This document shows, in pieces, positions 1-64,000 of a stretch of DNA of 64,000 bases; position 1 is the first letter of the stretch; each line of letters opens with the position of its first letter. The position numbers and the translations under genes are program-made. The DNA is from Desulfosoma sp. Lineage in GTDB: Bacteria; Desulfobacterota; Syntrophobacteria; Syntrophobacterales; DSM-9756. The stretch lies in assembly GCA_037481875.1 (NCBI GenBank), contig JBBFKY010000001.1, positions 473,782-537,781 on the forward strand. The letters run 5' to 3'. The notes under the pieces were generated by a model that ran no database searches, was not told the DNA's origin, and was given only the letters and a program-made list of their open reading frames with translations.

Positions 1-1674
1 CCCCTGGGTTTCGACCCTTAGAACCAGCCGGCCCAGGCTTTCAGGCTGAAGTTCCAGAGTCAAAACACTCTTGCCGCTCCGGGAAAGGGCTGCCAGTTTA
101 CGGCCTAGTTCGTGAGGCCATTCGGGTTGGACAAGAGATAAAGTCGCTAGGTTTTCAGCGGCCTTGTTTTGGGCTGGGGAGGACGGCGAGATACTGGCCG
201 AAGCCGGTCCCCAAAAAGATTCTCGGGCTGAGGTGTTGACGAATCCATCTTGAGAAGGTGGCGGTTGATTGTTGAAAGATGAAGAATCGCCTGCCGAGGA
301 ATCCAGGGTGCTCGAATCCTTGCTCGTGACCGCAAGCTTTGCCTGTGAAAGATCCTTGGCGGTGTCTGTAAGCAGAGAGTCTGAAAAAAGGGATGGATTT
401 TCCATGGATTCACCCACGCTTTCCGAAGAAATCAGAGACCAGGCAGCCGGTTGGCTTCCCTGACGGTACGTGGGGTCGAAGGTCAATCCTGTGGGTTTTT
501 CGCTGAAATTTTGTCCATGAGCCTGAGAATCCCGGGAAGGAGAAAGGCTCGAGAACACCGAAGTATCTTCCATGAGTGAAGCTCCAGGTTCATGGAGACC
601 CTTCGGACCTGTTTGACCGATCTCGTTTGAAAAGCTGCCGGTCCAAGATTGCGAAACGTTTTGGTGGAAAGACGCAAGTTCGGTCTTTTGAGGAATCCCG
701 TTTGCCGAAGCCGAAGAAGGGAGCTGCAGAAGGTCTAGAGGGGGAGCGTCTTCGTTTGGAGCTTCAAGAGTCTCAGCTCTTTGGGCCTCAAGGATTGCGG
801 AGTTTTCGGAAGAGTTTGTCTCCCCGACAGGCGTTTCCTTCATTTCGTCTTTTTTCGAGGCAAGGGATGCCTTGGAATCAGGTTCTTGAGTTCCGCCTTG
901 GTTTTGGCTTCCTTGCCAAACGCTGAACGGCGAGTGCTCCCAAGGCCCTGTGAAATCCTCTTGAATCGCATCAAACATGCCTTCAGGGCCGAAGGTATCG
1001 GCAGGTGCTGTGGCATCAACGGTCTCGAAGGGGGTCGTGGCGGTTTTGTGAGACTCAAGAGAATCTGATGGAGCTTCCGCCACAGCCAGGAGATTCTTTA
1101 ATGTATTTATAAGCTGGTAGCGGTCATAAGATGAAGACCCTTCTCTTTCGTTCGGCTTGGATACGACCTGATCCTTTGTGTCGGACCAACGAATAGCTTT
1201 CAGAAGCTTTTGAAAGTCATCGAAAGAAAGCTGTTCCTGCCCGAAATCGGTCAAGGAATCTTCATGGCTGCGTTGCAACATGGCGACAAATTCTTCGAGG
1301 GATAGAGCTCCTTGATCGCCTGTGAGAGTCGCTGCTCTTTTGGTTTGATCCGCGCTTACGTGAAAGAGGGCAAGAATTTCCTGCACCAATAAAGGGTCCG
1401 CGATTTCCATGTGAGGCTTTTCACCGGTTTGGCCTCCGAGGACTTTCTGAGAACGATGCGGAAGTTCACGCTTCAAAATGGAAAGGTTTTGCGAAGTCCC
1501 GTAAACATTTCCGGCAGGCTGTTTGGTTTGTGAAAGTCCCCCGAGAAGAAGCCGGCTTTGTTGTTGCACTTCCGCAGCGAACAAGGAAGATTCCGTGGCG
1601 CGACTCAGCCTTTGTCTCTCCTTGCAAACAAAACGACTGACAAGTTCAGCGCGGCCGATGGAAAGTCCTTTCAT
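1..1674 (-). CDS. fliK: Flagellar hook-length control protein FliK (C-terminus cut by window edge)
   Basis: An open frame of 558 codons reaches the left edge without a stop, so the gene is 3'-truncated by the window. FliK is the secreted molecular ruler that measures the hook and switches the export gate to filament substrates. The first ~450 residues are a low-complexity Ser/Gln/Glu-rich region typical of FliK. The last visible ~40 residues begin the conserved C-terminal hook-control domain, with the motif LELQPESLGRLVLRVE (leucine, proline and LG pattern). The ATG at 1674 follows an AAGGGG ribosome site and lies about 50 bases downstream of a sigma-54 promoter. It follows the fliJ-motE end of the flagellar operon but is separated from it by a terminator. 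The call rests on the C-terminal motif and context; the N-terminal part is not conserved in the family. Confidence 0.88.
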   Translation of the reverse strand, partial: MKGLSIGRAELVSRFVCKERQRLSRATESSLFAAEVQQQSRLLLGGLSQTKQPAGNVYGTSQNLSILKRELPHRSQKVLGGQTGEKPHMEIADPLLVQEILALFHVSADQTKRAATLTGDQGALSLEEFVAMLQRSHEDSLTDFGQEQLSFDDFQKLLKAIRWSDTKDQVVSKPNEREGSSSYDRYQLINTLKNLLAVAEAPSDSLESHKTATTPFETVDATAPADTFGPEGMFDAIQEDFTGPWEHSPFSVWQGSQNQGGTQEPDSKASLASKKDEMKETPVGETNSSENSAILEAQRAETLEAPNEDAPPLDLLQLPSSASANGIPQKTELASFHQNVSQSWTGSFSNEIGQTGPKGLHEPGASLMEDTSVFSSLSPSRDSQAHGQNFSEKPTGLTFDPTYRQGSQPAAWSLISSESVGESMENPSLFSDSLLTDTAKDLSQAKLAVTSKDSSTLDSSAGDSSSFNNQPPPSQDGFVNTSARESFWGPASASISPSSPAQNKAAENLATLSLVQPEWPHELGRKLAALSRSGKSVLTLELQPESLGRLVLRVETQG

Positions 1675-1737
1675 GAAAACCCCTTTTTTTTGTGAACCAA
1701 AAGTGAGCGTTTTCGACTTGTACCGCAGCCCTCTTTG

Positions 1738-1754
1738 AGCAAGCCGAATGCCAG
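1738..1754 (-). promoter_or_regulatory. Sigma-54 promoter of fliK
   Basis: Read on the minus strand, the sequence is TGGCATTCGGCTTGCT. This matches the -24/-12 consensus TGGCAC-N5-TTGCW, with the correct 10 bases between the GG and GC doublets. The predicted start site near 1727 gives a leader of about 50 bases to the fliK ATG. A second such promoter lies before flgB, and a sigma-54 activator gene is in the same cluster. Confidence 0.75.
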
Positions 1755-1910
1755 CCCGAGTGAAACCATTAAACATAATGTTTTCAATGGCTTGGATATT
1801 TACGGGTGGTATTGAGCATGGAGGGAAGGAGGAAATTTTTTCACCATGTCCTGCAAGAGTTGCCAAGCGTGGTGTTCGAAGGGCAAGACGGCAGGGGGCA
1901 AAAGCCAAGT

Positions 1911-1942
1911 GGGGGAAAAAGCCCTCAACGTCCTGTGAGGGC
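1911..1942 (-). terminator. Intrinsic terminator after motE
   Basis: Plus-strand GCCCTCA (1921-1927) and TGAGGGC (1936-1942) form a perfect 7-bp stem with an 8-base loop. On the minus strand the stem is followed by TTTTT. The stem includes the motE stop codon and its last codons, so the terminator overlaps the gene end. It ends the flgB-motE operon and makes fliK a separate unit. Confidence 0.7.
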
Positions 1943-2632
1943 TCTGGAGAGTTTGGCGGCTTTTTTGGTTTCCATGGAAGCGAGAATTTTGGCCACCTGA
2001 TCCGGGCTCATGAGGCTGATGACCTTGACTGCCAGGGGTTCATCCAAGGTTTCCAGAAGTTGGCTCGCTTCCTTGGGCTTCATGTTCCCGTAGATTTTGG
2101 CCAGAGCTTGAACCTGAGCGTTTCGAGCCTGTTCGCGTTCTTCTCGAAACGCTTGAATTTCCTGTTGAGCCTGTTTGATTTTGTCTTGGATGGCGATGAG
2201 CTCTTTCAAGCGGTTTTCTATTTCCTGCTCCATTTCCCGAAGGCGGGCTTCCCTTTCTTTCAGTTCCATTTCCTTGGTTTCAAGGGCCTTTTTCTGTTCT
2301 CGAACGGCAGCCCATGTTTCTGGACTCACAAAAATTTCCTCGGAACCCCTGCGGGACGATTCCGCCGCGACGTCCCCAGTTCCGAAATCCTTTTTGTGAG
2401 GTGCCGCCTGAGCGGTCTCTTGAGCGTGGACTTCCGCCACGCTGATGGAAGACGAAGCTTTCGCGAAAACAAAAGGGCGATGAGGAAAAAGCCGAAGCGC
2501 TGTGACACCCAATTTTCCTACGGACAAGAGAACAACCAGGACCAGAAGCGCCGGAAGCCACGAACGTCTTGCACGAGCTTTTTCCGAAGAGGGTTCTTGG
2601 TTAGGACAAGCCTTCCCCGCAGGTGTCGACAT
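1925..2632 (-). CDS. motE: Flagellar motility protein MotE (MgtE N-domain-like chaperone)
   Basis: About 235 residues. A membrane segment near residues 23-45 (LPALLVLVVLLSVG region) is followed by a long Glu/Arg/Gln coiled coil. A C-terminal MgtE-N-like module carries the repeats MKPKEASQLLETLDEP, VKVISLMSPDQVAKIL and METKKAAKL. This is the architecture of MotE, which in other bacteria acts as a chaperone for the stator protein MotC/MotB. The ATG at 2632 overlaps the end of fliJ by about 30 bases. An upstream in-frame start at 2791 exists but would overlap fliJ by nearly 200 bases. It is the last gene of the flagellar operon. The name rests on domain order and position. Confidence 0.75.
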   Translation of the reverse strand: MSTPAGKACPNQEPSSEKARARRSWLPALLVLVVLLSVGKLGVTALRLFPHRPFVFAKASSSISVAEVHAQETAQAAPHKKDFGTGDVAAESSRRGSEEIFVSPETWAAVREQKKALETKEMELKEREARLREMEQEIENRLKELIAIQDKIKQAQQEIQAFREEREQARNAQVQALAKIYGNMKPKEASQLLETLDEPLAVKVISLMSPDQVAKILASMETKKAAKLSRALTGR

Positions 2633-3056
2633 CCGTTCGCGCGCCGAGTTCGTCAAGCTTCTTTTGTTCTCGCTTTTTTTGATCTTTTCGGAACTTTTCA
2701 TAATCGACCTCTTGAAGCCGTTCCAACTTCTTGACCTCTCGGTCCCTTTCCACAAGTCGCTTTTGCTTTTCCTGAACGAGTTGCCAGGCATGGTCCCTGG
2801 CTGTCTTAAGCTTTAGCAACCGGTGTTCCAAATCCAAGAGGTAGCGCTCATAAGCTAAATGTTCCCCCAAAGGCAGACCTTCTCGTGTACGTTGCTGCCA
2901 ACGGAGCCGACAACTTTCCAAGGTTTTTTCGGTGCTTGCCAGGATCTTTTCAACTTCGGCGGCCTGTTCCACCGCACGGGCCAAATCCACCTGGGCTTCT
3001 CGAAGCTGTTGCCGACGATGTTCCAGAAGCTTAGAGAATCGGTAAACGAAACCCAC
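2601..3056 (-). CDS. fliJ: Flagellar export protein FliJ
   Basis: 151 residues, almost entirely alpha-helical coiled coil rich in Glu, Arg, Gln and Lys, beginning MGFVYRFSKLLEHRRQQL. FliJ sits inside the FliI hexamer and links the export ATPase to the gate protein FlhA. Length and N-terminal pattern are standard. It lies 15 bases after fliI, and its 3' end overlaps motE. FliJ proteins are poorly conserved, so the identification leans on position directly after fliI. Confidence 0.85.
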   Translation of the reverse strand: MGFVYRFSKLLEHRRQQLREAQVDLARAVEQAAEVEKILASTEKTLESCRLRWQQRTREGLPLGEHLAYERYLLDLEHRLLKLKTARDHAWQLVQEKQKRLVERDREVKKLERLQEVDYEKFRKDQKKREQKKLDELGARTDVDTCGEGLS

Positions 3057-3071
3057 GAGTGCCCTTCCTCC

Positions 3072-4421
3072 TTAGGCTTCAAAAAGGTTACGCAGCGCCT
3101 GGTGAGCTTCTTCGGCGGTGCAGCGTTGAGTGACTGGTTGTCTGAGATAGTCGTTGAGTTTATCGATCATCTGAATGGCATAGTCCGTCGGTGGATGGCT
3201 TCCTCGCACATAAGCCCCGATTTGAATCATGTCTTCGCTTCGTTTATAATCCGCCAAAATCTCGATAAAACGCGTGGCCAAGGTTTTGATTTCGGCATCC
3301 AGAATGCGATCCGTCAAACGACTGACGCTTTTTAAGGGATTGATGGCCGGGTAATGGCGGCGATGCGCCAAATCTCTGTCCAGGACGATATGACCATCCA
3401 AAATGGAGCGAACCGTGTCGGCGATGGGATCATCCAGGTCGTCTCCTTCCACAAGCACGGTATAGATCCCGGTAATGGTGGCTTTTTCAAAACTTCCGGC
3501 CCGTTCCAGAAGTTGAGGCAAGAGCCCGAAAACACTTGGAGGGTAGCCTTTGGTGGCGGGGGGCTCCCCGGCGGCCAAGCCGATCTCCCTTGCCGCCATG
3601 GCGAACCGGGTCACGGAATCCATCATGAAAAGGACGTCCATTCCTTGGTCACGAAAAAATTCCGCAACAGCACAGGCTACGTAGGCGGCTCTAACCCTCA
3701 AAGTGGCTGGTTGGTCCGACGTGGCGACAACCACCACCGAACGAGATAACCCCTCTTCGCCCAGTTCGCTGTCCAGAAACTCGTTGACCTCACGGCCCCG
3801 TTCCCCGATGAGGGCGATCACATTGACGGGAGCCGAGGTGTAACGGGCCATCATGCCGAGCAAGGTGCTTTTCCCGACACCCGATCCGGCAAAAATTCCC
3901 ATGCGCTGTCCTTTACCGATGGGAAGAAGGCCGTTGATGGCGCGAATTCCCACATCCAGCTGTTGCGAGATGATGGGGCGCGTGAGGGGATTGGGCGTGC
4001 TGGGACGTAAAGGATAAAGCACGGTCTCCGCAATGGGACCGGCAGTGTCCAAAGGCTGTCCCATACCGTCAATGACTCGACCCAGCATCTGAAGGGAAAC
4101 TGGGCAGGAAGAAAATTTGGCTTCCACGGTGACCTTATCTCCGGGAGCCAGATTCCGCAGCGGGGATAAGGGACTCAGTTTCAGGCGTCGTCCCACAAAC
4201 CCCACGGTTTCGGCCATGACGGTTTCGCAACTCCCTTTAAGATGAATACGACAGATATCCCCCACCGTGGCCTCCAGCCCCACCACTTCGATAAGATTTC
4301 CCACTAAAGCGGACACCTTGCCGTAGGTTTTCCATCGGGGTGTTCGAGGCACTCGTGTGAGGACGCCTTTAAGGCTTAGAGGATCCATTTCTTTTTGGGG
4401 AGATGCCGCATCAGGAGTCAT
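3072..4421 (-). CDS. fliI: Flagellum-specific ATP synthase FliI (export ATPase)
   Basis: About 449 residues from the ATG at 4421. FliI is the hexameric cytoplasmic ATPase of the flagellar type III export apparatus and is related to F1 beta. Visible features are the Walker A loop GIFAGSGVGKSTLLGMMARY, Walker B VLFMMDSVTRFAMA, and the FliI/YscN signature PPSVFGLLPQLLERAG. The chosen ATG overlaps the fliH stop by 11 bases. An upstream ATG at 4472 has an AGGA site and would add 17 residues, so the start is not settled. Upstream is its regulator fliH, downstream fliJ, the usual order. Confidence 0.95.
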   Translation of the reverse strand: MTPDAASPQKEMDPLSLKGVLTRVPRTPRWKTYGKVSALVGNLIEVVGLEATVGDICRIHLKGSCETVMAETVGFVGRRLKLSPLSPLRNLAPGDKVTVEAKFSSCPVSLQMLGRVIDGMGQPLDTAGPIAETVLYPLRPSTPNPLTRPIISQQLDVGIRAINGLLPIGKGQRMGIFAGSGVGKSTLLGMMARYTSAPVNVIALIGERGREVNEFLDSELGEEGLSRSVVVVATSDQPATLRVRAAYVACAVAEFFRDQGMDVLFMMDSVTRFAMAAREIGLAAGEPPATKGYPPSVFGLLPQLLERAGSFEKATITGIYTVLVEGDDLDDPIADTVRSILDGHIVLDRDLAHRRHYPAINPLKSVSRLTDRILDAEIKTLATRFIEILADYKRSEDMIQIGAYVRGSHPPTDYAIQMIDKLNDYLRQPVTQRCTAEEAHQALRNLFEA

Positions 4422-5139
4422 GGGCGAAGAGGACCTCCCGAAGATTTTCCAGACGTGTTTCCACCAACGCATCTATTTCCTGGATGGCACTTTCCACACG
4501 GCAGCCGCCTCGACTCATGGTAGGATCCACCGTGACACGAATCGAGCCATGACCGTCGTAAGGTGTGGCAAGCCATCGTGCCAAAACTCCGTGCTTCTGT
4601 AAAAGATCGCGGTCCTTGGGATGGAGCACGATGGTGATAGTGTGGGATCGATCCATGTGTTCAAGAATGTGGTCCACCAGGTTTTCCACAACCAAAGGGT
4701 TGATGGAGACGGCGGCTGTTAAAAGATGCCGGCTGATGCTCAAGGCTGCTTCAAGCAACCAGGTGCGGTAATGACGCATGAGTTCCTTGGGTGTTTCTTC
4801 TAAGGAATCCGCGAGAATCTCCAATCGTTCCCGCACCTTTTGAATGCTGCTGGCCCCAAAAGCGTAGCCGTCCTTTTGGCCCTGTTCATAGCCCTTTTGG
4901 TAGGCTTCCCTTTCCAGTTCCTGTGCACGCCTTTCGGCTTCGAGCAGACGCTGCCGAATCAATGTTTCCAATTCACTCAAAGGGTCAGGGTCATCCGGTG
5001 CTTTTGGTGTTTCCGAAGGTAGAGAGGTTTCAAAAGGGATCGACGATGGGTCCCGAGAAAGCTTCGTATCGAGGGCTTCAAAGGCAAAACGGGACACGTG
5101 GGCAGAGCCGGTTCCCTTGAGCACTTTAAACGAGGGCAT
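4411..5139 (-). CDS. fliH: Flagellar assembly protein FliH
   Basis: 242 residues. FliH dimerises and binds FliI, anchoring the ATPase to the C-ring and restraining its activity. The central part carries the ERRAQELEREAYQKGYEQG region, a helix with the GxxxG-like spacing typical of FliH. The C-terminal half is the V-ATPase E-subunit-like domain, with a recognisable VRVTVDPTMSRGGCRVES segment. The start overlaps the fliG stop by 14 bases and the end overlaps fliI, consistent with translational coupling in the operon. Confidence 0.9.
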   Translation of the reverse strand: MPSFKVLKGTGSAHVSRFAFEALDTKLSRDPSSIPFETSLPSETPKAPDDPDPLSELETLIRQRLLEAERRAQELEREAYQKGYEQGQKDGYAFGASSIQKVRERLEILADSLEETPKELMRHYRTWLLEAALSISRHLLTAAVSINPLVVENLVDHILEHMDRSHTITIVLHPKDRDLLQKHGVLARWLATPYDGHGSIRVTVDPTMSRGGCRVESAIQEIDALVETRLENLREVLFAHDS

Positions 5140-6127
5140 CGCCGCCGTCTCCTCTGGCCAGAATCAGTCGACCTTCTTTTTCCAGTTTTCGAGCCACATT
5201 GAGGACATTGCGCTGTGCCGCTTCCACGTCGCTGAGCCGCACCGGGCCCATGACCTCCATGTCTTCCAGAAGCATTTGGGCGGCTCTTTGAGACAGATTC
5301 TTGAGGATTTTCTGTTTGACTTCTTCGGAGGCTGTCTTGAGGGCCAAGGTGAGGTCCTCGTTGGTGATTTCCTTGAGCAGTTCGCGGATTCCCTGATCGT
5401 TCACATTGACCAGATCATCAAAGACGAACATGAGGTTTCGAACGTTATCCGCAAGTTCCGCGTCGTAGTCTTCCAGAGCTTGAAGGATACTGTCACTGGT
5501 GCGACGATCGCAGCGGTTGAGCAATTCCGCCACCGTTTGCACACCACCCACGACCTTGTAACCCTCATCGGACATGGACAGAAGTTCCTTTTCCAGGACT
5601 TCGTCCACTTCGCGCAGTAAATCCGGAGGGACCGTCTCCAAAGTGGCAATGCGATTGGTGACTTCGAACTGAAGGTTTTCCGGCAAAAGTGAGAGAACCT
5701 CACTGGCCTTTTCATGTTCGAGGTGGACCAAGATAATGGCGATGGTTTGCGGATGTTCGCTCTTGATGAAGTTGGCGAGCACTCGTGCATCCACATCCTG
5801 TAGGTTCTTGAAGGGTATTTTCCGGTTTTCTTCTTCAATGCGACTCAAAACCGCTCCCGCTTCTTCCGGGGGCAGCACGGCAGGAAGGAGTTTTTTAAGG
5901 AGCACCGTACCGGGAATCTGAATGGCCGGTTCCTTTTCCATGTGCTGGAGGAATTCTTTGAGCAATTCATCGACGGTTTCCTTGGCCAGGTTTTCCATAC
6001 GGGCGATTTGGGAACCGAGCTTTTGAATTTCCTGAGCAGTGAGGTTTCTAAGGATTTGAGCGGATCCGGCTTCTCCCAAGGCAAGAAGGACTGCAGCCGC
6101 TTTCTGCACACCCGTTAGTTTAGCCAT
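5126..6127 (-). CDS. fliG: Flagellar motor switch protein FliG
   Basis: 333 residues, full length for FliG. It forms the C-ring torque-generating layer and contacts the stators. The N-terminal domain starts MAKLTGVQKAAAVLLALG. The middle domain holds the EHPQTIAIILVHL motif. The C-terminal domain contains DDLVNVNDQGIRELLKE and the MLLEDMEVMGPVRLSDVE segment, with the conserved charged residues of the torque helix. It lies between fliF (3-base gap) and fliH (overlap). Confidence 0.97.
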   Translation of the reverse strand: MAKLTGVQKAAAVLLALGEAGSAQILRNLTAQEIQKLGSQIARMENLAKETVDELLKEFLQHMEKEPAIQIPGTVLLKKLLPAVLPPEEAGAVLSRIEEENRKIPFKNLQDVDARVLANFIKSEHPQTIAIILVHLEHEKASEVLSLLPENLQFEVTNRIATLETVPPDLLREVDEVLEKELLSMSDEGYKVVGGVQTVAELLNRCDRRTSDSILQALEDYDAELADNVRNLMFVFDDLVNVNDQGIRELLKEITNEDLTLALKTASEEVKQKILKNLSQRAAQMLLEDMEVMGPVRLSDVEAAQRNVLNVARKLEKEGRLILARGDGGDALV

Positions 6128-6130
6128 GAT

Positions 6131-7711
6131 CTATGCCTCCTCACGCATCCACGCTCGAATAACCTGAGCTGCCTGCACAGGGTTTTCCTGAACCAGGCTG
6201 ATCACCTGATCGCGTAGAGAAAGTGCTTGAGGGCCTTCAAGGAGTTCTTCTGCTGCTCCTTCAGGGAGGGCGGCGGGCAGTTGGGCCGCCGTGCTCTGTT
6301 CCCCCATCTTTTGAAAGCGTTTCATAAAGGGGCGAACCACGAAGACGAAAACCAGGACGGTCAGCAGCACGTTGAAGAGAAGCTGTTGATGCTTTTTCAG
6401 TAATGCCAGATACTTGTTTTCCACGGGAAGCTGAGCGACCTCCGACGGGTCTGCGGCAAAAGCCACATTAGAGACCGTTACCTGGTCTCCGCGAGCTTCA
6501 TCAAAGCCCACAGCCTTTTTGACCAATTCTTCCAAGCTTTTCATTTCTTGAGGGGTTCGGCCTATAAAGACCTTTTCTGAAACACCATTCTGTCCCGGTT
6601 GCATTTGATAAGGTCCGTCGACGATCACAGCCACCGAAAGTCTTTTAAGGGTTCCAGGGGCTCGAAGAATCTGACGGCTGACGCGATTGATCTCATAATT
6701 GACGGTTTCTTTTTGACGATTAAAACTTTTTTGTTGCTTGGCTTCCTCTTCCAGCACCTTGCCTTCGATGTTAATGGGAGCGTCAGGATTGCCTCGCGCT
6801 TGCGGTGCAACACCTTGAGAATTTTCCAGAGTTCTTTGTTGACTTCGGACCACGGCACTGTCCGGATCATAGATGTCTTCGGCAACTTGAATACGACTGA
6901 AATCCAGTTCTACGGAAACCTGGGCCGTTACCTTGTCCGCGCCGACGACTCGGGCCAGCATTCCCTCCACTTTGGACCTCAAGTCGTCTTCAAGGCGATT
7001 CTTGATTTCCAGGTGCACGGGGTTCATCTGTTGATCGTCCCCAGAACCCTCTTTGCGAAAGAACACCTTTCCATCCGTGCTCATGATGGTGACGTTTTCC
7101 GGATCCAATCCCTTGACGGCGGTGGAAACCAGATGGGCGACGGCATGCAACTGTTTGGTGCCCAATTTGCTCCCGGGCTTAAGCTTCAAAAACACGGAGG
7201 CTCGAGGTGGTTTTTGATCTTCCTTGAAGAGGGCTTCTTCGGGCAAGGTCAGGTGTACTCGGCATTCCTGGACCTCTTCCATTTGCGCGATGGTACGCCC
7301 CAGCTCTCCTTGCAGCGCTCTTTGATAGTTGATCTGCTGCACGAATTCGGTGCTTCCAAGACGTTGCTGGTCGAAAATCTCAAAGCCCATTCCGGAACCT
7401 TTGGGCAGCCCTTCCGAAGCCAAGAGCAGGCGGGTTTCATAGAGCTTCTCCTTGGGGACCGAGACGGCGTGGGATCCCGTGAGCTGGTACGGGATTTTCT
7501 TTTCTTTGAGCACATTGACGACGGAGGCCAAGTCTGTTTCTGACAAGTCGGACAACAAGGGCGCATAGTCCACGCGATTGATAGAATAGAACAAGTAAAA
7601 GAGGCTCGCTCCAAGGAGCACCATAGAGCCGATGGAAAGAATTTTCTGAGGCAAAGAAAGGCTCGCGAAGCTTTCTCGAGCCTTGGTGAAAAGGAGCCGA
7701 AATTTGTCCAT
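6131..7711 (-). CDS. fliF: Flagellar MS-ring protein FliF
   Basis: 526 residues. FliF builds the membrane MS ring on which the motor assembles. A first transmembrane segment lies near residues 26-48 (ILSIGSMVLLGASLFYLFYS). It is followed by the YscJ-like ring-building motifs, for example VNVLKEKKIPYQL and INYQRALQGELGRTI. A second transmembrane segment near residues 438-457 (LLFNVLLTVLVFVFVVRPF) precedes the C-terminal FliG-binding helix. Length and order are normal for the family. Confidence 0.96.
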   Translation of the reverse strand: MDKFRLLFTKARESFASLSLPQKILSIGSMVLLGASLFYLFYSINRVDYAPLLSDLSETDLASVVNVLKEKKIPYQLTGSHAVSVPKEKLYETRLLLASEGLPKGSGMGFEIFDQQRLGSTEFVQQINYQRALQGELGRTIAQMEEVQECRVHLTLPEEALFKEDQKPPRASVFLKLKPGSKLGTKQLHAVAHLVSTAVKGLDPENVTIMSTDGKVFFRKEGSGDDQQMNPVHLEIKNRLEDDLRSKVEGMLARVVGADKVTAQVSVELDFSRIQVAEDIYDPDSAVVRSQQRTLENSQGVAPQARGNPDAPINIEGKVLEEEAKQQKSFNRQKETVNYEINRVSRQILRAPGTLKRLSVAVIVDGPYQMQPGQNGVSEKVFIGRTPQEMKSLEELVKKAVGFDEARGDQVTVSNVAFAADPSEVAQLPVENKYLALLKKHQQLLFNVLLTVLVFVFVVRPFMKRFQKMGEQSTAAQLPAALPEGAAEELLEGPQALSLRDQVISLVQENPVQAAQVIRAWMREEA

Positions 7712-7737
7712 GGATCAGAAGCCTCCTTTTCCCGGGG

Positions 7738-8034
7738 CTAAAACTGCATGCGCATGATTTCCTGATACGCTTCCAGGGCCTTGTCTCGAAACCGCACCAG
7801 CATTTTGAGACCGATTTCGGCTTCTTGAAGAGCGATCATGGTTTCATGAATGTTTTCCGCACCTCGCAGCGCGCCGTTTTTCATGGCTTCTTCAGCCTGG
7901 TTTTGAAGAGTGTTCACCTGTCCCACAGCGGTCTTGAGTTCTTCGGCAAAGGAAGATTCTTGTGCCGAAGACTTTTTGACGAGCTGGAACTCATCGGGCG
8001 TGCTGACCGGCTTCCAGGTCTGTTCGATACGCAT
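7738..8034 (-). CDS. fliE: Flagellar hook-basal body complex protein FliE
   Basis: 98 residues. FliE is a small periplasmic export substrate joining the MS ring to the proximal rod. The C-terminal half has the family pattern MIALQEAEIGLKMLVRFRDK followed by AYQEIMRMQF. It sits between flgC and fliF, the usual place. Confidence 0.93.
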   Translation of the reverse strand: MRIEQTWKPVSTPDEFQLVKKSSAQESSFAEELKTAVGQVNTLQNQAEEAMKNGALRGAENIHETMIALQEAEIGLKMLVRFRDKALEAYQEIMRMQF

Positions 8035-8057
8035 GAATCCCGTCTCCTAGGGGCTCT

Positions 8058-8495
8058 TTAACGGCCCAGTTCCAGGGCGCGCAGAGCCAAGGTCTTGGCC
8101 GTGTTTAAGGCGGCCAGATTAGCTTCATAAGAACGAGCCGCATTAAGCATGTTGGCCATATCTTCCACAGGATTGACATTTGGCAGTCGTACCATTCCGT
8201 TGGCGTCCGCATCCGGATGGTTCGGATCATAGACTGTCCTGAAGTCCCGTCCATCCGGAACCACAGCCGACACTTCCACCCGTTCCAATTCCCCTTCCAT
8301 AGCTTCGCGAAGCATGGCATCAAAACTATCGTCCTGCGGGACACTTTCGTAGATAAGAGTTCTACGCCGGTACGGGGTTCCTTCAGAGGTCCGGGTTGTG
8401 TTGATATTGGCCAAGTTGGCCGAAAGAACATTGATCCAGGCGCGATGAGCGCGAAGCCCCGAAGCGCTGATTCTCATGGAGGTTTCAAAGTCCAT
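8058..8495 (-). CDS. flgC: Flagellar basal-body rod protein FlgC
   Basis: 145 residues. A proximal rod component. The N-terminal rod motif is seen as SASGLRAHRAWINVLSANLAN (residues ~11-31). The C-terminal NPVEDMANMLNAARSYEANL segment is characteristic of FlgC. Its start overlaps the flgB stop by one base, indicating coupling. Confidence 0.96.
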   Translation of the reverse strand: MDFETSMRISASGLRAHRAWINVLSANLANINTTRTSEGTPYRRRTLIYESVPQDDSFDAMLREAMEGELERVEVSAVVPDGRDFRTVYDPNHPDADANGMVRLPNVNPVEDMANMLNAARSYEANLAALNTAKTLALRALELGR

Positions 8496-8881
8496 CAGCG
8501 TCCTCCTTCAATCGCCGTGCGCAACAGGTTGAACTTCTTGTTGAGCATGGTCAGCATGAACTGGTACTCGACACTGTTGTGGGCCAAGAGCACCATTTCT
8601 GCGTCCAGGTCCACGGGCCCGGTTTCCACCAGTTCCGGAGTCTTCATGATCTCTTCCACAGAGGTGGGGTCCCTATGGCCCATAGAGGTTTTCACCAAGG
8701 AAAGCCCATCCTCCTCCATCGATTCCTTGAGAGCCTCCTCAAAGGAAAGGCGCTTGGCCACATAGCGCGGCGTGTTGATGTTGGCCAGATTGGCTGCCAC
8801 CACCTTTTGGGTGAGGGCGTTGAGGTTGAGCCGATCCCTCATGAGGTTTACCGTGCGGTCAATGGGATGCGTCTCCGCCAT
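8495..8881 (-). CDS. flgB: Flagellar basal-body rod protein FlgB
   Basis: About 128 residues from the ATG at 8881, chosen because AAGGAGG lies 5 bases upstream; an in-frame start at 8932 has no such site. It is a proximal rod protein with the motif NALTQKVVAANLANINTPRY near the N-terminus and MVLLAHNSVEYQFMLTMLNK in the C-terminal half. It is first in the flgBC-fliEFGHIJ-motE operon and is preceded by a sigma-54 promoter. Confidence 0.95.
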   Translation of the reverse strand: MAETHPIDRTVNLMRDRLNLNALTQKVVAANLANINTPRYVAKRLSFEEALKESMEEDGLSLVKTSMGHRDPTSVEEIMKTPELVETGPVDLDAEMVLLAHNSVEYQFMLTMLNKKFNLLRTAIEGGR

Positions 8882-8927
8882 GACTTCCTCCTTGTGTCTT
8901 TCCATGAAATCCACAATCCAAAATCCA

Positions 8928-8944
8928 AGCAAGGCTCATACCAG
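8928..8944 (-). promoter_or_regulatory. Sigma-54 promoter of the flgB operon
   Basis: On the minus strand the sequence is CTGGTATGAGCCTTGCT, close to YTGGYACG-N4-TTGCW with exact GG-to-GC spacing. The start site would be near 8917, some 36 bases before the flgB ATG. This is the expected class of promoter for middle (rod and switch) flagellar genes. Confidence 0.75.
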
Positions 8945-9064
8945 GTATTCCACAAGACGCGTTTCCTTTGATCATAGATGAGGATTTCGTTAAAGAGAGG
9001 CCACAACATGGCTTCCCGCATGACTTTTCAAGCGACTCTTTCGAGCTTCCAGGGATGGGCTCAG

Positions 9065-9099
9065 TTTCTGACATGCTTCAAAAACATTCATGTCAGAAA
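9065..9099. promoter_or_regulatory. Perfect 11-bp inverted repeat, candidate enhancer for the sigma-54 activator
   Basis: TTTCTGACATG (9065-9075) and CATGTCAGAAA (9089-9099) are exact inverted copies separated by 13 bases. The centre lies about 145 bp upstream of the flgB -24/-12 element, the usual distance for a sigma-54 enhancer site. Further TGTCA words follow at 9119-9138. There is no T tract on either side, so a terminator is less likely. Confidence 0.45.
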
Positions 9100-9132
9100 G
9101 ATTGCGGTGAACTTCAACGTGTCAAAAAAATG

Positions 9133-10467
9133 TCAGGGTGTGTCTTGAAGGTCTTGAGCGTATTCGTGGAGTTTGTTTCGCAGTGTGCGGACGCTGATTC
9201 CCAAGATTTCAGCCGCTCGGGTTCGGTTCCCGTCGGTGTTGGCCAAAGCTTTTTCGATCATGCGCCGTTCCATCTCCTCCAGGCTCATTAAGGGAAGGGA
9301 AACGTCATGATCGACTTCCACCGGGTCGAATTCCAGGTCTTCGGGTTCTAGGACGGGTTTGTCCGCCAGCAGCACGGCCCTTTGCAGGACGTTTTCCAGT
9401 TCTCGAACGTTTCCGGGCCAGGGGTATTCCTGGAGCTTTTTTAGGGCTTGAGGGGATGTGGTGATGGTGGAAACGCCGTGCCTTTTTTGAAATTTTTGAA
9501 GAAAGTATTCCACCAGAACGGGGATATCGTCGAGGCGTTCCCGTAAGGGGGGAATTTTCAAGGGGATCACGTTGAGCCGGTAGTAGAGGTCTTTTCGAAA
9601 CCTTTGTTCTCGCACCGCCGCCGCCACGTCCACATTGGTGGTTGTGACAACACGCACGTCCACGGGAACGGGGTAACGACCCCCAAGGCGGTCCACTTCT
9701 CCTTCTTGAAGCACACGTAGAAGCTTGGCCTGTAGGTGGATAGGAATTTCCGTGATTTCGTCCAAAAGAAGGGTTCCCTGATGAGCCAGTTCAAATTTGC
9801 CTTTCCGCAACCGATTGGCTCCCGTAAAGGCACCCTTTTCATAGCCGAACAGTTCGCTTTCCAAAAGGCTATCAGGAAGCGCCGCACAGTTGACGGCGAG
9901 AAAAGGTCCACGCGCTCTTCGACTATGAAGGTGAATGAATCGAGCGAAAAGTTCTTTGCCCGTGCCGCTTTCTCCCTGGATGAAGACCGTGGCGTCACTG
10001 GTCGCCACCTTCATGGCGATGGTTTTCAACTTGAGCATGGTAGGATTGCGGGTGACGATGATGTCACTTGCATCCGGCGTTGCAGCCATATTCCTGAAAT
10101 TTTCCGCTTTTCGGCGTTCTTCAAGCCAGAGTAGAGTCTGCTTCACGCGTTCATGGCTGACGGGAAGCACCCAAAAATCCTGAGCCCCCCGTTGCATGGC
10201 CTGCACGGCGTCTTCCAGGGAAGGTTCGGGGCTGAGCACAATGACCGGTAAAGGATCGTCCAATGATTGGATCTTTTCCAAAAAGTGCAGAGGTTCCGTG
10301 TCCTGGCCGTTGAGTAGGACGAAAGCCGCCTGGGGAGGATCTTCCTCCAGAAGAGCCAGGGCTTGGGTGACGGTGCGTACCGTGGTGCAGCGGTGTCCTA
10401 GGTTCTCCACCAAATGGCGTAAGGGATTAACCAGTGCCTGCCGACTTTCCAAAAAGGCGACATGCAT
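9133..10467 (-). CDS. Sigma-54-dependent flagellar transcription activator (FlrC/FlbD/FleQ type) with degenerate receiver
   Basis: 444 residues. An N-terminal receiver-like domain (1-115) is followed by an AAA+ domain and a C-terminal Fis-type helix-turn-helix (~405-440). The AAA+ domain has Walker A GESGTGKE, the sigma-54 contact loop GAFTGA, Walker B GTLLLDEITEIP and an RKDLYYRLNVIPL sensor region. The HTH contains NRTRAAEILGISVRTLRNKL. In the receiver the usual acidic pair is FLES, the acceptor region reads VLLNGQDTEP without the normal aspartate context, and the conserved Lys-Pro is LP. It may therefore not be controlled by phosphorylation, as in FleQ/FlrA. It lies just upstream of the flagellar operon whose sigma-54 promoters it probably serves. 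The gene name cannot be decided among flrA, flrC and flbD. Confidence 0.9.
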   Translation of the reverse strand: MHVAFLESRQALVNPLRHLVENLGHRCTTVRTVTQALALLEEDPPQAAFVLLNGQDTEPLHFLEKIQSLDDPLPVIVLSPEPSLEDAVQAMQRGAQDFWVLPVSHERVKQTLLWLEERRKAENFRNMAATPDASDIIVTRNPTMLKLKTIAMKVATSDATVFIQGESGTGKELFARFIHLHSRRARGPFLAVNCAALPDSLLESELFGYEKGAFTGANRLRKGKFELAHQGTLLLDEITEIPIHLQAKLLRVLQEGEVDRLGGRYPVPVDVRVVTTTNVDVAAAVREQRFRKDLYYRLNVIPLKIPPLRERLDDIPVLVEYFLQKFQKRHGVSTITTSPQALKKLQEYPWPGNVRELENVLQRAVLLADKPVLEPEDLEFDPVEVDHDVSLPLMSLEEMERRMIEKALANTDGNRTRAAEILGISVRTLRNKLHEYAQDLQDTP

Positions 10468-10516
10468 CGTCTTTAACTTTCCTTTACCAAGATCTCATTT
10501 CGAGTGATGTCAACCG

Positions 10517-12928
10517 TCATGAGGCGTTGGCATCCTTTTCCGGCGTCCAGGAATTCCATGGGCTCATCCTGAGGTAGTCGAGCTTTTGCTTTGCTGCCGT
10601 TTTCCACAGTTCCTTGGGCGATTGAAGAAGGATGGAAAGCACCTTTTCCGCTTCTTCACGTTTGCCTTGTTCAAGCAAAAGCGAAGCTTTTTCATACATG
10701 AGCTGATTACGCAGATCTTCTGAGTGGACCTTATCGATCCCTTGGTCAAGAAGCTGAACGGCCTGATCGTACATGCGGTTTTTCTGGCGGTATCGGCTGG
10801 CTTTGAGGCTCAAGGCCACAAGCAACGAAGGATCCTGCCAGTCCGTGCGACGAAAGCAGGCTTGGGCCCAGGACATGGCGGCTTCTTCCTTGCCTGTTTC
10901 AAACAAGCTTAATGCAACCAAGGCTGCTGTTTCCACGGGGCATTGATCTGGTCCACCGTGACGTTTCGCTAAGGATTCCCCAACGCGAAGGACGGCCGAA
11001 CAGTCCCTCATGGCAAAAGCGATACGGATCAATAGTTTTTCTTTGGCGTCTATAAAACCAGGATCGGACACAGTGGAGACGATGGCATGGGCCTTTTCCA
11101 GGTGTCCCAATTCGTAAGCCATCCGGGCCATTGCCAGTCGCCACTGAGGCTTGGGATCTTTTTGGGCAAGATTTTCATAAAGAGCCAAAGCTTCCGGGAA
11201 AAGGTTCAGGGACTCATAGGATTGCGCTACGTATGCCAGAACCTCTGCAGCCTCTTGGTCTTGAAAGGCGAAAGGATCGTCTGTGTACAAGGTAATGACA
11301 CCTTTGACATCCCCGGCTTCAAAACGTCTCTTTACGAGTGTCTGTAGAACCTTTCGCCGAAGAAGACGTAAGTCGTCGTAGACGGGAGCCTTGTCTGCAG
11401 ATTTCAAGACGGCGTCGATCCGTTCCAGACATTTTTCATGTTGTCCCGTCAGAAATTCGCCGTAAGCCAGTTTAAACTGGATGAAATATTTCAGGGGTCC
11501 TGTGCTCTGTCGAGATTCCAAATCCTGGTAGATTTTGAAAGCCTCCTCCCGCAGTTCTGGACCCTGCGTTTCATAATATTCAGCCTTGCGAAGCCGACCG
11601 ATGATGTCCCCTTCAGAGTCGGGGTAATGGACTTGAATGTGGGCGTAGAGCTTATCCGCCTGAGTGCGGTTGCCTTCGTGCAGGTAAGTTTCGGCTATGC
11701 GGGCCAAGACGATGTCTTTGTCGGGAACATCGCCGGCCAAATTGATGTAGCGCATAAGGTAGTTACGACTGGCGGCGAGATCCTTGACGGCAAAGGCGGC
11801 TTCTCCCAAGGTTCGATAAATTTCCGGTTTTTGAAGGTAGGCTTCCGGATGCTCCTCAAGAAGGCCTTGCAGGAGACTCAAGGCTTCACCGGCTTTTCCC
11901 GTCTGGACGTAAATCTGCGCCACACCCCATCGCGCGCGAAGCCTTTCAGGGGTCTTTAATGGAAATTTTTCAGCTTCCTGAAAAGCCTTGAGGGCTTCCA
12001 AAAGATTGTTTCGGCTTGCTTGCATTTCCCCCAGACGAATCCACGCCGGAGCGACGTCTGGATTCTGAGGATGTTCATTAAGGATTCGCTGGTAGATACG
12101 TTCCGCTTTTTTCACATCGCCGGCTTTTTCTGAGATTTCAGCCATACGTAACAGAGCCGAAACATGCCGAGGGTGTTGCGGCTCCTTCTGCACCGCTTTC
12201 TGATAGGCGGCTATGATCTGTTCAGCGGTTTCGGGAAGTTTATCGCGCAGTTCCTCATAAGTCATGTCAGCCAGATCGTGAAGGGATTGGGCTTGTATGG
12301 GGCGAATGATTCTCGAGGATGGCGACTTCATGGGCTGAGAGGAGGCAGGCTCCGCCGCCGGGTGTGTCGTCGCCGACGCCTCCTTTTCCGCTTTCGGTTG
12401 TAGAGGCTCTGAGCTTTCCAAAGGAGACAGCCCATTGTCCTTGGAGTCTGATTCTTTAGAAGCGGATTCAGGGGGGGTGTCCCCGGAAGCCTTATCCTTT
12501 TGGGCAAAGACCATGGAAGAAACCCCGGACAGCCCGAAGTCGATCACCAAACGATAGCCGCTCGAGCCTCGAAGATTGTTTTCCATGGTAAAAATCTTGG
12601 CTTGCGAAAGCGGCTCTTTGAGGGAAATCTTCAAGACGGCTTTTCGGCCGTTAAAGATCCAGTGAAGTTTCTGAATTTTGCCTCGAGGGCTCGGGACTGA
12701 GAGTTTTTGTCCTTGATCTCTTTCCAGGTTATCAAAGGAAACAGTCCATTCGCGAGGTGAGTCGTATGAAACTTTGGCGGGAAGATCCCCTTCACAGTCC
12801 AAAACGAGCCGGGTGTGGGTTGCATGCAGGCCGAGACGAAGACCGTGAACCATGGTGGCGCTCCACCCCGGGACCGCAAGACAGCTGAATAAAAAAAGAA
12901 TCAGAGCGCATGTTGTGCTGCGTCGCAT
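10517..12928 (-). CDS. AMIN-domain and TPR-repeat periplasmic protein
   Basis: About 803 residues from the ATG at 12928, preceded by AAAGGA; a GTG at 12952 would add 8 residues. A signal peptide (SCLAVPGWSA) is followed by an AMIN-like beta domain (~20-140), whose end reads GYRLVIDFGLSG. A Ser/Pro/Glu linker then leads to an array of TPR repeats from ~230 to the end, with units such as YQRILNEHPQNPDVAPAWIR and AEKFPLKTPERLRARWGVAQ. AMIN domains usually target proteins to the cell envelope or peptidoglycan. It ends 50 bases before the sigma-54 activator in the same direction, so the two are probably co-transcribed. That suggests, but does not prove, a role in flagellar placement or motility. 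Confidence 0.8.
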   Translation of the reverse strand: MRRSTTCALILFLFSCLAVPGWSATMVHGLRLGLHATHTRLVLDCEGDLPAKVSYDSPREWTVSFDNLERDQGQKLSVPSPRGKIQKLHWIFNGRKAVLKISLKEPLSQAKIFTMENNLRGSSGYRLVIDFGLSGVSSMVFAQKDKASGDTPPESASKESDSKDNGLSPLESSEPLQPKAEKEASATTHPAAEPASSQPMKSPSSRIIRPIQAQSLHDLADMTYEELRDKLPETAEQIIAAYQKAVQKEPQHPRHVSALLRMAEISEKAGDVKKAERIYQRILNEHPQNPDVAPAWIRLGEMQASRNNLLEALKAFQEAEKFPLKTPERLRARWGVAQIYVQTGKAGEALSLLQGLLEEHPEAYLQKPEIYRTLGEAAFAVKDLAASRNYLMRYINLAGDVPDKDIVLARIAETYLHEGNRTQADKLYAHIQVHYPDSEGDIIGRLRKAEYYETQGPELREEAFKIYQDLESRQSTGPLKYFIQFKLAYGEFLTGQHEKCLERIDAVLKSADKAPVYDDLRLLRRKVLQTLVKRRFEAGDVKGVITLYTDDPFAFQDQEAAEVLAYVAQSYESLNLFPEALALYENLAQKDPKPQWRLAMARMAYELGHLEKAHAIVSTVSDPGFIDAKEKLLIRIAFAMRDCSAVLRVGESLAKRHGGPDQCPVETAALVALSLFETGKEEAAMSWAQACFRRTDWQDPSLLVALSLKASRYRQKNRMYDQAVQLLDQGIDKVHSEDLRNQLMYEKASLLLEQGKREEAEKVLSILLQSPKELWKTAAKQKLDYLRMSPWNSWTPEKDANAS

Positions 12929-13313
12929 ACGACCGCGTCCTTTGAGGCTCACGAAGTTCCATGGCCTGGATGAGAATGGAACGCTCCCGAGAGCTTATCT
13001 GATCCTTCATCCGGATCCTCGGGCGCTGCTCCCTGGTCTATGAGTCGTTCAGTACCAGGATTTAGCAACCGTCGTACCAGCTGGAAAAAATGGGACCCCG
13101 AAATGCCAACGGGGAAAATGGCGGGGCAGGTAAGCTTGCAACAAACAAAAGAAAGGCGACAACGTCAGCAAGGCACGGACAGGCCCTTTCGTCAAAGAAT
13201 TGACGATATCTTTCAAAAAAGAGCCGGCGTGATGTCGAAAGGATTGACAGGCACACCGGCTTTCGAGAAAGGGAAAGGCGGACAGGTTTGTCGAGCCCTG
13301 CGGCTATAGGGAA
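12929..13313. other. Intergenic stretch without recognised gene
   Basis: About 385 bases between the U32 gene and the TPR gene, both on the minus strand. Short open frames on both strands (13040-13309 plus; 13062-13256 minus) lack ribosome sites and family resemblance. It presumably holds the promoter of the TPR-activator unit, but none is convincing by eye. Confidence 0.5.
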
Positions 13314-14345
13314 CTAGCTGTAAAGGCCTTTGATGTTTCGGTGGAGTTCTCGAGTTTTTTCCATGCGGGCTCGGTCTCGGTCCATAGCAATGGCGTCCAG
13401 TTCCTGTTGCAGCGGAATAAGGTGCGGGTCGTCGTGGGGTTTTCCCGCTCGGTGTGCATCGATCATGGCTCGGTACAGAGCGATCATTCGGCTGATCAGA
13501 CTGACGGCGTATTCTCGACCTTGCACCTTAAGTGTGGTCAGCCCCAGATCCATGTAATCCCAAAGTTCCTTGCCGTTGATGGCAAAAGCCACGTTGGGAT
13601 GGCGGCGAATGCGGTCGTTGATGTTTTGAATTTCCTGGTCGCTTCGGCCACGCTTTTTCAGCACTTTTTCTCTTTGCTCATCGGTCAGAAGACACAGACG
13701 AAAGCAGCTGCCGCTTCGATCCGGCCAGCCTTCGTATTCCACGATTTCATTGCCGTCTTCATCGTAATAGGTCTTCTTGATGTAGGAATCGCTGATGAGC
13801 TCATGGAAACTGCAGTTTCCTACGCCGCCCACACAGCGGTTGCCATGGATCAGAACTTCCGTACCTACACCTTCGGCATCGGCGTCCGCCTTGAAGCGGC
13901 GGAGTTTTTCCACGGTATTGATTTCCGTGCTGGCCACGATTTGATGCACGCCGTAAGCTTTGTACTGAGCGATCTGAGCACGGGTTTGAATATTGCAACC
14001 GACGCTGGCGTGAATGACCAACTGAGGAAAGTTTTCCGAAACCATCTGCATTACGGCCGGGGTTTTCACAATGACCCCCTCGGCTCCCCATGCGGCGTAT
14101 TTGGCGATCTTTTTCAGGGCCAGCATGCGTTTGTCTTCGGGAATTTCCGCATTCAGTGCAACTCGAATCTTGCCCCCAAAAGGTTTCGCGACTTCGATAG
14201 CTTCCCGAATTTGGGAATCTTCCATTTCCCAAGCGCATTTGCGACGACTGAACCCTTTGGATCCCACATAGACCGCATCGGCACCGCTTTGCAACACACC
14301 TTCCACCATTTCAAGACTGCCACCTGGAGCGAGCAGTTCATTCAT
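13314..14345 (-). CDS. U32-family peptidase-like Fe-S protein
   Basis: 343 residues from the ATG at 14345, which has AAAGGAGG six bases upstream. The N-terminus [20 protein letters not shown] is the U32 family signature (LAPAG/GS, then GADAVYVG). Four cysteines, in CVGGVGNC and CFRLC, match the 4Fe-4S ligands of U32 proteins. Members of this fold include YegQ/TrhP and RlhA (RNA hydroxylation) and UbiU/UbiV (O2-independent ubiquinone hydroxylation). The protein lacks the long C-terminal extension of some subfamilies. The exact substrate cannot be told; peptidase activity is doubtful for most of the family. Confidence 0.85.
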
Positions 14346-15016
14346 GGGGCGCCTCCTTTGATCTTTGGCTGCCGCTTCTACCAGCATGAAATGAATTTGA
14401 CATTTGCCCATGATCCTAATGAAATTATCTCTCAAAAGCAAGATCGAGAAGACATTCCGGTAATGAGCGTTTTCTGGACCTTGCCTCGTGGGCGCATCCT
14501 ATCCTTTTACCACCACGCCCCGACGCACCTTCCCATGCCATCGGCTTTCTCCTAAACACCTGTCGGGGCCGGCTCATGTGTCCGCCCCCAACCCATCTCC
14601 CCCTGGGACATTCCTCCCGAACCGCCTGATCTGTAAGCTCCTAGAATCTTGTCCGAGAACATAGAATGAGCGATTCCAGGCCGAAACGTAGGGGCGCGGC
14701 GCACCGTACCCTTATGCCCGAAAACCTTTGGGTTCTGGAAATTCCGGCCTTTGGCTCGCTCATTTTGAGGGGCCGAACGCCCCAGCTCCCAGGGAGAAAG
14801 GCGTTCACTGAAAGGCTATCGGTTCAAACAGTCTATCGTTCGACACACGGCCCCATTCCATTCTCGAAAACTTTTTTGGAGCCGACTAAAAAACCTTGGA
14901 GCCTTCCCAGACTCATGGCATAAGGACGGAATGTGTTCGGTGGTCATTGCGGGTATTTGAGAACGCGCAAAGACATTGTAAGGCCAAAGTCACGTTCGAA
15001 ACTTTGGGAGGAGCCC
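14346..15016. other. Long intergenic region with divergent promoters and a degenerate dispersed repeat
   Basis: 670 bases between divergently transcribed genes. Most of 14647-14880 resembles the dispersed palindromic repeat family described elsewhere in this window. The open frame at 14666-14923 consists of this repeat and has no ribosome site, so it is not called a gene. Confidence 0.5.
14647..14880 (+). repeat. Dispersed palindromic repeat, degenerate copy
   Basis: It begins CTTGTCCGAGAAC and continues with GTAGGGGCGCGGCG, a CCCGAAAAC segment, TTTGGCTCGCTCATT and a GAGGGGCC arm. It ends near CATTCTCGAAAAC, an imperfect inverted copy of the left end. The order of blocks follows the better copy at 49609-49775. 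Confidence 0.5.
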
Positions 15017-15730
15017 ATGAACAAAGCCATGAGGAAGAAAGCATGGTTTCCAGTCTTGACCTTACTCGTGTCCGCTCTGGTTTCCATTTTGGTCGTTCCA
15101 CCCGCAGGAGCCATGAGTGCTCCGGAATCTCTGGTGGAACGCGCTCGTGTCACCCTGGACAGCATGACCTCGGATCCCAATTTTTCCTGGCTTAAAAACT
15201 ACCTTCAATACGCTCGAGGCGTCCTCATTATTCCTCAGTTTCTTAAAGGGGGCTTTATTATCGGAGGATCGGGAGGTTCCGGGGTATTTCTGGCACGTGA
15301 GCCCCAGACGGGTCGGTGGAGTGAACCGGTGTTTTACACATTGGGAGGGGCAAGCATCGGGTTGCAGATCGGAGCCAGCGCTGCGGAACTGATTCTCATG
15401 GTACGTACTGACCGAGGCGTGGAAGCCTTTTATTCGTCCACATTCAAGCTGGGCGCCGATGCCTCCGTGGCTGTAGGACCCGTGGGTATGAGTATGGAAG
15501 GCGCCACACCTCATAACCTGAGTGCCGATATTTTGTCCTTTGCCAAAGCGAAAGGACTCTACGCAGGCATGTCCCTGGAAGGAGCCGTCCTGAAAGTTCG
15601 AGGTGATTGGAACCAACTCTACTACGGCCAGGCCGTCGGCCCCATGGACATCATCATTCGAAAAGCCGTGAGCCACCCACGGTCGGCACCGCTCAAGCAA
15701 CGCCTGGAAACCATCTCGACGGGACGCTGA
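15017..15730 (+). CDS. SYLF/Ysc84-domain lipid-binding protein (DUF500)
   Basis: 237 residues from the ATG at 15017, chosen for GGGAGGAG six bases upstream. A signal peptide of ~32 residues ends near VVPPAGAM. The mature protein is a single SYLF domain containing ARGVLIIPQFLKGGFIIGG, a typical GGSGGSGVFL glycine run, and DRGVEAFYSSTFKLGADASV followed by VGPVG. SYLF proteins bind phosphoinositides in eukaryotes; in bacteria the role is unknown, with an envelope location expected here. It stands alone and diverges from the U32 gene. Confidence 0.88.
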   Translation: MNKAMRKKAWFPVLTLLVSALVSILVVPPAGAMSAPESLVERARVTLDSMTSDPNFSWLKNYLQYARGVLIIPQFLKGGFIIGGSGGSGVFLAREPQTGRWSEPVFYTLGGASIGLQIGASAAELILMVRTDRGVEAFYSSTFKLGADASVAVGPVGMSMEGATPHNLSADILSFAKAKGLYAGMSLEGAVLKVRGDWNQLYYGQAVGPMDIIIRKAVSHPRSAPLKQRLETISTGR

Positions 15731-15763
15731 TCTCTTCATATTTATCCTTTGCACTGATGAGGC

Positions 15764-15905
15764 TCAGTCCGAGAACGCACAATGACTGGAGCGTCGAATA
15801 CCGCTTCAATGGAGGAGCGAGGCGACGCCTCGCCCCTCCAAATCGGAAACTGGGTTATTTCCTAAAAGCGTCAGCTTTTGGCCCTTTAGTCATGAATACA
15901 CAACG
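15764..15905 (+). repeat. Dispersed palindromic repeat copy
   Basis: It starts with CAGTCCGAGAACGCAC. A near-perfect palindrome at 15811-15839 (GGAGGAGCGAGGCG with CGCCTCGCCCCTCC) is followed by AACTGGGTTATTTCCTAAAAGC and TTTTGGCCC. The same block order is found at 26148 and 49609. Confidence 0.7.
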
Positions 15906-16004
15906 ATCTCGGTCCCAGGGAAAGATCTTGCTGCCCGCACATCTCTGCACCTTCGTGACGAAAGGCCCATGCTCTCCAAGAAAAATCTTTTCTGCGACAT
16001 GCTT

Positions 16005-17450
16005 TTAAGGAAGGATTTGAAACCCGAACGGAAGGGAGGGCTGAATCCTATCAGCAAGCCAGCGATGCTCTTCGCGAAAGCGTTCTTTATCCTTAGGAGA
16101 GGCATAGCGGCTGGCTCCGCTGCTGGTCAGTGCCACGATGTCTTGGGTCCAAGGCAAGTTCCTTTCATGAAAAAAGGTTTTCAGCCTTGAATTCAGGCGT
16201 CGTGTGGAGACGAGACTACCACTTTCCCTAAGAAACCAGCTTCTTGGCCTGTAACGATGCGGGTTTTCCAAAATGGAGGCGATAGTCTGGGAAAGCTGAA
16301 TGTCGGGAACGGCGGCACCCGTTTCATCGGTGAACATGTCCAGGTTCATACCGGCCGTGGAAGAACTCAAGACGCAAGGAATATTGGATCGAAAGTATTC
16401 CATCACCGCTCGGCTGGCGTTTTCATAAAGGGACAGATGAACCCCGAGACGGCATCTGGATAACAGTTCCGGGATATCCAAACGTCGTACGTTCGGTCTT
16501 ACAGTGACCCGGGGCTCCAACCCCCGCTCTTTCACAGCTCGTTCAAAAGCCTCGACGTTTTCCGGGGTTCCTCGACCTAGAAAAAGAGCTTTTTTCTTGG
16601 AAAGTTCCGGCTTCAGCAAAAGGTCCAACATGAGTAAGTGCCGTTTTCGCGGCATGTCATCAAACGTGGCGTTGAAGACAATATCAAAATCTTTTCTCGT
16701 GTTCGGCAAAGGCGGCTGTGCCAAGTCCTCCAAAAAATCCCCATGAGCCAAGGGAATGGGCACGGCGTTATGTTGTGTTGCAACAAAGTTTCGGTCTTCC
16801 GCACCGGCCAGTCCGAAAAGGCAAGGTGTTTTCGACAAGCAGAATCGTCGCCACCAACTGTGTCGCCAGATGACACCCATAGGCGGTTCTACGAAGAGGA
16901 CAAATCGACGGCCAAGGTCGCCGAGAACGCCTTCGTCCAGGATCAGGTACGGAAGTGAAAAGATGCGAAGAACGCCCTTTTCATGGGGCTCTCGAGGGGC
17001 TTTGAGGACTTGCATGAAATGGGAAACGCGCACAGTCTTTTCGCCCTTTTGTGCTATCTTTTCGGTAATCTTTTTCTTTTCTCTTTGAAAAAACTCGCGC
17101 ACATCCGGTTCTTCACAACCTGATTTTTCCAACGCGGAAAGACGCTGCCATTGACCTGAAAAAGGCAGCAGGGTCAGATACAGCTCTGCCTGGCGGCTGC
17201 TCAAATCGTGGCTCTTTTCGGCCTGGCTTTGAAGGACCGAAGCTGTTTTTCGAAGCACCTTGTAAGGAAAATCCAAACCGGGCCCGGCTTCCAGTCTGGG
17301 CCTATGCCACACCAACAGGGCTTCCAAGGCCGCCCATAAGTCTTGGCGCCGACAGCCGTGCGCCGTCTCATTCTGAATGGCCCATAACGTCCCGGCCTCG
17401 ATGTCCCTTTGAAAGGCATCCAGAAGCTCTGAAGCCGCCCCGTAGTCCAT
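16005..17450 (-). CDS. Glycosyltransferase-like protein (GT-B fold suspected)
   Basis: 481 residues. The C-terminal half has a GT4/GT1-like pattern: KKKALFLGRGTPENVEAFER, then LDIPELLSRCRLGVHLSLYE and NASRAVMEYFRSNIPCVLSS. The last resembles the E-x7-E donor-binding region, with a conserved Glu and a surface-exposed loop. The N-terminal ~150 residues are helical and unlike known families. There are no membrane segments. A role in glycosylating cell-surface polysaccharide or flagellin is possible but not shown. The ATG at 17450 has GAGGG upstream. It ends the run of minus-strand genes starting with bioY and may be the last gene of that transcript (87 bases after bioN). Confidence 0.55.
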   Translation of the reverse strand: MDYGAASELLDAFQRDIEAGTLWAIQNETAHGCRRQDLWAALEALLVWHRPRLEAGPGLDFPYKVLRKTASVLQSQAEKSHDLSSRQAELYLTLLPFSGQWQRLSALEKSGCEEPDVREFFQREKKKITEKIAQKGEKTVRVSHFMQVLKAPREPHEKGVLRIFSLPYLILDEGVLGDLGRRFVLFVEPPMGVIWRHSWWRRFCLSKTPCLFGLAGAEDRNFVATQHNAVPIPLAHGDFLEDLAQPPLPNTRKDFDIVFNATFDDMPRKRHLLMLDLLLKPELSKKKALFLGRGTPENVEAFERAVKERGLEPRVTVRPNVRRLDIPELLSRCRLGVHLSLYENASRAVMEYFRSNIPCVLSSSTAGMNLDMFTDETGAAVPDIQLSQTIASILENPHRYRPRSWFLRESGSLVSTRRLNSRLKTFFHERNLPWTQDIVALTSSGASRYASPKDKERFREEHRWLADRIQPSLPFGFQILP

Positions 17451-17537
17451 AGGAATTCCCTCGAGCAGAACCTTCCGAAAAGTTCCATTCTTCGATGATT
17501 TGTTCCATCCTGTTCCCCTTCCGGAACATCAGTGCCG

Positions 17538-18362
17538 CTATCCCGGCCAGAACCTTAAGACCATGTCTTCATAAAAGACAACGACGGCCGCAAAAAGGCC
17601 TAAAACAAGACCATGCTTTTTGGGCCATGGAGGGATTTCCACGATGAGATCCTCTCGATAACCACGAGCGGCCAGAGCCAGCGCGGTGGCTTCGGTACGA
17701 CCCAACGCTTTGCGAAAAAGAGCCGATACGCTTGTTCGCACATGACGCCATGGACGAAAACCGCCATCGCCCAATCGGGCTTTCTCGGCCAAACGAATGT
17801 GTTCCAGATCATCCAGAAGCTGCGTAAAAAAACGAAGTGACAGGGAAACCATAACGGCGATCCTTCGGGCTGGAAGAAAAGGCAGGGGCTGAAGGATCCA
17901 GAGAAGTGCATGTTGAAGGTCTCGAGGAGGTGTGACCGCCGTGAAGACAACCGCCCACAACACCATGAGCAGCAAACGAAAACCGCTGATCAGCGCTTGG
18001 AAAACGTTGTCTTCAGGAAAAAACTTCAAGATAAGATACCAGAGACTGAGGAAATCCCCGCTTCTTAAAACTTCTTCAAGAGGAATTGTCTGCTCGAGAC
18101 GCCTCGGTGAAAAGGCCTGAACCAAAAAGATGACTCCCAAAAAGGGAAGCCAGGAACGGAATGTTCGCCACAAAAGAGCCCACGGAAGACGCGCCGCCGC
18201 CGTTGTGATCGCAAGCGCTGATGTGATTGTGAGCAAAGCGAAGGCGCTGAAGCGCAGCAGAACGGTGCAAAAAAGAAAAAGAGCTAGGAGCTTCGTGCGG
18301 GCATCAAGACGGTGAACGGGCGAAGAGCGCGGCACATAATGAAGGGCTAGGCGGCGAGCCAT
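17538..18362 (-). CDS. bioN: Biotin ECF transporter transmembrane (T) component BioN/EcfT
   Basis: About 274 residues from the ATG at 18362, which overlaps the bioM stop by 16 bases. There are several hydrophobic helices, such as LLALFLFCTVLLRFSAFALL and LISGFRLLLMVLWAVVFTAV. Two Ala-Arg-Gly-type coupling motifs appear as EKARLGDG and LAARGYRE, which in EcfT proteins contact the ATPase. The protein transmits ATP-driven movement to the substrate-binding BioY. The clear link to biotin is bioY upstream with a BirA-type operator. Confidence 0.88.
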   Translation of the reverse strand: MARRLALHYVPRSSPVHRLDARTKLLALFLFCTVLLRFSAFALLTITSALAITTAAARLPWALLWRTFRSWLPFLGVIFLVQAFSPRRLEQTIPLEEVLRSGDFLSLWYLILKFFPEDNVFQALISGFRLLLMVLWAVVFTAVTPPRDLQHALLWILQPLPFLPARRIAVMVSLSLRFFTQLLDDLEHIRLAEKARLGDGGFRPWRHVRTSVSALFRKALGRTEATALALAARGYREDLIVEIPPWPKKHGLVLGLFAAVVVFYEDMVLRFWPG

Positions 18363-19093
18363 GGTTGCAAGCCTTTTCCAAAAAGCAGGGAACACGGCGG
18401 GCGCACACCGTATCGACCCAGCCGAAAAGCGATTTGGGAAGGCGGTCCCTGATCCACAACAACCCCTTTTTCAAGCACCAGCACGTCTTCCACGTAAGCG
18501 ATCACCTTTTCCACGTCATGTGTTGAGACCACCACCGTGCGTCCTTCAGCGCGCAGAGACAACATGGCTTCCACAGCCGCCTGGCTTCCTGCCCAGTCCA
18601 GATAGGTAAACGGCTCATCAAACAGGATCACTCGAGGGTTCATAGCCACAACGGAGGCCAATGCCACCCTTCTTTTTTCACCGCCGGACAGCGCATAGCA
18701 GGGTTTATCTCGAAAGGCCTGCAGGCCGAATCGGTTCAAGACGGCATCGACTCTGCCGCGCACCTCTTCTCTGGAAAGCCCCAAGTTTTCCAAACCGAAA
18801 GCCACATCTTCCGCCACGGTTTCCCCAAGGATCTGGTGGTCCGGGTCTTGAAAGACGAGCCCCACTTGAGAACGTAAGGCCCTGGAATCCTTGGCAGGGT
18901 TCAAGCCCAAGACACGGACGGAACCGAGGGAAGGTTCATAGAGCCCTGTGAGAATGTGAAGCAGGGTGGTTTTTCCTTGGCCGTTGGCGCCGCACAACAA
19001 CACAAAGGACGGAGTTTGCAGTCGAAAAGTCACGCCTCGAAGGGCGACGGTTCCATCGGGGTAACGGTAATGCAAATTTGAAGCTTCAATCAT
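18347..19093 (-). CDS. bioM: Biotin ECF transporter ATPase BioM
   Basis: 248 residues. An ABC-type ATPase with Walker A GANGQGKTTLLH, Q-loop region VGLVFQDPDHQILGETVAED (the Q-DPD form typical of ECF ATPases), signature LSGGEKRRVALASV, Walker B VILFDEPF, and the switch His in VVSTHDVEKV. It energises biotin uptake with bioN and bioY. It lies 75 bases downstream of bioY, and its end overlaps bioN. Confidence 0.93.
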   Translation of the reverse strand: MIEASNLHYRYPDGTVALRGVTFRLQTPSFVLLCGANGQGKTTLLHILTGLYEPSLGSVRVLGLNPAKDSRALRSQVGLVFQDPDHQILGETVAEDVAFGLENLGLSREEVRGRVDAVLNRFGLQAFRDKPCYALSGGEKRRVALASVVAMNPRVILFDEPFTYLDWAGSQAAVEAMLSLRAEGRTVVVSTHDVEKVIAYVEDVLVLEKGVVVDQGPPSQIAFRLGRYGVRPPCSLLFGKGLQPWLAA

Positions 19094-19132
19094 GAATCAT
19101 TCCAGCGGGAAAGCGTCTTTCACGTAAAAGCT

Positions 19133-19170
19133 TACCCCGCGCTCTCTGCGTCTCTGCGGTGTTATCTTCT
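19133..19170 (-). repeat. Short dispersed word (CTCTGCGTCTCTGCGGTG type)
   Basis: The bioY-bioM gap contains CGCTCTCTGCGTCTCTGCGG. This belongs to a widely occurring low-complexity word (A)CGCAGAGACGCAGAG seen in many unrelated bacterial genomes. A similar stretch overlaps the start of the acyltransferase gene at 21157-21195. Confidence 0.45.
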
Positions 19171-19708
19171 AGGCCATGACAGGGAGCCGGCGAGCCAGTG
19201 CTGGGCGAAGGGACCACGCCAGCACGACGGCCGCGGCGGCCTTAAGGATATCCCCTAAGACAAAAGGGATCATACCCACGGCGAAAGCTTTGGACCAGCT
19301 CATGCCAGTTACCATTTTTAACCAGGGAACACCAAATACGTAAACGGTCAAGAGTCCAACAAGAACCGCTAGGATATCCATCGTCCGAAATGGTGCACGA
19401 CTTAAAAGACCGGTGATCCAAGCGGCTGCGACAAAACCTACGAGATATCCGCCCGTAGGTCCGGCAAAATGAGCGGCACCTCCCTTAAAATTGGCAAACA
19501 CAGGCAACCCGACGGCCCCGAGGAGCAGGTAAAGTCCTACGGCTGCGGCCCCGTACCTAGGACCTAAAAGAAGGCCCGCCAAAAAGACGAAAAGATTCGT
19601 CAAAACAAGAGGAACCGGACCGATTGGAACGGCTAGCTGAGCACCCAAAGCGATCAGAGCGGTCATGAGACAGACAAGGACCATACGGCGAATGGTTTCC
19701 ACAGGCAT
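19169..19708 (-). CDS. bioY: Biotin transporter substrate-binding component BioY
   Basis: 179 residues, six predicted helices. Family motifs include ALGAQLAVPIGPVPLVLTNL (residues ~20-40), GPRYGAAAVGLYLLLGAVGL, and AGPTGGYLVGFVAAAW. BioY is the S component that binds biotin in the membrane. The ATG is preceded by AAGGAG. It leads the bioY-bioM-bioN run. A BirA-like operator lies 20-52 bases upstream of the start codon. Confidence 0.96.
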   Translation of the reverse strand: MPVETIRRMVLVCLMTALIALGAQLAVPIGPVPLVLTNLFVFLAGLLLGPRYGAAAVGLYLLLGAVGLPVFANFKGGAAHFAGPTGGYLVGFVAAAWITGLLSRAPFRTMDILAVLVGLLTVYVFGVPWLKMVTGMSWSKAFAVGMIPFVLGDILKAAAAVVLAWSLRPALARRLPVMA

Positions 19709-19727
19709 TGGTCAGCTCCTTTTTTTA

Positions 19728-19760
19728 TAGTCAACCCATAATCAGGTGATCGGTTAACTT
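19728..19760 (-). promoter_or_regulatory. BirA-type biotin operator
   Basis: AGTCAACC (19729-19736) and GGTTAACT (19752-19759) form an inverted repeat with a 15-base spacer and one mismatch. The known BirA operator in many bacteria is TTGTAAACC-N15/16-GGTTTACAA, and the half-sites match its AACC/GGTT core and spacing. The position just upstream of bioY suggests repression of biotin uptake by biotinyl-AMP-bound BirA. Confidence 0.75.
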
Positions 19761-19938
19761 AAAGGATGGCTTGTGTCAAGAAAAATACGGGAGGATTCAA
19801 TCTACGGGTTGAGGTTGCCGCCTCGGGTTCGCACTAGCCAGAAGCGTCAGCCTGTGCTACAGAGGGGAACAAGCTATTTTCATGCGTCGTTTGGACACGA
19901 CGCCCGATCCACCAAAACCCTTGCCGTAGGAGGTCCAC

Positions 19939-20349
19939 ATGAAGCGCAAAGCCACGTATCGACTCATGGTCACCCGTCGCGAAATGCTTTATGTCCATGA
20001 CGAATTCGATCACACCCTGATGTTGGTGGAGATGGAAGGGGAGCCCATCGAATATCAGGTGGGGGTGGCTGGAAAATTTGTCTCCCGCCGAAGTGTCACT
20101 TTCCATGACCGCGTTCGCGGTGCCGGAAAGATGATGGGTTATGCCGTGACGCATTTTGAAGAGGGCTCCATTTACAGTAAATACGAAGGCGAGCGGGATC
20201 CGGCGAGTAAACTGACCAAGGGCACCTGGACCATTTACAGAGGGATTGGAAAGCTGGCCACCATTAAGGGAAGTGGAACTTTCACGGTCAAGCCCGGCAC
20301 CCAGGATCGTGAATACATTCTGGACATCGAGGGTGAATACGAACTTTAG
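19939..20349 (+). CDS. Small conserved hypothetical protein, beta-rich
   Basis: 136 residues, start supported by TAGGAGG nine bases upstream. No signal peptide or membrane segment. The sequence alternates short beta strands rich in Tyr, Thr and Gly (for example TYRLMVTRREMLYVHDEFD, FEEGSIYSKYEGERD, IKGSGTFTVKPGTQDREYIL), suggesting a small beta barrel. The pattern GTWTIYRGIGKLATIKGSGT resembles proteins of the allene-oxide-cyclase/DUF3224 barrel type, but I do not claim membership. It converges with, and overlaps by 4 bases, the acyltransferase gene. Confidence 0.7.
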   Translation: MKRKATYRLMVTRREMLYVHDEFDHTLMLVEMEGEPIEYQVGVAGKFVSRRSVTFHDRVRGAGKMMGYAVTHFEEGSIYSKYEGERDPASKLTKGTWTIYRGIGKLATIKGSGTFTVKPGTQDREYILDIEGEYEL

Positions 20350-21194
20350 GAAGTGAGGGCGAAACGGTACCGGCGGAAACGCCGATGGATCCAATACCAC
20401 TGATCGGGAAACCGACGGATGTAAGATTCCAGAAGACGGTTAAAGACGGCGGTCATCACCGCCGTCTTTTCTTCAAAGCTTCCCTGTTGCGGCATTGGAA
20501 CCGGCGGTCCGATATCTATGAGGTAACGGTCGTCGGGCATGCGGTGATTGAACACGGGGTGCACAGGAGCCTGAGTCCGCAGCGCAATGTGGGCCAGGGT
20601 TTTGTGGGTAAGGACATAGCCGCCGAAAAAAGGAGCCCAAATCCCCGTTTTTTTCCCCGCGTTCTGATCCAGCAGGAACCCGACCATTTCATTTCTTTTA
20701 AGGGCTTTAAGAGCATGCAGCAGAGCGTGCTGCTTGGTGATGACCCGGTTTCCGGAACCTTCTCGCAATCGAGTGACCCATCGATTGAGCGGTTCCGGGC
20801 GTATGGGTCGAGCGACCATATTCAGTCGTGCCGGTACGAAAAAAGGCGCACTGTAGGCCATCCATTCCCAGTTTCCCACATGGCCCGTGAGGATCAAAAC
20901 ACCTCGACCTTGTTTCAGAGAGCGTAAGAGATGCTCTTCCCCTTGGGCTTCCACAAACCGATGAAAGTTTTGCCGGTTCATGAGGGCCATGCGGGGAAAT
21001 TCAGCAAAGACCCTGGTAAGGTGCCGAAAATTTTCCCGAGCAAGCTCACGGGCGGCCGCACCGTTCATGCCCAATGCCAGCCGAATATTGGCTTCCGCCG
21101 TACGGCGGTGTTTCCAATCCAGCGCGTGCCAGGCGACGCCCGCTGCTCTTGACAGCCAGTGTTTTTCCGCGCTTTCGGCGCCTCTGCGTTGCAT
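20346..21194 (-). CDS. LpxL/HtrB-family lysophospholipid (lipid A) acyltransferase
   Basis: 282 residues. The catalytic motif is GHVGNWEWM (H-x4-E form used by LpxL/LpxM), followed by ARPIRPEPLNRWVTRLRE and FLLDQNAGKKTGIWAPFFG, the usual second block. The N-terminal WKHRRTAEANIRLALG helix also fits. These enzymes add secondary acyl chains to lipid A at the inner membrane. The start codon at 21194 sits only 7 bases after the preceding gene. The first dozen codons consist of a dispersed CGCAGAGGCGC-type word, so the true start could be slightly further in. Confidence 0.87.
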   Translation of the reverse strand: MQRRGAESAEKHWLSRAAGVAWHALDWKHRRTAEANIRLALGMNGAAARELARENFRHLTRVFAEFPRMALMNRQNFHRFVEAQGEEHLLRSLKQGRGVLILTGHVGNWEWMAYSAPFFVPARLNMVARPIRPEPLNRWVTRLREGSGNRVITKQHALLHALKALKRNEMVGFLLDQNAGKKTGIWAPFFGGYVLTHKTLAHIALRTQAPVHPVFNHRMPDDRYLIDIGPPVPMPQQGSFEEKTAVMTAVFNRLLESYIRRFPDQWYWIHRRFRRYRFALTS

Positions 21195-21200
21195 CCTCGT

Positions 21201-22955
21201 CTAGGGTTTGCGGGCTGTTTCCGACTTACCTTTTTGACTCACGTTGAGGTCATAGGAAAAGAGGGTGCTTCGAGCCTGCCAGAGTTTCAGAAGGTCTTTT
21301 CCCAGGACCAGGCTGGCGATAAGTTCCGGGGTGCCGTCGGCGTTCAAGTCTCCGAGACGAATGGAAGAGACCATGCCGCTCACTTCGCGTGTCTTCCAGT
21401 TTTCCACGAGGCCCAACTGATCCCAGGAAAAGCTTACCACCTCTCCGGCTTCATAGTATTTGAAGCCTTGAGGCAGAAAACGGCTGGTGGTGTCCGGGCT
21501 TCGGTTGACGACGATTTCTGCAATACCGTCTTTGTTCAGATCCATGACGAGAATGGGCGATGGTATATAGTAGTATTCCACATTGTTATACCGCAGGTCC
21601 TCCACCTTGCCGAGCAGGTAGTTGGTCGTGGCCCCGAACTGCTGCTGCCGGCTGCGCCACAGGCGGTTTCCGGCGGAATCTACGATCATCAGCCTGTTGT
21701 CAGCTGTAATGACCGCGTATTCCAAAGCACTGTCCCCGTTGAAATCTCCGGGAGCAAAGTTTGCGACGTTACATTGGGGCGGCAAAGAAACGGGGGCCGT
21801 GGTCACGACTTGGCTGCCACGAAGGCGCCATTCAAAGATTTCAGGGTCAAAGAGATCGCCGTAGCGGCCTCGAGCTTGGGCCAGAGGCACACGGCCTCGG
21901 TTCGGGAAAGTGACAGCGTTAATGAAATAGGGAATACGCTGCGCGGCAACGTGTAGCCGTGTTCCGTCAAATTTGAGGACCAAGGAGGCCGGTTCATACT
22001 CGGTATCCGAAAGCTTGATGCTTTCAGGGCCTGGATTTCGGCCCTTGTTCCTTTCAAAAATGCTGGCGACCAAAATGTCCAAACGGTCATCGCCGTCCAC
22101 ATCCGCCAAGGCAAGCCATTTAAGAGTGTCTAAATTCCCGGCGCGATATTCGGCAAGGTTTTGCAGACCTTGTTCGACGCGTCTGTAAACGGTGACGCGC
22201 TGAGCACTGAGCGCCACCAGTTCGTCTCGACCGTCTCCGTCCACGTCGCCCACATCGATGGAGAGAATAGCTTCAGAAAAAGTCTGGCTGCGCCACAGGC
22301 CCGGTTGACGCAAAGACCCTTCCGGCGTCACTTCTATAAAGTTCGGGTTGAGATAGGAAACAGCTTGTCCGGGCATGGCGGATTCCGAAAGCAGAAGTTC
22401 CGGATGACGTGTGGAGGGGCTCTCGGCGGTGGTGTGTTGGGTAGATGTGGCTGTGGATCGGTTGAAGATTTGACGGTTGACATCTTCGGCGAGCCGGTTC
22501 ACCGTTGGAATGAGCTGGCTGAGGTTCGGGCTTTGGTAGGGAAGTTGGAGAGGTGTTTCCTTGGATACTGCTGAAACCACCGTGGCATCGAGGCTCACGG
22601 CTTCTCCGAGAGCTGTGACGCTGCCGTAGAGAACGTAGTCGGCTTTAAGACGGTGGGCCAAGCTGCGGGCGGCTTCGACATTTTGAACGGTGGCGGGACT
22701 CTTTGCGGCTTCGAGGACAAGGGCTTTGTCAAGCACCTGCACCTTGCCGGGCCAGGCCAATCGAGAACGCAGCATGTCCCAGATGCCGTCTTGAAGGTAG
22801 AAGAGCTCTTTGGGGGTGTTCATTTGAAAGGGAATGAGAGCGACGGTTTTTACCTGCTGATCCTGCGCCAAGGCAGGGCAGGCGACAAAAAGGCAGAGAG
22901 CAAAAACCGCACGAAGGGAAGCGGCGAATTGCTTGATAAGTGTTATCCTCCTCAT
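21201..22955 (-). CDS. Exported TolB-like/VCBS (FG-GAP) repeat protein
   Basis: 584 residues. A signal peptide (residues 1-30, ending PALAQ) is followed by a ~130-residue domain with the VALIPFQMNTP and ADYVLYGSVTALGE patterns seen in TolB-N/CsgG-like lipoprotein domains. The rest is a beta-propeller-like region with Ca-binding loops of the VCBS/FG-GAP type: DVDGDGRDEL, DVDGDDRLDI, DFNGDSALEY, DLNKDGIAEI and DLNADGTPEL. An extracytoplasmic structural or adhesive role is likely; no enzymatic residues are evident. It is followed directly by the acyltransferase gene. Confidence 0.8.
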   Translation of the reverse strand: MRRITLIKQFAASLRAVFALCLFVACPALAQDQQVKTVALIPFQMNTPKELFYLQDGIWDMLRSRLAWPGKVQVLDKALVLEAAKSPATVQNVEAARSLAHRLKADYVLYGSVTALGEAVSLDATVVSAVSKETPLQLPYQSPNLSQLIPTVNRLAEDVNRQIFNRSTATSTQHTTAESPSTRHPELLLSESAMPGQAVSYLNPNFIEVTPEGSLRQPGLWRSQTFSEAILSIDVGDVDGDGRDELVALSAQRVTVYRRVEQGLQNLAEYRAGNLDTLKWLALADVDGDDRLDILVASIFERNKGRNPGPESIKLSDTEYEPASLVLKFDGTRLHVAAQRIPYFINAVTFPNRGRVPLAQARGRYGDLFDPEIFEWRLRGSQVVTTAPVSLPPQCNVANFAPGDFNGDSALEYAVITADNRLMIVDSAGNRLWRSRQQQFGATTNYLLGKVEDLRYNNVEYYYIPSPILVMDLNKDGIAEIVVNRSPDTTSRFLPQGFKYYEAGEVVSFSWDQLGLVENWKTREVSGMVSSIRLGDLNADGTPELIASLVLGKDLLKLWQARSTLFSYDLNVSQKGKSETARKP

Positions 22956-23082
22956 GAAGCACCTTCCTTTAATGGTAAAGAGTGGAGATATGGGGTTCCT
23001 GTGCTGCTTTCGTTATGAGACTAACGACAAAGCGGACCGTCACGCAATAACATTTTTCAGGGCTTCCTTCGAGAATTTTTAT

Positions 23083-23110
23083 TTGACATCTTCCACGACA
23101 CCATTATAAA
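23083..23110 (+). promoter_or_regulatory. Sigma-70-type promoter of the first porin gene
   Basis: TTGACA (23083-23088) and TATAAA (23105-23110) with a 16-base spacer. The transcript would start near 23117 and carry a ~130-base leader before the ATG at 23247. The strong match fits the high expression usual for porins. Confidence 0.6.
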
Positions 23111-23246
23111 CACGTTGGTAGCGTCCGCAGAAGGGCGCCGGGGCGACATTCACGGAAAGGGGGTGATGCAAAGGCACAGCGGACAACCGAGGGGCTGAAC
23201 CAGGGTTAGCTAGTGGAGTCTTCAACATTTTTTAGGGAGGAAAGAG

Positions 23247-24614
23247 ATGAAGAAGAACTTCATCGTGTTTGTGGCGGTTTTAGCGGCTGTGGCTCTCGCC
23301 ATGCCGGCCTTCGCCGTCGATTTCAAGTACGGCGGCTTGTATCGGCTGCGTTGGCAATCCAACGACAATCTGGCCGATGGACAAGACAAGGACAAAGGTC
23401 CGGGTTTTGATGACAACGGGAACTGGTTCGACCAACGTCTGCGCATGCTTTTCACCTTCGTGGCCAGCGAAAACCTCCAGTTGGTGACCCACTGGGAAGC
23501 GGATACCCTCTGGGGTCGTGAATCATCGGGTGCCGGCCGTCACGGTGGTGGGGATATCGGCGCGGACGCCACAAACCTGGAAATGAAGAACGTCTATCTG
23601 GAATTCAACGTGCCCAATACCCCCATGAGAGCCAAGCTGGGTGTGCAGGGTGCCACTTTCTTGAAGGGCTGGATGTTTGCCGATGACTTTTCGGGTGCCG
23701 TGATTTCCACCAAGCTGGATCCCGTAAAAGTCACCCTGGGTTATGTGGCGGCTCAAAACAATGATGTCACCACGACCAATGAAAACGTGGATGACCTTTT
23801 CCTGGCTTTGGATTATGCCAACGGTCCGTTCACGGCGACTCTTGTCGGGTGGTACCAATATGCGCATGACACGAACCTGAGTACCTATCCCGAAATGTCG
23901 ACGGGTACTTTTGTAACCAGCACCACGGCTGTCACAGACAACAACCTTTTCAATCTCGGTCTCAGCTTGGGCTACAAGACCGACATGATGGTCCTGGGCT
24001 TGACCGGTATCAAGAACTTCGGAAGTTATGATTTGGTCGGCGGCGGCAGCCAGGATTACACAGGCTGGATGCTCGAAGGTATGGCGGACTTCATGTGGGA
24101 TGCATGGACGTTCCATCTGGGCGCCTTCTACACCAGCGGCGACGACGACAATGTAGCCGCCTTTGACAACGCTAAGGACTACGACGCCTTTGCGTATGCC
24201 CGCGGCGCTTCTTACTACTGGTCGGAAATCCTTGGCTTAGGTTTGTTGGATGTGAACGTTGCAGGATCGGATCACCTGAATCCCAAACACCAAGGAGCCT
24301 ACCGCGCGGCGGATATTCCCTCCAACCTGTGGGCTTTGAATGCTGGGGTTGTCTGGAAGGCCCTGCCTACAACCAAACTCACTCTCAACTACTATTATGT
24401 AGCAACCGCTGAGGATGTTCTTTCGGATGTGTCGAGGGGTAAGGAGGACAATACCGTAGGCCATGAGATCAACCTCTATATAAGCCAGGATCTGGTGGAC
24501 AAATTGAATCTTACGCTGGTGGGCGGCTATCTCTTTGCTGAGGATGCCTACACCATCTACAAAGACGACGACGACGCCTACGAGCTGGGTGCTGTGCTCC
24601 AGTGGAAGTTCTAA
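23247..24614 (+). CDS. Outer-membrane porin (deltaproteobacterial type), copy 1
   Basis: 455 residues, start supported by GGGAGGAAAGAG. A classical signal peptide ends AMPAFA (residue ~23). The mature chain starts VDFKYGGLYRLRWQSND and consists of amphipathic beta strands with acidic loops (many Asp/Asn), ending in the Phe-terminated outer-membrane signal ELGAVLQWKF. It should form a beta-barrel diffusion channel. A paralogue follows directly, with identical blocks such as NWFDQRLRM, HWEADTLWGRE/KWEADTLWGRE and GRHGGGDIGADATNLEMKNV. Substrate preference is unknown. Confidence 0.88.
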   Translation: MKKNFIVFVAVLAAVALAMPAFAVDFKYGGLYRLRWQSNDNLADGQDKDKGPGFDDNGNWFDQRLRMLFTFVASENLQLVTHWEADTLWGRESSGAGRHGGGDIGADATNLEMKNVYLEFNVPNTPMRAKLGVQGATFLKGWMFADDFSGAVISTKLDPVKVTLGYVAAQNNDVTTTNENVDDLFLALDYANGPFTATLVGWYQYAHDTNLSTYPEMSTGTFVTSTTAVTDNNLFNLGLSLGYKTDMMVLGLTGIKNFGSYDLVGGGSQDYTGWMLEGMADFMWDAWTFHLGAFYTSGDDDNVAAFDNAKDYDAFAYARGASYYWSEILGLGLLDVNVAGSDHLNPKHQGAYRAADIPSNLWALNAGVVWKALPTTKLTLNYYYVATAEDVLSDVSRGKEDNTVGHEINLYISQDLVDKLNLTLVGGYLFAEDAYTIYKDDDDAYELGAVLQWKF

Positions 24615-24655
24615 TCGCGCTCTTTGTTGAGCCGAAACGTTCGTAGTAATCTGGG

Positions 24656-24683
24656 ACGCCCGAGAAGATCACCTCTCGGGCGT
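24656..24683 (+). terminator. Stable hairpin between the porin genes
   Basis: ACGCCCGAGA (24656-24665) and TCTCGGGCGT (24674-24683) form a perfect 10-bp stem with an 8-base loop. There is no long T run after it, so it may act as an mRNA-stabilising or attenuating hairpin rather than a full terminator. Confidence 0.55.
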
Positions 24684-24760
24684 TACAGCTTTCGGCAAAG
24701 CAGTCTCGTGAAAAACTTCCTGGATTTTAAAACCCATCAGGTTACTCTCGGAGGTTCACG

Positions 24761-26098
24761 GTGAATAGACTTGCAGGTTGTTTTTTCGTAATGTTGGTCG
24801 CTGTGGCCGTGGCCAATCCCGCCCATGCCGTGGATTTTAAGTACGGTGGCATGTACTTTATGAGGTGGCAGTCGCAGGATAATCTTACGGATGGAAACGA
24901 CGATGTGGATGACAACGCCAATTGGTTCGATCAGCGACTGCGCATGTACTTTACCTTTGTGGGCAGCGAAAAGCTTCGAATCGTCACCAAGTGGGAAGCG
25001 GATACCTTGTGGGGTCGAGAGACGCCTGGCGCAGGGCGTCACGGAGGTGGGGATATCGGCGCCGATGCCACAAACCTGGAGATGAAAAACGTCTACCTTG
25101 ATTTGGTGGTTCCAGGCATTGACGCGACAGCGACGCTCGGCGTTCAGGGAACAGATATTTTGGGGGGTTGGATTTTTTCCGATGATTTTTCCGGAGCTGT
25201 GGTCGAAAAAACTTTGGATCCGGTGAAAGTGCGCCTGGGCTACATTGCTGGTCAAAACCAAAATGTGACCGATGTTTCGGAAAATATCGACGACTTTTTC
25301 TTGGAACTTTCCTACGCTCAGGGTCCTTTTTCTGCCACTTTGGTCGGATTTTATCAGTCCGCCAACAACAACAAGACGAGTCTCTTTGAGGATTACAACT
25401 ACGATGAGGCCGTGGACTGGCTGAACGGGCGAGATGTTTGCAGTAACGACTTGATCGATTTGGGGCTCAATCTTGCCTATACGACCGATGCCGTCAGTGC
25501 GTACGTCAATTTTGTCAAGAATGTCGGCAGTTACGATATCGTAGGCGGGGGTTCCGGAAAGTACAAAGGCTGGATGTTGGAAGGCCGAGCCGAATACACG
25601 GTGTCCAATTTTGTTTTGAGCGCCGGTGGGTTTTTCACCAGTGGGGACAGCAAACTGAATGACAACGATGTCAAAGCGTTTGTCTATCCTCTGGGGCGTT
25701 CCTTTTACTGGTCGGAAATCTTGGGTCTCGGAACTCTGGATGTCAACGCCGGAGGTCTTGATACTTACAACTCCTATGGCCAAGGTGCTTACTATGCCGC
25801 GGATGGTCCATCCAACCTATGGATGGTCACTGCCGGATTGAAATGGCAGGCCATGGAAGACACGGCACTAACCTTTAGCTACTACTATATTGGGACTGAC
25901 GAGAAGGTGGAAAGCGCTCCAGGGAAGAAAGACGACAGTATCGGGCATGAAATTGACTTCTATTTGGATCAAGGCGTTGTGGATGGCTTGAATCTGAGGT
26001 TTGTAGCCGCGTACCTTTTTGCCGAGGAGGCGTTTAAGACTTCTAAGGACGACGATGACGTCTACGAACTGGGCGCTATGCTGGAATGGTCTTTCTAA
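24761..26098 (+). CDS. Outer-membrane porin (deltaproteobacterial type), copy 2
   Basis: 445 residues with a GTG start preceded by GGAGG. A signal peptide ends NPAHA. The mature part begins VDFKYGGMYFMRWQSQD and ends ELGAMLEWSF, parallel to the upstream copy. The conserved blocks lie in strands while the loops differ (for example NNNKTSLFEDYNYDEAVDWL here), as expected after tandem duplication. It is probably read from the upstream promoter through the intergenic hairpin, at lower level. Confidence 0.87.
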   Translation: MNRLAGCFFVMLVAVAVANPAHAVDFKYGGMYFMRWQSQDNLTDGNDDVDDNANWFDQRLRMYFTFVGSEKLRIVTKWEADTLWGRETPGAGRHGGGDIGADATNLEMKNVYLDLVVPGIDATATLGVQGTDILGGWIFSDDFSGAVVEKTLDPVKVRLGYIAGQNQNVTDVSENIDDFFLELSYAQGPFSATLVGFYQSANNNKTSLFEDYNYDEAVDWLNGRDVCSNDLIDLGLNLAYTTDAVSAYVNFVKNVGSYDIVGGGSGKYKGWMLEGRAEYTVSNFVLSAGGFFTSGDSKLNDNDVKAFVYPLGRSFYWSEILGLGTLDVNAGGLDTYNSYGQGAYYAADGPSNLWMVTAGLKWQAMEDTALTFSYYYIGTDEKVESAPGKKDDSIGHEIDFYLDQGVVDGLNLRFVAAYLFAEEAFKTSKDDDDVYELGAMLEWSF

Positions 26099-26147
26099 AA
26101 ATTTAGGTGAGAATTCGCAGGAGCAAGGCCTTTAATTACCCATTCTT

Positions 26148-26278
26148 GGAAGGGGCGAGGTGCCGCCTTGCCTCTCCAAAGGCTAGATTGGGCTGTTTCC
26201 TGGGAGTGTGTGAGCTTCTATCCCGGCCTTTGTAAGGCCGGGACGTTCGTTTTTCGGAGCTGGTTGGTTCTCGGACAA
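26148..26278 (+). repeat. Dispersed palindromic repeat copy with inverted end
   Basis: The palindromic block GGAAGGGGCGAGG / CCTTGCCTCTCC (26148-26177) is followed by ATTGGGCTGTTTCCTGGGAG. A second hairpin TCCCGGCCTT-TGT-AAGGCCGGGA lies at 26221-26243. It ends with GTTCTCGGACAA (26267-26278), the inverted form of the TTGTCCGAGAAC left end of other copies. It fills most of the gap after the second porin gene. Confidence 0.7.
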
Positions 26279-26397
26279 CCGCTGGACCATGGAGCATCAG
26301 ACGCTTGGAGGGTCGGACCGATGGGTCGTCCCCCCACAGAGGCGCCGCGACGTGTCGGCCCAAGAAAGCACCACGTTCGGCCTTTTCAGCAAAATGT

Positions 26398-27561
26398 TCA
26401 ACGCAAAAACGCCCCGACCGGCCCGTCTTTTTTCAAAATTTCCTTAGCCCCATCGGCCCCGATTTCTTCCACCTTGCCACCCATGGCGAGAACGCGATCA
26501 CAAGCGGCCCACACCACGTCGTCTACATCGTTCAAGGCGTTGGTGCAATAAGGACAGGTCCCGGCGGAAGGCGCATGATCCATAAGAACGTCGCAGGTTG
26601 GACAATGCCAACCGGGAACTGAAAACCCTACCGGGACGAGGATCTGGTATACGCGGCCTTGGTTCACGGCATTTAGAACCGCGTCGAGCCCGAGGACGGC
26701 TTTGGGTGTTTCACTTTGAGCCTTTCTGGCGGCGGTGATGCATTCGGTGACCAGGTCGTTTTCTCGAGCCGCATCCAGCTCTCCTAGGACTGGAATCACC
26801 GTTTCGAGAAGCTCTTTGGGTTTTGCCGTAACCGAGGCGCGCACCCGGGCAGCGACTCGAGCCAGCACACCTTTGGGGAGAATACGTTTAAGTTCAGCGG
26901 TCACGTCTTCCGGCCCTGCTAGAACCACTCGGTCGATGCTATATTCCTCAATCATGTCATGCAGAGAATCAGCGACTTCCTTAAGAAACCAATGGCTCCA
27001 GGTGGCCGCTCGACGTTGAAAAACCATCTGAGAGCGCATATGATCGGTTCCTGCCGTAACGCGATGGCGAACGGCAGGGGTCTGAAAGGCTTCTTCTACT
27101 TCCTCCACTTCTCCCATGGAAGCGACCAGAAACCGCGCCTTTTCTCGATCTACGACGACGATTGCGGTACGTTCATATTCTTTCCAGGCATCCAGTAAGG
27201 GTCGAATATAAGGGCGTCGTTCATACCAGGCCCCGTTGGGCAGACGCACCGGTAAATCTTCCAGGTACGTGTACCCTTCGGAAACATCGCAAAAAAACAC
27301 AAGGGTCTTTCCTTTAGGAATGTGCAGTCCCACCTGGTTACGAACCCAGTCGGCGTCTTCACGAAAATGTTCCGCGGTTTCGGGATCAGCCAGGGTCGCT
27401 TCCAGGTCTTTAAGCATCTGATCCAGGACGAGCTTGTGAGCTCCGCGTCGATTCGCGCGAACTTGTGGGTCTAGGTTGAGGTAAACACTGAGAATCCAAG
27501 AACCTTCAGGAGCATGACGGCGGGCCAAACTTTCCAGAGAACTGGGATGTAGCGCCTTCAT
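26398..27561 (-). CDS. baeRF-family protein (bacterial eRF1/Vms1-like) with zinc ribbon
   Basis: 387 residues from the ATG at 27561, which has AAGGAGG six bases upstream. The first two thirds follow the bacterial archaeo-eukaryotic release-factor-like (baeRF) pattern: LSVYLNLDP near the N-terminus, TLVFFCDVSEGYTYLEDLPV, RPLLDAWKEYERTAIVVVDR, and a region of EEYSIDRVVLAGPEDVTAEL. The C-terminal part has a zinc ribbon, CPTCDVLMDHAPSAGTCPYC. Relatives of this fold are thought to act at the ribosomal A site in ribosome rescue or hibernation. I see no GGQ loop, so peptidyl-tRNA hydrolysis is not implied. Confidence 0.72.
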   Translation of the reverse strand: MKALHPSSLESLARRHAPEGSWILSVYLNLDPQVRANRRGAHKLVLDQMLKDLEATLADPETAEHFREDADWVRNQVGLHIPKGKTLVFFCDVSEGYTYLEDLPVRLPNGAWYERRPYIRPLLDAWKEYERTAIVVVDREKARFLVASMGEVEEVEEAFQTPAVRHRVTAGTDHMRSQMVFQRRAATWSHWFLKEVADSLHDMIEEYSIDRVVLAGPEDVTAELKRILPKGVLARVAARVRASVTAKPKELLETVIPVLGELDAARENDLVTECITAARKAQSETPKAVLGLDAVLNAVNQGRVYQILVPVGFSVPGWHCPTCDVLMDHAPSAGTCPYCTNALNDVDDVVWAACDRVLAMGGKVEEIGADGAKEILKKDGPVGAFLR

Positions 27562-28171
27562 GAAGATCCTCCTTGGCTGGTGTGTGCATGCCAAAATCGC
27601 CGCTATACGGCAAGGCGGCATTCCAGGATGCGGTTGAAGCTTTCATGCAATTGTCGCCTGCCGAGGACGCGCGGTCAAGGACGCATCTAAGGAACCGGAA
27701 TCGGCGGGGTGCATGAGGAAATCGGTTCATTGAGGGACAGGAGGCGTTGTGGAGATGAACAAGCTAGTAGGGAAGATGGCAGCAATGGTTTTTGGTGGAA
27801 ACGTCGGTCCGCCCTTTCAGGCTTGAGACGCCAATCTTTTTCGTTATCCACAAAGACAAGCGATGGCTTTGCCAGGAGCACGGGGGCTAGGCGTTGCATG
27901 AACCTTCCAGAGGCTCACGTTCCGCGGAAGGGACCCAGTTTCAAGCCTGTGTAGGGGCGAGGCGGCGCCGCGCCTCTAACTTACGGCGTCAAATGCCTTG
28001 GTCTTGTCGTTGAAAGGGCAGGGTCCTAGTGTTATCGAAACCAATGTTTATCAAACAAGTGCCAGCAAACAAATTGGGGGCGCCCCCTCTTGGGAACGCC
28101 CCCAACCAATTCACTCGCTTTTGGGTCAGGTCTCAAGGCATGGGAAGCTCCAAAGATGCGGGACCCAAAGG
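27562..28171. other. Intergenic region with a repeat fragment and hairpin
   Basis: About 610 bases. 27930-27980 carries a fragment of the dispersed repeat (CAGTTTCAAGCCTGTG then GTAGGGGCGAGGCGGCG). A 9-bp hairpin TTGGGGGCG / CGCCCCCAA lies at 28074-28105. Open frames here lack ribosome sites and look like chance. Confidence 0.5.
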
Positions 28172-28369
28172 TCAGGACAGGAATTTTTGCTTGATCTTGT
28201 CCCACGGAGCAAAGGCGGCGAAAAGCCCCGCGGAAATGAGATAAAAAGCGATGATGGATGCGGGAAAGGTCAGATAAAGGAGCGCATACACGGGAAAAAG
28301 CACAGCCAAAGAGACCGCGATTCGTGCCGCGACTTCCATCCACTTGCTGGTTTCTTGTCTTTCGTCCAT
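28172..28369 (-). CDS. Small two-helix membrane protein, unknown
   Basis: 65 residues from the ATG at 28369, preceded by GGAG six bases away; an in-frame start at 28438 would add 23 residues. After a charged N-terminus (MDERQETSKWMEVAARI) come two hydrophobic helices (AVSLAVLFPVYALLYLTF and IIAFYLISAGLFAAFAP) and a basic tail ending KIKQKFLS. No family recognised. Confidence 0.55.
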   Translation of the reverse strand: MDERQETSKWMEVAARIAVSLAVLFPVYALLYLTFPASIIAFYLISAGLFAAFAPWDKIKQKFLS

Positions 28370-28603
28370 GGGCGACTCCATCGATGGATAGTGTGATAAA
28401 AACAGGGGACTCAGCGTCCGGTTTTGTTCTCCATTCAATTCGGTCCTCTATTACCCGAGGGGAAGGCAATTTTCAAGGCCCAAAGGCGAAAGCTTCGACC
28501 TTTTTTTCACAACATCACCCAGACCATGGCCTTGACAACCAGGAAGTTCTGAAAAAACGCTGAAGGAAAGAAGGGCAAGCCGTTGAGACTTCCCAAGTTT
28601 TTG

Positions 28604-28633
28604 TTTGCTCCTGGCCCTTGCTTTGTGTATAGT
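28604..28633 (+). promoter_or_regulatory. Possible qmo operon promoter
   Basis: TTTGCT (28604-28609) and TATAGT (28628-28633) are separated by 18 bases, about 110 bases upstream of qmoA. The -10 is good and the -35 moderate. No regulator site was recognised. Confidence 0.35.
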
Positions 28634-28747
28634 TGCACATGATGCGGCCGGAGCCTATCGACGGAGCCGGTCCTTTCCGGGGAGGCATTCCCTGCCCACG
28701 CTCTCGAGGGTTCACGGGACATCTTTCATATACCGAGGAGGATGAGC

Positions 28748-30010
28748 ATGGCAAACACGGTGACACAAAGCATCATGGTGGTTGGAGGCGGCATGAGCGG
28801 CATGAGTGCCGCCATTGAAGCCGCCGAGGCAGGCTACGAGGTCTTTTTGGTGGAAAAGAACCCGTACCTGGGGGGGCGTGTGGCCCAGCTGCATCAGTAT
28901 TTTCCCAAGTTGTGCCCTCCTTACTGCGGCCTGGAAATCAATTTCCGCCGCATCAAGGACAATCCCAGAGTGAAGGTTTTTACCATGGCGGAGGTGACTC
29001 AGATTCGCGGAACGGAAGGTGATTTTGACGTCACGGTGAAGATCAATCCGCGTTATGTGAATGAGAAATGCACGGGGTGCGGCAAGTGCGCCGAAGCCTG
29101 TTCCTTGGAGATCGACAACCCCTTCAATTACGGCATGGATACCGTCAAGGCCGCTTATCTTCCTCACGACATGGCCTTTCCCATGCGCTACGTCTTGGAT
29201 CCCAGCCTGGTCAAAAGCGCGGAAGCACAAAAGGTCAAAGAAGCCTGCCCGTATGATGCCATTGATCTGAATATGACGGAAAAGATGCTGGAACTCAAGG
29301 TAGGAAGCATCGTCTGGGCTACGGGCTGGAAACCCTATGACATCAGGAAACTGGATAATTACGGCGGGGGCGCCTACGCCAATGTGATCACCAACGTTCA
29401 GATGGAGAGACTGGCGGCGTGGAATGGTCCGACTCAAGGCAAGGTTCTACGTCCTTCCGACGGGCAACCGCCAAAGACCGTGGCTTTCGTCCAGTGTGCC
29501 GGATCCCGGGATCAGAACCATCTACCGTTTTGTTCCGGCATCTGTTGTCTGGCTTCCTTAAAGCAGGCGACCTATGTTCGAGAACAGATTCCGGAGGCAA
29601 CCGTTTATTTCTTCTACATCGATGTGCGGGCCACAGATCGACTGGAAGATTTTGTCAACCGGGTCAAAGCCGATGACAAGCTGATCTTTTTTAAAGGTAA
29701 AGTCGCCAAGATCACCGAAGACGGCGCCACGAAGAACTTAGTGTGCCGCGTGGAAAACACCATGACCGAAGAACTTCATGAAATCCCGGTGGACCTGGTG
29801 GTCCTGGCCACGGGCATGCAGCCCAACACGTCGGAAGCCCCGGTGCCCACACCGGTTCCCTACGACGAATACGGTTTTGTGGCGTCCATGGACGCCATGC
29901 CTGGCATTTACGCCGCGGGCACGACTCGAACCCCGTGCAATGTGGCCGAATCCGTCGCCGACGGCACGGCAGCCGCTCTCAAAGCCATTCAATCCGTCGT
30001 GAGGAGGTAG
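28748..30010 (+). CDS. qmoA: Quinone-interacting membrane-bound oxidoreductase subunit QmoA
   Basis: 420 residues. The ATG at 28748 is chosen because GGAGG lies six bases upstream; an ATG two codons earlier abuts the site. QmoA is a soluble FAD protein related to HdrA. Its N-terminal nucleotide-binding motif is VVGGGMSGMSAAIEAAE, with LGGRVAQLHQYFPKLCPPYC just after. A CTGCGKCAEAC iron-sulfur motif lies near residue 100, and FAD-domain end motifs (VVLATGMQPNT, GIYAAGTTRTPCNVAESVAD) follow. With QmoB and QmoC it carries electrons from menaquinol towards APS reductase in sulfate reduction. Confidence 0.95.
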   Translation: MANTVTQSIMVVGGGMSGMSAAIEAAEAGYEVFLVEKNPYLGGRVAQLHQYFPKLCPPYCGLEINFRRIKDNPRVKVFTMAEVTQIRGTEGDFDVTVKINPRYVNEKCTGCGKCAEACSLEIDNPFNYGMDTVKAAYLPHDMAFPMRYVLDPSLVKSAEAQKVKEACPYDAIDLNMTEKMLELKVGSIVWATGWKPYDIRKLDNYGGGAYANVITNVQMERLAAWNGPTQGKVLRPSDGQPPKTVAFVQCAGSRDQNHLPFCSGICCLASLKQATYVREQIPEATVYFFYIDVRATDRLEDFVNRVKADDKLIFFKGKVAKITEDGATKNLVCRVENTMTEELHEIPVDLVVLATGMQPNTSEAPVPTPVPYDEYGFVASMDAMPGIYAAGTTRTPCNVAESVADGTAAALKAIQSVVRR

Positions 30011-30014
30011 CTCA

Positions 30015-32255
30015 ATGGATAAGAAGCTTGCCACGTATATTTGTACCGGTTGCGGCATCGGCGATGCCCTGGACATAGAGCAGCTGTCCAAGGTGGCTCA
30101 AAAGGAATGCAAAGCCGCCTTGGTGAAAACCCATGCTTGCCTGTGTAGCCAAGAAGGCGTCGACATGCTGAAGGCGGATATTCAAAATGAAGGCGTTAAC
30201 TGCCTCATGATCGCCGCCTGTTCTCCGCGTGTCATGTACGATGTGTTTCGTTTTGAAGGATGCTTGGTGGATCGCGTGAATCTGAGGGAGCAGGTGGCGT
30301 GGAGCCAAAAGCCCGGCGATGAAGACACGCAGATGATGGCCGAAGATTATCTGCGCATGTCCGCGGCCAAGATCGGCAAGATGGATCCTCCGGAGCCGTA
30401 CAAGCCTGAAGAGGAAATCTCAAAGGATATTCTCATCGTGGGCGGCGGTGTGGCTGGCATGACGGCGGCCAAGGAAGTGTCAAAGGCCGGTTACAAAGCC
30501 GTGCTGGTGGAAAAAGAAAAGCAGCTTGGTGGTTTTCAGCGATCGGTGACCAAGATCGCCACCTTCCCCTACAAGGGGATCAAAGACAATGATGTGGAAA
30601 GCCTCATTCAGGAGGTAACCAAAGACAGTAACATCACCGTTTACACGGGTGCCAAGATTCAAAAGACCGAAGGAGGCCCCGGTGTTTTCAAGGTGACCAT
30701 CGCTCAAAACGGTGCCACTAAGGAGCACAAAGTGGGGGCCATCGTCATGGCCGCCGGGTGGAAGCCGTATGACGCCACGCAATTGGATCCCAAGCTGGGC
30801 TATGGGCAATCGCCCAACATCATCACCAATGTTCAGTTTGAAGAAATGGTCCAGGCCGGCGGAGTAAAGCGGCCCAGTGACGGAGCCGGCGTGCAGAATG
30901 TGGCTTTTCTGCAGTGTGCCGGCCAGCGTGACCCAGAAAAGCTCCCCTACTGTTCTTCGGTGTGTTGCACCACAAGCCTTAAACAGGCTATTTACATCAA
31001 ACAAACCAATCCCGACGCCAATGTGTACATCGTGTTCAAAGAAATGCGAACACCGGGTCAGGCCGAAGACCTTTATCGAAAGGCCCAGGAAGAAGGTGTC
31101 ATTTTTATTCGAAGCCAGGATCCTCAGGTGAAAGCTTCCGGCGCGGGAGTCTCGGTGGAAGCCTTGGACGACTTGTTGGGAGAAACGGTCCTGCTGGAGG
31201 ATTTGGATCTGGTGGTGTTGGCCACAGGCATGGTGCCGGTGACGGCTTTCGGCGAAGACTACGCCCAGGTGCGGGCACGCATGCGAGGGGCGGAGACGGA
31301 ACAGAAGAAGGAAGAGGAAGAGCTGGAAGTTCCTCAAGACGCCATTCTGGTCTCGGACATTCTCAATTTGGAATACCGTCAGGGACCGGAACTTCCCGGA
31401 TTGCGTTACGGTTTTCCGGACTCCCATTTTATCTGTTTCCCTTATGAGACGAGGCGAACCGGTATCTACGCGGCGGGCTGTGTGCGTCGCCCCATGGGTG
31501 TTGCAGCGGCTTTTGAAGACGGCGCCGGCGCGGCCATGAAGGCCATTCAATGTGTGGAATTGGTCAGCCAAGGAAAGGCCGTGCATCCTCGAGCCGGGGA
31601 TATGAGTTTCCCTGAATTTTTCATGCAGCGCTGCACGCAGTGTAAACGGTGTACGGAAGAGTGCCCGTTCGGCGCCATTAACGAAGATGAAAAGGGCAAC
31701 CCGCTGCCGCAACCCACGCGCTGCCGACGATGCGGTGTCTGTATGGGAGCTTGCCCGGAGCGAATCATTTCGTTCAAGAACTACTCTGTGGGCATGATCG
31801 GCGACATGATCAAATCCATCGAAGTCCCCGAGGAAGACGAAGAAAAGCCACGCATCATCGTGCTCGCTTGCGAAAACGATGCCTATCCGGCGCTGGATAT
31901 GGTAGGGCTTCGTCGGATGAACTACAACGCGTGGGTGCGGGTGATTCCCATGCGCTGTCTGGGTTCCATGAACCTTATCTTCATCGCCGATGCCCTGTCT
32001 AAAGGCATTGACGGGGTTCTGCTGTTGGGCTGCAAATACGGGGACGACTACCAATGCCACTTTGTGAAGGGTTCCGAATTGGCCAACATCCGTTTGAGCA
32101 AGGTCAAGGAGACGTTGGATCGTCTTGTTCTTGAATCCGATCGCGTGCGATTCGAAACGGTGGCCATTTCCGATTACGACAAGCTGCCCAAGATTTTAGA
32201 CGATTTTGCGGAAACTCTCGAAGGCGTGGGGCCGAACCCCTACAAGGGATTCTAA
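30015..32255 (+). CDS. qmoB: Quinone-interacting membrane-bound oxidoreductase subunit QmoB
   Basis: 746 residues, four bases after qmoA. An HdrA/MvhD-type fusion: N-terminal Cys motif CTGCGIGDALDIEQL, FAD-binding GGGVAGMTAAKEVSKAGYKA (~145), a long FAD domain, and two ferredoxin clusters CTQCKRCTEECPFGA and CRRCGVCMGACPERI (~540-590). A C-terminal MvhD-like domain has VLACENDAYPALDMVG and LLGCKYGDDYQC. Length matches known QmoB. It is thought to bifurcate or confurcate electrons at its flavin in the Qmo-AprAB interaction. Confidence 0.95.
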   Translation: MDKKLATYICTGCGIGDALDIEQLSKVAQKECKAALVKTHACLCSQEGVDMLKADIQNEGVNCLMIAACSPRVMYDVFRFEGCLVDRVNLREQVAWSQKPGDEDTQMMAEDYLRMSAAKIGKMDPPEPYKPEEEISKDILIVGGGVAGMTAAKEVSKAGYKAVLVEKEKQLGGFQRSVTKIATFPYKGIKDNDVESLIQEVTKDSNITVYTGAKIQKTEGGPGVFKVTIAQNGATKEHKVGAIVMAAGWKPYDATQLDPKLGYGQSPNIITNVQFEEMVQAGGVKRPSDGAGVQNVAFLQCAGQRDPEKLPYCSSVCCTTSLKQAIYIKQTNPDANVYIVFKEMRTPGQAEDLYRKAQEEGVIFIRSQDPQVKASGAGVSVEALDDLLGETVLLEDLDLVVLATGMVPVTAFGEDYAQVRARMRGAETEQKKEEEELEVPQDAILVSDILNLEYRQGPELPGLRYGFPDSHFICFPYETRRTGIYAAGCVRRPMGVAAAFEDGAGAAMKAIQCVELVSQGKAVHPRAGDMSFPEFFMQRCTQCKRCTEECPFGAINEDEKGNPLPQPTRCRRCGVCMGACPERIISFKNYSVGMIGDMIKSIEVPEEDEEKPRIIVLACENDAYPALDMVGLRRMNYNAWVRVIPMRCLGSMNLIFIADALSKGIDGVLLLGCKYGDDYQCHFVKGSELANIRLSKVKETLDRLVLESDRVRFETVAISDYDKLPKILDDFAETLEGVGPNPYKGF

Positions 32256-32296
32256 AGGGAACGCCGTAAGGACAAGGAAAGCGAGGAGGCTTGAGG

Positions 32297-33514
32297 ATGA
32301 GTATCAAGGTGGATCCGAATTTGATGAAGGATCTGAAGCACTTCGGGTTGAAAGACGCCAGCAAGTGCTTCCATTGCGGGAACTGCACCGCCGTGTGCCC
32401 GCTTTCGGAAACGGGGACGCCCTTCCCGCGTAAATTGGTCAAGTACGCCCAGATGGGGTTAAAGGACAAGATTTTGACATCCTCGGAGCCGTGGCTGTGC
32501 TATTACTGCGGTAACTGCTCCGACAATTGCCCTCGAGGTGCCGATCCCGGCGAGACCATGATGGCCTTGCGTCGATACCTCACCAGCCAGTACGACTGGA
32601 CGGGTTTTTCCAGAAAGTTTTACACGTCCGAAAAGTTCGAAATCATGGCCGTGATTGTCACGGGCTTGATCGTCGGGGTGCTGATGCTGCTCATTCACGG
32701 TGAATTCGACTGGCAGCATGCCTCATTGGAGAAGGCATGGCCGGCTCACGGGATGGAAATCGCCGACCTTATCATGGCGTCCATCCTATCATTTTTCCTT
32801 CTCACCAACGTCTATCGGTTCATGAAATTCACCATGGGGGATCTCCTCACCAAAATCCCTTTGCGCATTTATGCCAGTCAAGCCAAGGAGCTGGTGCTTC
32901 ATTTTCTCACCCAAAAGCGATGGGCCAAATGCGAAGACAGGACCCAGTGGGTGATTCACTTGCTCATGATGACCGGTTACACAACGGCATTCATTTTGGT
33001 CGCCGTGCTTTTGGCCGGAGGACTTGCTGTTTTGGGACTCACCTGGGAACCGCTGCGTTTTCAGCGACCCTACGATCCGGTTTTGGGAAGGGATATTGAG
33101 TATTCCCTGTTCCATCCCATTCGTCTTTTGGGCTACTATGCCACCATCGCCATCCTCATCGGAGCCACCTACGCCCTTATCGGCCGTTTTCGAAAGAGCA
33201 AAGCCCCTTACAAGAATTCCCACGGTACGGACTGGATGTTCCTGGTTCTCCTGGAGCTGACGGTCATTACGGGGATTTCAGTGCATATTTTGCGGCTACT
33301 GGACATTCCATTCGCTACGTACGCCATGTACATTCTTCACCTGATGATCGCCGTTCCCATGCTGGTCCTGGAGGTGCCCTTCTCCAAGTGGTCCCATTTG
33401 GCTTATCGACCTATGGCGGCCTACTTGAAAGGGGTAAGAGAGAGATATTTTGAGGAATTAAAGAGCCGGGAAGGGGAAGCGCCAGCCAAGGAACCTGCCG
33501 CGGCAGAAGCCTAG
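32297..33514 (+). CDS. qmoC: Quinone-interacting membrane-bound oxidoreductase subunit QmoC
   Basis: 405 residues. The ATG at 32297 has GGAGG seven bases upstream; a TTG two codons earlier is less likely. An N-terminal HdrC-like part has two clusters, CFHCGNCTAVCP and CYYCGNCSDNCP. An HdrE-like membrane part follows with about five or six helices (such as IMAVIVTGLIVGVLMLLIHG and LLMMTGYTTAFILVAVLLAG) and His residues suited to bind heme b. It is the quinol-oxidising anchor of the complex. aprBA and sat do not adjoin the operon in this window. Confidence 0.95.
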   Translation: MSIKVDPNLMKDLKHFGLKDASKCFHCGNCTAVCPLSETGTPFPRKLVKYAQMGLKDKILTSSEPWLCYYCGNCSDNCPRGADPGETMMALRRYLTSQYDWTGFSRKFYTSEKFEIMAVIVTGLIVGVLMLLIHGEFDWQHASLEKAWPAHGMEIADLIMASILSFFLLTNVYRFMKFTMGDLLTKIPLRIYASQAKELVLHFLTQKRWAKCEDRTQWVIHLLMMTGYTTAFILVAVLLAGGLAVLGLTWEPLRFQRPYDPVLGRDIEYSLFHPIRLLGYYATIAILIGATYALIGRFRKSKAPYKNSHGTDWMFLVLLELTVITGISVHILRLLDIPFATYAMYILHLMIAVPMLVLEVPFSKWSHLAYRPMAAYLKGVRERYFEELKSREGEAPAKEPAAAEA

Positions 33515-33564
33515 AAGGAGGCGGGGCGGACGGCTCTCAGAGGCAGCCCCTCTAGAAATCTGTA

Positions 33565-33588
33565 AGGGCGGACCTATGGGTCCGCCCT
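33565..33588 (+). terminator. Hairpin downstream of qmoC
   Basis: AGGGCGGACC (33565-33574) and GGTCCGCCCT (33579-33588) form a perfect 10-bp stem with loop TATG, 50 bases past the qmoC stop. No T run follows. The unit resembles a REP-like element and may protect the qmo mRNA end. Confidence 0.5.
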
Positions 33589-33741
33589 ACACCTTCTTGA
33601 GCACGGGTTTTTATACTTGCCGCGCCAAACCTCGCCTATATCCTTCAAAGAGACCTATCTTTTCCCGTGGGGCGGGTCTTCGGGTTGCTTCTCATGCGAG
33701 CGGAACAGCCCCGCCTTTCGGGGTCCCACGCAGCTGGTCTA

Positions 33742-35172
33742 TTACGAAAAGCTCTGAAAAAAAGCACGATTGGGTGCAAACATTTTTCCAGGGTTCATAA
33801 TATCGTGAGGGTCCAAGGCGTGCTTGATGCGTATCATGGCTTCAAAGGCTCCAGGGTGAACCTCCCATTGAAAAAAGCAGCTCTTGGTAAGGCCGATGCC
33901 ATGTTCTCCTGAAAGCGTTCCTCCGAGACGAAGGACTTCCTGGAAAAGTTCTTCCACAGCCTTTTCGGCGCGGGCCATTTCCTGCGGGTTGGAGCGATCC
34001 ACCATGATGTTGGTATGAATATTCCCGTCCCCGGCATGTCCAAAGCTCACGATAACCAAATCATATTTTCGAGCCAGGGTCTGGTTGAATTTGATGAGAT
34101 CGGCGATACGGGAACGTGGAACGGTGACGTCTTCGTTGATCTTTCCGGAGCGAATACGACCCAAGGCCGGGGATATGGCACGTCGAGTGGCCCAGAGTTT
34201 ATCTCTTTCCTGTGGACTTTTGGCCACCGAGACCCGGAAGGCTTCGTGTTGGCGAAAAATGTCTTCCATGGTAGCCATGTGACGGGGAAGGACTTCAGGG
34301 GGGCCGTCCACTTCGGCTATTAGCATGCCTTCAGCCTGTTCGGGAATTTCTAACGATGAGTATTTCGAGACGGCGCGAAGAGTGGCTGCATCGAGCAACT
34401 CGAGACAGGTCGGAATGATGCGCGCTTGAAGAACAGCGACGACGGCATGGGCTGCGTCTTCAATTCTGGCAAAAACGGCTGAAACCGTCATGACGGCTTC
34501 CGGTGCCGGAATGAGACGGAGAACAATCTTGGTGATAATACCCAAGGTCCCTTCGGAACCGATGAGAAGACGAGTAAGATCATAGCCGACGACACCTTTC
34601 ATGGTCCGTGTTCCCGTGGTGATCAATTCTCCTGTGGGCAACACGGCTTCCAGCCCCAGCACATAATCCCTTGTGACACCGTACTTGACGGCTCGAGGTC
34701 CACCGGCGCATGTGGCCACGTTGCCGCCGATCGTTGAAAATTCTAAACTTGCCGGATCCGGGGGGTAAAAAAGCCCATATTGGGCCACCGTTTTTTGAAA
34801 AACCCCTGTGACCACAGCCGGTTCCACCACGGCGACCATGTCTTCGGGATGAATTTCCAGAATCCGGTTCAGCCGGGCCAGGGAAAGGACCACACCACCT
34901 CGATCGGGCACCGCACCTCCCACCATGCCGCTTCCGGCACCACGCGGGTAAATGGGAAAACGCCATCGATTGGCTAAGCGGACCACTTCTGAGATTTGGC
35001 AAGCGTTCGCAGGAAAAACGACGGCTTGGGGAAGGGCGGTGAGCTTGCTGGCGTCGTAGCCGTAGCTAACGCGATCTTCCAAAGCCGTCAGAACATGATC
35101 CTCTCCTACGATTTCTCGAAGACTTTGCAGAGCTTCCTGAGGTAAGGAAGAAGATTGACATCTGGTTTTCAC
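33742..35172 (-). CDS. FAD-linked oxidase GlcD/D-lactate dehydrogenase type
   Basis: 476 residues. PCMH-type FAD-binding domain with YPRGAGSGMVGGAVPDRGG (residues ~77-96) and PPDPASLEFSTIGGNVATCA GGPR, then the C-terminal substrate domain with SFGHAGDGNIHTNIM and LSGEHGIGLTK (metal and substrate-binding His residues). Such enzymes oxidise D-lactate, glycolate or other 2-hydroxy acids and pass electrons to an Fe-S partner or quinone. No GlcF/Fe-S partner is adjacent. In sulfate reducers D-lactate is the commonest substrate, but this cannot be read from the sequence. Confidence 0.9.
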   Translation of the reverse strand: MKTRCQSSSLPQEALQSLREIVGEDHVLTALEDRVSYGYDASKLTALPQAVVFPANACQISEVVRLANRWRFPIYPRGAGSGMVGGAVPDRGGVVLSLARLNRILEIHPEDMVAVVEPAVVTGVFQKTVAQYGLFYPPDPASLEFSTIGGNVATCAGGPRAVKYGVTRDYVLGLEAVLPTGELITTGTRTMKGVVGYDLTRLLIGSEGTLGIITKIVLRLIPAPEAVMTVSAVFARIEDAAHAVVAVLQARIIPTCLELLDAATLRAVSKYSSLEIPEQAEGMLIAEVDGPPEVLPRHMATMEDIFRQHEAFRVSVAKSPQERDKLWATRRAISPALGRIRSGKINEDVTVPRSRIADLIKFNQTLARKYDLVIVSFGHAGDGNIHTNIMVDRSNPQEMARAEKAVEELFQEVLRLGGTLSGEHGIGLTKSCFFQWEVHPGAFEAMIRIKHALDPHDIMNPGKMFAPNRAFFQSFS

Positions 35173-35314
35173 TGGGGCCGCCTTTCCGCTCTATGGTCTC
35201 CACATGTTAACGTTGGTTTCATAGCACAATAATATAAACGGCCGAAGGGAGTCCATGGGACATTGCGGCAAAGTGGTGGGAATAAGGCTATGAAGGGAAG
35301 GGAAAAGATAAGAC

Positions 35315-36679
35315 ATGGGCTATAGGAGCTCATTCAAGAGTGTCAAATTGGGCTGGTTTCGGCACCTTAAGGACTTGAAATTCGAGTACGCAAGATCCGG
35401 AATCTCAAGTTCTCGGACAGGCTCCATAGGAGCTTGTACGACGTTGAGAGAAGGCCATGGTTCTCTTGGCAGCGCGGGCCACCGGCCCGCTCAAGATGCG
35501 GACTGGACGCCTGCGCTTCCCAGAAAAAAACCGTTCTCGAAAAAGCTTTTAGGAAGACGACTCAGGATAGCGCTTTTGTGCTTAATGCTGTGCGGTTGGG
35601 AGTGGGCGTGGGCTCAAGACACAACGCCGGCCTTTCTCAAGGTGAGCGGACCTTGCGGTCTGCGTTTTCCTGAAGATCATGGCGCCCATGAAGGGTATCG
35701 CACCGAGTGGTGGTACTATACCGGTAATGTGCGAACGGAGGCGGGTCGATTGTTTGGGTTTCAATTGACTTTTTTCCGATACCAAATGGTTCCCACAGCA
35801 GCCAACGAAAAGCGGCCCGATACGGTGTCTCCATGGCGCACAAACCAGATGTACTTTGCTCACGCCGCTCTGAGTGACGTGGAAAAAGGGCGCTTTCTTT
35901 ACGAAGAGAAAGCTCTGCGTGGAGCGGCGGGTCTCGCTGGTGCGGAAATGACCGAAGAAGGCATTCGGGTTTGGGTGCATCCTTGGACGGCGCGCCTCGG
36001 GCCGAACCATCATGAGCTTCTGGCGGAGGCGAGCCGTTTTTCGTTACATCTTCGTCTTGAGCCCCAAAAGCCGCTTGTGCTGCATGGCATCGAAGGCTAC
36101 AGCGTCAAGGGATCCAGCCCGGATCGTGCCAGTTGTTACTATTCGTGGACACGACTCCAAGTGCAAGGAACAGTGCGCACAGAAAATGAAGTTCTCCCTG
36201 TGACGGGTTATGCCTGGATGGATCATGAATACAGTTCCGAACCCTTGGAGCCGGGTCTTCAGGGCTGGGACTGGTTCAGCCTGCAGCTTGACGACGGCAC
36301 AGAATTCATGCTTTTCGGGCTGCGCCAAAAGGATGGAAGCTGGCATGGCGCATCCAGCGGCACCTTTGTGGAGGCTTCGGGAGCGGCACGCCATGTGGGT
36401 CGAGACGAGGTTGTCGTGGAAGTTCTTTCGACATGGAAAAGTCCTCGATCCAAAGCCGTCTACCCTTCAGCATGGCGACTTCAGGTGCCTAGTCTTGCAT
36501 TGGATCTTCGCATTCGTCCCAACTTGGCCGATCAGGAGTTGGAAACCCCGGCCAGCACAGGTGTCACCTATTGGGAGGGTTCCATATCCTTTGAGGGCAC
36601 TCGACAGGGAAAATCCGTGCGAGGCTTAGGCTACGTGGAACTCACGGGCTACGCCCGCCCCTTTGACGCTCCTTTGTAA
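35315..36679 (+). CDS. CrtC/AttH lipocalin-like hydratase family protein (start uncertain)
   Basis: Up to 454 residues. The real domain begins near residue 90 after a signal-like segment (ALLCLMLCGWEWAWAQ). Family motifs are FPEDHGAHEGYRTEWWYYTG, FGFQLTFFRYQM, the FAHAALSD block, SCYYSWTRLQVQG, and VTGYAWMDHEYSS (His/Asp/Glu cluster), ending with the second barrel half (GVTYWEGSISFEG, GYVELTGYARPF). The family includes carotenoid 1,2-hydratase and AttH; the actual substrate is unknown. The N-terminal ~80 residues are built from dispersed repeat DNA. A TTG at 35444, or a frameshift in the A7 run near 35520 fed from an ATG at 35496, are alternatives. Confidence 0.72.
   Translation: MGYRSSFKSVKLGWFRHLKDLKFEYARSGISSSRTGSIGACTTLREGHGSLGSAGHRPAQDADWTPALPRKKPFSKKLLGRRLRIALLCLMLCGWEWAWAQDTTPAFLKVSGPCGLRFPEDHGAHEGYRTEWWYYTGNVRTEAGRLFGFQLTFFRYQMVPTAANEKRPDTVSPWRTNQMYFAHAALSDVEKGRFLYEEKALRGAAGLAGAEMTEEGIRVWVHPWTARLGPNHHELLAEASRFSLHLRLEPQKPLVLHGIEGYSVKGSSPDRASCYYSWTRLQVQGTVRTENEVLPVTGYAWMDHEYSSEPLEPGLQGWDWFSLQLDDGTEFMLFGLRQKDGSWHGASSGTFVEASGAARHVGRDEVVVEVLSTWKSPRSKAVYPSAWRLQVPSLALDLRIRPNLADQELETPASTGVTYWEGSISFEGTRQGKSVRGLGYVELTGYARPFDAPL
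35340..35420 (+). repeat. Dispersed repeat fragment at the 5' end of the CrtC-like frame
   Basis: ATTGGGCTGGTTTCGGCACC and the end block GTTCTCGGACAGGCTCC match, in order and spacing, the 3' half of the copy at 26148-26278. The fragment is translated in the open frame starting at 35315, which argues against that start codon. Confidence 0.5.
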
Positions 36680-36683
36680 AAAC

Positions 36684-37064
36684 TTAACGGACACTCATGC
36701 ATCTCTTTTTGGTTCCCCTACCATATGTTGGCGCAATTCCGCGGACATCCGCCGGCCCCGTTCCAGAAAGGCACTGAACCATGAGCCGATAAGGTTCTTG
36801 GGATGCGAGAGCCACAAGCTCCACGCACATTTTGATAAACTCCGCGCCAGTGCTCGGGACCTTTACCCCGCCAATGGAAATAAGCCTCTGACACACATCG
36901 ATTATGGCTTCTATGGCGACCTGCAAGCTTTTTTCAACCGCCGGCCGAATACACCAATCGTTCTGCGAATTGGCGATTGTCAAGGGCTCAAGCGTTCGAA
37001 GTGCCTTCACAACTCGTTCGATCAGGAGCAGTTTGAGGTGAATGGCCCCTTTCGTGATCGGCAT
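36684..37064 (-). pseudogene. HepT-like (DUF86) remnant
   Basis: From the ATG at 37064, the first ~80 residues follow the HepT/DUF86 pattern, notably RPAVEKSLQVAIEAIIDVCQ and RLISIGGVKVP. HepT proteins are the HEPN toxin (or substrate-binding partner) in MntA/HepT toxin-antitoxin pairs. After the ~VKVPSTGAEFI position the similarity stops and the conserved Arg-x4-6-His (RNxxVHxY) active motif is absent. Only an unrelated tail follows. No MntA nucleotidyltransferase is adjacent. I therefore read it as a decayed copy joined to foreign sequence. Confidence 0.5.
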
Positions 37065-37704
37065 GGGCTTGGCCTTCCCGGCTTCGATTTTCACAGCTTT
37101 TCATCAATTTACTCGAAATTGAATGCTTGTGACGATCTTCCTGCCGGCGCGTGCCATTCGCCCACACAGATTCCGAGCTATAGGCACGGTTCTTCTAAAA
37201 GCTACTTTCAGGCCCACAGGGGCGGAATAAGTCTCGTCCCTTTGCGTTCACACGATCCATAGCCGAAATGGCCGTTGTGGGTTTTCAAATAGATTCTTAG
37301 GCCATGACCGAAAGGTTTATTTAGCGCCAGGAAAAAGCAGCCGTTCGATGATAGAAAGACGGCAATGTGCCGCTTCACCCCTTGAAGCGTGTATATTAAA
37401 ATTTTTCCTCAAAAAGCGAGTGTGCCGGCCGCACAGATGGCGAGCCGGAGGCACGCGTTTCCAGGAAAGAATCCTTCTTTTCATAAGCTTGTTGCCCTGT
37501 AGGACCCTTTCCTTATCCTTGTCCGGACTCTTGACTTTCACCTTTTTTTCACCTTACCATAACAAAGCCGGAATGCCGTAGGCGTTTGGGTGAGAGAGCC
37601 TCCGGCGAAACCCTCAATGTGTCGGTCGGTTCTGAGTCATTTTAGTCATCTCCGGCGAACCCTTGAGGTAAGGGCGCCGTAAGGAGGCGCCGGGAGCATG
37701 GATT
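37065..37704. other. Intergenic region upstream of imuB-like gene
   Basis: About 640 bases without a convincing gene. It holds a repeat-like word GCACGCGTTTCCAGGAAAG at 37451, a candidate promoter near 37531, a TTCACCTT direct repeat, and a TCCGGCGAA(A)CCCT direct repeat. No recognised LexA box was found. Confidence 0.5.
37531..37560 (+). promoter_or_regulatory. Candidate promoter with direct repeats, imuB-dnaE2 unit
   Basis: TTGACT (37531-37536) and TACCAT (37555-37560) are separated by 18 bases. The spacer contains TTCACCTT twice with 11-base periodicity, one helical turn. Further down, TCCGGCGAAACCCT and TCCGGCGAACCCT form a near-perfect direct repeat around 37600 and 37650. These may be binding sites for an SOS or other regulator, but match no consensus I know. 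Confidence 0.35.
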
Positions 37705-38901
37705 ATGGAAAGGGCGGTGCTGCATCTTCATGTTCCCGACTTTTGTGCGGTGTTGGAAGAACTGCGGGATCCGTCTCGAAGACGCCGCCCCTTGGTGGTG
37801 GCCGATGCCGGCGGACGGGCTGTGGTGTTGGCGGCGAACGCTTTGGCACGTGGAGAAGGAATTCAAGAAGGCATGCCAAGAGCAGTGGCTGTACGGCGTT
37901 GCCGCGCTTTACAGGTGGTACCCCCGGATCGATCTTTTTATCGGCAGGTGCATGAAATCGTCGTTCGGGACCTCATGGTCTTTTCTCCAGTGGTGGAAGC
38001 AGGCGCCTTGGGACGCTACTTCGTGGATCTTTCAGGAACCCGACGTTTGTGGGGACCTGCGACAGACACGGCCTGCCGGGTGGAAGAAGAGATGTTACGG
38101 CGCCGTTGCCTGCCGACCCGTGCGGGTCTCGCAGCAAACAAGCTCGTCAGCCAGGTGGCTGCCGAATGCGTGAATGTGGGGGATGTGAGCCAAGTGTTTC
38201 CGGGAGGAGAAAAGACCTTTTTGCAGGGCCTTCCTGTAGAAGCCTTGCCGGGCCTTGGGTTCAAAACGGCGAATCAGCTCATGGATTTAAACATTCGTCG
38301 AGTGGGCCAGTTGGCGGCCCTGAGTCCCGAGATGCTTTTGCCCGTTTTCGGCAATCATGCTTCGCGGTTGGTGAAGCTGGCTCGCGGTGAAGATTCTCTA
38401 CCGGTGGTTCCGTCGGAAAAGGACACCGCCTTGAAACTGGTGCACGAACTGGAACGGGATGAAATCGACTGGAATAAAATCGATGCCGTGCTTTTAAGGC
38501 TTGTGGAAGAGGGTGGCTGGATGCTTAGACGTCGCAACCGAATTCCTGGTCGTCTTCTTTTGGAAGTGCGTTATGCCGACGGCGTGGAAGCTCAGGGTTC
38601 TCAGGACATAAGGCTTTGTGGACAGGTGCTGGATCGAGTCCTTTTTCAGACGGTTCGCGTGCTCGCTCGATCGGTCTGTCAAAGACGTGTGGCTTTGCGG
38701 CGCCTTGCTGTCACGTGGACTCGGTTCTCTCTGCCTGTACGGCAGTTGGTTTTGTTTCCCGAAACAGGACTCTTGCAGGATCGAGAACAACGGATTCAGA
38801 CGGCTCTGGATACCGTGCGAAGCCGCTACGGACATCATGCTCTTGTCTGGGCCGTGGCATGCGACGGGCATTCAAGATCCGTGGGGCGATCGTCGGGATG
38901 A
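37705..38901 (+). CDS. imuB: Y-family polymerase-like protein, ImuB type
   Basis: 398 residues. Domains follow a Y-family DNA polymerase: palm start LHLHVPDFCAVLEEL, RYFVDLSGTRRLWG in the second palm block, an HhH thumb (GLPVEALPGLGFKTANQLM), and a little-finger domain. The catalytic acids normally in IHIDMDxFFA and SxDEAFLD are replaced (LHLHVPDF; GRYFVDLS), so it should be non-catalytic, as ImuB is. ImuB acts as a hub linking beta clamp, ImuA and DnaE2 in translesion synthesis. dnaE2 follows after 3 bases. The ribosome site AAGGAGG lies in the loop of a GGCGCC hairpin (37668-37689). No imuA/sulA-like gene is adjacent. Confidence 0.82.
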   Translation: MERAVLHLHVPDFCAVLEELRDPSRRRRPLVVADAGGRAVVLAANALARGEGIQEGMPRAVAVRRCRALQVVPPDRSFYRQVHEIVVRDLMVFSPVVEAGALGRYFVDLSGTRRLWGPATDTACRVEEEMLRRRCLPTRAGLAANKLVSQVAAECVNVGDVSQVFPGGEKTFLQGLPVEALPGLGFKTANQLMDLNIRRVGQLAALSPEMLLPVFGNHASRLVKLARGEDSLPVVPSEKDTALKLVHELERDEIDWNKIDAVLLRLVEEGGWMLRRRNRIPGRLLLEVRYADGVEAQGSQDIRLCGQVLDRVLFQTVRVLARSVCQRRVALRRLAVTWTRFSLPVRQLVLFPETGLLQDREQRIQTALDTVRSRYGHHALVWAVACDGHSRSVGRSSG

Positions 38902-38904
38902 CAT

Positions 38905-41900
38905 ATGTTGTGGGTAGTCCATACTTTTTATTCTTTCATGCGAGGAGTGAGTTCTCCCGAAGTTTTGTGTCAAAGAGCGGCGGAGCGGGGGCACAAGGCG
39001 GTGCTTTGCGCCGATCGCAACGGCTTTTACGGTCTGGTGCGTTTCCTGAACGCTGCCCGTCGCTACGGTGTGGATCCGGTTGTGGGGGTGCACCTCGTCC
39101 ATGAAGGACGCCACGTGGTGGCCATAGCCAAAGATCCCAAAGGCTATGAAAGCCTTTGTGTTCTGACGTCTCGGCTTCATATGGATTCCAGTTTTTCCCT
39201 GGAAGGGGACTGTGCCGGTCAAGGGGATCATGTGGTGGTGGTCAGTGCCGACGAAAAATTCCTGCGATCCGTTCATCCCCACGTGGAAACCTATGCGGCC
39301 GTGCTTCCTGGACCCGCGGGACGTCAAACATTGCGCTTGGCTAAGGAAATGGGGATTCTTTCGGTAGCCGTCTATCCGGTCTATTTTGCCGACCCGGAAG
39401 ATTTTTCCCTCCATCGGCTGGTGCGTGCTATCGACACCAACAGCACTTTAAGCACTTTGAATCCTCGAGAACTGGCTTCTTCGCAGGCTTGGCTGAAACC
39501 GGCTGAAGAGGGTTTGCGTCATTTTCCGCACTGTCCGGAAGCCGTGGCCGAAGCCGAAGCCCTCATAAACCGATGCTTCAAAGGCTGGAACCGTTTTGAA
39601 ACCGTTTTTCCTCATTACGGAAACGGCTCTGAAGATCTTTTGCATGAGCTGATTCGGCGGTGTGAAGAGGGGATACGGCGGCGTTATGGACACAGCTTTC
39701 CCGAGCTGGAAAAACGGCTTGCTGCGGAATTGGAACTCATTGATGCCAAGGGTTACGTGGATTATTTTCTGGTGGTGGCCGACATTGTGGGGCGTCGTCC
39801 CATCCATTGTGGTCGAGGCAGTGCCGCGGCCAGTCTGGTCAGTTATCTTTTGGGCATCACCCATGTGGATCCGCTGAGACACAAGCTGGTTTTTGAACGG
39901 TTTCTTAACCCTCATCGCCAGGACCATCCCGACATCGATGTGGACTTTCCATGGGATGAACGGGATGCTCTTTTGGAAGAGGTGGAAAATTTCTACGGGT
40001 CCGAACGGTTTGCCATGGTGGCGAACCATGTGGGATTTGGAGCGCGCGCGGCGGTGCGGGAAACGGCCAAGGTGTACGGCATGCCTGCCGCCGCCATCGC
40101 GGAAATATCCCGACGTTTGAACGGATGGACACGACCGGAAGACATTCACCGAAGGATTCGGTCTCATCCGGCTTTTCTCGGTTTTTCCTTGGATCCACCT
40201 TGGCCTGAAATTCTTCAACTGGCTGCTCGACTGGAAGGGCTTCCGCGACATGTGTCCGTTCATTGTGGGGGTATAGTTCTGGCTCCGGACCGCGTGGATC
40301 GTCGAGTGCCTGTGCAACGGGCAACCAAAGGGGTACGCATCATTCAGTGGGACAAGGATCAGGCGGAAGAAGGGGGCTTAGTCAAGATCGATCTTTTGGG
40401 GAACCGTTCCCTTAGCGTGATTCGAGATGCTTTGGAAATGGTGGCGGAAAATACGGGGCGTCGATTGGATTACGCCGCTTTGAACCCCTTGGACGATCCA
40501 CAAACCCAAGCTTTGCTGGCTCGAGGGGATACCATGGGGGTGTTTTACGTAGAATCCCCCGCCATGCGGCAACTCCAGCAGAAAACACGACGTGGGGACT
40601 TTGAACATTTGGTGATCCATTCTTCCATCATTCGGCCTGCTGCCAACCGATACATCCACGCCTACATCGAGCGATTGCATGGAAAGCCCTATGAACCTTT
40701 GCATCCCGATCTTAAGGACCTGTTGGAAGAAACCTACGGGATTTTGGTGTATCAGGAACACGTGGTTCTCTGCGCCATGGCACTGGCCGGATTTCAGTGG
40801 GCGGAAGCCGACGGATTGCGTAAGGTTTTGAGCAAGAAGAGCAAGGAACAGATCGAGGATTATCGGCGGCGCTTTGAAGAGGGATGTCGACGTCGCGGGG
40901 TGAGTGAGGATGTGGTGCAAGCTCTTTGGGAAATGTTCACATCCTTTGCCGGTTATTCCTTTTGCAAACCCCATTCGGCATCCTATGCTTTGGTGAGTTT
41001 CAAGTCGGCGTGGCTCAAGGTGCATTATCCCGCCGAATTCATGGCCGCGGTCGTGGCCAACGGAGGGGGCTACTACACGAGTTTTGCCTATCTTTCCGAA
41101 GCGCGGCGCATGGGTTTGCAGGTCTTGGGACCGGATGTGAACGAGAGCCGATGGAAGTGTTGGGGTAAGGGGCGTACCCTTCGATTAGGATTGCAGATGC
41201 TTCAAAACGTTCGTCGGGACACCTTGGAGCGGCTTTTGGAAGAACGGACTCGAAACGGCCCCTTTGTCTCTTTGGACGATTTGTTCGATCGGGTGTCCTT
41301 AAGCCTCCAGGATGCTTTGATTCTGGCCAAAAGCGGTGCCTTGGACACCTTGGCCGAACCGTGGCCCCGGGGTCAGCTTTTATGGTGGATTCATGCTCGA
41401 TGCGCCCCTTGCGGCTCGAGACAAATCTTGGCGTGCGCTCATCGGTTATCTTCAAGGGAAAAGGGCTCTCGAACGCGGGACCCGAGCAACAGAGCTGTCG
41501 GGTTTTCCAGCGGGGATCGAGCCATGCCTTTCTTGAAATTTCCAGGAGCCCACAGAAACCTTGTGCCCAATCTGCCCCCTCCAGAGGCGCCTCTGTTATG
41601 GCGTCATGAACAGGAAGCCTTGGGTTTTGTGCTTTCCGTTCATCCTTTGATATGCCATGAAGCGGCGTACCGTAAACGGCCCAGGCCATGGGTTCGAGCC
41701 AAAGAGCTGCCGCAACGGGTCGGCAAAACATTGTGGCTTAAAGGATGGCCCATAACCCGTAAAGAAGTGGTGACACAGCAAGGGGATCCCATGGCTTTCG
41801 TTTCTTTTGAAGACGAGACGGCCATTTATGAAACGGTTTTTTTCCCCGATGCGTACCGTCGTTTCTGCCAAACTTTGGGTTGGGAAAGGCCTTATGCTCT

Positions 41901-41970
41901 GAGAGGGACGGTGGAAGAATCCTTTGGGGCCGTAAGCCTTTCCGTCTCTCACCTGGAACCCGTGGCATGA
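38905..41970 (+). CDS. dnaE2: Error-prone DNA polymerase III alpha-like DnaE2
   Basis: 1021 residues, typical for DnaE2. An N-terminal PHP domain starts LWVVHTFYSFMRGVSSPEVL; its first motif reads HTFYS, short of a canonical metal-binding HxHS. The polymerase core has the active-site motif HPDIDVDFPWDERD, HCGRGSAAASLVSYLLG upstream, and VYQEHVVLCAMALAG and GYSFCKPHSASYALVS downstream. A C-terminal OB domain ends the chain. DnaE2 carries out mutagenic lesion bypass with ImuB. It starts 3 bases after imuB, so the two are co-transcribed. Around residues 828-880 (41385-41545) the protein is Cys/Arg/Ser-rich and unlike the family. Confidence 0.93.
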   Translation: MLWVVHTFYSFMRGVSSPEVLCQRAAERGHKAVLCADRNGFYGLVRFLNAARRYGVDPVVGVHLVHEGRHVVAIAKDPKGYESLCVLTSRLHMDSSFSLEGDCAGQGDHVVVVSADEKFLRSVHPHVETYAAVLPGPAGRQTLRLAKEMGILSVAVYPVYFADPEDFSLHRLVRAIDTNSTLSTLNPRELASSQAWLKPAEEGLRHFPHCPEAVAEAEALINRCFKGWNRFETVFPHYGNGSEDLLHELIRRCEEGIRRRYGHSFPELEKRLAAELELIDAKGYVDYFLVVADIVGRRPIHCGRGSAAASLVSYLLGITHVDPLRHKLVFERFLNPHRQDHPDIDVDFPWDERDALLEEVENFYGSERFAMVANHVGFGARAAVRETAKVYGMPAAAIAEISRRLNGWTRPEDIHRRIRSHPAFLGFSLDPPWPEILQLAARLEGLPRHVSVHCGGIVLAPDRVDRRVPVQRATKGVRIIQWDKDQAEEGGLVKIDLLGNRSLSVIRDALEMVAENTGRRLDYAALNPLDDPQTQALLARGDTMGVFYVESPAMRQLQQKTRRGDFEHLVIHSSIIRPAANRYIHAYIERLHGKPYEPLHPDLKDLLEETYGILVYQEHVVLCAMALAGFQWAEADGLRKVLSKKSKEQIEDYRRRFEEGCRRRGVSEDVVQALWEMFTSFAGYSFCKPHSASYALVSFKSAWLKVHYPAEFMAAVVANGGGYYTSFAYLSEARRMGLQVLGPDVNESRWKCWGKGRTLRLGLQMLQNVRRDTLERLLEERTRNGPFVSLDDLFDRVSLSLQDALILAKSGALDTLAEPWPRGQLLWWIHARCAPCGSRQILACAHRLSSREKGSRTRDPSNRAVGFSSGDRAMPFLKFPGAHRNLVPNLPPPEAPLLWRHEQEALGFVLSVHPLICHEAAYRKRPRPWVRAKELPQRVGKTLWLKGWPITRKEVVTQQGDPMAFVSFEDETAIYETVFFPDAYRRFCQTLGWERPYALRGTVEESFGAVSLSVSHLEPVA

Positions 41971-42045
41971 AACACTGATGACTCTTCTGAAAAATTCAAA
42001 CCACGACGTCTAAAGATCTCGGGCACGATTTGAATCTTGAGTTGA

Positions 42046-42458
42046 ATGACCAAAAACGGCGGGAACAGGAAAAAAACCATACCTGACAACCCCTTCAAGA
42101 ACTGCCCTCGTACCCCTGACTGCGTGTCGTGCACCGCATTCGATCCTTCACAAAGTATCGCTCCTTTGCTTTTTCGTGTCTCGGCGTCCGAAATGGGGGA
42201 TGAGCCGTGAAAAGCGATCCTGTCGCTGAAAAAAACCAAAATTGTCGAACAGACATCCGTGTATCTTCAACCCGAATGCAGAACGCGGCTTGGGTTCGTC
42301 AACGATGTGGAGTTTTTTTGGATTGAGACGACAAAACGCTTCATATGCGTTCCGCTTCTCGAATCGGTTACCGGGAACTAAAGGTGAACCGTAAGCGGCT
42401 GGAATTCATCACAAAGCCGCTTCAAACGGCGATAGGTTTCATGGAAGGTGAATTTTAG
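42046..42458 (+). pseudogene. DUF1499 family pseudogene
   Basis: Two frames together give a complete DUF1499 protein. Frame one, from ATG 42046, has CPRTPDCVSCTAFDPSQSIA (the family's CPxxPNCVSS block) and then CRTRLGFVNDVEFFW. Frame two, from ~42342, has MRSASRIGYRELKVNRKRLE (the RSASRxGxxDxGxNRxR block) and ends at TAG 42456-42458. The gene is broken by TGA at 42208-42210 where Trp (TGG) is expected, and by a one-base loss near 42342. The product's function is unknown even in intact relatives. Decay looks recent because both halves are well kept. Confidence 0.72.
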
Positions 42459-42546
42459 GCACGACATAAGTGGATCTCGTCAAAGAGCAGCCGGTTGCCA
42501 GGAATTCATTACACTTTTCCAAAGGAAAAGAAGCATGAAAGGCAGC

Positions 42547-42657
42547 TTAAGACTCTTTTTTCTGAAAATTCAAGGCATACCTTTGCACAGTGGCATCATC
42601 CACACAGTTTTCAAGGATTTCCGCATCCAGATCGTCTGGGTTTTTTAGAGCTTTCAT
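42547..42657 (-). CDS. Tiny ORF (36 aa), LENCVDDAT motif, coupled to a leader ORF
   Basis: 36 residues, MKALKNPDDLDAEILENCVD onward, overlapping by ATGA a 24-residue ORF (42654-42728) that has a strong AGGAGG ribosome site. Acidic and with one Cys. It resembles a second tiny ORF at 42832-42942 in the block (E)ExL-NC(V/I)DDAT. It may be a real small protein, or two frames of one decayed gene. No family assigned. Confidence 0.35.
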   Translation of the reverse strand: MKALKNPDDLDAEILENCVDDATVQRYALNFQKKES

Positions 42658-42728
42658 TGGACAAAAAATTCATTTTCGGCTCGGTTCTGCACTCGAACCA
42701 ACAGTTGACTTCTCTTGAGTTCGCTCAT
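42654..42728 (-). CDS. 24-residue ORF preceding the tiny LENCVDDAT ORF
   Basis: Starts at ATG 42728 with AGGAGG five bases upstream and reads MSELKRSQLLVRVQNRAENE. Its TGA overlaps the next ATG (ATGA). It could be the N-terminal half of one gene split by a frameshift, or a translationally coupled leader. Confidence 0.3.
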   Translation of the reverse strand: MSELKRSQLLVRVQNRAENEFFVQ

Positions 42729-42763
42729 GGCACCCTCCTGAACCGCAAACAACGTCGAAAATC

Positions 42764-42787
42764 AAAAGCCCACCCTGGAGGTGGGGC
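42764..42787 (-). terminator. Intrinsic terminator after the 42832 tiny ORF
   Basis: Plus-strand GCCCACC (42768-42774) and GGTGGGGC (42780-42787) pair around CTGGA. On the minus strand the hairpin is followed by TTTTG. It stands 45 bases downstream of the tiny ORF 42832-42942, supporting that this stretch is transcribed leftward. Confidence 0.5.
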
Positions 42788-42831
42788 CTTTCTGCATAAG
42801 AAAAGTTCTTTTTCGATTCCAAGGAATCAGT

Positions 42832-42942
42832 CTACCCACCAGCGAAAGGCTGAAGCTTGGTTGCGTCGTCGATACAATTCTTCAGTTCCTCAGGACTCGT
42901 CTTCGGGGGCTTCTTAAGGACATCTCCAGGACAAACAACCAT
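42832..42942 (-). CDS. Tiny ORF (36 aa), KNCIDDAT motif
   Basis: 36 residues: MVVCPGDVLKKPPKTSPEEL onward, with AAGG six bases before the ATG at 42942 and a terminator just downstream. Same length as, and a shared block with, the ORF at 42547-42657. Lies 160 bases after the conserved small protein gene on the same strand. Function unknown. Confidence 0.4.
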   Translation of the reverse strand: MVVCPGDVLKKPPKTSPEELKNCIDDATKLQPFAGG

Positions 42943-43101
42943 TTCCCGCCTTGTCTTTGCGCTTTGAAGGGATGGGCTGAAGAAAGCCATGTGTTGGGAC
43001 TGAATATGAAGATAGGGGAACGGTGTGGGCTCGTTCCCCCTTTGGTCTCACAAAGGCGACGATATGTTGATGAATCTCAGGGTCTTATACTCCTTGGTTC
43101 T

Positions 43102-43395
43102 TTACGGCTCGCAGTAGATGGGTTCTCCCATTTCCTTGAACGAGAAATTATAAAAAACATTATGGCCGTTGTAGTCCAGAACGCGCAAGTCATCCGTTTG
43201 ATTGAGATCGCCGAGCACGATGTTGTACTGAAGACCGTACTTTTGTTTGACCTTTTCCAGAGGCAGCTCGCGTGCGATGAACTTCTTGATCCCCTTGGCG
43301 CTGAGCTTTTCAATGAATTTGGGATCCTGAAAGGAATCATAACTGGTGAGGATCAGTATGGGGCCTGTGCCTGTAAAAACGATTCCGGCTTTCAT
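43102..43395 (-). CDS. Small conserved cytosolic protein of unknown function
   Basis: 97 residues, with AAGGAGG before the ATG. The sequence begins MKAGIVFTGTGPILILTSYD and has a regular alpha/beta pattern, with KLSAKGIKKFIARELPLEKV and a C-terminal VFYNFSFKEMGEPIY. I recognise close look-alikes as common unnamed proteins of sulfate-reducing deltaproteobacteria; no activity is known. It is divergent from the next rightward genes. Confidence 0.72.
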   Translation of the reverse strand: MKAGIVFTGTGPILILTSYDSFQDPKFIEKLSAKGIKKFIARELPLEKVKQKYGLQYNIVLGDLNQTDDLRVLDYNGHNVFYNFSFKEMGEPIYCEP

Positions 43396-43620
43396 GATAA
43401 CACCTCCTTGTCTGACCTAAGGTTCAACAGCCGCTCAAACCAGGGCCCCTCTGCCCTTCGGCTTGTGCGTGCAAAGCCTCGGTCGTGCATGAGCATTGAC
43501 AAAGAGTTGAGAGATATGGAAAAGGTCGCCCGAAACTCTGAGGCTTTGATTCATTTATAACCCCGTCCGTCTTCGGGCGACAAGGACTCGGGGTATCCAC
43601 GGGGCATTTGGGAGGTGCAC

Positions 43621-43953
43621 ATGAAACAATATGTGATTGATCAGCTGCGGGAATCGGACTACGATCGTATTCGAGACTATCTGACGGCCCACGCGGAATC
43701 GGCGGCCATGGAAGGCATCTACTATGTGGACCTTCCCGATGCGTTATATACGGAGCTTCAAAAAAACCACGATCACTGCCAACCTTACTACTTTGCCGTA
43801 AACCTCACTCGAAAACAGGTGGGTTTTGAATGGCTCATTCGAAGCCGAAAGAGTCTGCGCTGTGCATGCATCGGCTACGCCACGCAGGCTCAGCGCGATT
43901 ACATTATCGAATACGCCGACGGCATGCTGGACAGATTGCGAATCAGGCTTTAA
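43621..43953 (+). CDS. Small conserved protein of unknown function
   Basis: 110 residues from the ATG at 43621, preceded by GGAGG. Acidic and aromatic-rich, with MKQYVIDQLRESDYDRIRDY, a GIYYVDLPDALYTELQ block, HCQPYYFAVNL and a pair of cysteines in RCACIGYATQAQRDYII. Conserved-looking, soluble, no known domain. The gene after it starts 25 bases downstream, so the two are probably in one transcript. Confidence 0.65.
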   Translation: MKQYVIDQLRESDYDRIRDYLTAHAESAAMEGIYYVDLPDALYTELQKNHDHCQPYYFAVNLTRKQVGFEWLIRSRKSLRCACIGYATQAQRDYIIEYADGMLDRLRIRL

Positions 43954-43978
43954 CGGCCGAAGGCTGAAGGAATTGGGG

Positions 43979-44881
43979 GTGAAGGTTTTTCACGAAGGTT
44001 CCACGCCGTACCTTGTGCCCACCGAACACCCATGGACAGTCTTGCAAAAGCTTCCCGTACAAGGCCGAAAAGGGCTCTGTGTTGCGGGAAGCGGTGATAT
44101 TCCGGTCTATTTTTCATCCTTTGAACCCGATTCTCTAACGGTGGTGGATGTATCGATCCAGGCCTGTGCCTTGACAGAGCTCAAGAAAGCCGCCTATCGG
44201 CGTTTGAACCGTCAGGAGTTTTGTGAATTTTTCTTTCACGGCATTCCCGAAGCGAACAAGTTGTGGACGACCCTTTGGGGCTTAGATCCCCCGACATCCA
44301 CCCAAAGATTCGCTTTGTACGGCAAGCTTCGAGAAGAAATCAGCTTCGAGGCGCAGCAATTTCTCGATACGCTGATTTTACGTGATTCCGACCTAAAGAA
44401 CCCTTTCACGGCTTTCCTGCGTCCGACAGACAGATTTCACCTGGGACTGCTGCCTTGTTTGAAAAGCGATGCCTTCTACCGTTTGTGGGTTCAAGGAGCA
44501 CACCGTCCTTTTTCCATCATCGCCTCTTCGCTTGAAGATTTCCTAATTTCCACAAACGAGGCTTTTCACATCATCTACACGTCGAACATTGTGGAATACC
44601 TGAGAGCTTTTCATGTGATGCATTTCGGTCTGGGATCCTTTCGAAAATTCATGGTTTCCTTCTGGCAGGCGCTGCACCGTGTTTTGATTCCCAAAGGCTT
44701 CGCGGCGTTTTATGTATGCCAGGGAATTGAAACTCAAAACTTTAGACGTCTTGTGAAAGAGCTCGCCCCGCCGACCTTCATGGAGTATAAGACCCAATTT
44801 GTGCCCATAGCCCTTCGGCCGCCGCTGCTTGCCGGTGCCGTGTGGCGCCATGTGGTGGTGCTCTTTCAAAAACATCCTTGA
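43979..44881 (+). CDS. DUF3419/BtaA-like SAM-dependent transferase family protein
   Basis: 300 residues from GTG 43979, preceded by AAGGA; the frame stays open upstream but overlaps the preceding gene. A Rossmann-like SAM-binding block reads GLCVAGSGDIPVYFSSFEPD then LTVVDVSIQACALTELKKAA, the pattern seen in DUF3419 proteins (3-amino-3-carboxypropyl transferases of betaine lipid synthesis, BtaA). The C-terminal half has the IIYTSNIVEYLR and AALHRVLIPKGFAAFYVCQG-like blocks that close the fold. No BtaB partner is adjacent. Product and acceptor are uncertain. Confidence 0.6.
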   Translation: MKVFHEGSTPYLVPTEHPWTVLQKLPVQGRKGLCVAGSGDIPVYFSSFEPDSLTVVDVSIQACALTELKKAAYRRLNRQEFCEFFFHGIPEANKLWTTLWGLDPPTSTQRFALYGKLREEISFEAQQFLDTLILRDSDLKNPFTAFLRPTDRFHLGLLPCLKSDAFYRLWVQGAHRPFSIIASSLEDFLISTNEAFHIIYTSNIVEYLRAFHVMHFGLGSFRKFMVSFWQALHRVLIPKGFAAFYVCQGIETQNFRRLVKELAPPTFMEYKTQFVPIALRPPLLAGAVWRHVVVLFQKHP

Positions 44882-44959
44882 AAGAGGGAAAATCGGACAC
44901 CGAAGGCTGAACCCATGAAGGTTTCGTGAAGAGACAAAATGATACTGGAGTCAAAGACA

Positions 44960-45457
44960 ATGGCTCGAGAGCGCAAAGAATTGATGCTTGAAGCTTTCCT
45001 TGGGGAAGCCAGAGCCCATTTTCGGCTTTTGGCTTACGCTCGAAAGGCGGACGAAGAAGGCTATCCTCAGATCGCTCGCCTGTTTCGTGCCATTGCCGAA
45101 GCGGAAAGGGTTCATGCCGGAAATCATGCATCCCTTTTGGATGAGGTGCGGTCCACCGAAGAAAACTTACAAGCAGCTTTTGCGTCTGAATCTTTTGTAA
45201 ACCAGGTGGCCTACCCAAAACTTCTCAAGGAAGCTTGGGCTCTCGATGACAAAGCGGCCATCTGGTTTCTCACCTCCGCACGCAATGCCGAAGAACGACA
45301 CGCCAAGCTGTACAAGATGGCTCTGCTACACCTGATTTCCGACCGTAGCCCTGCATACTTCGTGTGTCAAAATTGCGGATGGGTGACAGAAGATGCGGCG
45401 CCGGACCAATGCCCCAACTGTGGAAGGTCTTCGGAAAGCTTTTCACAGGTCTCATGA
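44960..45457 (+). CDS. Rubrerythrin
   Basis: About 165 residues; the ATG at 44960 has GGAG upstream, and an alternative ATG at 44939 adds 7 residues. An N-terminal ferritin-like four-helix domain has the diiron ligands in EAFLGEARAHFRLLAYA, AEAERVHAGNH and NAEERHAKLYK. A C-terminal rubredoxin-like Fe(Cys)4 domain has CQNCGWVTEDAAPDQCPNCG. Rubrerythrins reduce hydrogen peroxide in anaerobes. It is followed by trmI. Confidence 0.93.
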   Translation: MARERKELMLEAFLGEARAHFRLLAYARKADEEGYPQIARLFRAIAEAERVHAGNHASLLDEVRSTEENLQAAFASESFVNQVAYPKLLKEAWALDDKAAIWFLTSARNAEERHAKLYKMALLHLISDRSPAYFVCQNCGWVTEDAAPDQCPNCGRSSESFSQVS

Positions 45458-45531
45458 GGGGCGACTCGGCGGACCTGGGTATGAACCTTTAGAAGACGCA
45501 GAGCCAAGGAAGAAAGGACAGGCAAGGATTC

Positions 45532-46356
45532 ATGAGCGCGTTTCAACCGGGAGAACTGGTGCTTCTCACATCACAGAAAGGCAAGACCTGGCTTGTTCGA
45601 GCAGGGTCAGGATCCTTTTCGTCGCATCTGGGAAACGTGGATCTTCAGGACGTGGTCGGTCGTCAGGAAGGCGAATTTCTGGAAACGCATCAAGGAGCCA
45701 AAGTCTTTCTCTTTCGTCCGTCCCTTGGAGACTACATCCACAAGCTCAAAAGGCGAACGCAAGTCATTTATCCTAAAGACATCGGAGCTTTTTTGGTTTA
45801 CGGCGATATTCGCCCGGGCGATGTGGTGTTGGAATCCGGCATCGGCTCAGGAGCTCTCACCTTGGCGTTGCTTCGAGCCGTTGGTCCTACGGGGCGGGTC
45901 ATTTCGGTGGAAATTCGACCTGAATTTGCTCAACTGGCTCGGAAAAACATCGAAGTCTTTTTTGGAGAAGCACCGAAAAACCACACGCTTCTTGTGGCGG
46001 ATGTCACAGCCCTACCTTTGGTCGCACCGGTGGATCGCGTGGTCTTGGACCTTCCCGAACCCTGGCACGCTGTGGAAGCGGTCTCCGCCTGCCTGCGCAC
46101 GGGAGGGCTTCTCGTTTCTTTGAGCCCCCAGGTGGCCCAGGTTCAGATGGTCTGCCAGGAATTGAAACGTCATGGCTATGTCAATGTGACCACCTTTGAA
46201 CTGCTGAAACGTAATTGGAAAATCGATGCTCGACGTGCCAGACCTGAGGACCGAATGATCGGCCATACGGGTTTCATCACGGTGGCGAAGAAGATTGTCC
46301 GCACGTTGGAGGAGGTTCCGACGATTCGAGACCCCGAAGCTCCCGTACCGACGTAA
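45532..46356 (+). CDS. trmI: tRNA (adenine-N1)-methyltransferase TrmI family
   Basis: 274 residues. An N-terminal beta domain has the family's RPSLGDYIHKLKRRTQVIYP block. The SAM-binding motif is VVLESGIGSGALTLALLRAV. VVLDLPEPWHAVEAVSACLR and GLLVSLSPQVAQVQMVCQEL complete the class I fold. In bacteria TrmI methylates A58 in the T loop. Its 3' end overlaps, on the opposite strand, the small Cys-rich protein gene of the feo cluster. Confidence 0.93.
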   Translation: MSAFQPGELVLLTSQKGKTWLVRAGSGSFSSHLGNVDLQDVVGRQEGEFLETHQGAKVFLFRPSLGDYIHKLKRRTQVIYPKDIGAFLVYGDIRPGDVVLESGIGSGALTLALLRAVGPTGRVISVEIRPEFAQLARKNIEVFFGEAPKNHTLLVADVTALPLVAPVDRVVLDLPEPWHAVEAVSACLRTGGLLVSLSPQVAQVQMVCQELKRHGYVNVTTFELLKRNWKIDARRARPEDRMIGHTGFITVAKKIVRTLEEVPTIRDPEAPVPT

Positions 46357-46480
46357 GGGAGCAGGATCCGGAACAGCCGGAGCAATGAGAAGTTTCACCT
46401 CGAAACGTCTTGATGAAATGACGCACCACGACCACAAAACCTGCCGCCACGAAAATGCCCACAACGAGATGCTGCCACAT
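46277..46480 (-). CDS. FeoB-associated Cys-rich membrane protein
   Basis: 67 residues from ATG 46480, preceded by AAGGAG. One N-terminal membrane helix (LVVGIFVAAGFVVVVRHFI) is followed by a short tail with CSGCSGSCS and more cysteines. This is the pattern of the FeoB-associated Cys-rich protein family that lies beside feoB in many anaerobes and may help move Fe(II). It follows feoB in the same direction, and its 3' end overlaps trmI. Confidence 0.8.
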   Translation of the reverse strand: MWQHLVVGIFVAAGFVVVVRHFIKTFRGETSHCSGCSGSCSLTSVRELRGLESSEPPPTCGQSSSPP

Positions 46481-46507
46481 GACGGAGAACTCCTTTTTCA
46501 CATGAGG

Positions 46508-48748
46508 CTAGGAACCCAGGCCCAGCAATCGACCGCCTTGGTAGACGGCCGTGGCTACCACAAAGGCCACCGTGGTGTTGAAAACCATGGAAAACACGCC
46601 CCATTTCCAGGAGCCGGATTCCTTAATAATGCATGTCACTGTCACAAAACACGGCGAATACAACATGATGAAAACCATGGCCGAAAAGGCCACCAAGGGA
46701 TTCCAGTGAGGGTCCCGACGCAGCCTTTCACTAAGGCTAAGACTTTCTTCCACATCCAGTTCCCCCAGAGAATACGCCGTGCCCAAAGTGGAAATGATGA
46801 CTTCCTTGGCGGCGAAACCACCCACCAAGGCCACGTTGGTTCTCCAATCAAATCCGCACCAACGCGTCACCTTCTCAAGAGCCGTGCCCATTTTCCCGGC
46901 AAAGGAGGCTTTGAGGGCTTCAGAAGCCTCTTCTTTGTCGATGGCCAGCAGTTGTGCTCGAACTTCCTGCAGGGAGGCCGGTAAGGCCTGCTCTTCCCCC
47001 GATGCCAACCGAGTCCTGTCTTCTTCTGATAACCTTTCCAGAACGGCTTGGCGGGCCGCTTCAAGGCGGGCTTTTTCCGATTCCGGAAGGCCGGGGTAGG
47101 TCATCAAGGCCCACAAAACCACAGATATGGCCACAATGACGGTGCCTGCCTTTCGAATGTATTGCCAGATGCGTTCCCACGTATGAATCATGAGCCCTTT
47201 AAAAGTAGGAATGCGATAGGGTGGAAGTTCCAAGAGAAAGGGACTGCTGGGGCCTCGAAGGATAGTCAGTCGAATAATCTTGGCCAACACTAAAGCAAAG
47301 ACCCAGGCCAATAGGGTGAGAAGAAAGAGCATTTGGGCACGGTTTTGAGTAAAAAAAGCGGCGATCAACATGGCCAGGACGGGAACCTTGGCACCGCAGT
47401 TCATGAAAGGTGCGGTTAAAAGTGTGGCGAGGCGTTCCCGAGATGTGCGCAATGTTCGGGTGGCCATCACACCCGGCACCGCACAGCCTCCGGCGATCCC
47501 TCCTGAAATGATAAAGGCCATAAAAGAACTTCCGTGCAGGCCGAAGATCCGAAACACTCGATCCAACATGTAAGCGGCCCGAGCGAGATATCCCGTGTCT
47601 TCCAAAAAGGCGATGGCCAAAAACATGAAAAAGATCAAAGGGACAAAGCCCATGACACCGCCCACACCATCGATGATGCCGGAAACCAAAAGAGATTGCA
47701 GAGGCCCTTCCGGCGTGACCTTTTCCGCCCAGCGGCCTAAAGCCCCGAAAGCCGCTTCAAACCACTGCACGGGTAACTCGCTGTAAGTAAATGTGAATTC
47801 ATAGACGGCATAAAGCACTGCCACCATGACGATAGGGCCGAAGAAACGGTTGGTGAGCACTCGATCGATCTGATCGGAAAGGTGCAAGCGATTGCCTTTG
47901 AGGCGCTGTTCCACCACTCCGTCCTTAAGCAAAGCGGCGATGAAACCGTAACGATGATCGGCGATGATGGCTTCCGGGTAACTGTCGAGGGTTTTTTGAA
48001 TGTGTTCGGTAAGCTTTCCCGCCATGGCTTCCAGGACCTCGGAAACCTTGGCATCCTTTGCCCGCCCTCTCGACTTCACTTGCTCGTCTTCTTCCAGATA
48101 CTTCAAAGCCGTCCAGCGAGCCGGATACAGGTCGGTAAGGAACTGATGGTCCACAATGATTTTTTCCATTTCCTTCAGGACGGGATCCACATCGGGCCCA
48201 TAGGAGATATGAAGCGGTTCCCAACGACGCCCCGATAAAGCCGTCTCTACTGCGGTCTGAATAAGGTTTTCCTTACCCTCGCCACGGCGTGCCACCGTCG
48301 GCACCACCGGAACACCCAATCGTTTGGAAAGTTCTTCCGCGTGGATGCGCATCCCTCGCCCTTCGGCCACATCCATCATGTTGAGCGCCACCACCACGGG
48401 GACTCCTAGTTCCAGAAGCTGCAGCGTGAGGTAAAGGTTGCGGTCCAGGTTGGAAGCGTCCACGATGTTAATCACCACTTCCGGTCGCTCATGAACAAGG
48501 AAATCCCGAGCGACAAGTTCTTCCAAAGAATAGGCCGTCAGGGAATAGGTACCCGGCAGATCCACCAGCCGAATCTGTCGGCCGTTTAAGGAATAAAGGC
48601 CTTCCTTTTTTTCCACGGTGATGCCCGGATAATTGCCCACGTGCTGGCGGGCGCCGGTGATGGCGTTGAAAAGTGTGGTCTTGCCGCAGTTGGGATTGCC
48701 CGCAAGAGCAAAGAGGTGTTCCGTGGATTCTCGAGGTGCTTTATTCAT
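46508..48748 (-). CDS. feoB: Ferrous iron transport protein B
   Basis: 746 residues. The N-terminal GTPase has G1 GNPNCGKTTLFN, G3 DLPGTYSL and G4 LNMMD. The C-terminal membrane domain has Gate-type motifs, such as GGCAVPGVMATRTLRT and PFMNCGAKVPVLAMLIAAF. FeoB imports Fe(II) across the inner membrane with GTP control by FeoA. Start overlaps the feoA end by 4 bases (ATGA). Confidence 0.97.
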   Translation of the reverse strand: MNKAPRESTEHLFALAGNPNCGKTTLFNAITGARQHVGNYPGITVEKKEGLYSLNGRQIRLVDLPGTYSLTAYSLEELVARDFLVHERPEVVINIVDASNLDRNLYLTLQLLELGVPVVVALNMMDVAEGRGMRIHAEELSKRLGVPVVPTVARRGEGKENLIQTAVETALSGRRWEPLHISYGPDVDPVLKEMEKIIVDHQFLTDLYPARWTALKYLEEDEQVKSRGRAKDAKVSEVLEAMAGKLTEHIQKTLDSYPEAIIADHRYGFIAALLKDGVVEQRLKGNRLHLSDQIDRVLTNRFFGPIVMVAVLYAVYEFTFTYSELPVQWFEAAFGALGRWAEKVTPEGPLQSLLVSGIIDGVGGVMGFVPLIFFMFLAIAFLEDTGYLARAAYMLDRVFRIFGLHGSSFMAFIISGGIAGGCAVPGVMATRTLRTSRERLATLLTAPFMNCGAKVPVLAMLIAAFFTQNRAQMLFLLTLLAWVFALVLAKIIRLTILRGPSSPFLLELPPYRIPTFKGLMIHTWERIWQYIRKAGTVIVAISVVLWALMTYPGLPESEKARLEAARQAVLERLSEEDRTRLASGEEQALPASLQEVRAQLLAIDKEEASEALKASFAGKMGTALEKVTRWCGFDWRTNVALVGGFAAKEVIISTLGTAYSLGELDVEESLSLSERLRRDPHWNPLVAFSAMVFIMLYSPCFVTVTCIIKESGSWKWGVFSMVFNTTVAFVVATAVYQGGRLLGLGS

Positions 48749-48987
48749 TGGGATGCCTCCACATCAACCAGAATATAATCCGCCTCATTGTTCCGCAAAG
48801 TCAGTGTGAACTGGCGCACACGAATGGCTACAGGGTCCTTGAGGGGCGCTCGACCCTGAACCTGAATGGGTGTTCCCGGAACGAGCCCCATATCTCGAAT
48901 GCGACGTCCCAATTCGCCGGTGGCCGTCACTTTCACGATAACTCCTTTCTGCTTGGGTTCCATGTGGCGCAAAAGCACCGTGGGCAT
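48745..48987 (-). CDS. feoA: Ferrous iron transport protein A
   Basis: 80 residues, SH3-like FeoA fold with the VTATGELGRRIRDMGLVPGT block and a C-terminal RNNEADYILV strand. It precedes feoB with a 4-base overlap. An AAAGGA site precedes the ATG. A DtxR-like box lies just upstream, so this should be the iron-regulated start of the feoA-feoB-Cys-rich unit. Confidence 0.93.
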   Translation of the reverse strand: MPTVLLRHMEPKQKGVIVKVTATGELGRRIRDMGLVPGTPIQVQGRAPLKDPVAIRVRQFTLTLRNNEADYILVDVEASQ

Positions 48988-49005
48988 AGGATTCCTTTCT
49001 TTTAA

Positions 49006-49024
49006 TTAGGGGAACCTAACTTTA
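49006..49024 (-). promoter_or_regulatory. DtxR/IdeR-like iron box upstream of feoA-feoB
   Basis: TTAGGGGAACCTAACTTTA matches the DtxR/IdeR consensus TTAGGTTAGCCTAACCTAA at 14 of 19 positions. It contains the perfect palindrome TTAGG-N4-CCTAA. It is 19 bases upstream of the feoA ATG. Confidence 0.6.
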
Positions 49025-49031
49025 AGAGCCG

Positions 49032-49057
49032 AAAAAGAGCGGCTCATGAGCCGCTCT
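49032..49057 (-). terminator. Intrinsic terminator after the second feoA gene
   Basis: On the minus strand AGAGCGGCTC-AT-GAGCCGCTCT forms a 10-bp palindromic stem (effective loop TCATGA) followed by TTTTT. It separates the single-gene feoA2 transcript from feoAB. Confidence 0.78.
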
Positions 49058-49092
49058 GTAAAAACGCTCTTGGGGCTTGATGTGTCAAGAAA

Positions 49093-49389
49093 TCAGGTTG
49101 GACCGCCGCATACCAAAATTTTGTTACTCACACCGGCTCCCAGACTCAGCGTGCTTCCATGCACCTTCACAAGACAAGGGCGATCACAGCCGGCACACAG
49201 CACTTCCAGTTCCGCTCCCGGATATATCCCCAGGGCCGCCATGCGGGCACAGAGATTTCTTCCGCCTTCGATGCGTTGGACCAAAAGACGCTTTCCAGAC
49301 GGAGCCTGGGAAAGGGGAAAGACCGGACCCGGACATACCTTATCGCGAGCACATGGAGAATCACAACGTGTCATAGACCACCACCTCAT
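49093..49389 (-). CDS. feoA: Second FeoA-domain protein, Cys-rich N-terminus
   Basis: 98 residues. The ATG at 49389 has AAAGGAG five bases upstream; an internal ATG at 49374 is less well placed. The N-terminus carries CDSPCARDKVC, and the SH3-like FeoA core reads RIEGGRNLCARMAALGIYPG and HGSTLSLGAGVSNKILV. Two FeoA proteins per system are common in deltaproteobacteria. Its promoter is overlapped by an iron box, and a terminator follows the gene, so it is monocistronic. Confidence 0.85.
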   Translation of the reverse strand: MRWWSMTRCDSPCARDKVCPGPVFPLSQAPSGKRLLVQRIEGGRNLCARMAALGIYPGAELEVLCAGCDRPCLVKVHGSTLSLGAGVSNKILVCGGPT

Positions 49390-49417
49390 CGTCGCTCCTT
49401 TCTGATTTGAGCAAATC

Positions 49418-49447
49418 TTAGGTAAGCCAAACTTTGGTCCCTGTCAA
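49418..49447 (-). promoter_or_regulatory. feoA2 promoter overlapped by DtxR/IdeR-like box
   Basis: Minus strand TTGACA (49442-49447) and TACCTA (49419-49424) are separated by 17 bases, with a start near 49412. The box TTAGGTAAGCCAAACTTTG (plus strand 49418-49436) matches TTAGGTTAGCCTAACCTAA at 14 of 19 and covers the -10, the classic arrangement for iron-dependent repression. Confidence 0.65.
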
Positions 49448-49608
49448 GAGAAATCAAAAAAGAAGGATTTATGGGTGGGTTGAAGGCGAGCCCTCGCTGA
49501 CGCTGCATGGAGATTTGACCGTAGAAAACCTTAGGCCGGGATTGTCCTAAAAGCTCTATGATTTCATAATAAAAAAGGCCTGATGCGGGAAATCTGACGT
49601 GACTTAGG

Positions 49609-49775
49609 AGCTTGTCCAAGAACGCCCCATGACCGCTGCATCGCAAGCCGTTTTGCGGTAGGGGCGAGGCGCCGCCTCGCCCCTACAAACCCGAAACCGG
49701 GCTGTTGCCTGGAAGCACAAGCCCTTTGGCCCGCTCATTGAGGCCGGCGGGGCGCGCGTTTCCAAGAAAAGACAC
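49609..49775 (+). repeat. Dispersed palindromic repeat, best-preserved copy
   Basis: It starts GCTTGTCCAAGAAC. A perfect 13-bp palindrome GTAGGGGCGAGGC / GCCTCGCCCCTAC sits at 49658-49686 (3-base loop), followed by CGGGCTGTTGCCTGGAAGC, TTTGGCCCGCTCATT and a GGCCGGCGGGGCG arm ending GCGCGTTTCCAAGAAAAG. Shares this block order with copies at 15764, 26148 and (weakly) 14647. Confidence 0.75.
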
Positions 49776-49823
49776 AGTTTCAGGCAGTTAAGGGCGAGGC
49801 GCCGCTCGCCCCTGCCTTGAAAT
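49763..49823 (+). repeat. Second repeat fragment (CAGTTTCAGGC type)
   Basis: CACAGTTTCAGGCAGTTAAGG followed by GCGAGGCGCCGCTCGCCCCT. The same join, CAGTTTCAAGCCTGTG plus GTAGGGGCGAGGC, occurs at 27937-27980. These two look like one subtype lying next to the larger copy. Confidence 0.5.
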
Positions 49824-49893
49824 GCCATGAAAGACCTTGGTAAAGCCATTATTCGGTCTGGTTCTTAATATTTTTCAGAGGCAGGAAGAATCC

Positions 49894-52020
49894 ATGGGAG
49901 ACAAGAGGGATTGTCGATCCTTCACTGAAAGGTTGAATGAAGCTGTAGACGAGGGAGCCTGGCATGAGGTTCGAGATCTTTTTCAAAACCTTGGAGCTCG
50001 AGCTTTGTCAGGGCTTAGCGAACAAACGTGGGAACTTATCTTAGACATTTTTTTTTGGCGAAAGGCATGTGAGAATTTTTCGTCGCCGAATCCGACGAAA
50101 GACTTGGTGGAACGTAAAGTCCGAAAGCTTCTTTCCGTTCCGCCTCGGTTTTTGGAAAGGAAGAGTTACCCTTTGGCCTCCGTTCTCAGGCTTGGAAACC
50201 CTATGCCTGAACCTTTTCGTAGAAGGGATTCACGGCAAACATGGAAAAAACACGTCAGGCATCTTCGTCGGCAGGTCTTGGAAAGAAACGGATCTCGGCA
50301 AACCCCTATGCCCTCTGAACACAAGGGTATGGAAACCCAAAACTATGTGACCCTGCGGGATTTGGCTTTTCTGTGGTCTCCTGGTTTTCAGTTCAAACGC
50401 CTGAATTTCCGACAAGGCCGATTCCTTCATGTGGGACGACTCCTGAAAGCCCCCGAACCGTTCCATTTTCCCACATCACGGCGCCTTAGATGGTCCGAAG
50501 GAAATTCAAAGCGTTCTTTCGAGGATGCAGACCCCGCTCTTACCTTGAAAGACGATCATGTCGCAGTCCGTCCGGTTCCCGGGAAGGATTTGGAAGAGCA
50601 TGGCTCCTTGTGGAAGGGAAGTTCCTTACGAGAGCCACGGAACGTTGTGTGGGGAGTGTTGGGGTGGCGAGGAAACCGATTCCTTGCAAGACTTGTGGAA
50701 GCGACGGCGGAAGAATGGCGCCGCGTGCGTGATCTGGCCTTTTCCCTCAGCAGGGCTCGACGCCGCGTGGTCTTGTCCCTGCATAATGCTTCGGCGGCGG
50801 CCTGTAGCGGCTGGGCGTTTGACCCGGTGGACGTTCTCCACGACGATCCGCGTCATAGTAATGCCTTTGTTCGAGAAGTTTCAGGCTCACTTCAGCGGCT
50901 TGGGCGGAACCGGCATGACGACCTGAAAGCTTGTCCGAGAACGAGAAAAGGCAGTGGCTTTTGGAGGAGCGCTAGCCTTCGGGCCGCCATTTATGAGGGC
51001 CGGACCCCCGCGGTCCCAAGTGAAAATCCATTCTCGGACGGCTCTTTAGACGTGGATCTGGTGCAAAAGCTTTGGCGGGCTTGGGAACGTCGTCTTGTTT
51101 ATCCAAAGGCACTTCACGTGCTGTGGGAAGCATCGGCTCGAACGGCTTTGGGCTTTGAAATGCTTTTTCAGGAAGCGGTGCAAGCCCTGGATGGGCTCTT
51201 GGAATTTAGATCCCCAAGTGACCTTGTGGGAAAAATTCCTTTGGCCTGGAGCGGCTGGGTCAGCCCTCATCAGCAACTGTGCTGGCAGGACATTTCCTGC
51301 TGGTGGCGGGAAAAGCGACGCTTATGGCTTCCTGGTTTCAGCATTTTGAAAACCTGTCTAGAAAAAGGGCAGGCCTGGTTGGAGACCGGTCGGCTGGAAG
51401 CCTGTGTGGTGCCATGGATCGACAAATTTTTCATGTCGTCTCAAAGGGATAGGGATGCATCCTATCTGGCGCTTTTCATGGAATGGTTGCACAAGGAAGA
51501 CCTTTCCCCCATTGTTCTTTTGTGGGAAGACACGACTCGATGTCGTCATCCCAGCCTGGCCGTGGCGTTAGAAAGGTCTTGGAGCCCTGAGGCGTTTCAG
51601 GGGATTGGAGTCTTCGGCAACGGGGCTTGTTCACGCCGGAATGCGAAAACCTTTCTGATGAGGGAAGCCGAACCGAAGCGACTTTACGTGCTGAGACCTT
51701 TCGACGATACGCATGCGCCTCAAACCTTGGAATCGGTCCTGTCCGGGCGAGTTTCGGAGAAAACCTTTTTCGATTCCTACGATTCCTCGTGGAAAGACGG
51801 CACCTATGCGCTCTATGCAGGGACACAAGCAGCTTTTCTGACATCCATCGCCACAGATGCGGAAATCCTGCCGGCGTGGGTGGTATTTGAGGGTGTGAAG
51901 ATGCCTTTGGGATGTTTTTTTCGGCGTATCCTAAGAAGCCTGGTCTTGGGTCGACCTCACGGCACCTTATTTCAACCCAAATGGATGCGTCTTTATGCTC
52001 GGTTTGCCAACCTTTTGTGA
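49894..52020 (+). CDS. Large orphan protein, no recognised family
   Basis: 708 residues from ATG 49894 (AGGA upstream); a start at 49837 has no ribosome site. Soluble, rich in Arg, Trp and Leu, no signal peptide or membrane helix. Clear helical segments include WERRLVYPKALHVLWEASAR and LALFMEWLHKEDLSPIVLLW. The strongest-looking conserved part is the C-terminal ~300 residues. Residues ~346-383 are encoded by a 116-bp element with inverted ends, so this part is an insertion and not ancestral sequence. It stands between repeat DNA and pcm with no obvious operon partner. I cannot assign a function. Confidence 0.65.
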   Translation: MGDKRDCRSFTERLNEAVDEGAWHEVRDLFQNLGARALSGLSEQTWELILDIFFWRKACENFSSPNPTKDLVERKVRKLLSVPPRFLERKSYPLASVLRLGNPMPEPFRRRDSRQTWKKHVRHLRRQVLERNGSRQTPMPSEHKGMETQNYVTLRDLAFLWSPGFQFKRLNFRQGRFLHVGRLLKAPEPFHFPTSRRLRWSEGNSKRSFEDADPALTLKDDHVAVRPVPGKDLEEHGSLWKGSSLREPRNVVWGVLGWRGNRFLARLVEATAEEWRRVRDLAFSLSRARRRVVLSLHNASAAACSGWAFDPVDVLHDDPRHSNAFVREVSGSLQRLGRNRHDDLKACPRTRKGSGFWRSASLRAAIYEGRTPAVPSENPFSDGSLDVDLVQKLWRAWERRLVYPKALHVLWEASARTALGFEMLFQEAVQALDGLLEFRSPSDLVGKIPLAWSGWVSPHQQLCWQDISCWWREKRRLWLPGFSILKTCLEKGQAWLETGRLEACVVPWIDKFFMSSQRDRDASYLALFMEWLHKEDLSPIVLLWEDTTRCRHPSLAVALERSWSPEAFQGIGVFGNGACSRRNAKTFLMREAEPKRLYVLRPFDDTHAPQTLESVLSGRVSEKTFFDSYDSSWKDGTYALYAGTQAAFLTSIATDAEILPAWVVFEGVKMPLGCFFRRILRSLVLGRPHGTLFQPKWMRLYARFANLL
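50928..51043 (+). mobile_element. MITE-like element inserted within the orphan gene
   Basis: Left end AGCTTGTCCGAGAAC (50928-50942) and right end TTCTCGGACGGCT (51031-51043) are near-perfect inverted repeats. About 90 bases of GC-rich sequence with small hairpins lie between them. The same end sequence occurs in several intergenic copies in this window. No transposase is encoded, as in MITEs. Translation reads through it. Confidence 0.6.
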
Positions 52021-52111
52021 AGGGTTCAGAGAAAAAGGAATTGACTTGATTTTCAATTAGTTCTAAGCCTTACCGTGCATTTCTTAAGCTAGACACGACA
52101 CCTGTGGAAAC

Positions 52112-52759
52112 ATGAACAACAATTTTCAAAAAGCTCGCGACAAGATGGTGGACACCCAGCTGGTCACACGGGGGATTCATGACCCTCGCGTGTTGGCCGC
52201 CATGCGCAAGGTGCCCAGACATCTTTTCATCAGTGAAGCTCTCCAGTCTCAAGCCTATGCGGACCATCCCCTGCCCATCGGTGATAAACAGACCATCAGC
52301 CAGCCGTACATAGTGGCCCTCATGACTGAGGCCTTACAGCTTCAAGGGCATGAAAAGGTCCTGGAAATCGGAACAGGTTCCGGCTATCAAACGGCGATCC
52401 TCGCGGAACTGGCTCAGAAGGTATACAGCATCGAGCGGCTACCAAGCCTGTTGCACAAGGCTCGACATGTGCTGGAAAAACTCGGGTACCGCAACGTGGT
52501 GTTAAAGGTCGGGGACGGCACCATGGGATGGCCTGAGGAAGCTCCTTTCGATGGCATTCTTGTGTCCGCCGGAGCTCCCAAGGTTCCTCAACCCCTGGTG
52601 GATCAACTGGCCATGGGCGGCCGCCTTGTGATTCCCGTGGGGGATCGTCTGAGTCAGGACCTGGTGCTGGTGGAGCGGGTTCCTGAAGGAATTCGCAAAA
52701 GCAGCCTGGGTGGTTGCCGCTTCGTGGATCTTATCGGCAAATGGGGTTGGGAGGAGTAA
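52112..52759 (+). CDS. pcm: Protein-L-isoaspartate O-methyltransferase
   Basis: 215 residues. It repairs isoaspartyl damage in proteins using SAM. Family blocks are present: MVDTQLVTRGIHDPRVLAAM, the VPRHLFISE motif, QTISQPYIVALMTEAL, the SAM motif VLEIGTGSGYQTAILAEL, and ILVSAGAPKVPQPLVDQLA. Full length. The next gene begins 18 bases later. Confidence 0.96.
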   Translation: MNNNFQKARDKMVDTQLVTRGIHDPRVLAAMRKVPRHLFISEALQSQAYADHPLPIGDKQTISQPYIVALMTEALQLQGHEKVLEIGTGSGYQTAILAELAQKVYSIERLPSLLHKARHVLEKLGYRNVVLKVGDGTMGWPEEAPFDGILVSAGAPKVPQPLVDQLAMGGRLVIPVGDRLSQDLVLVERVPEGIRKSSLGGCRFVDLIGKWGWEE

Positions 52760-52776
52760 GGGGATAAGGGTATTAA

Positions 52777-53940
52777 ATGAGCAGGGCAAAGAGGGAAGAG
52801 CTGTCTTCGGGTGACATAGTCAAGGAAAATAAGCGTCTTCGAGAGGAACTGGAGCGGCTCATTCACACGGCGGCTGCCAACGAAAAGATCTGGCGGCACA
52901 TGGTGGAAATTGAACGCGTCTTGTTCCGTACACGCGATTTCGACCGCCTGGCTTCCGAGTTGCTCACGGAAATTCGAGCCCGCTTTGATGTAGACGGCGT
53001 GGCCCTGATCCTGACCCATCCCGACATCGTGGATCGTTTTTTTCCTGAGCTTTTGAATGGAGCAAACGGTTCCGTTTTGGAAGATGCGGCGGGAACATGT
53101 ATCCTGACCGTTCAGGAAAGCGCCTTGTGTTCGAATGCTGCGGAACAAGTGGCAACGCCCATGCTGTTTCAAGGGGAAGAAACCCTTGGAAGGCTCATGG
53201 ACCGCATACCTTCCTTGCCGGAAAGCTTTTATCCCATAGGCTCGGCGGCTCTCGTGCCCCTACGGATTCATGACCTCAATTACGGGTTCTTGCTGTTGGC
53301 CTGTGCCGATCGCGATCACTACCGTCCTGGAGACGGGACCGAGCTTCTGGAACAAATGGGAATCAAAATCGCCTTGTGCATGGAAAACTGCCTGGCCTAC
53401 GAACGCGTCAAGGATCTTTCCGATCGAGATGCACCGACGGGGCTATTGAACTTTTTTCAAATTCATAACGTGTTGGAAAGAGAATTTCGCCGAGCCAAAA
53501 GGCGTGGTGCGGCCTTGTCTGTGCTTGCTTTGGATCTGGAATTTGTGGACGAGGCGGCGGAACATGAGGACATGGTGGATCCGGTGCTTCGGCATGTGGG
53601 GGAACTGCTGCGCACAACCTTTCCTGACGGTGAAGGTTTTATCGGCCGGTACGGCAGTGTGGAGTTTCTCGTGGTGTGTCCCTATGCCGATGCCCGGGAA
53701 GTTCAGGTTTTGGCTTCAAAACTTCATGACTTGATTCGGCGTTCCCCTCTGCGTCATGGCCGAACCGTCATCCTGATTCGACCCCGTATCGGCACAGCCA
53801 CATTGACTCCTGCCATGCAAAAACCTTATGAGCTTCTGGACGCTGCCCAGAAGGCTCTGTGCCTTCTGAAAACCTTTCAGGCTTCTTTCTTTGCGGCCAC
53901 CGACCCCAAAAAAGACGAAGCGTCTCCCCTGGAGAACTGA
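52777..53940 (+). CDS. GAF and degenerate GGDEF domain protein
   Basis: 387 residues. A coiled-coil start (KENKRLREELERLI) is followed by a DUF484/GAF-like sensor domain (~45-215) and a GGDEF-like domain (~225-375). The latter has the DAPTGLLNFFQIHNVLEREF entry and LSVLALDLEF, but the signature loop reads RYGSVEFLVV instead of GGDEF. It is therefore unlikely to make cyclic-di-GMP and may bind a nucleotide or partner protein. Follows pcm by 18 bases and converges with the hdr-flx operon. Confidence 0.82.
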   Translation: MSRAKREELSSGDIVKENKRLREELERLIHTAAANEKIWRHMVEIERVLFRTRDFDRLASELLTEIRARFDVDGVALILTHPDIVDRFFPELLNGANGSVLEDAAGTCILTVQESALCSNAAEQVATPMLFQGEETLGRLMDRIPSLPESFYPIGSAALVPLRIHDLNYGFLLLACADRDHYRPGDGTELLEQMGIKIALCMENCLAYERVKDLSDRDAPTGLLNFFQIHNVLEREFRRAKRRGAALSVLALDLEFVDEAAEHEDMVDPVLRHVGELLRTTFPDGEGFIGRYGSVEFLVVCPYADAREVQVLASKLHDLIRRSPLRHGRTVILIRPRIGTATLTPAMQKPYELLDAAQKALCLLKTFQASFFAATDPKKDEASPLEN

Positions 53941-53973
53941 AAAATTGAAAGGCCGTCGTGCGAGCTTTGCCCA

Positions 53974-54816
53974 TCACAGTTCCGGAGGCATTGCCCGTAA
54001 GGCTTTACCGGAAAACACGGGGCCGTCGACGCACACATAAGTGCTTCCGATATTGCATCGGCCGCATAGGCCGATGCCGCATTTCATACGCCGTTCCAGC
54101 GTTGTATAAATCTGATCGTCTTCGTATCCCAGTTCTTTCAAACCCGCCAAGACAAACTTGATCATGATAGGTGGACCGCATGTGATGGCCACCCTGTTGA
54201 ACGGATTGGGGGCTTCTTCGGCCAGAATGGTCGGCACGAATCCGACGCGTTCCGACCATCCAGGAAATTCTCGGTCCACGGTAAGCACCAAATGCACGCC
54301 CGCCGCCCGCCATTCGTCGAATTCGTATCGGTAACAGAGATCTTCCGGAGACCTGGCACCGTAGATCACGGTGATGTCACCGAAATCGGCTCGATTGTCC
54401 AACATGGTTAAAAGCAGCGTGCGAAGAGGCGCCATGCCGATACCGCCTCCGATAAAGAGAATGTCTCGGCCTTTCATGGTGGTGTAGGGAAAGCTGTTTC
54501 CTAGGGGAGCGCGGACACCTACCGTATCCCCCACGTTCAACTGATGCAGGGCTCGGGTGACTTCGCCCGTGCGCATGACACTGAACTGAAGGTATTCTCT
54601 GCGGGTGGGGGGTGAATTGATGACGAAAGTGGATTCCCCCACTCCAAAAACCGAGATTTGTCCCACCTGTCCCGGCTGAAAGGAAAACTGGGATGCTACA
54701 GAAGGATCTTTCCACACAAGGCGAAAGGTGCGAATGCTGGGAGTCTCTTGAATGATATCGCGAACAACGGCCATCTGTGGCCGGTATGGATGGGTTTTTA
54801 AAAGGCTTCTAGTCAT
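53974..54816 (-). CDS. flxA: FlxA-type FAD/NAD(P)H oxidoreductase with 2Fe-2S cluster
   Basis: 280 residues from ATG 54816 (GGAGG upstream), overlapping flxB by 8 bases; an upstream frame extension is not coding-like. A ferredoxin-NADP reductase fold: FAD site FSFQPGQVGQISVFGVGEST, GVRAPLGNSFP, NAD site ILFIGGGIGMAPLRTLL, and VIYGARSPEDL. It ends in a PyrK-like 2Fe-2S site, CGIGLCGRCNIGSTYVC. In the Flx-Hdr complex this subunit exchanges electrons with NAD(H). Last gene of the operon. Confidence 0.87.
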   Translation of the reverse strand: MTRSLLKTHPYRPQMAVVRDIIQETPSIRTFRLVWKDPSVASQFSFQPGQVGQISVFGVGESTFVINSPPTRREYLQFSVMRTGEVTRALHQLNVGDTVGVRAPLGNSFPYTTMKGRDILFIGGGIGMAPLRTLLLTMLDNRADFGDITVIYGARSPEDLCYRYEFDEWRAAGVHLVLTVDREFPGWSERVGFVPTILAEEAPNPFNRVAITCGPPIMIKFVLAGLKELGYEDDQIYTTLERRMKCGIGLCGRCNIGSTYVCVDGPVFSGKALRAMPPEL

Positions 54817-55888
54817 GAGCCTCCTCCGTCTCACCCATGGCCCACACAATGGCACGAATATCCATGGCCACGGGACAGTGCCGCAGGCAACGGCCACAGC
54901 CGCAGCAGGCGAAGCGGCCGTATTTTTCGGGAAAATAACTGAACTTATGGCCGATTCGGTTTCGAAACCGTTCGGCCTTGAAGGGACGTGGATTATGCCC
55001 GCTGGCTTCCAAGGTGAAATGAAAGAACATGCAGGAGTCCCAGGAACGCAGTCGTTCCCCTTGAAAGCCATGAGTCTCGTCGGTGATGGTGAAACAGTAG
55101 CAGGTGGGACAGACAAACGTACACACACCACAACTGAGGCATCGGTGCGTCTGAAAACGCCAGAAAGCCATGTCGGAAAAACGTTTTGAAAAAGATTCGG
55201 CCCTTTCGGTCAAGGAATTCACATGCTCGGTGCTGCGCCGTGCCTTTTCCCGCACATGGTGCGCTTCTTGGGTTTGGGAAGCCGTCGCGGTATTTCCGAT
55301 GCCTTCCAAAAAGGCTTGTCCCTTGTCGGTAAGAGCGTGAAGCACATAGCCTTCGTTTATGGGAATCATCTGGACATCGCTTCCCTCGGTATCCGCCGGA
55401 TGACTGCCTACGCCGCCACAAAAGCATGCCGAGTCGGGACCGGAACAGACCATGGAGACCACGATATTTTTCTCACGCCGTGCCTTATAAACAGGATCCA
55501 CAAAAGGACCCTGAAGAAAGGAACGGTCAAAAACAAGAAATCCACGGGCGTCACAGGGACGGCATCCAAAGAGGACAGTGGGTTGGATCTCCTTTGTGTC
55601 CTCGACAAATGTGGTTTGAGGCGAAAATTCGCAGGATTCCTTGTCCAGGCGAAATCGCAAAAGCTCTTCCACCTGTGGGAAAAGGACGTTTTTGGCGGAC
55701 TTGACCGGAAGACGCTGAAAATCCGGTTCCATGCCTTCCTGAAATGGTTTGAAAGTCACCACATGGGGAAACGAAACGTCCAACGTGGGCACCCAGATTT
55801 GCACCTCACGGGCCAACCGCATGAGGAAGTCTTTAAGATCCCCATGGGAGAGAAAGGATGCGCTTTTCATAGTCATTTTTTGTTCCAT
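54809..55888 (-). CDS. flxB: FlxB-type 4Fe-4S dicluster protein (AsrA-like)
   Basis: About 359 residues from ATG 55888; the open frame extends further upstream but would overlap flxC. An AsrA/hydrogenase-beta-like N-terminal domain has VLFGCRPCDARGFLVFDR. Two clusters follow in the C-terminal half, CLSCGVCTFVCPTCYCF and CCGCGRCLRHCP. In FlxABCD-HdrABC it passes electrons from FlxA to ferredoxin-type partners. The start choice is uncertain because no strong ribosome site is present. Confidence 0.82.
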   Translation of the reverse strand: MEQKMTMKSASFLSHGDLKDFLMRLAREVQIWVPTLDVSFPHVVTFKPFQEGMEPDFQRLPVKSAKNVLFPQVEELLRFRLDKESCEFSPQTTFVEDTKEIQPTVLFGCRPCDARGFLVFDRSFLQGPFVDPVYKARREKNIVVSMVCSGPDSACFCGGVGSHPADTEGSDVQMIPINEGYVLHALTDKGQAFLEGIGNTATASQTQEAHHVREKARRSTEHVNSLTERAESFSKRFSDMAFWRFQTHRCLSCGVCTFVCPTCYCFTITDETHGFQGERLRSWDSCMFFHFTLEASGHNPRPFKAERFRNRIGHKFSYFPEKYGRFACCGCGRCLRHCPVAMDIRAIVWAMGETEEAHD

Positions 55889-55908
55889 GTGATTCTCGAC
55901 ACGCGAAT

Positions 55909-56859
55909 TTAGATTCCTTTGACCGATGCGTCGTAGCTCAGCAAAGGCGGCTGAGCCATTATGTCCGTGCCCGATTCGTAGTTCCAGAGTTCCTGGGCGA
56001 TTTCGGCTGTTTTTTCTTTCAACAATCCAATGGGGATTTTCATGGGACAGACCCGTTCGCATTCGCCGCATTCAGTGCATCGGCCCGCCAGATGCAAGGT
56101 GTGGATCATGTGGAACAAGAATTTGTCACGGACAGAATCTTTTTGAGTGACCCACTTTGGGGTGCGTGATTCGGCCAGGCATTGATCCTGACAAACACAT
56201 AAAGGACAAGCATTACGGCAGGCGTAGCAACGCAAGCATCGTTCAAGTTCTCGAAGCCAAAAGGTTTTACGGGCTTCCAGGGGTTGACTTTCCAGCGCAT
56301 GCACATGGGCGAAGGGATCTTTCGGCGCCGGCCTGGTTATGGGGGGTTCGGCAAGAACGTCATAGATAACGGGATTTGGATATCGGCATCTTTGGCAGCG
56401 TCGTGCCAAAACCCTGTCCAGAGGAATGGGATCCACTCCATCGGTGCAGGTCAGCACGACCATCCCGTCGCCAAAGGACACGTCGAGAATGGGACCGGAT
56501 CGGGTTTTGGCCGAAAGCACAGCGTCTACATCCACTGTGCCGGAGCACGGCAATCCAAAAATGACCAGCCGGTTTCGGTCCACAAAGCCTTCCTGTATGA
56601 GCGCCGTCACGGATCGGCTGTCGCAGCCCTTGACCAGAATACCGATTTTCTTTTCCCCATGGCTTGGGGCTTTCAAAGACTTTGCCAGATAAACGGAAAG
56701 ATTGGGGGCGCACAGAGGATTCCAGATCAGGGAATCCAGGTCGTTGCGGGTATGAAGGAAAGCCGGGACCGCATGGAGCGGGTCGTAACCTTTTTGCCAG
56801 CCCAGGACCAAATCCGTTTGATCCCAGAAAGATTCCACAAGGGTTCTGAGCGAGTTCAT
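55909..56859 (-). CDS. flxC: FlxC-type Fe-S protein (F420-hydrogenase beta-like)
   Basis: About 316 residues from ATG 56859, with GAGG five bases upstream; the alternative ATG at 56892 lacks one. An N-terminal domain has GILVKGCDSRSVTALIQE and VIFGLPCSGTVDVDAVLS. Its CRYP/CTDG segment and the clusters CLRCYACRNACPLCVC and CTECGECERVCP follow. The domain mix resembles F420-dependent hydrogenase beta and AsrA-type proteins. It belongs to the electron-input arm of the Flx-Hdr complex. Confidence 0.83.
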   Translation of the reverse strand: MNSLRTLVESFWDQTDLVLGWQKGYDPLHAVPAFLHTRNDLDSLIWNPLCAPNLSVYLAKSLKAPSHGEKKIGILVKGCDSRSVTALIQEGFVDRNRLVIFGLPCSGTVDVDAVLSAKTRSGPILDVSFGDGMVVLTCTDGVDPIPLDRVLARRCQRCRYPNPVIYDVLAEPPITRPAPKDPFAHVHALESQPLEARKTFWLRELERCLRCYACRNACPLCVCQDQCLAESRTPKWVTQKDSVRDKFLFHMIHTLHLAGRCTECGECERVCPMKIPIGLLKEKTAEIAQELWNYESGTDIMAQPPLLSYDASVKGI

Positions 56860-56917
56860 CCTTTCCTCTATACAGGCTCTGTTCAAAGTCATTGGAACTA
56901 GCCCTGCTTCAGCGGTG

Positions 56918-57463
56918 TCAACGAGTAGCAGTCGAGTTCAGGGGCACAGCGAGTTGACACATGCCGGCGTTAGCAAGGTTGCAGCCTGGGGCTGTCATGC
57001 TATCACGGGTTTGATGCGGCAAAGCGCCAAAGCCTGGGTTAGGTCCTAACTCTTCAATGATGGCGGAAAACTCTGTTACCACCTGCTGCCAGCGTTGGCC
57101 TTCGGATGCGGACACCCAGGTGTACCGAAACCGTCTTGGATCTATACCGATGAAAGGTAGGTAACGTTGCACCAGTTCCAGACGGCGTCGAGCATAAAAG
57201 TTTCCCACGGCATAGTGGCAGTCCTTGGGATGACATCCGGAAACCAGAACCCCGTCGGCTCCTTGCGCCAGAGCTTTGATCACAAACAAAGGGTCCATAC
57301 GTCCCGTGCAGGGTATACGAATGATGCGCAGATAAGGCGGTTGGCGAAACCGGCACACACCGGCGGTATCCGCTCCGCCGTAAGAACACCAGTTGCAGAG
57401 GAATCCCAGAATGCGAAGCGAAGAATGAGGTTTATCCGCGATGTTCATGGTGTTTTCAAGCAC
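56918..57463 (-). CDS. flxD: MvhD/FlxD-type 2Fe-2S protein
   Basis: 181 residues. The GTG at 57463, overlapping hdrA by 8 bases, has GGAGG six bases upstream, better than the ATG at 57448. The MvhD family pattern is clear: LGFLCNWCSYGGADTAGVC (CNWC motif), RIIRIPCTGRMDP, GADGVLVSGCHPKDCHY. MvhD-type subunits connect hydrogenase or Flx modules to HdrA. The last ~40 residues are a non-conserved tail. Confidence 0.92.
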   Translation of the reverse strand: MLENTMNIADKPHSSLRILGFLCNWCSYGGADTAGVCRFRQPPYLRIIRIPCTGRMDPLFVIKALAQGADGVLVSGCHPKDCHYAVGNFYARRRLELVQRYLPFIGIDPRRFRYTWVSASEGQRWQQVVTEFSAIIEELGPNPGFGALPHQTRDSMTAPGCNLANAGMCQLAVPLNSTATR

Positions 57464-59414
57464 ACAAAGCCTCCAGTTCGGCCAGGATTTGGTCGTCCGT
57501 AAAATGCTTCAGTTGCGCGGCTTTGGGAGGGCACGTGGCGTTGCAAAGGCCGCAGCCTTGGCAGACCGTATCCAAAACATGAGCTTTTCGAGAACCATCC
57601 CGAAGCGTTTTCCATTCGATGGCGCCAAAGGGGCACACGGAAAGGCATTTCCCGCATCCGATGCACGCCTTTTCCAGCACACGGGCGGTTTGCGGGTCGG
57701 TGGTGATGCTGTCGCGTGCGAAAAGGGCCAAAACTTTGGCGGCGGCGGCGCTTCCCTGAGCCACCGAGGCTGGAATGTCTTTGGGGCCTTGGCAAGCTCC
57801 GGCGAGGTAGATGCCGGCTGTGTTGGTTTCCACAGGCTTGAGCTTGGGATGACCTTCCATGAAAAAGCCGTAGGGGTCGTAAGAAATACGCAGTTTTTCG
57901 GCCAGTTCTTTAGCCCCGTGAGATGGTTCCATGCCTGTTGCCAAAACGACCAGGTCGGCTTGCACCTCCACTTGAGCTCCGAGAAGCGTGTCGGCGCCTT
58001 GCACCACCAAACGATCCCCTAAGGGATATATCTTACCCACGCGACCTCGAATGTATTGAACTCCGTAGTCTTCCACGGCTCGACGGACGAACTCGTCGTA
58101 GTTTTTACCGGGAGCTCGAATGTCCATGTAAAACACGTAGCAGCGGACGTCAGGAAGGTGATCTCGAGCCAAGATGGCTTGTTTGGCCATGACCATGCAG
58201 CACACTCCGGAACAGTACGGCCTGTCTACCGATTTGTCCCGGGATCCCACACAGGCGATGAAAACAATGTCCCGAGGTTCTCGTCCGTCCGAAGGGCGCC
58301 GAATATGACCTCCAAAGGGCCCCGAGGCGCTAAGAATGCGTTCGAACTGCATGGTGCTGATCACGTCCGCATAACGTCCGGCGCCGTACTCTCCATAGGC
58401 TGCAGAGTTAAAAAGATCGTAGCCGGTTGCTACAATGACGGCGCCCACATGTTCCGTGATGAAACGATCCTCCATTTCAAAGCGCACAGCACCGACTGGG
58501 CAGATTTTTTGGCACACTCGACATTTGCCCGTCTTGAAATACCGGCATGCGTCCTTAAGGATATGCGCCTTTTTGGGGATGGCTTGAGGAAAGGGAATGC
58601 GAATGGCCGAAAGGGTTCCCAATCCCTCGTTAAAAGAATCGGGGGACTTCTTGGCCGGGCACTTTTCCATGCAAAGCCCGCATCCTGTGCAGGCGTTCCA
58701 ATCCACGTAGGTCGCTTTTTGACGTAAGGTGATCGTAAAATTGCCGATGGTGCCGCTTAGGGATTCCACTTCCGTGTAGGTGTGCAGTGTGAGGTTTTCC
58801 TTTTGAGCCACATCCACCATTTTGGGGCCGAGAATGCATGACGAGCAGTCAATGGTAGGAAAGGTCTTGTCCAGCTTGGCCATTTTGCCGCCGATGGAGG
58901 CTTCCCGTTCCACCAAAACCACCTCCAGGCCCGCGTCGGCGCAATCCAGAGCCGCTTGAATACCCGCCACGCCCCCACCGATAACCATGACTCTTTTGGT
59001 GATGGGAACCTGAGAACCAAAAAGGGGTTCATTGAGCCTGACTTTGGCCACGGCCATTCGCACGAGATCGATCGCTTTTCGCGTGTTGACCGTCTTGTCC
59101 AACCCGATCCAGGAAACATGTTCCCGAATGTTGGCCATTTCCAGCATGTAGCGGTTAAGGCCCGCTTTCTCGACGGCCCGTCGAAAAGTCAGTTCATGCA
59201 TACGAGGGGAACAGGCGGCGACCACGACGCCTTGGAGTCCATGGTCCTGGATTGCATTTTGGATTTCCTGCTGCCCGGGTTCGGAACAGGTGTAGAGCAG
59301 TTCTGTGGCGTAGGCCACATCGGGCCATAACGAGGCCTGAGCTGCTACGGCCTGAGTGTCCACGGTGCCGGCGATGTTGGTGCCGCAGCGGCAAACAAAA
59401 ACACCAATGCGCAT
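57456..59414 (-). CDS. hdrA: Heterodisulfide reductase-like subunit HdrA
   Basis: 652 residues. N-terminal Cys pair MRIGVFVCRCGTNIAG, FAD site VMVIGGGVAGIQAALDCADA, the CSSCILGPKMVD segment, and ferredoxin motifs CTGCGLCMEKCP (~240) and CRVCQKICPVGAV. Two C-terminal 4Fe-4S sites are CIGCGKCLSVCPFGA and CQGCGLCNATCPP. The FAD is the expected bifurcation site, sharing electrons between NAD(H), ferredoxin and the HdrB thiol side. Full length for the short HdrA type. Confidence 0.96.
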   Translation of the reverse strand: MRIGVFVCRCGTNIAGTVDTQAVAAQASLWPDVAYATELLYTCSEPGQQEIQNAIQDHGLQGVVVAACSPRMHELTFRRAVEKAGLNRYMLEMANIREHVSWIGLDKTVNTRKAIDLVRMAVAKVRLNEPLFGSQVPITKRVMVIGGGVAGIQAALDCADAGLEVVLVEREASIGGKMAKLDKTFPTIDCSSCILGPKMVDVAQKENLTLHTYTEVESLSGTIGNFTITLRQKATYVDWNACTGCGLCMEKCPAKKSPDSFNEGLGTLSAIRIPFPQAIPKKAHILKDACRYFKTGKCRVCQKICPVGAVRFEMEDRFITEHVGAVIVATGYDLFNSAAYGEYGAGRYADVISTMQFERILSASGPFGGHIRRPSDGREPRDIVFIACVGSRDKSVDRPYCSGVCCMVMAKQAILARDHLPDVRCYVFYMDIRAPGKNYDEFVRRAVEDYGVQYIRGRVGKIYPLGDRLVVQGADTLLGAQVEVQADLVVLATGMEPSHGAKELAEKLRISYDPYGFFMEGHPKLKPVETNTAGIYLAGACQGPKDIPASVAQGSAAAAKVLALFARDSITTDPQTARVLEKACIGCGKCLSVCPFGAIEWKTLRDGSRKAHVLDTVCQGCGLCNATCPPKAAQLKHFTDDQILAELEALCA

Positions 59415-59494
59415 GAGTGTTCCCTCAGTTCAGCGTCCAACTGTGTGCGATAAGGCTATTGGAGTCCGATTCAAGCAAAGAACAGACAACCGAT

Positions 59495-60403
59495 TCATGC
59501 CACAAACGTGTCTTGTGAAGGCGAGGTTTGCTCTTTCAAACGTGCCGCAAGGACCTTATATGGAGACACCGCCAGCTTGTCCAACCCCAGATCCTCCTCG
59601 GCAAGCCCTAAAGCCCACCCGATGACCTGGGTCAGGTAAAGAACCGGCAGATTGAATCGACGTCCCAGCGCCTTTTCCGCCTGAGCCTGTCTTAGATCCA
59701 AGTTCTGTTGGCACAAAGGGCAAGCCACGACAATCGCTTCGGCCCCCATACTTTGTGCCATGTCCAAAAGACGCCCCGAAAGGCGCGCTACCACGTCGCT
59801 TCGAGTCATCCCCGATGTGGCGCCGCAGCACTCGGTCTTGAAAGGAAAATCAGGCACGGAACATCCCAGGGCTTTCAAAAGCAGATCCATGGAAACGGGG
59901 TTTTCCGGATCGTCAAACTGGGCTGAATCCTGGGGGCGTGTTAACAAACATCCGTAGTAGGGCACAACCGAAACCCCATCCAAAGGCCGTTGCACAGCTT
60001 GAGCCAGAAGCTCCGGCCCTACCGTCTCATAAAGCAGCTGAAGCACGGAAATGGCGCGAACTCTGCCCGCGTATGGGAGCCCGAGAGCTTTTTGAAAAGC
60101 TTCGGGGCCGAAAGCATGAACCTTGATAGCCCCTTTGAGGGCCTTCAGGCAGCCCGGGCAAGGGGTCATGATGGTTTCCAGACCGGCTTTTTGGGCCAGA
60201 ACCAGATTACGTCCGGCAAGGGTCGCCGAGAGCATGGGGTCATATAAGGATGCCGGCGTAGAGCCGCAGCAGTTCCAATCTTCCAGTTCCGCTAGTTGAA
60301 GGCCGAGCGCATTGCAAACGGTTCGTGTGGACAGATCGTACTCTGCAGCCAAGCCTTCCAGAGAGCATCCGGGATAGTAAGCAACGGGCTTGCTCATGGC
60401 CAT
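59495..60403 (-). CDS. hdrB: Heterodisulfide reductase-like subunit HdrB
   Basis: 302 residues. Two CCG-type motifs that bind the noncubane 4Fe-4S clusters are seen: LEDWNCCGSTPASL with CPGC upstream of the first half's end, then PYYGCLLTRP, KTECCGATSGM and CPLCQQNLDLR. HdrB carries the disulfide-reducing site; in sulfate reducers the physiological disulfide may be DsrC rather than CoM-S-S-CoB. Follows hdrC. Confidence 0.95.
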   Translation of the reverse strand: MAMSKPVAYYPGCSLEGLAAEYDLSTRTVCNALGLQLAELEDWNCCGSTPASLYDPMLSATLAGRNLVLAQKAGLETIMTPCPGCLKALKGAIKVHAFGPEAFQKALGLPYAGRVRAISVLQLLYETVGPELLAQAVQRPLDGVSVVPYYGCLLTRPQDSAQFDDPENPVSMDLLLKALGCSVPDFPFKTECCGATSGMTRSDVVARLSGRLLDMAQSMGAEAIVVACPLCQQNLDLRQAQAEKALGRRFNLPVLYLTQVIGWALGLAEEDLGLDKLAVSPYKVLAARLKEQTSPSQDTFVA

Positions 60404-60428
60404 CCATCACCTATGGAGGAAAAGACGC

Positions 60429-60995
60429 TCAAAAAATTTTTGAAAAACGTTTCACCAAAGCCGCTACCTGGCGTCGGCCTTGAATACGATGAGGAACGAA
60501 GCTCAACTTTCCAGTTTTCAGCAGCTGAGGCGCCAAGTCCAAATCCGCAAGCACGGTTCCGGAGCGAACCTTGTAAGTGGCGAGAAGGCCCATTTCATAA
60601 ACGCGCCCAAAGAGGGCTACCGATCGCATGAATTCTTCGGAAAAGCGCCTGAGGTTTTTATCGGCCACATAGCCGTTTTCCAGGGCCATGATGCGAAGAG
60701 TAGCCATGACACGGGCCACATCGAGGGTACAAGGGCATCGCACCGTGCAGGCCTGACATTGGCCGCATATCCAGATAGCTCGGCACTGAAGCACGGTGTC
60801 CTTTTGTCCTAGTTGTACCAGGCGCATAACCTGGTTGATGGGAAAGTCATAATCCCCCGTAAAAGCGCAACTGGCGGTGCAATTGCCGCACTGGTAACAT
60901 CGAGAAATGCTTTGGCCGCTGAGATCTTCCACTCGGCGCCCAAAATCAGGGTCGCTCTCCGCTTGAATTTTCAAAGTGTTCCGGCCGTTTTTCAT
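60429..60995 (-). CDS. hdrC: Heterodisulfide reductase-like subunit HdrC
   Basis: 188 residues. Two ferredoxin-type clusters, CYQCGNCTASC and CGQCQACTVRCPC, carry electrons between HdrA and HdrB. The C-terminal half is helical with ENGYVADKNLRRFSEEFM, the usual HdrC pattern. It starts 9 bases after the GAF gene. Confidence 0.95.
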   Translation of the reverse strand: MKNGRNTLKIQAESDPDFGRRVEDLSGQSISRCYQCGNCTASCAFTGDYDFPINQVMRLVQLGQKDTVLQCRAIWICGQCQACTVRCPCTLDVARVMATLRIMALENGYVADKNLRRFSEEFMRSVALFGRVYEMGLLATYKVRSGTVLADLDLAPQLLKTGKLSFVPHRIQGRRQVAALVKRFSKIF

Positions 60996-61004
60996 GGTCG
61001 CCCC

Positions 61005-62054
61005 TCAGCGGCTGCTTCCTTCGTAGCCGAACTCGATCAGTAGCTGCTGGTATTCGTATTTGACGCGCTGATACATACGGGCATTTTCAATGGCCATGGC
61101 ACACTGTTGGGCAATGGCGGCCGCGAATTGGATTTCCAAGTCGTGAAAAGGTGGGCGTTCTCCTGTCAGGATACGCAGCACACCGATAACCTTGCCTCGC
61201 ACCTGCAACGGTATGGAGAGAATCTTTCGAATGCCTTCCTCGATGACTTCGCTTCGGTATTGTATGCGAGGGTCCGTGTACACGTCTTCGATGACCACAA
61301 TGCGTCCCGCCATGTTTTCCGCGATGCTCTTGGCCGCATCGACAGGTCCTTTCTTGAGAAAACGTTCGCTCAGGCCATAAGCCTGGGCCAAGTACAAGGT
61401 GTTGGTCTTCGTGTCCAAAAGGCGCACAGTGGTGCCCAAAACCCCCATGACCTGGGTGATCTTGGTCACGACCAGCTCCAAAACCTTGTTGATGGTAAGC
61501 GTAGAATTAATGGCGTGAGAAATTTCCTGAAAACTGGAAAGATAACGTCGTTCCCGTTCGATGATGTCTTCCAGCTTACGTTCCCAGACTAATGTGACGA
61601 TGCCACGACCGGCTAAAGCTTCTGCGAACTGGATTTCTTCCTTGGTGAACCTTCGAGGTTCAGGGGCAAACAAGGCCACCATGCCCACAGATTGCTGTTC
61701 CACGTCCAAGGGAACAACCGCGGCGGCACGGACACCTTCCAGAAGCAAAGCCTCAAAGTCTTCACCGTCGTTGGCTAGACGAAGATCTTCAATCTGTATC
61801 ACCTGTTGAGGCACGGAAGCACAAAGGCTTTCATCCTTGGGCTTGGAAAAGAGATAGGTTTCGCTGAGCCCGTAGCCTGCCACCAGTTCCAAACGAGAGC
61901 GATTCCTGCCGTAAGCCTTGATGACCGCCCCTTTGAGAGCGAGAGACTCCGTCAGGCGTCGCGTGATAAGGTTCATGACATCGGCGGCTTCCACACCGTC
62001 ACACAGGGCACGGCTGACCTCGACAAAGGGCTTGAGAACGCTTGCCACATCCAT
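61005..62054 (-). CDS. Tandem GAF-domain protein leading the hdr-flx operon
   Basis: About 349 residues from ATG 62054, with AAGGA upstream; ATG 62081 would add 9 residues. Two GAF domains: residues ~20-165 (VIKAYGRNRSRLELVAGYGL ... VVPLDVEQQSVGMVALFAPE) and ~185-340 (VRLLDTKTNTLYLAQAYGLS ... SIPLQVRGKVIGVLRILTGE). A short helix connects them, and no output domain follows. It may sense a redox or ligand state for the complex, or act as a signalling partner. First gene of the operon, 9 bases from hdrC. Confidence 0.82.
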   Translation of the reverse strand: MDVASVLKPFVEVSRALCDGVEAADVMNLITRRLTESLALKGAVIKAYGRNRSRLELVAGYGLSETYLFSKPKDESLCASVPQQVIQIEDLRLANDGEDFEALLLEGVRAAAVVPLDVEQQSVGMVALFAPEPRRFTKEEIQFAEALAGRGIVTLVWERKLEDIIERERRYLSSFQEISHAINSTLTINKVLELVVTKITQVMGVLGTTVRLLDTKTNTLYLAQAYGLSERFLKKGPVDAAKSIAENMAGRIVVIEDVYTDPRIQYRSEVIEEGIRKILSIPLQVRGKVIGVLRILTGERPPFHDLEIQFAAAIAQQCAMAIENARMYQRVKYEYQQLLIEFGYEGSSR

Positions 62055-62093
62055 AGCGGCTTTCCTTGCTCCTTGCAGCATCGCTCGAAGGGA

Positions 62094-62125
62094 AGAAAAA
62101 GCCCCTCGAAACCTTTCGAGAGGCT
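62094..62125 (-). terminator. Strong hairpin with T tract in the leader of the hdr-flx operon
   Basis: On the minus strand AGCCTCTCGAAA and TTTCGAGGGGCT form a 12-bp stem (one G-U) with a GG loop, followed by TTTTTC. It lies 40 bases upstream of the GAF start codon. Either it ends transcription from the decayed activator gene upstream, or it attenuates the operon. Confidence 0.75.
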
Positions 62126-62155
62126 ACTGAACGGTGATTCATTACAGGGGCGCCA

Positions 62156-62184
62156 ATCTAGACGAACACTGTCGGTGCTGTCAA
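62156..62184 (-). promoter_or_regulatory. Possible sigma-70 promoter upstream of the leader hairpin
   Basis: Minus strand has a perfect -35 TTGACA (62179-62184) and a weak -10 (TCTAGA/CTAGAT) at 16-17 bases. If used, the hairpin at 62094-62125 would be a leader attenuator. Confidence 0.35.
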
Positions 62185-62189
62185 CTCCT

Positions 62190-62704
62190 TTGCGTATCCT
62201 TTGTCGAGCCCTTGGGCTGAATTCGTGGACGATGCGGGCCACCAGAATCTTGCAGGTCGCCGATTCTCCCAAAAGGAGCCTCGACACCTTGCTCGGAGTC
62301 ACCTTCTGAATGAGGCTCTGAAGGTTCAACATGGGCGGGCTCGGACCGATCATGAAAAAATCGTTGTCTTTTTCCGAGACCTCTAGGCGAAGGTCCAGAT
62401 TTTCTCGGTGGAGGTCGTTTTCCTTTGCGGGCACTTGCATATTAACGTCAAAACCTGGGCGATGATGGCCGAAACGATGCTGAAAAAGCGGATATCCTCT
62501 TGAAAAGTCACCCCATGCCAGAAAAGGCGATCCAAACTGAGAACTCCCGAGGTACGCCCATGCAGAATCACCGGCACGCCGACAAAAGCGATCTGATCCT
62601 TTTGGATGGATCGGGATCCGGTTTTGTTCAGGAAAGAGGGGTTCGAGGCTGATGTTCGGGATCACAAAAGGCAAAATATCGAGAGAAAAACTCTTGCGGC
62701 ACAA
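62190..62704 (-). pseudogene. Decayed NifA-like (GAF plus sigma-54 AAA+) activator
   Basis: Fragments of one gene are spread over two frames. ILPFVIPNISLEPLFPEQNR comes from the GAF entry. IAFVGVPVILHGRTSGVLSL and FFSIVSAIIAQVLTL (GAF end) lie in a second frame at 62383-62577. SEKDNDFFMIGPSPPMLNLQ and LLLGESATCKILVARIVHEF follow, where Walker A GESGTGKE should be. The chain ends just past this point, so most of the AAA+ domain and the HTH are lost. The degenerate Walker A and two frameshifts exclude function. Confidence 0.7.
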
Positions 62705-62843
62705 ACTTGTCCGCTGAAAGGAAGTCAGGAGCGTACACTCAGGTTTACTGTTTGGATTACAAAAGAGCCTTGGGTGATATCTTTTTGTACCCCTTCAGAG
62801 AAAGCTCACAAGCAGGCTGGTTTCACGGCCCGGGTGAATTAAG

Positions 62844-63770
62844 CTAATCAAGAAGGCGTTTCAGGGACTCCTGGAATTCATCGAGGGAGCGAACCCTTAG
62901 AGCTTTCTTGAAAAGGATTTTCAAAGCATCCACCTCTTGGATCCTTCGAAGACAACGCAGGACGTCTTTGGGAACATCCTGAAACCGTGCATCCAGGGTT
63001 TCTAAAATATGTTCCCTCGTGGCCTCCAACGTTCCCTGCTGCATTCCCCGCTCTAATCCCTGCTCTAATCCCTGCTCTAATCCCTGTTGTCTTCCGCGTT
63101 CTATCCCCGAACGGAGACCCTCTTCATAGCCTTCCTTCTTGATCAGTTCATAGGCATAGGATTCCGTCATAATATCCCTCCTGCGATCCAGCAATTTCCT
63201 GGGTAAATCCTTGTCCACCAAGCCTGAAAGGAGTGCCATGCCGGTCAAAAGATCCGCCTTGTCGCTTCGTTTGAGCTGTGATTCGTAGATGACCTCTTCG
63301 GCCATTTGAAAAACTTCGGAGCCTCCCCGCATGAGCCCAACAAAAGGCATGAGGCACGGATTTCCTGATTCCAGCACCTTTCGAGCGTCCATAGCCGCAA
63401 GGGAAATGACCCGAAACCGGTAGTGAATGAAGTCGTTCTCAAAGGATTCCACCACGTTTCCGCTGGGAACGAGAAGCATCACTGCGGGATAGACCGTAAG
63501 ACCCGTTTTCAAGCGGTAGCGAACATCGTATTCCAAAAGCTTCAAGGGGACTTGGGGTTCCCACCGGCTTTGAACTTCCAGGAGAACAATAAAGACACGC
63601 CCGTCGGACGTGTGCACCCGAATGGGGAAATCGCTCCGCCTGACCGTAGCCGTTTCCTGAGGAAGTTCCAAGAGCTCAGATTCCGCCACATCCAGTCCAA
63701 GAAAATATTCCAGCGCGGCCTGCCGGCAGTGGGCCAAAACAACCTTTACGGCCGCATCGTAGCCACCCAT
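62844..63770 (-). CDS. Rpn/YhgA-like PD-(D/E)XK family protein
   Basis: 308 residues from ATG 63770 with AAGGAG six bases upstream. The N-terminal nuclease-like core has FPIRVHTSDGRVFIVLLEVQ then SRWEPQVPLKLLEYDVRY, the D/ExQ core of the Rpn/DUF4351-like family (recombination-promoting nuclease, putative transposase). After a linker comes a repeat RQQGLEQGLEQGLERGMQQG, typical of this group. The C-terminal part is helical. The exact role is not known; such genes often occur in many copies. Confidence 0.78.
   Translation of the reverse strand: MGGYDAAVKVVLAHCRQAALEYFLGLDVAESELLELPQETATVRRSDFPIRVHTSDGRVFIVLLEVQSRWEPQVPLKLLEYDVRYRLKTGLTVYPAVMLLVPSGNVVESFENDFIHYRFRVISLAAMDARKVLESGNPCLMPFVGLMRGGSEVFQMAEEVIYESQLKRSDKADLLTGMALLSGLVDKDLPRKLLDRRRDIMTESYAYELIKKEGYEEGLRSGIERGRQQGLEQGLEQGLERGMQQGTLEATREHILETLDARFQDVPKDVLRCLRRIQEVDALKILFKKALRVRSLDEFQESLKRLLD
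63051..63086. repeat. 12-bp tandem repeat (three exact copies) within the Rpn-like gene
   Basis: CTCTAATCCCTG is repeated three times without change at 63051-63086, encoding Gln-Gly-Leu-Glu on the minus strand. Being 12 bp, length changes keep the frame. Confidence 0.8.
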
Positions 63771-64000
63771 GGCGGACTCCTTACCCAAGTTTCCTGCTAC
63801 CCTCTCAAATTACCATAGTCCTGTGGGATAGCAAACCACGTGATCCTTTGAAAGAACACGCCGTGATGAAGGATAGGGTTCAGACAAAGATGGCGGCGGT
63901 TGTGGGCCGTCTCGCCAGGAATTGACAAGGTTTGAGAGCGAGAACTCTTTTTCTGAGGCGGCGAACCGAGAAAATCAACGCCCCTTCGAGAAGCACCTGG
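63771..64000. other. Right-edge intergenic stretch
   Basis: About 230 bases upstream of the Rpn-like gene. No gene, RNA or clear promoter is recognised. A CCGAGAA word occurs at 63968 near the edge. Confidence 0.5.

Follow-up and report, generated by a model that had tools for sequence, protein, structure and literature searches.

The 64,000-nucleotide stretch of DNA analysed here (hereinafter, the window) belongs to a 3.4 Mb genome, assembled in 19 contigs, of the sulfate-reducing genus Desulfosoma. An open reading frame of 708 codons within the window runs, as the preliminary description had stated, without interruption through a short element with inverted ends (Table 1). The same description had taken this gene for an orphan, which it is not: the protein is encoded in at least 45 of 59 related genomes, and 36 named homologous loci, mostly from Syntrophobacteria and other former Deltaproteobacteria, were recovered by an alignment-based search of genome contigs, a single-protein search having yielded none. 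The family is widespread but uncharacterised and contains the strongly conserved motifs PWIDKFF and YDSSWKD. Comparison of the protein with Pfam, NCBIfam and PDB folds detected no match, and a search of the PDB with the predicted structural model gave nothing better than an E-value of 1.9. Judging from the occurrence of homologues across the class, the gene predates the insertion.

Table 1. Parts of the element and its host gene, in positions of the window.
Feature	Position	Strand	Basis
Host gene, 708 codons, conserved uncharacterised family	49894..52020	+	ORF and homologues
Miniature inverted-repeat element (MITE) with both target copies, 127 bp (CTGA...TTAG, probable relics of CTAG...CTAG)	50923..51049	+	family end consensus, 129-bp CCTAGG-to-CCTAGG class, homologue spacing
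Net insertion, 123 bp = 41 codons, K345-L385	within 50923..51049	+	homologue spacing
Element core, 119 bp	50927..51045	+	interval between CTAG positions equal to family consensus
Left target-site relic (probable), CTGA (consensus CTAG)	50923..50926	+	
Right target-site relic (probable), TTAG (consensus CTAG)	51046..51049	+	
Left terminal inverted repeat, AAGCTTGTCCGAGAAC (consensus GAGCTTGTCCGAGAAC)	50927..50942	+	end word and family consensus
Right terminal inverted repeat, small compensating indels relative to consensus	51030..51045	-	
Internal G+C-rich palindrome, two hairpins, common to the family	50966..51017	+	copy alignment and consensus

Both inverted end words are found at the locus. 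An element indeed lies where the preliminary description had placed it, at 50928-51043, but its ends are further out, at 50923-51049, the flanks of the family being conserved to CCTAGG. In an alignment of 20 sequences, the insert is absent from all 19 homologues aligned over the site; none of these contains the insert residues, the presence of which in other species without repeat ends had been named as evidence against an insertion. By hand count, 63 residues separate FVREV from the position before DLVQKLW in this protein, compared to 22 in two other Desulfosoma genomes and in Desulfacinum hydrothermale, a difference of 41 codons; because the loop length in more distant homologues varies by one or a few residues, the exactness of this number rests on the three nearest relatives. 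Thus, the uninterrupted homologue that the preliminary description had asked for exists, and the segment missing from it, which is 123 bp long and divisible by three, corresponds to the element together with one copy of the target. The residues are added in frame, as suggested, although their net number is 41 rather than about 38.

The element belongs to a large repeat family. The end word TTGTCCGAGAA occurs exactly 26 times in the genome, as opposed to 3 occurrences of the same word read backwards, and the window contains 7 occurrences with at most one mismatch where 1.7 are expected. A covariance model of the core, built from 14 aligned copies, matches about 140 separate loci in the genome. 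The flanks of the copies are conserved out to CCTAGG on both sides, where conservation stops; 14 copies measure exactly 129 bp between the outer CCTAGG ends, and others are near 190 and 258 bp. The copy in the host gene, at 50922-51050, is of the 129-bp class and shows 74% identity to the consensus (that is, approximately 26% divergence). With its many loci, conserved inverted ends, 119-bp core and no transposase gene, the family has the properties of a MITE. Searches of Rfam, and of plasmid and phage collections with the family consensus, yielded no match. The DNA hairpin of the single copy at the locus is not significant (z = -1.6); the evidence for the element is the repeat family together with the uninterrupted homologues, not the fold of one copy. 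The reading of the segment as an ordinary variable loop of the protein family, with coincidental repeat ends, draws on the small differences in loop length among distant homologues, but it is refuted by the match of the DNA to a genome-wide family and by an insertion of identical length in an unrelated gene, and we consider it virtually excluded.

The host protein appears to be still under constraint. Of the 52 positions at which the other 19 sequences do not vary, it retains 50, which is on a par with its relatives. In an AlphaFold model built with 20 sequences (mean pLDDT 77, pTM 0.81), residues 347-381 of the insert have pLDDT below 50 and lie between helices 319-344 and 387-418, so that the insert forms, in the predicted structure, a loop of 41 residues that connects these helices. 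An insertion that made a conserved protein 41 residues longer could have inactivated it, the open frame then being a remnant that has not yet decayed. This is improbable given the retention of nearly all otherwise invariant positions and the divergence of the copy from the family consensus, which implies a time long enough for an unconstrained frame of 708 codons to gain stops. Of the two possibilities raised at the outset, tolerance of the insertion by the frame is thus supported, the gene being older than the insertion, represented across the class and conserved at the invariant positions, whereas evolution of the protein after the insertion is not.

The likely source of the element is indicated by insertion sequences (IS) in the related D. 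hydrothermale. Contigs of this genome end inside a repeated IS with GGAGCTTGTCCGAGAAT ends, which are always preceded by CTA (CTA/G at the boundary), and these contig ends encode fragments of an IS1182-type transposase (NF033551, 75 and 56 bits). The ends of the element match those of this IS1182-family IS, and the transposase fragments matching NF033551 are bounded by them; the element differs in having no transposase gene and would be a non-autonomous derivative. The IS is seen only in incomplete form, as breaks at contig ends in D. hydrothermale and as a 187-aa transposase remnant in a complete genome, G005 (L362:2587-3150). The C-terminal transposase peptide of the IS has no match in the present genome, a draft from which a copy may be missing, or in the two other Desulfosoma genomes (G000, G001 and G002, respectively); hence the copies here look like relics, and mobilisation in trans would be a historical event that we infer.

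The IS data fit an element that starts with GAGC and is inserted into CTAG with a 4-bp duplication. At the present locus, the 127-bp interval from CTAG to CTAG minus the net insertion of 123 bp leaves 4 bp, which suggests that a 4-bp duplication took place here as well and that both target copies have since decayed, to CTGA and TTAG. Agreement between left and right flanks is best in the 6-bp-offset register that includes CTAG (z = 3.7), a modest signal given that it is the best of 2215 registers tested. Direct repeats of 4 bp have been reported for ISPse1, a member of the IS1182 family (PMC3281130). The element is most likely an IS1182-derived MITE that duplicates CTAG on insertion.

A different origin is conceivable for an element whose core consists of back-to-back G+C-rich hairpins: it could be of the REP/BIME type, with GTAG- or CGTC-tagged palindromes, and owe its spread to a RAYT-type Y1 transposase, in which case the outer inverted repeat would be incidental. 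The longer intergenic copies contain TAGGGGCGAGGCGCCGCCTCGCCCCTA hairpins resembling GTAG REPs, and in-frame REPs in ORFs are known (PMC3733652). However, Y1_Tnp (PF01797) has no match in this genome while the control genomes were positive, and the insertion unit ends at CTAG and at an inverted repeat matching that of the IS1182-family IS, not at the hairpins, which makes a REP-type origin unlikely.

Insertion of this MITE into genes is not confined to the locus. We identified 11 copies inside 9 conserved genes, of which 7 genes are well supported and 2 carry the element in variable linkers; besides the 708-codon gene, at least eight genes thus contain it in frame. In an RlmKL-like methyltransferase (C1:138943), the insert is in the same frame as the copy in the host gene, and exactly 41 residues are absent in 5 of 6 aligned relatives, the sixth being two residues shorter. 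Further in-frame copies are found in genes for UDG-4 (UDG family 4), LpxK, DnaX, a PAS histidine kinase and RecD, and there are two each in an ATP-grasp-GNAT fusion and a LivM-LivG fusion. For LpxK, the first ATP-grasp copy, LivM-LivG, RecD and the PAS kinase, homologues lack the segment, with length differences other than 41; for DnaX, UDG-4 and the second ATP-grasp-GNAT copy, which lie in variable linkers, the homologue evidence is weaker. Thus, in-frame insertion into conserved protein genes with uninterrupted homologues, the behaviour of protein-coding palindromic repeats, is observed in this family. The intragenic copies fall almost entirely (10 of 11) into the class in which the match spans exactly 118 bases (10 of 32, vs 1 of 108 others; p = 1e-6), an enrichment that, the covariance model having been built in part from intragenic copies, stands at p = 0.009 without the 14 training copies.

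The two-copy ATP-grasp-GNAT gene is located at G000:C5:112135-114096 (L067, L164), and about 97 residues around its first copy are absent in relatives; the two adjacent copies in the LivM-LivG gene (G000:C1:127788-129983, L116) occupy the linker between permease and ATPase. Long frames of a TolC-like protein, a TPR protein, an M28 peptidase, HemC and a NodT-like protein were left out of the intragenic count, as the element is probably upstream of the true start. Among the 19 copies read in Desulfacinum infernum, there was no clear intragenic case.

The survival of the reading frame follows from the length of the insertion and from the way in which CTAG is used in genes: 119 plus 4 is divisible by three, and CTAG in genes cannot take the phase that reads TAG. 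In the long ORFs of the window, CTAG is read 21 times as CTA/G, 3 times as xCT/AGx and never as xxC/TAG (the slash marks the codon boundary). The consensus element has no stop in any of the four accessible frames, two for each orientation; TAG itself closes the remaining two. Most intragenic copies are in the CTA/G frame, and several proteins contain the peptide ACPxTRKxxGFPGSAGLRPAxCxGGTPALPxxxPFSD; unrelated proteins share its part up to GGTPALP because CTA/G is the commonest phase.

The recurrence of this peptide in several proteins, all in frames that remain open, could also be taken to indicate that the insert took on a function, such as that of a binding loop, and has been kept by selection. 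We find this scarcely probable: the hosts are unrelated, several frames are used, the inserts are located in loops and linkers, and any genes that carry this element in one and the same codon phase must yield a common peptide; furthermore, the insert at the present locus is a low-confidence loop in the AlphaFold model. Selection could instead have acted on the element. It is a tentative and rather doubtful proposition that the short MITE class has been moulded so as to do no harm within genes, with a length plus duplication that is a multiple of three, a target that cannot occur in the stop phase and four open phases, so that coding DNA serves as its landing ground. The openness of the consensus frames is not significant on its own, being found in 10% of palindromic shuffles, and selection on the element is therefore put forward as a hypothesis rather than as a result. 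If correct, selection acting on the element would be how gene-compatible transposons come about, and the Rickettsia palindromic elements would represent one case of a wider class.

The reading that we favour, with an estimated probability of about 0.88, is that the insert in the 708-codon gene is an old MITE copy, mobilised in trans by a transposase of the IS1182 family and inserted at CTAG with a 4-bp duplication as a frame-neutral loop of 41 codons. In this model, a transposase of this family would recognise the GAGCTTGTCCGAGAA ends (a full-length IS being expected to have GAGCTTGTCCGAGAAT ends and a CTAG duplication) and move the MITE in trans. Insertion at CTAG would duplicate these 4 bp and add them to the 119-bp core, for a total of 123 bp or 41 codons. 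Given that an intragenic CTAG would be read as CTA/G or xCT/AGx but never as xxC/TAG, insertion in either orientation would give four phases, each stop-free in the consensus, such that a typical insertion would lengthen the protein rather than truncate it, and copies in surface loops or linkers would have persisted. The insert is probably translated, and its effect on the protein presumably neutral.

By analogy, the element matches in kind the Rickettsia palindromic elements (RPE) and their Wolbachia analogue (Ogata et al. 2000, 2002, 2005; reviewed in PMC2229807 and PMC10969869), a kind already known, here with a mechanism that is unusually explicit. RPE are repeats some 105-150 bp long, palindromic and with inverted repeats at their termini, that occur both between genes and in frame within conserved genes and are tolerated at the protein level. 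The likeness is one of behaviour and implies no homology. In-frame palindromic insertions are best known from intracellular Rickettsiales, and RPE hosts are intracellular in the same accounts, whereas the present element resides in a free-living sulfate reducer; furthermore, the present case offers a target site and a likely parent family of transposases, whereas the RPE target duplication is listed as unknown in PMC2229807. Since a transposase family, a target site and a simple arithmetic reason for the keeping of the frame can all be given, it becomes testable in Desulfacinum and Desulfosoma whether such elements are accidents that the host tolerates or whether these transposons have become adapted to coding DNA.

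Other known repeats share some of these features. MITEPsy1 of Pseudomonas syringae is likewise a short (100-nt) MITE and duplicates CTAG or YTAA, but it has different ends and is thought to derive from ISPsy2, and in-frame translation is not among the features reported in the part of the description cited here (PMC3189936). GTAG and CGTC REPs in ORFs (PMC3733652) and ERIC/RU-1 fusions (PMC2229807) resemble the element as short palindromic repeats translated in annotated proteins of free-living bacteria; they differ in being either REP units of smaller size or members of other sequence families, and no RAYT transposase was found here. A limited literature search retrieved no paper on such an element in Desulfosoma or Desulfacinum.

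Two further copies in the window are adjacent to genes. A longer composite copy with a TAGGGGCGAGGCGCCGCCTCGCCCCTA hairpin lies directly upstream of the 708-codon gene, from 49603 to about 49870. Another 129-bp copy, at 35425-35553, is located just 5' of a CrtC/lipocalin-like gene, the frame of which extends through the copy, so that the start codon may be inside the element.
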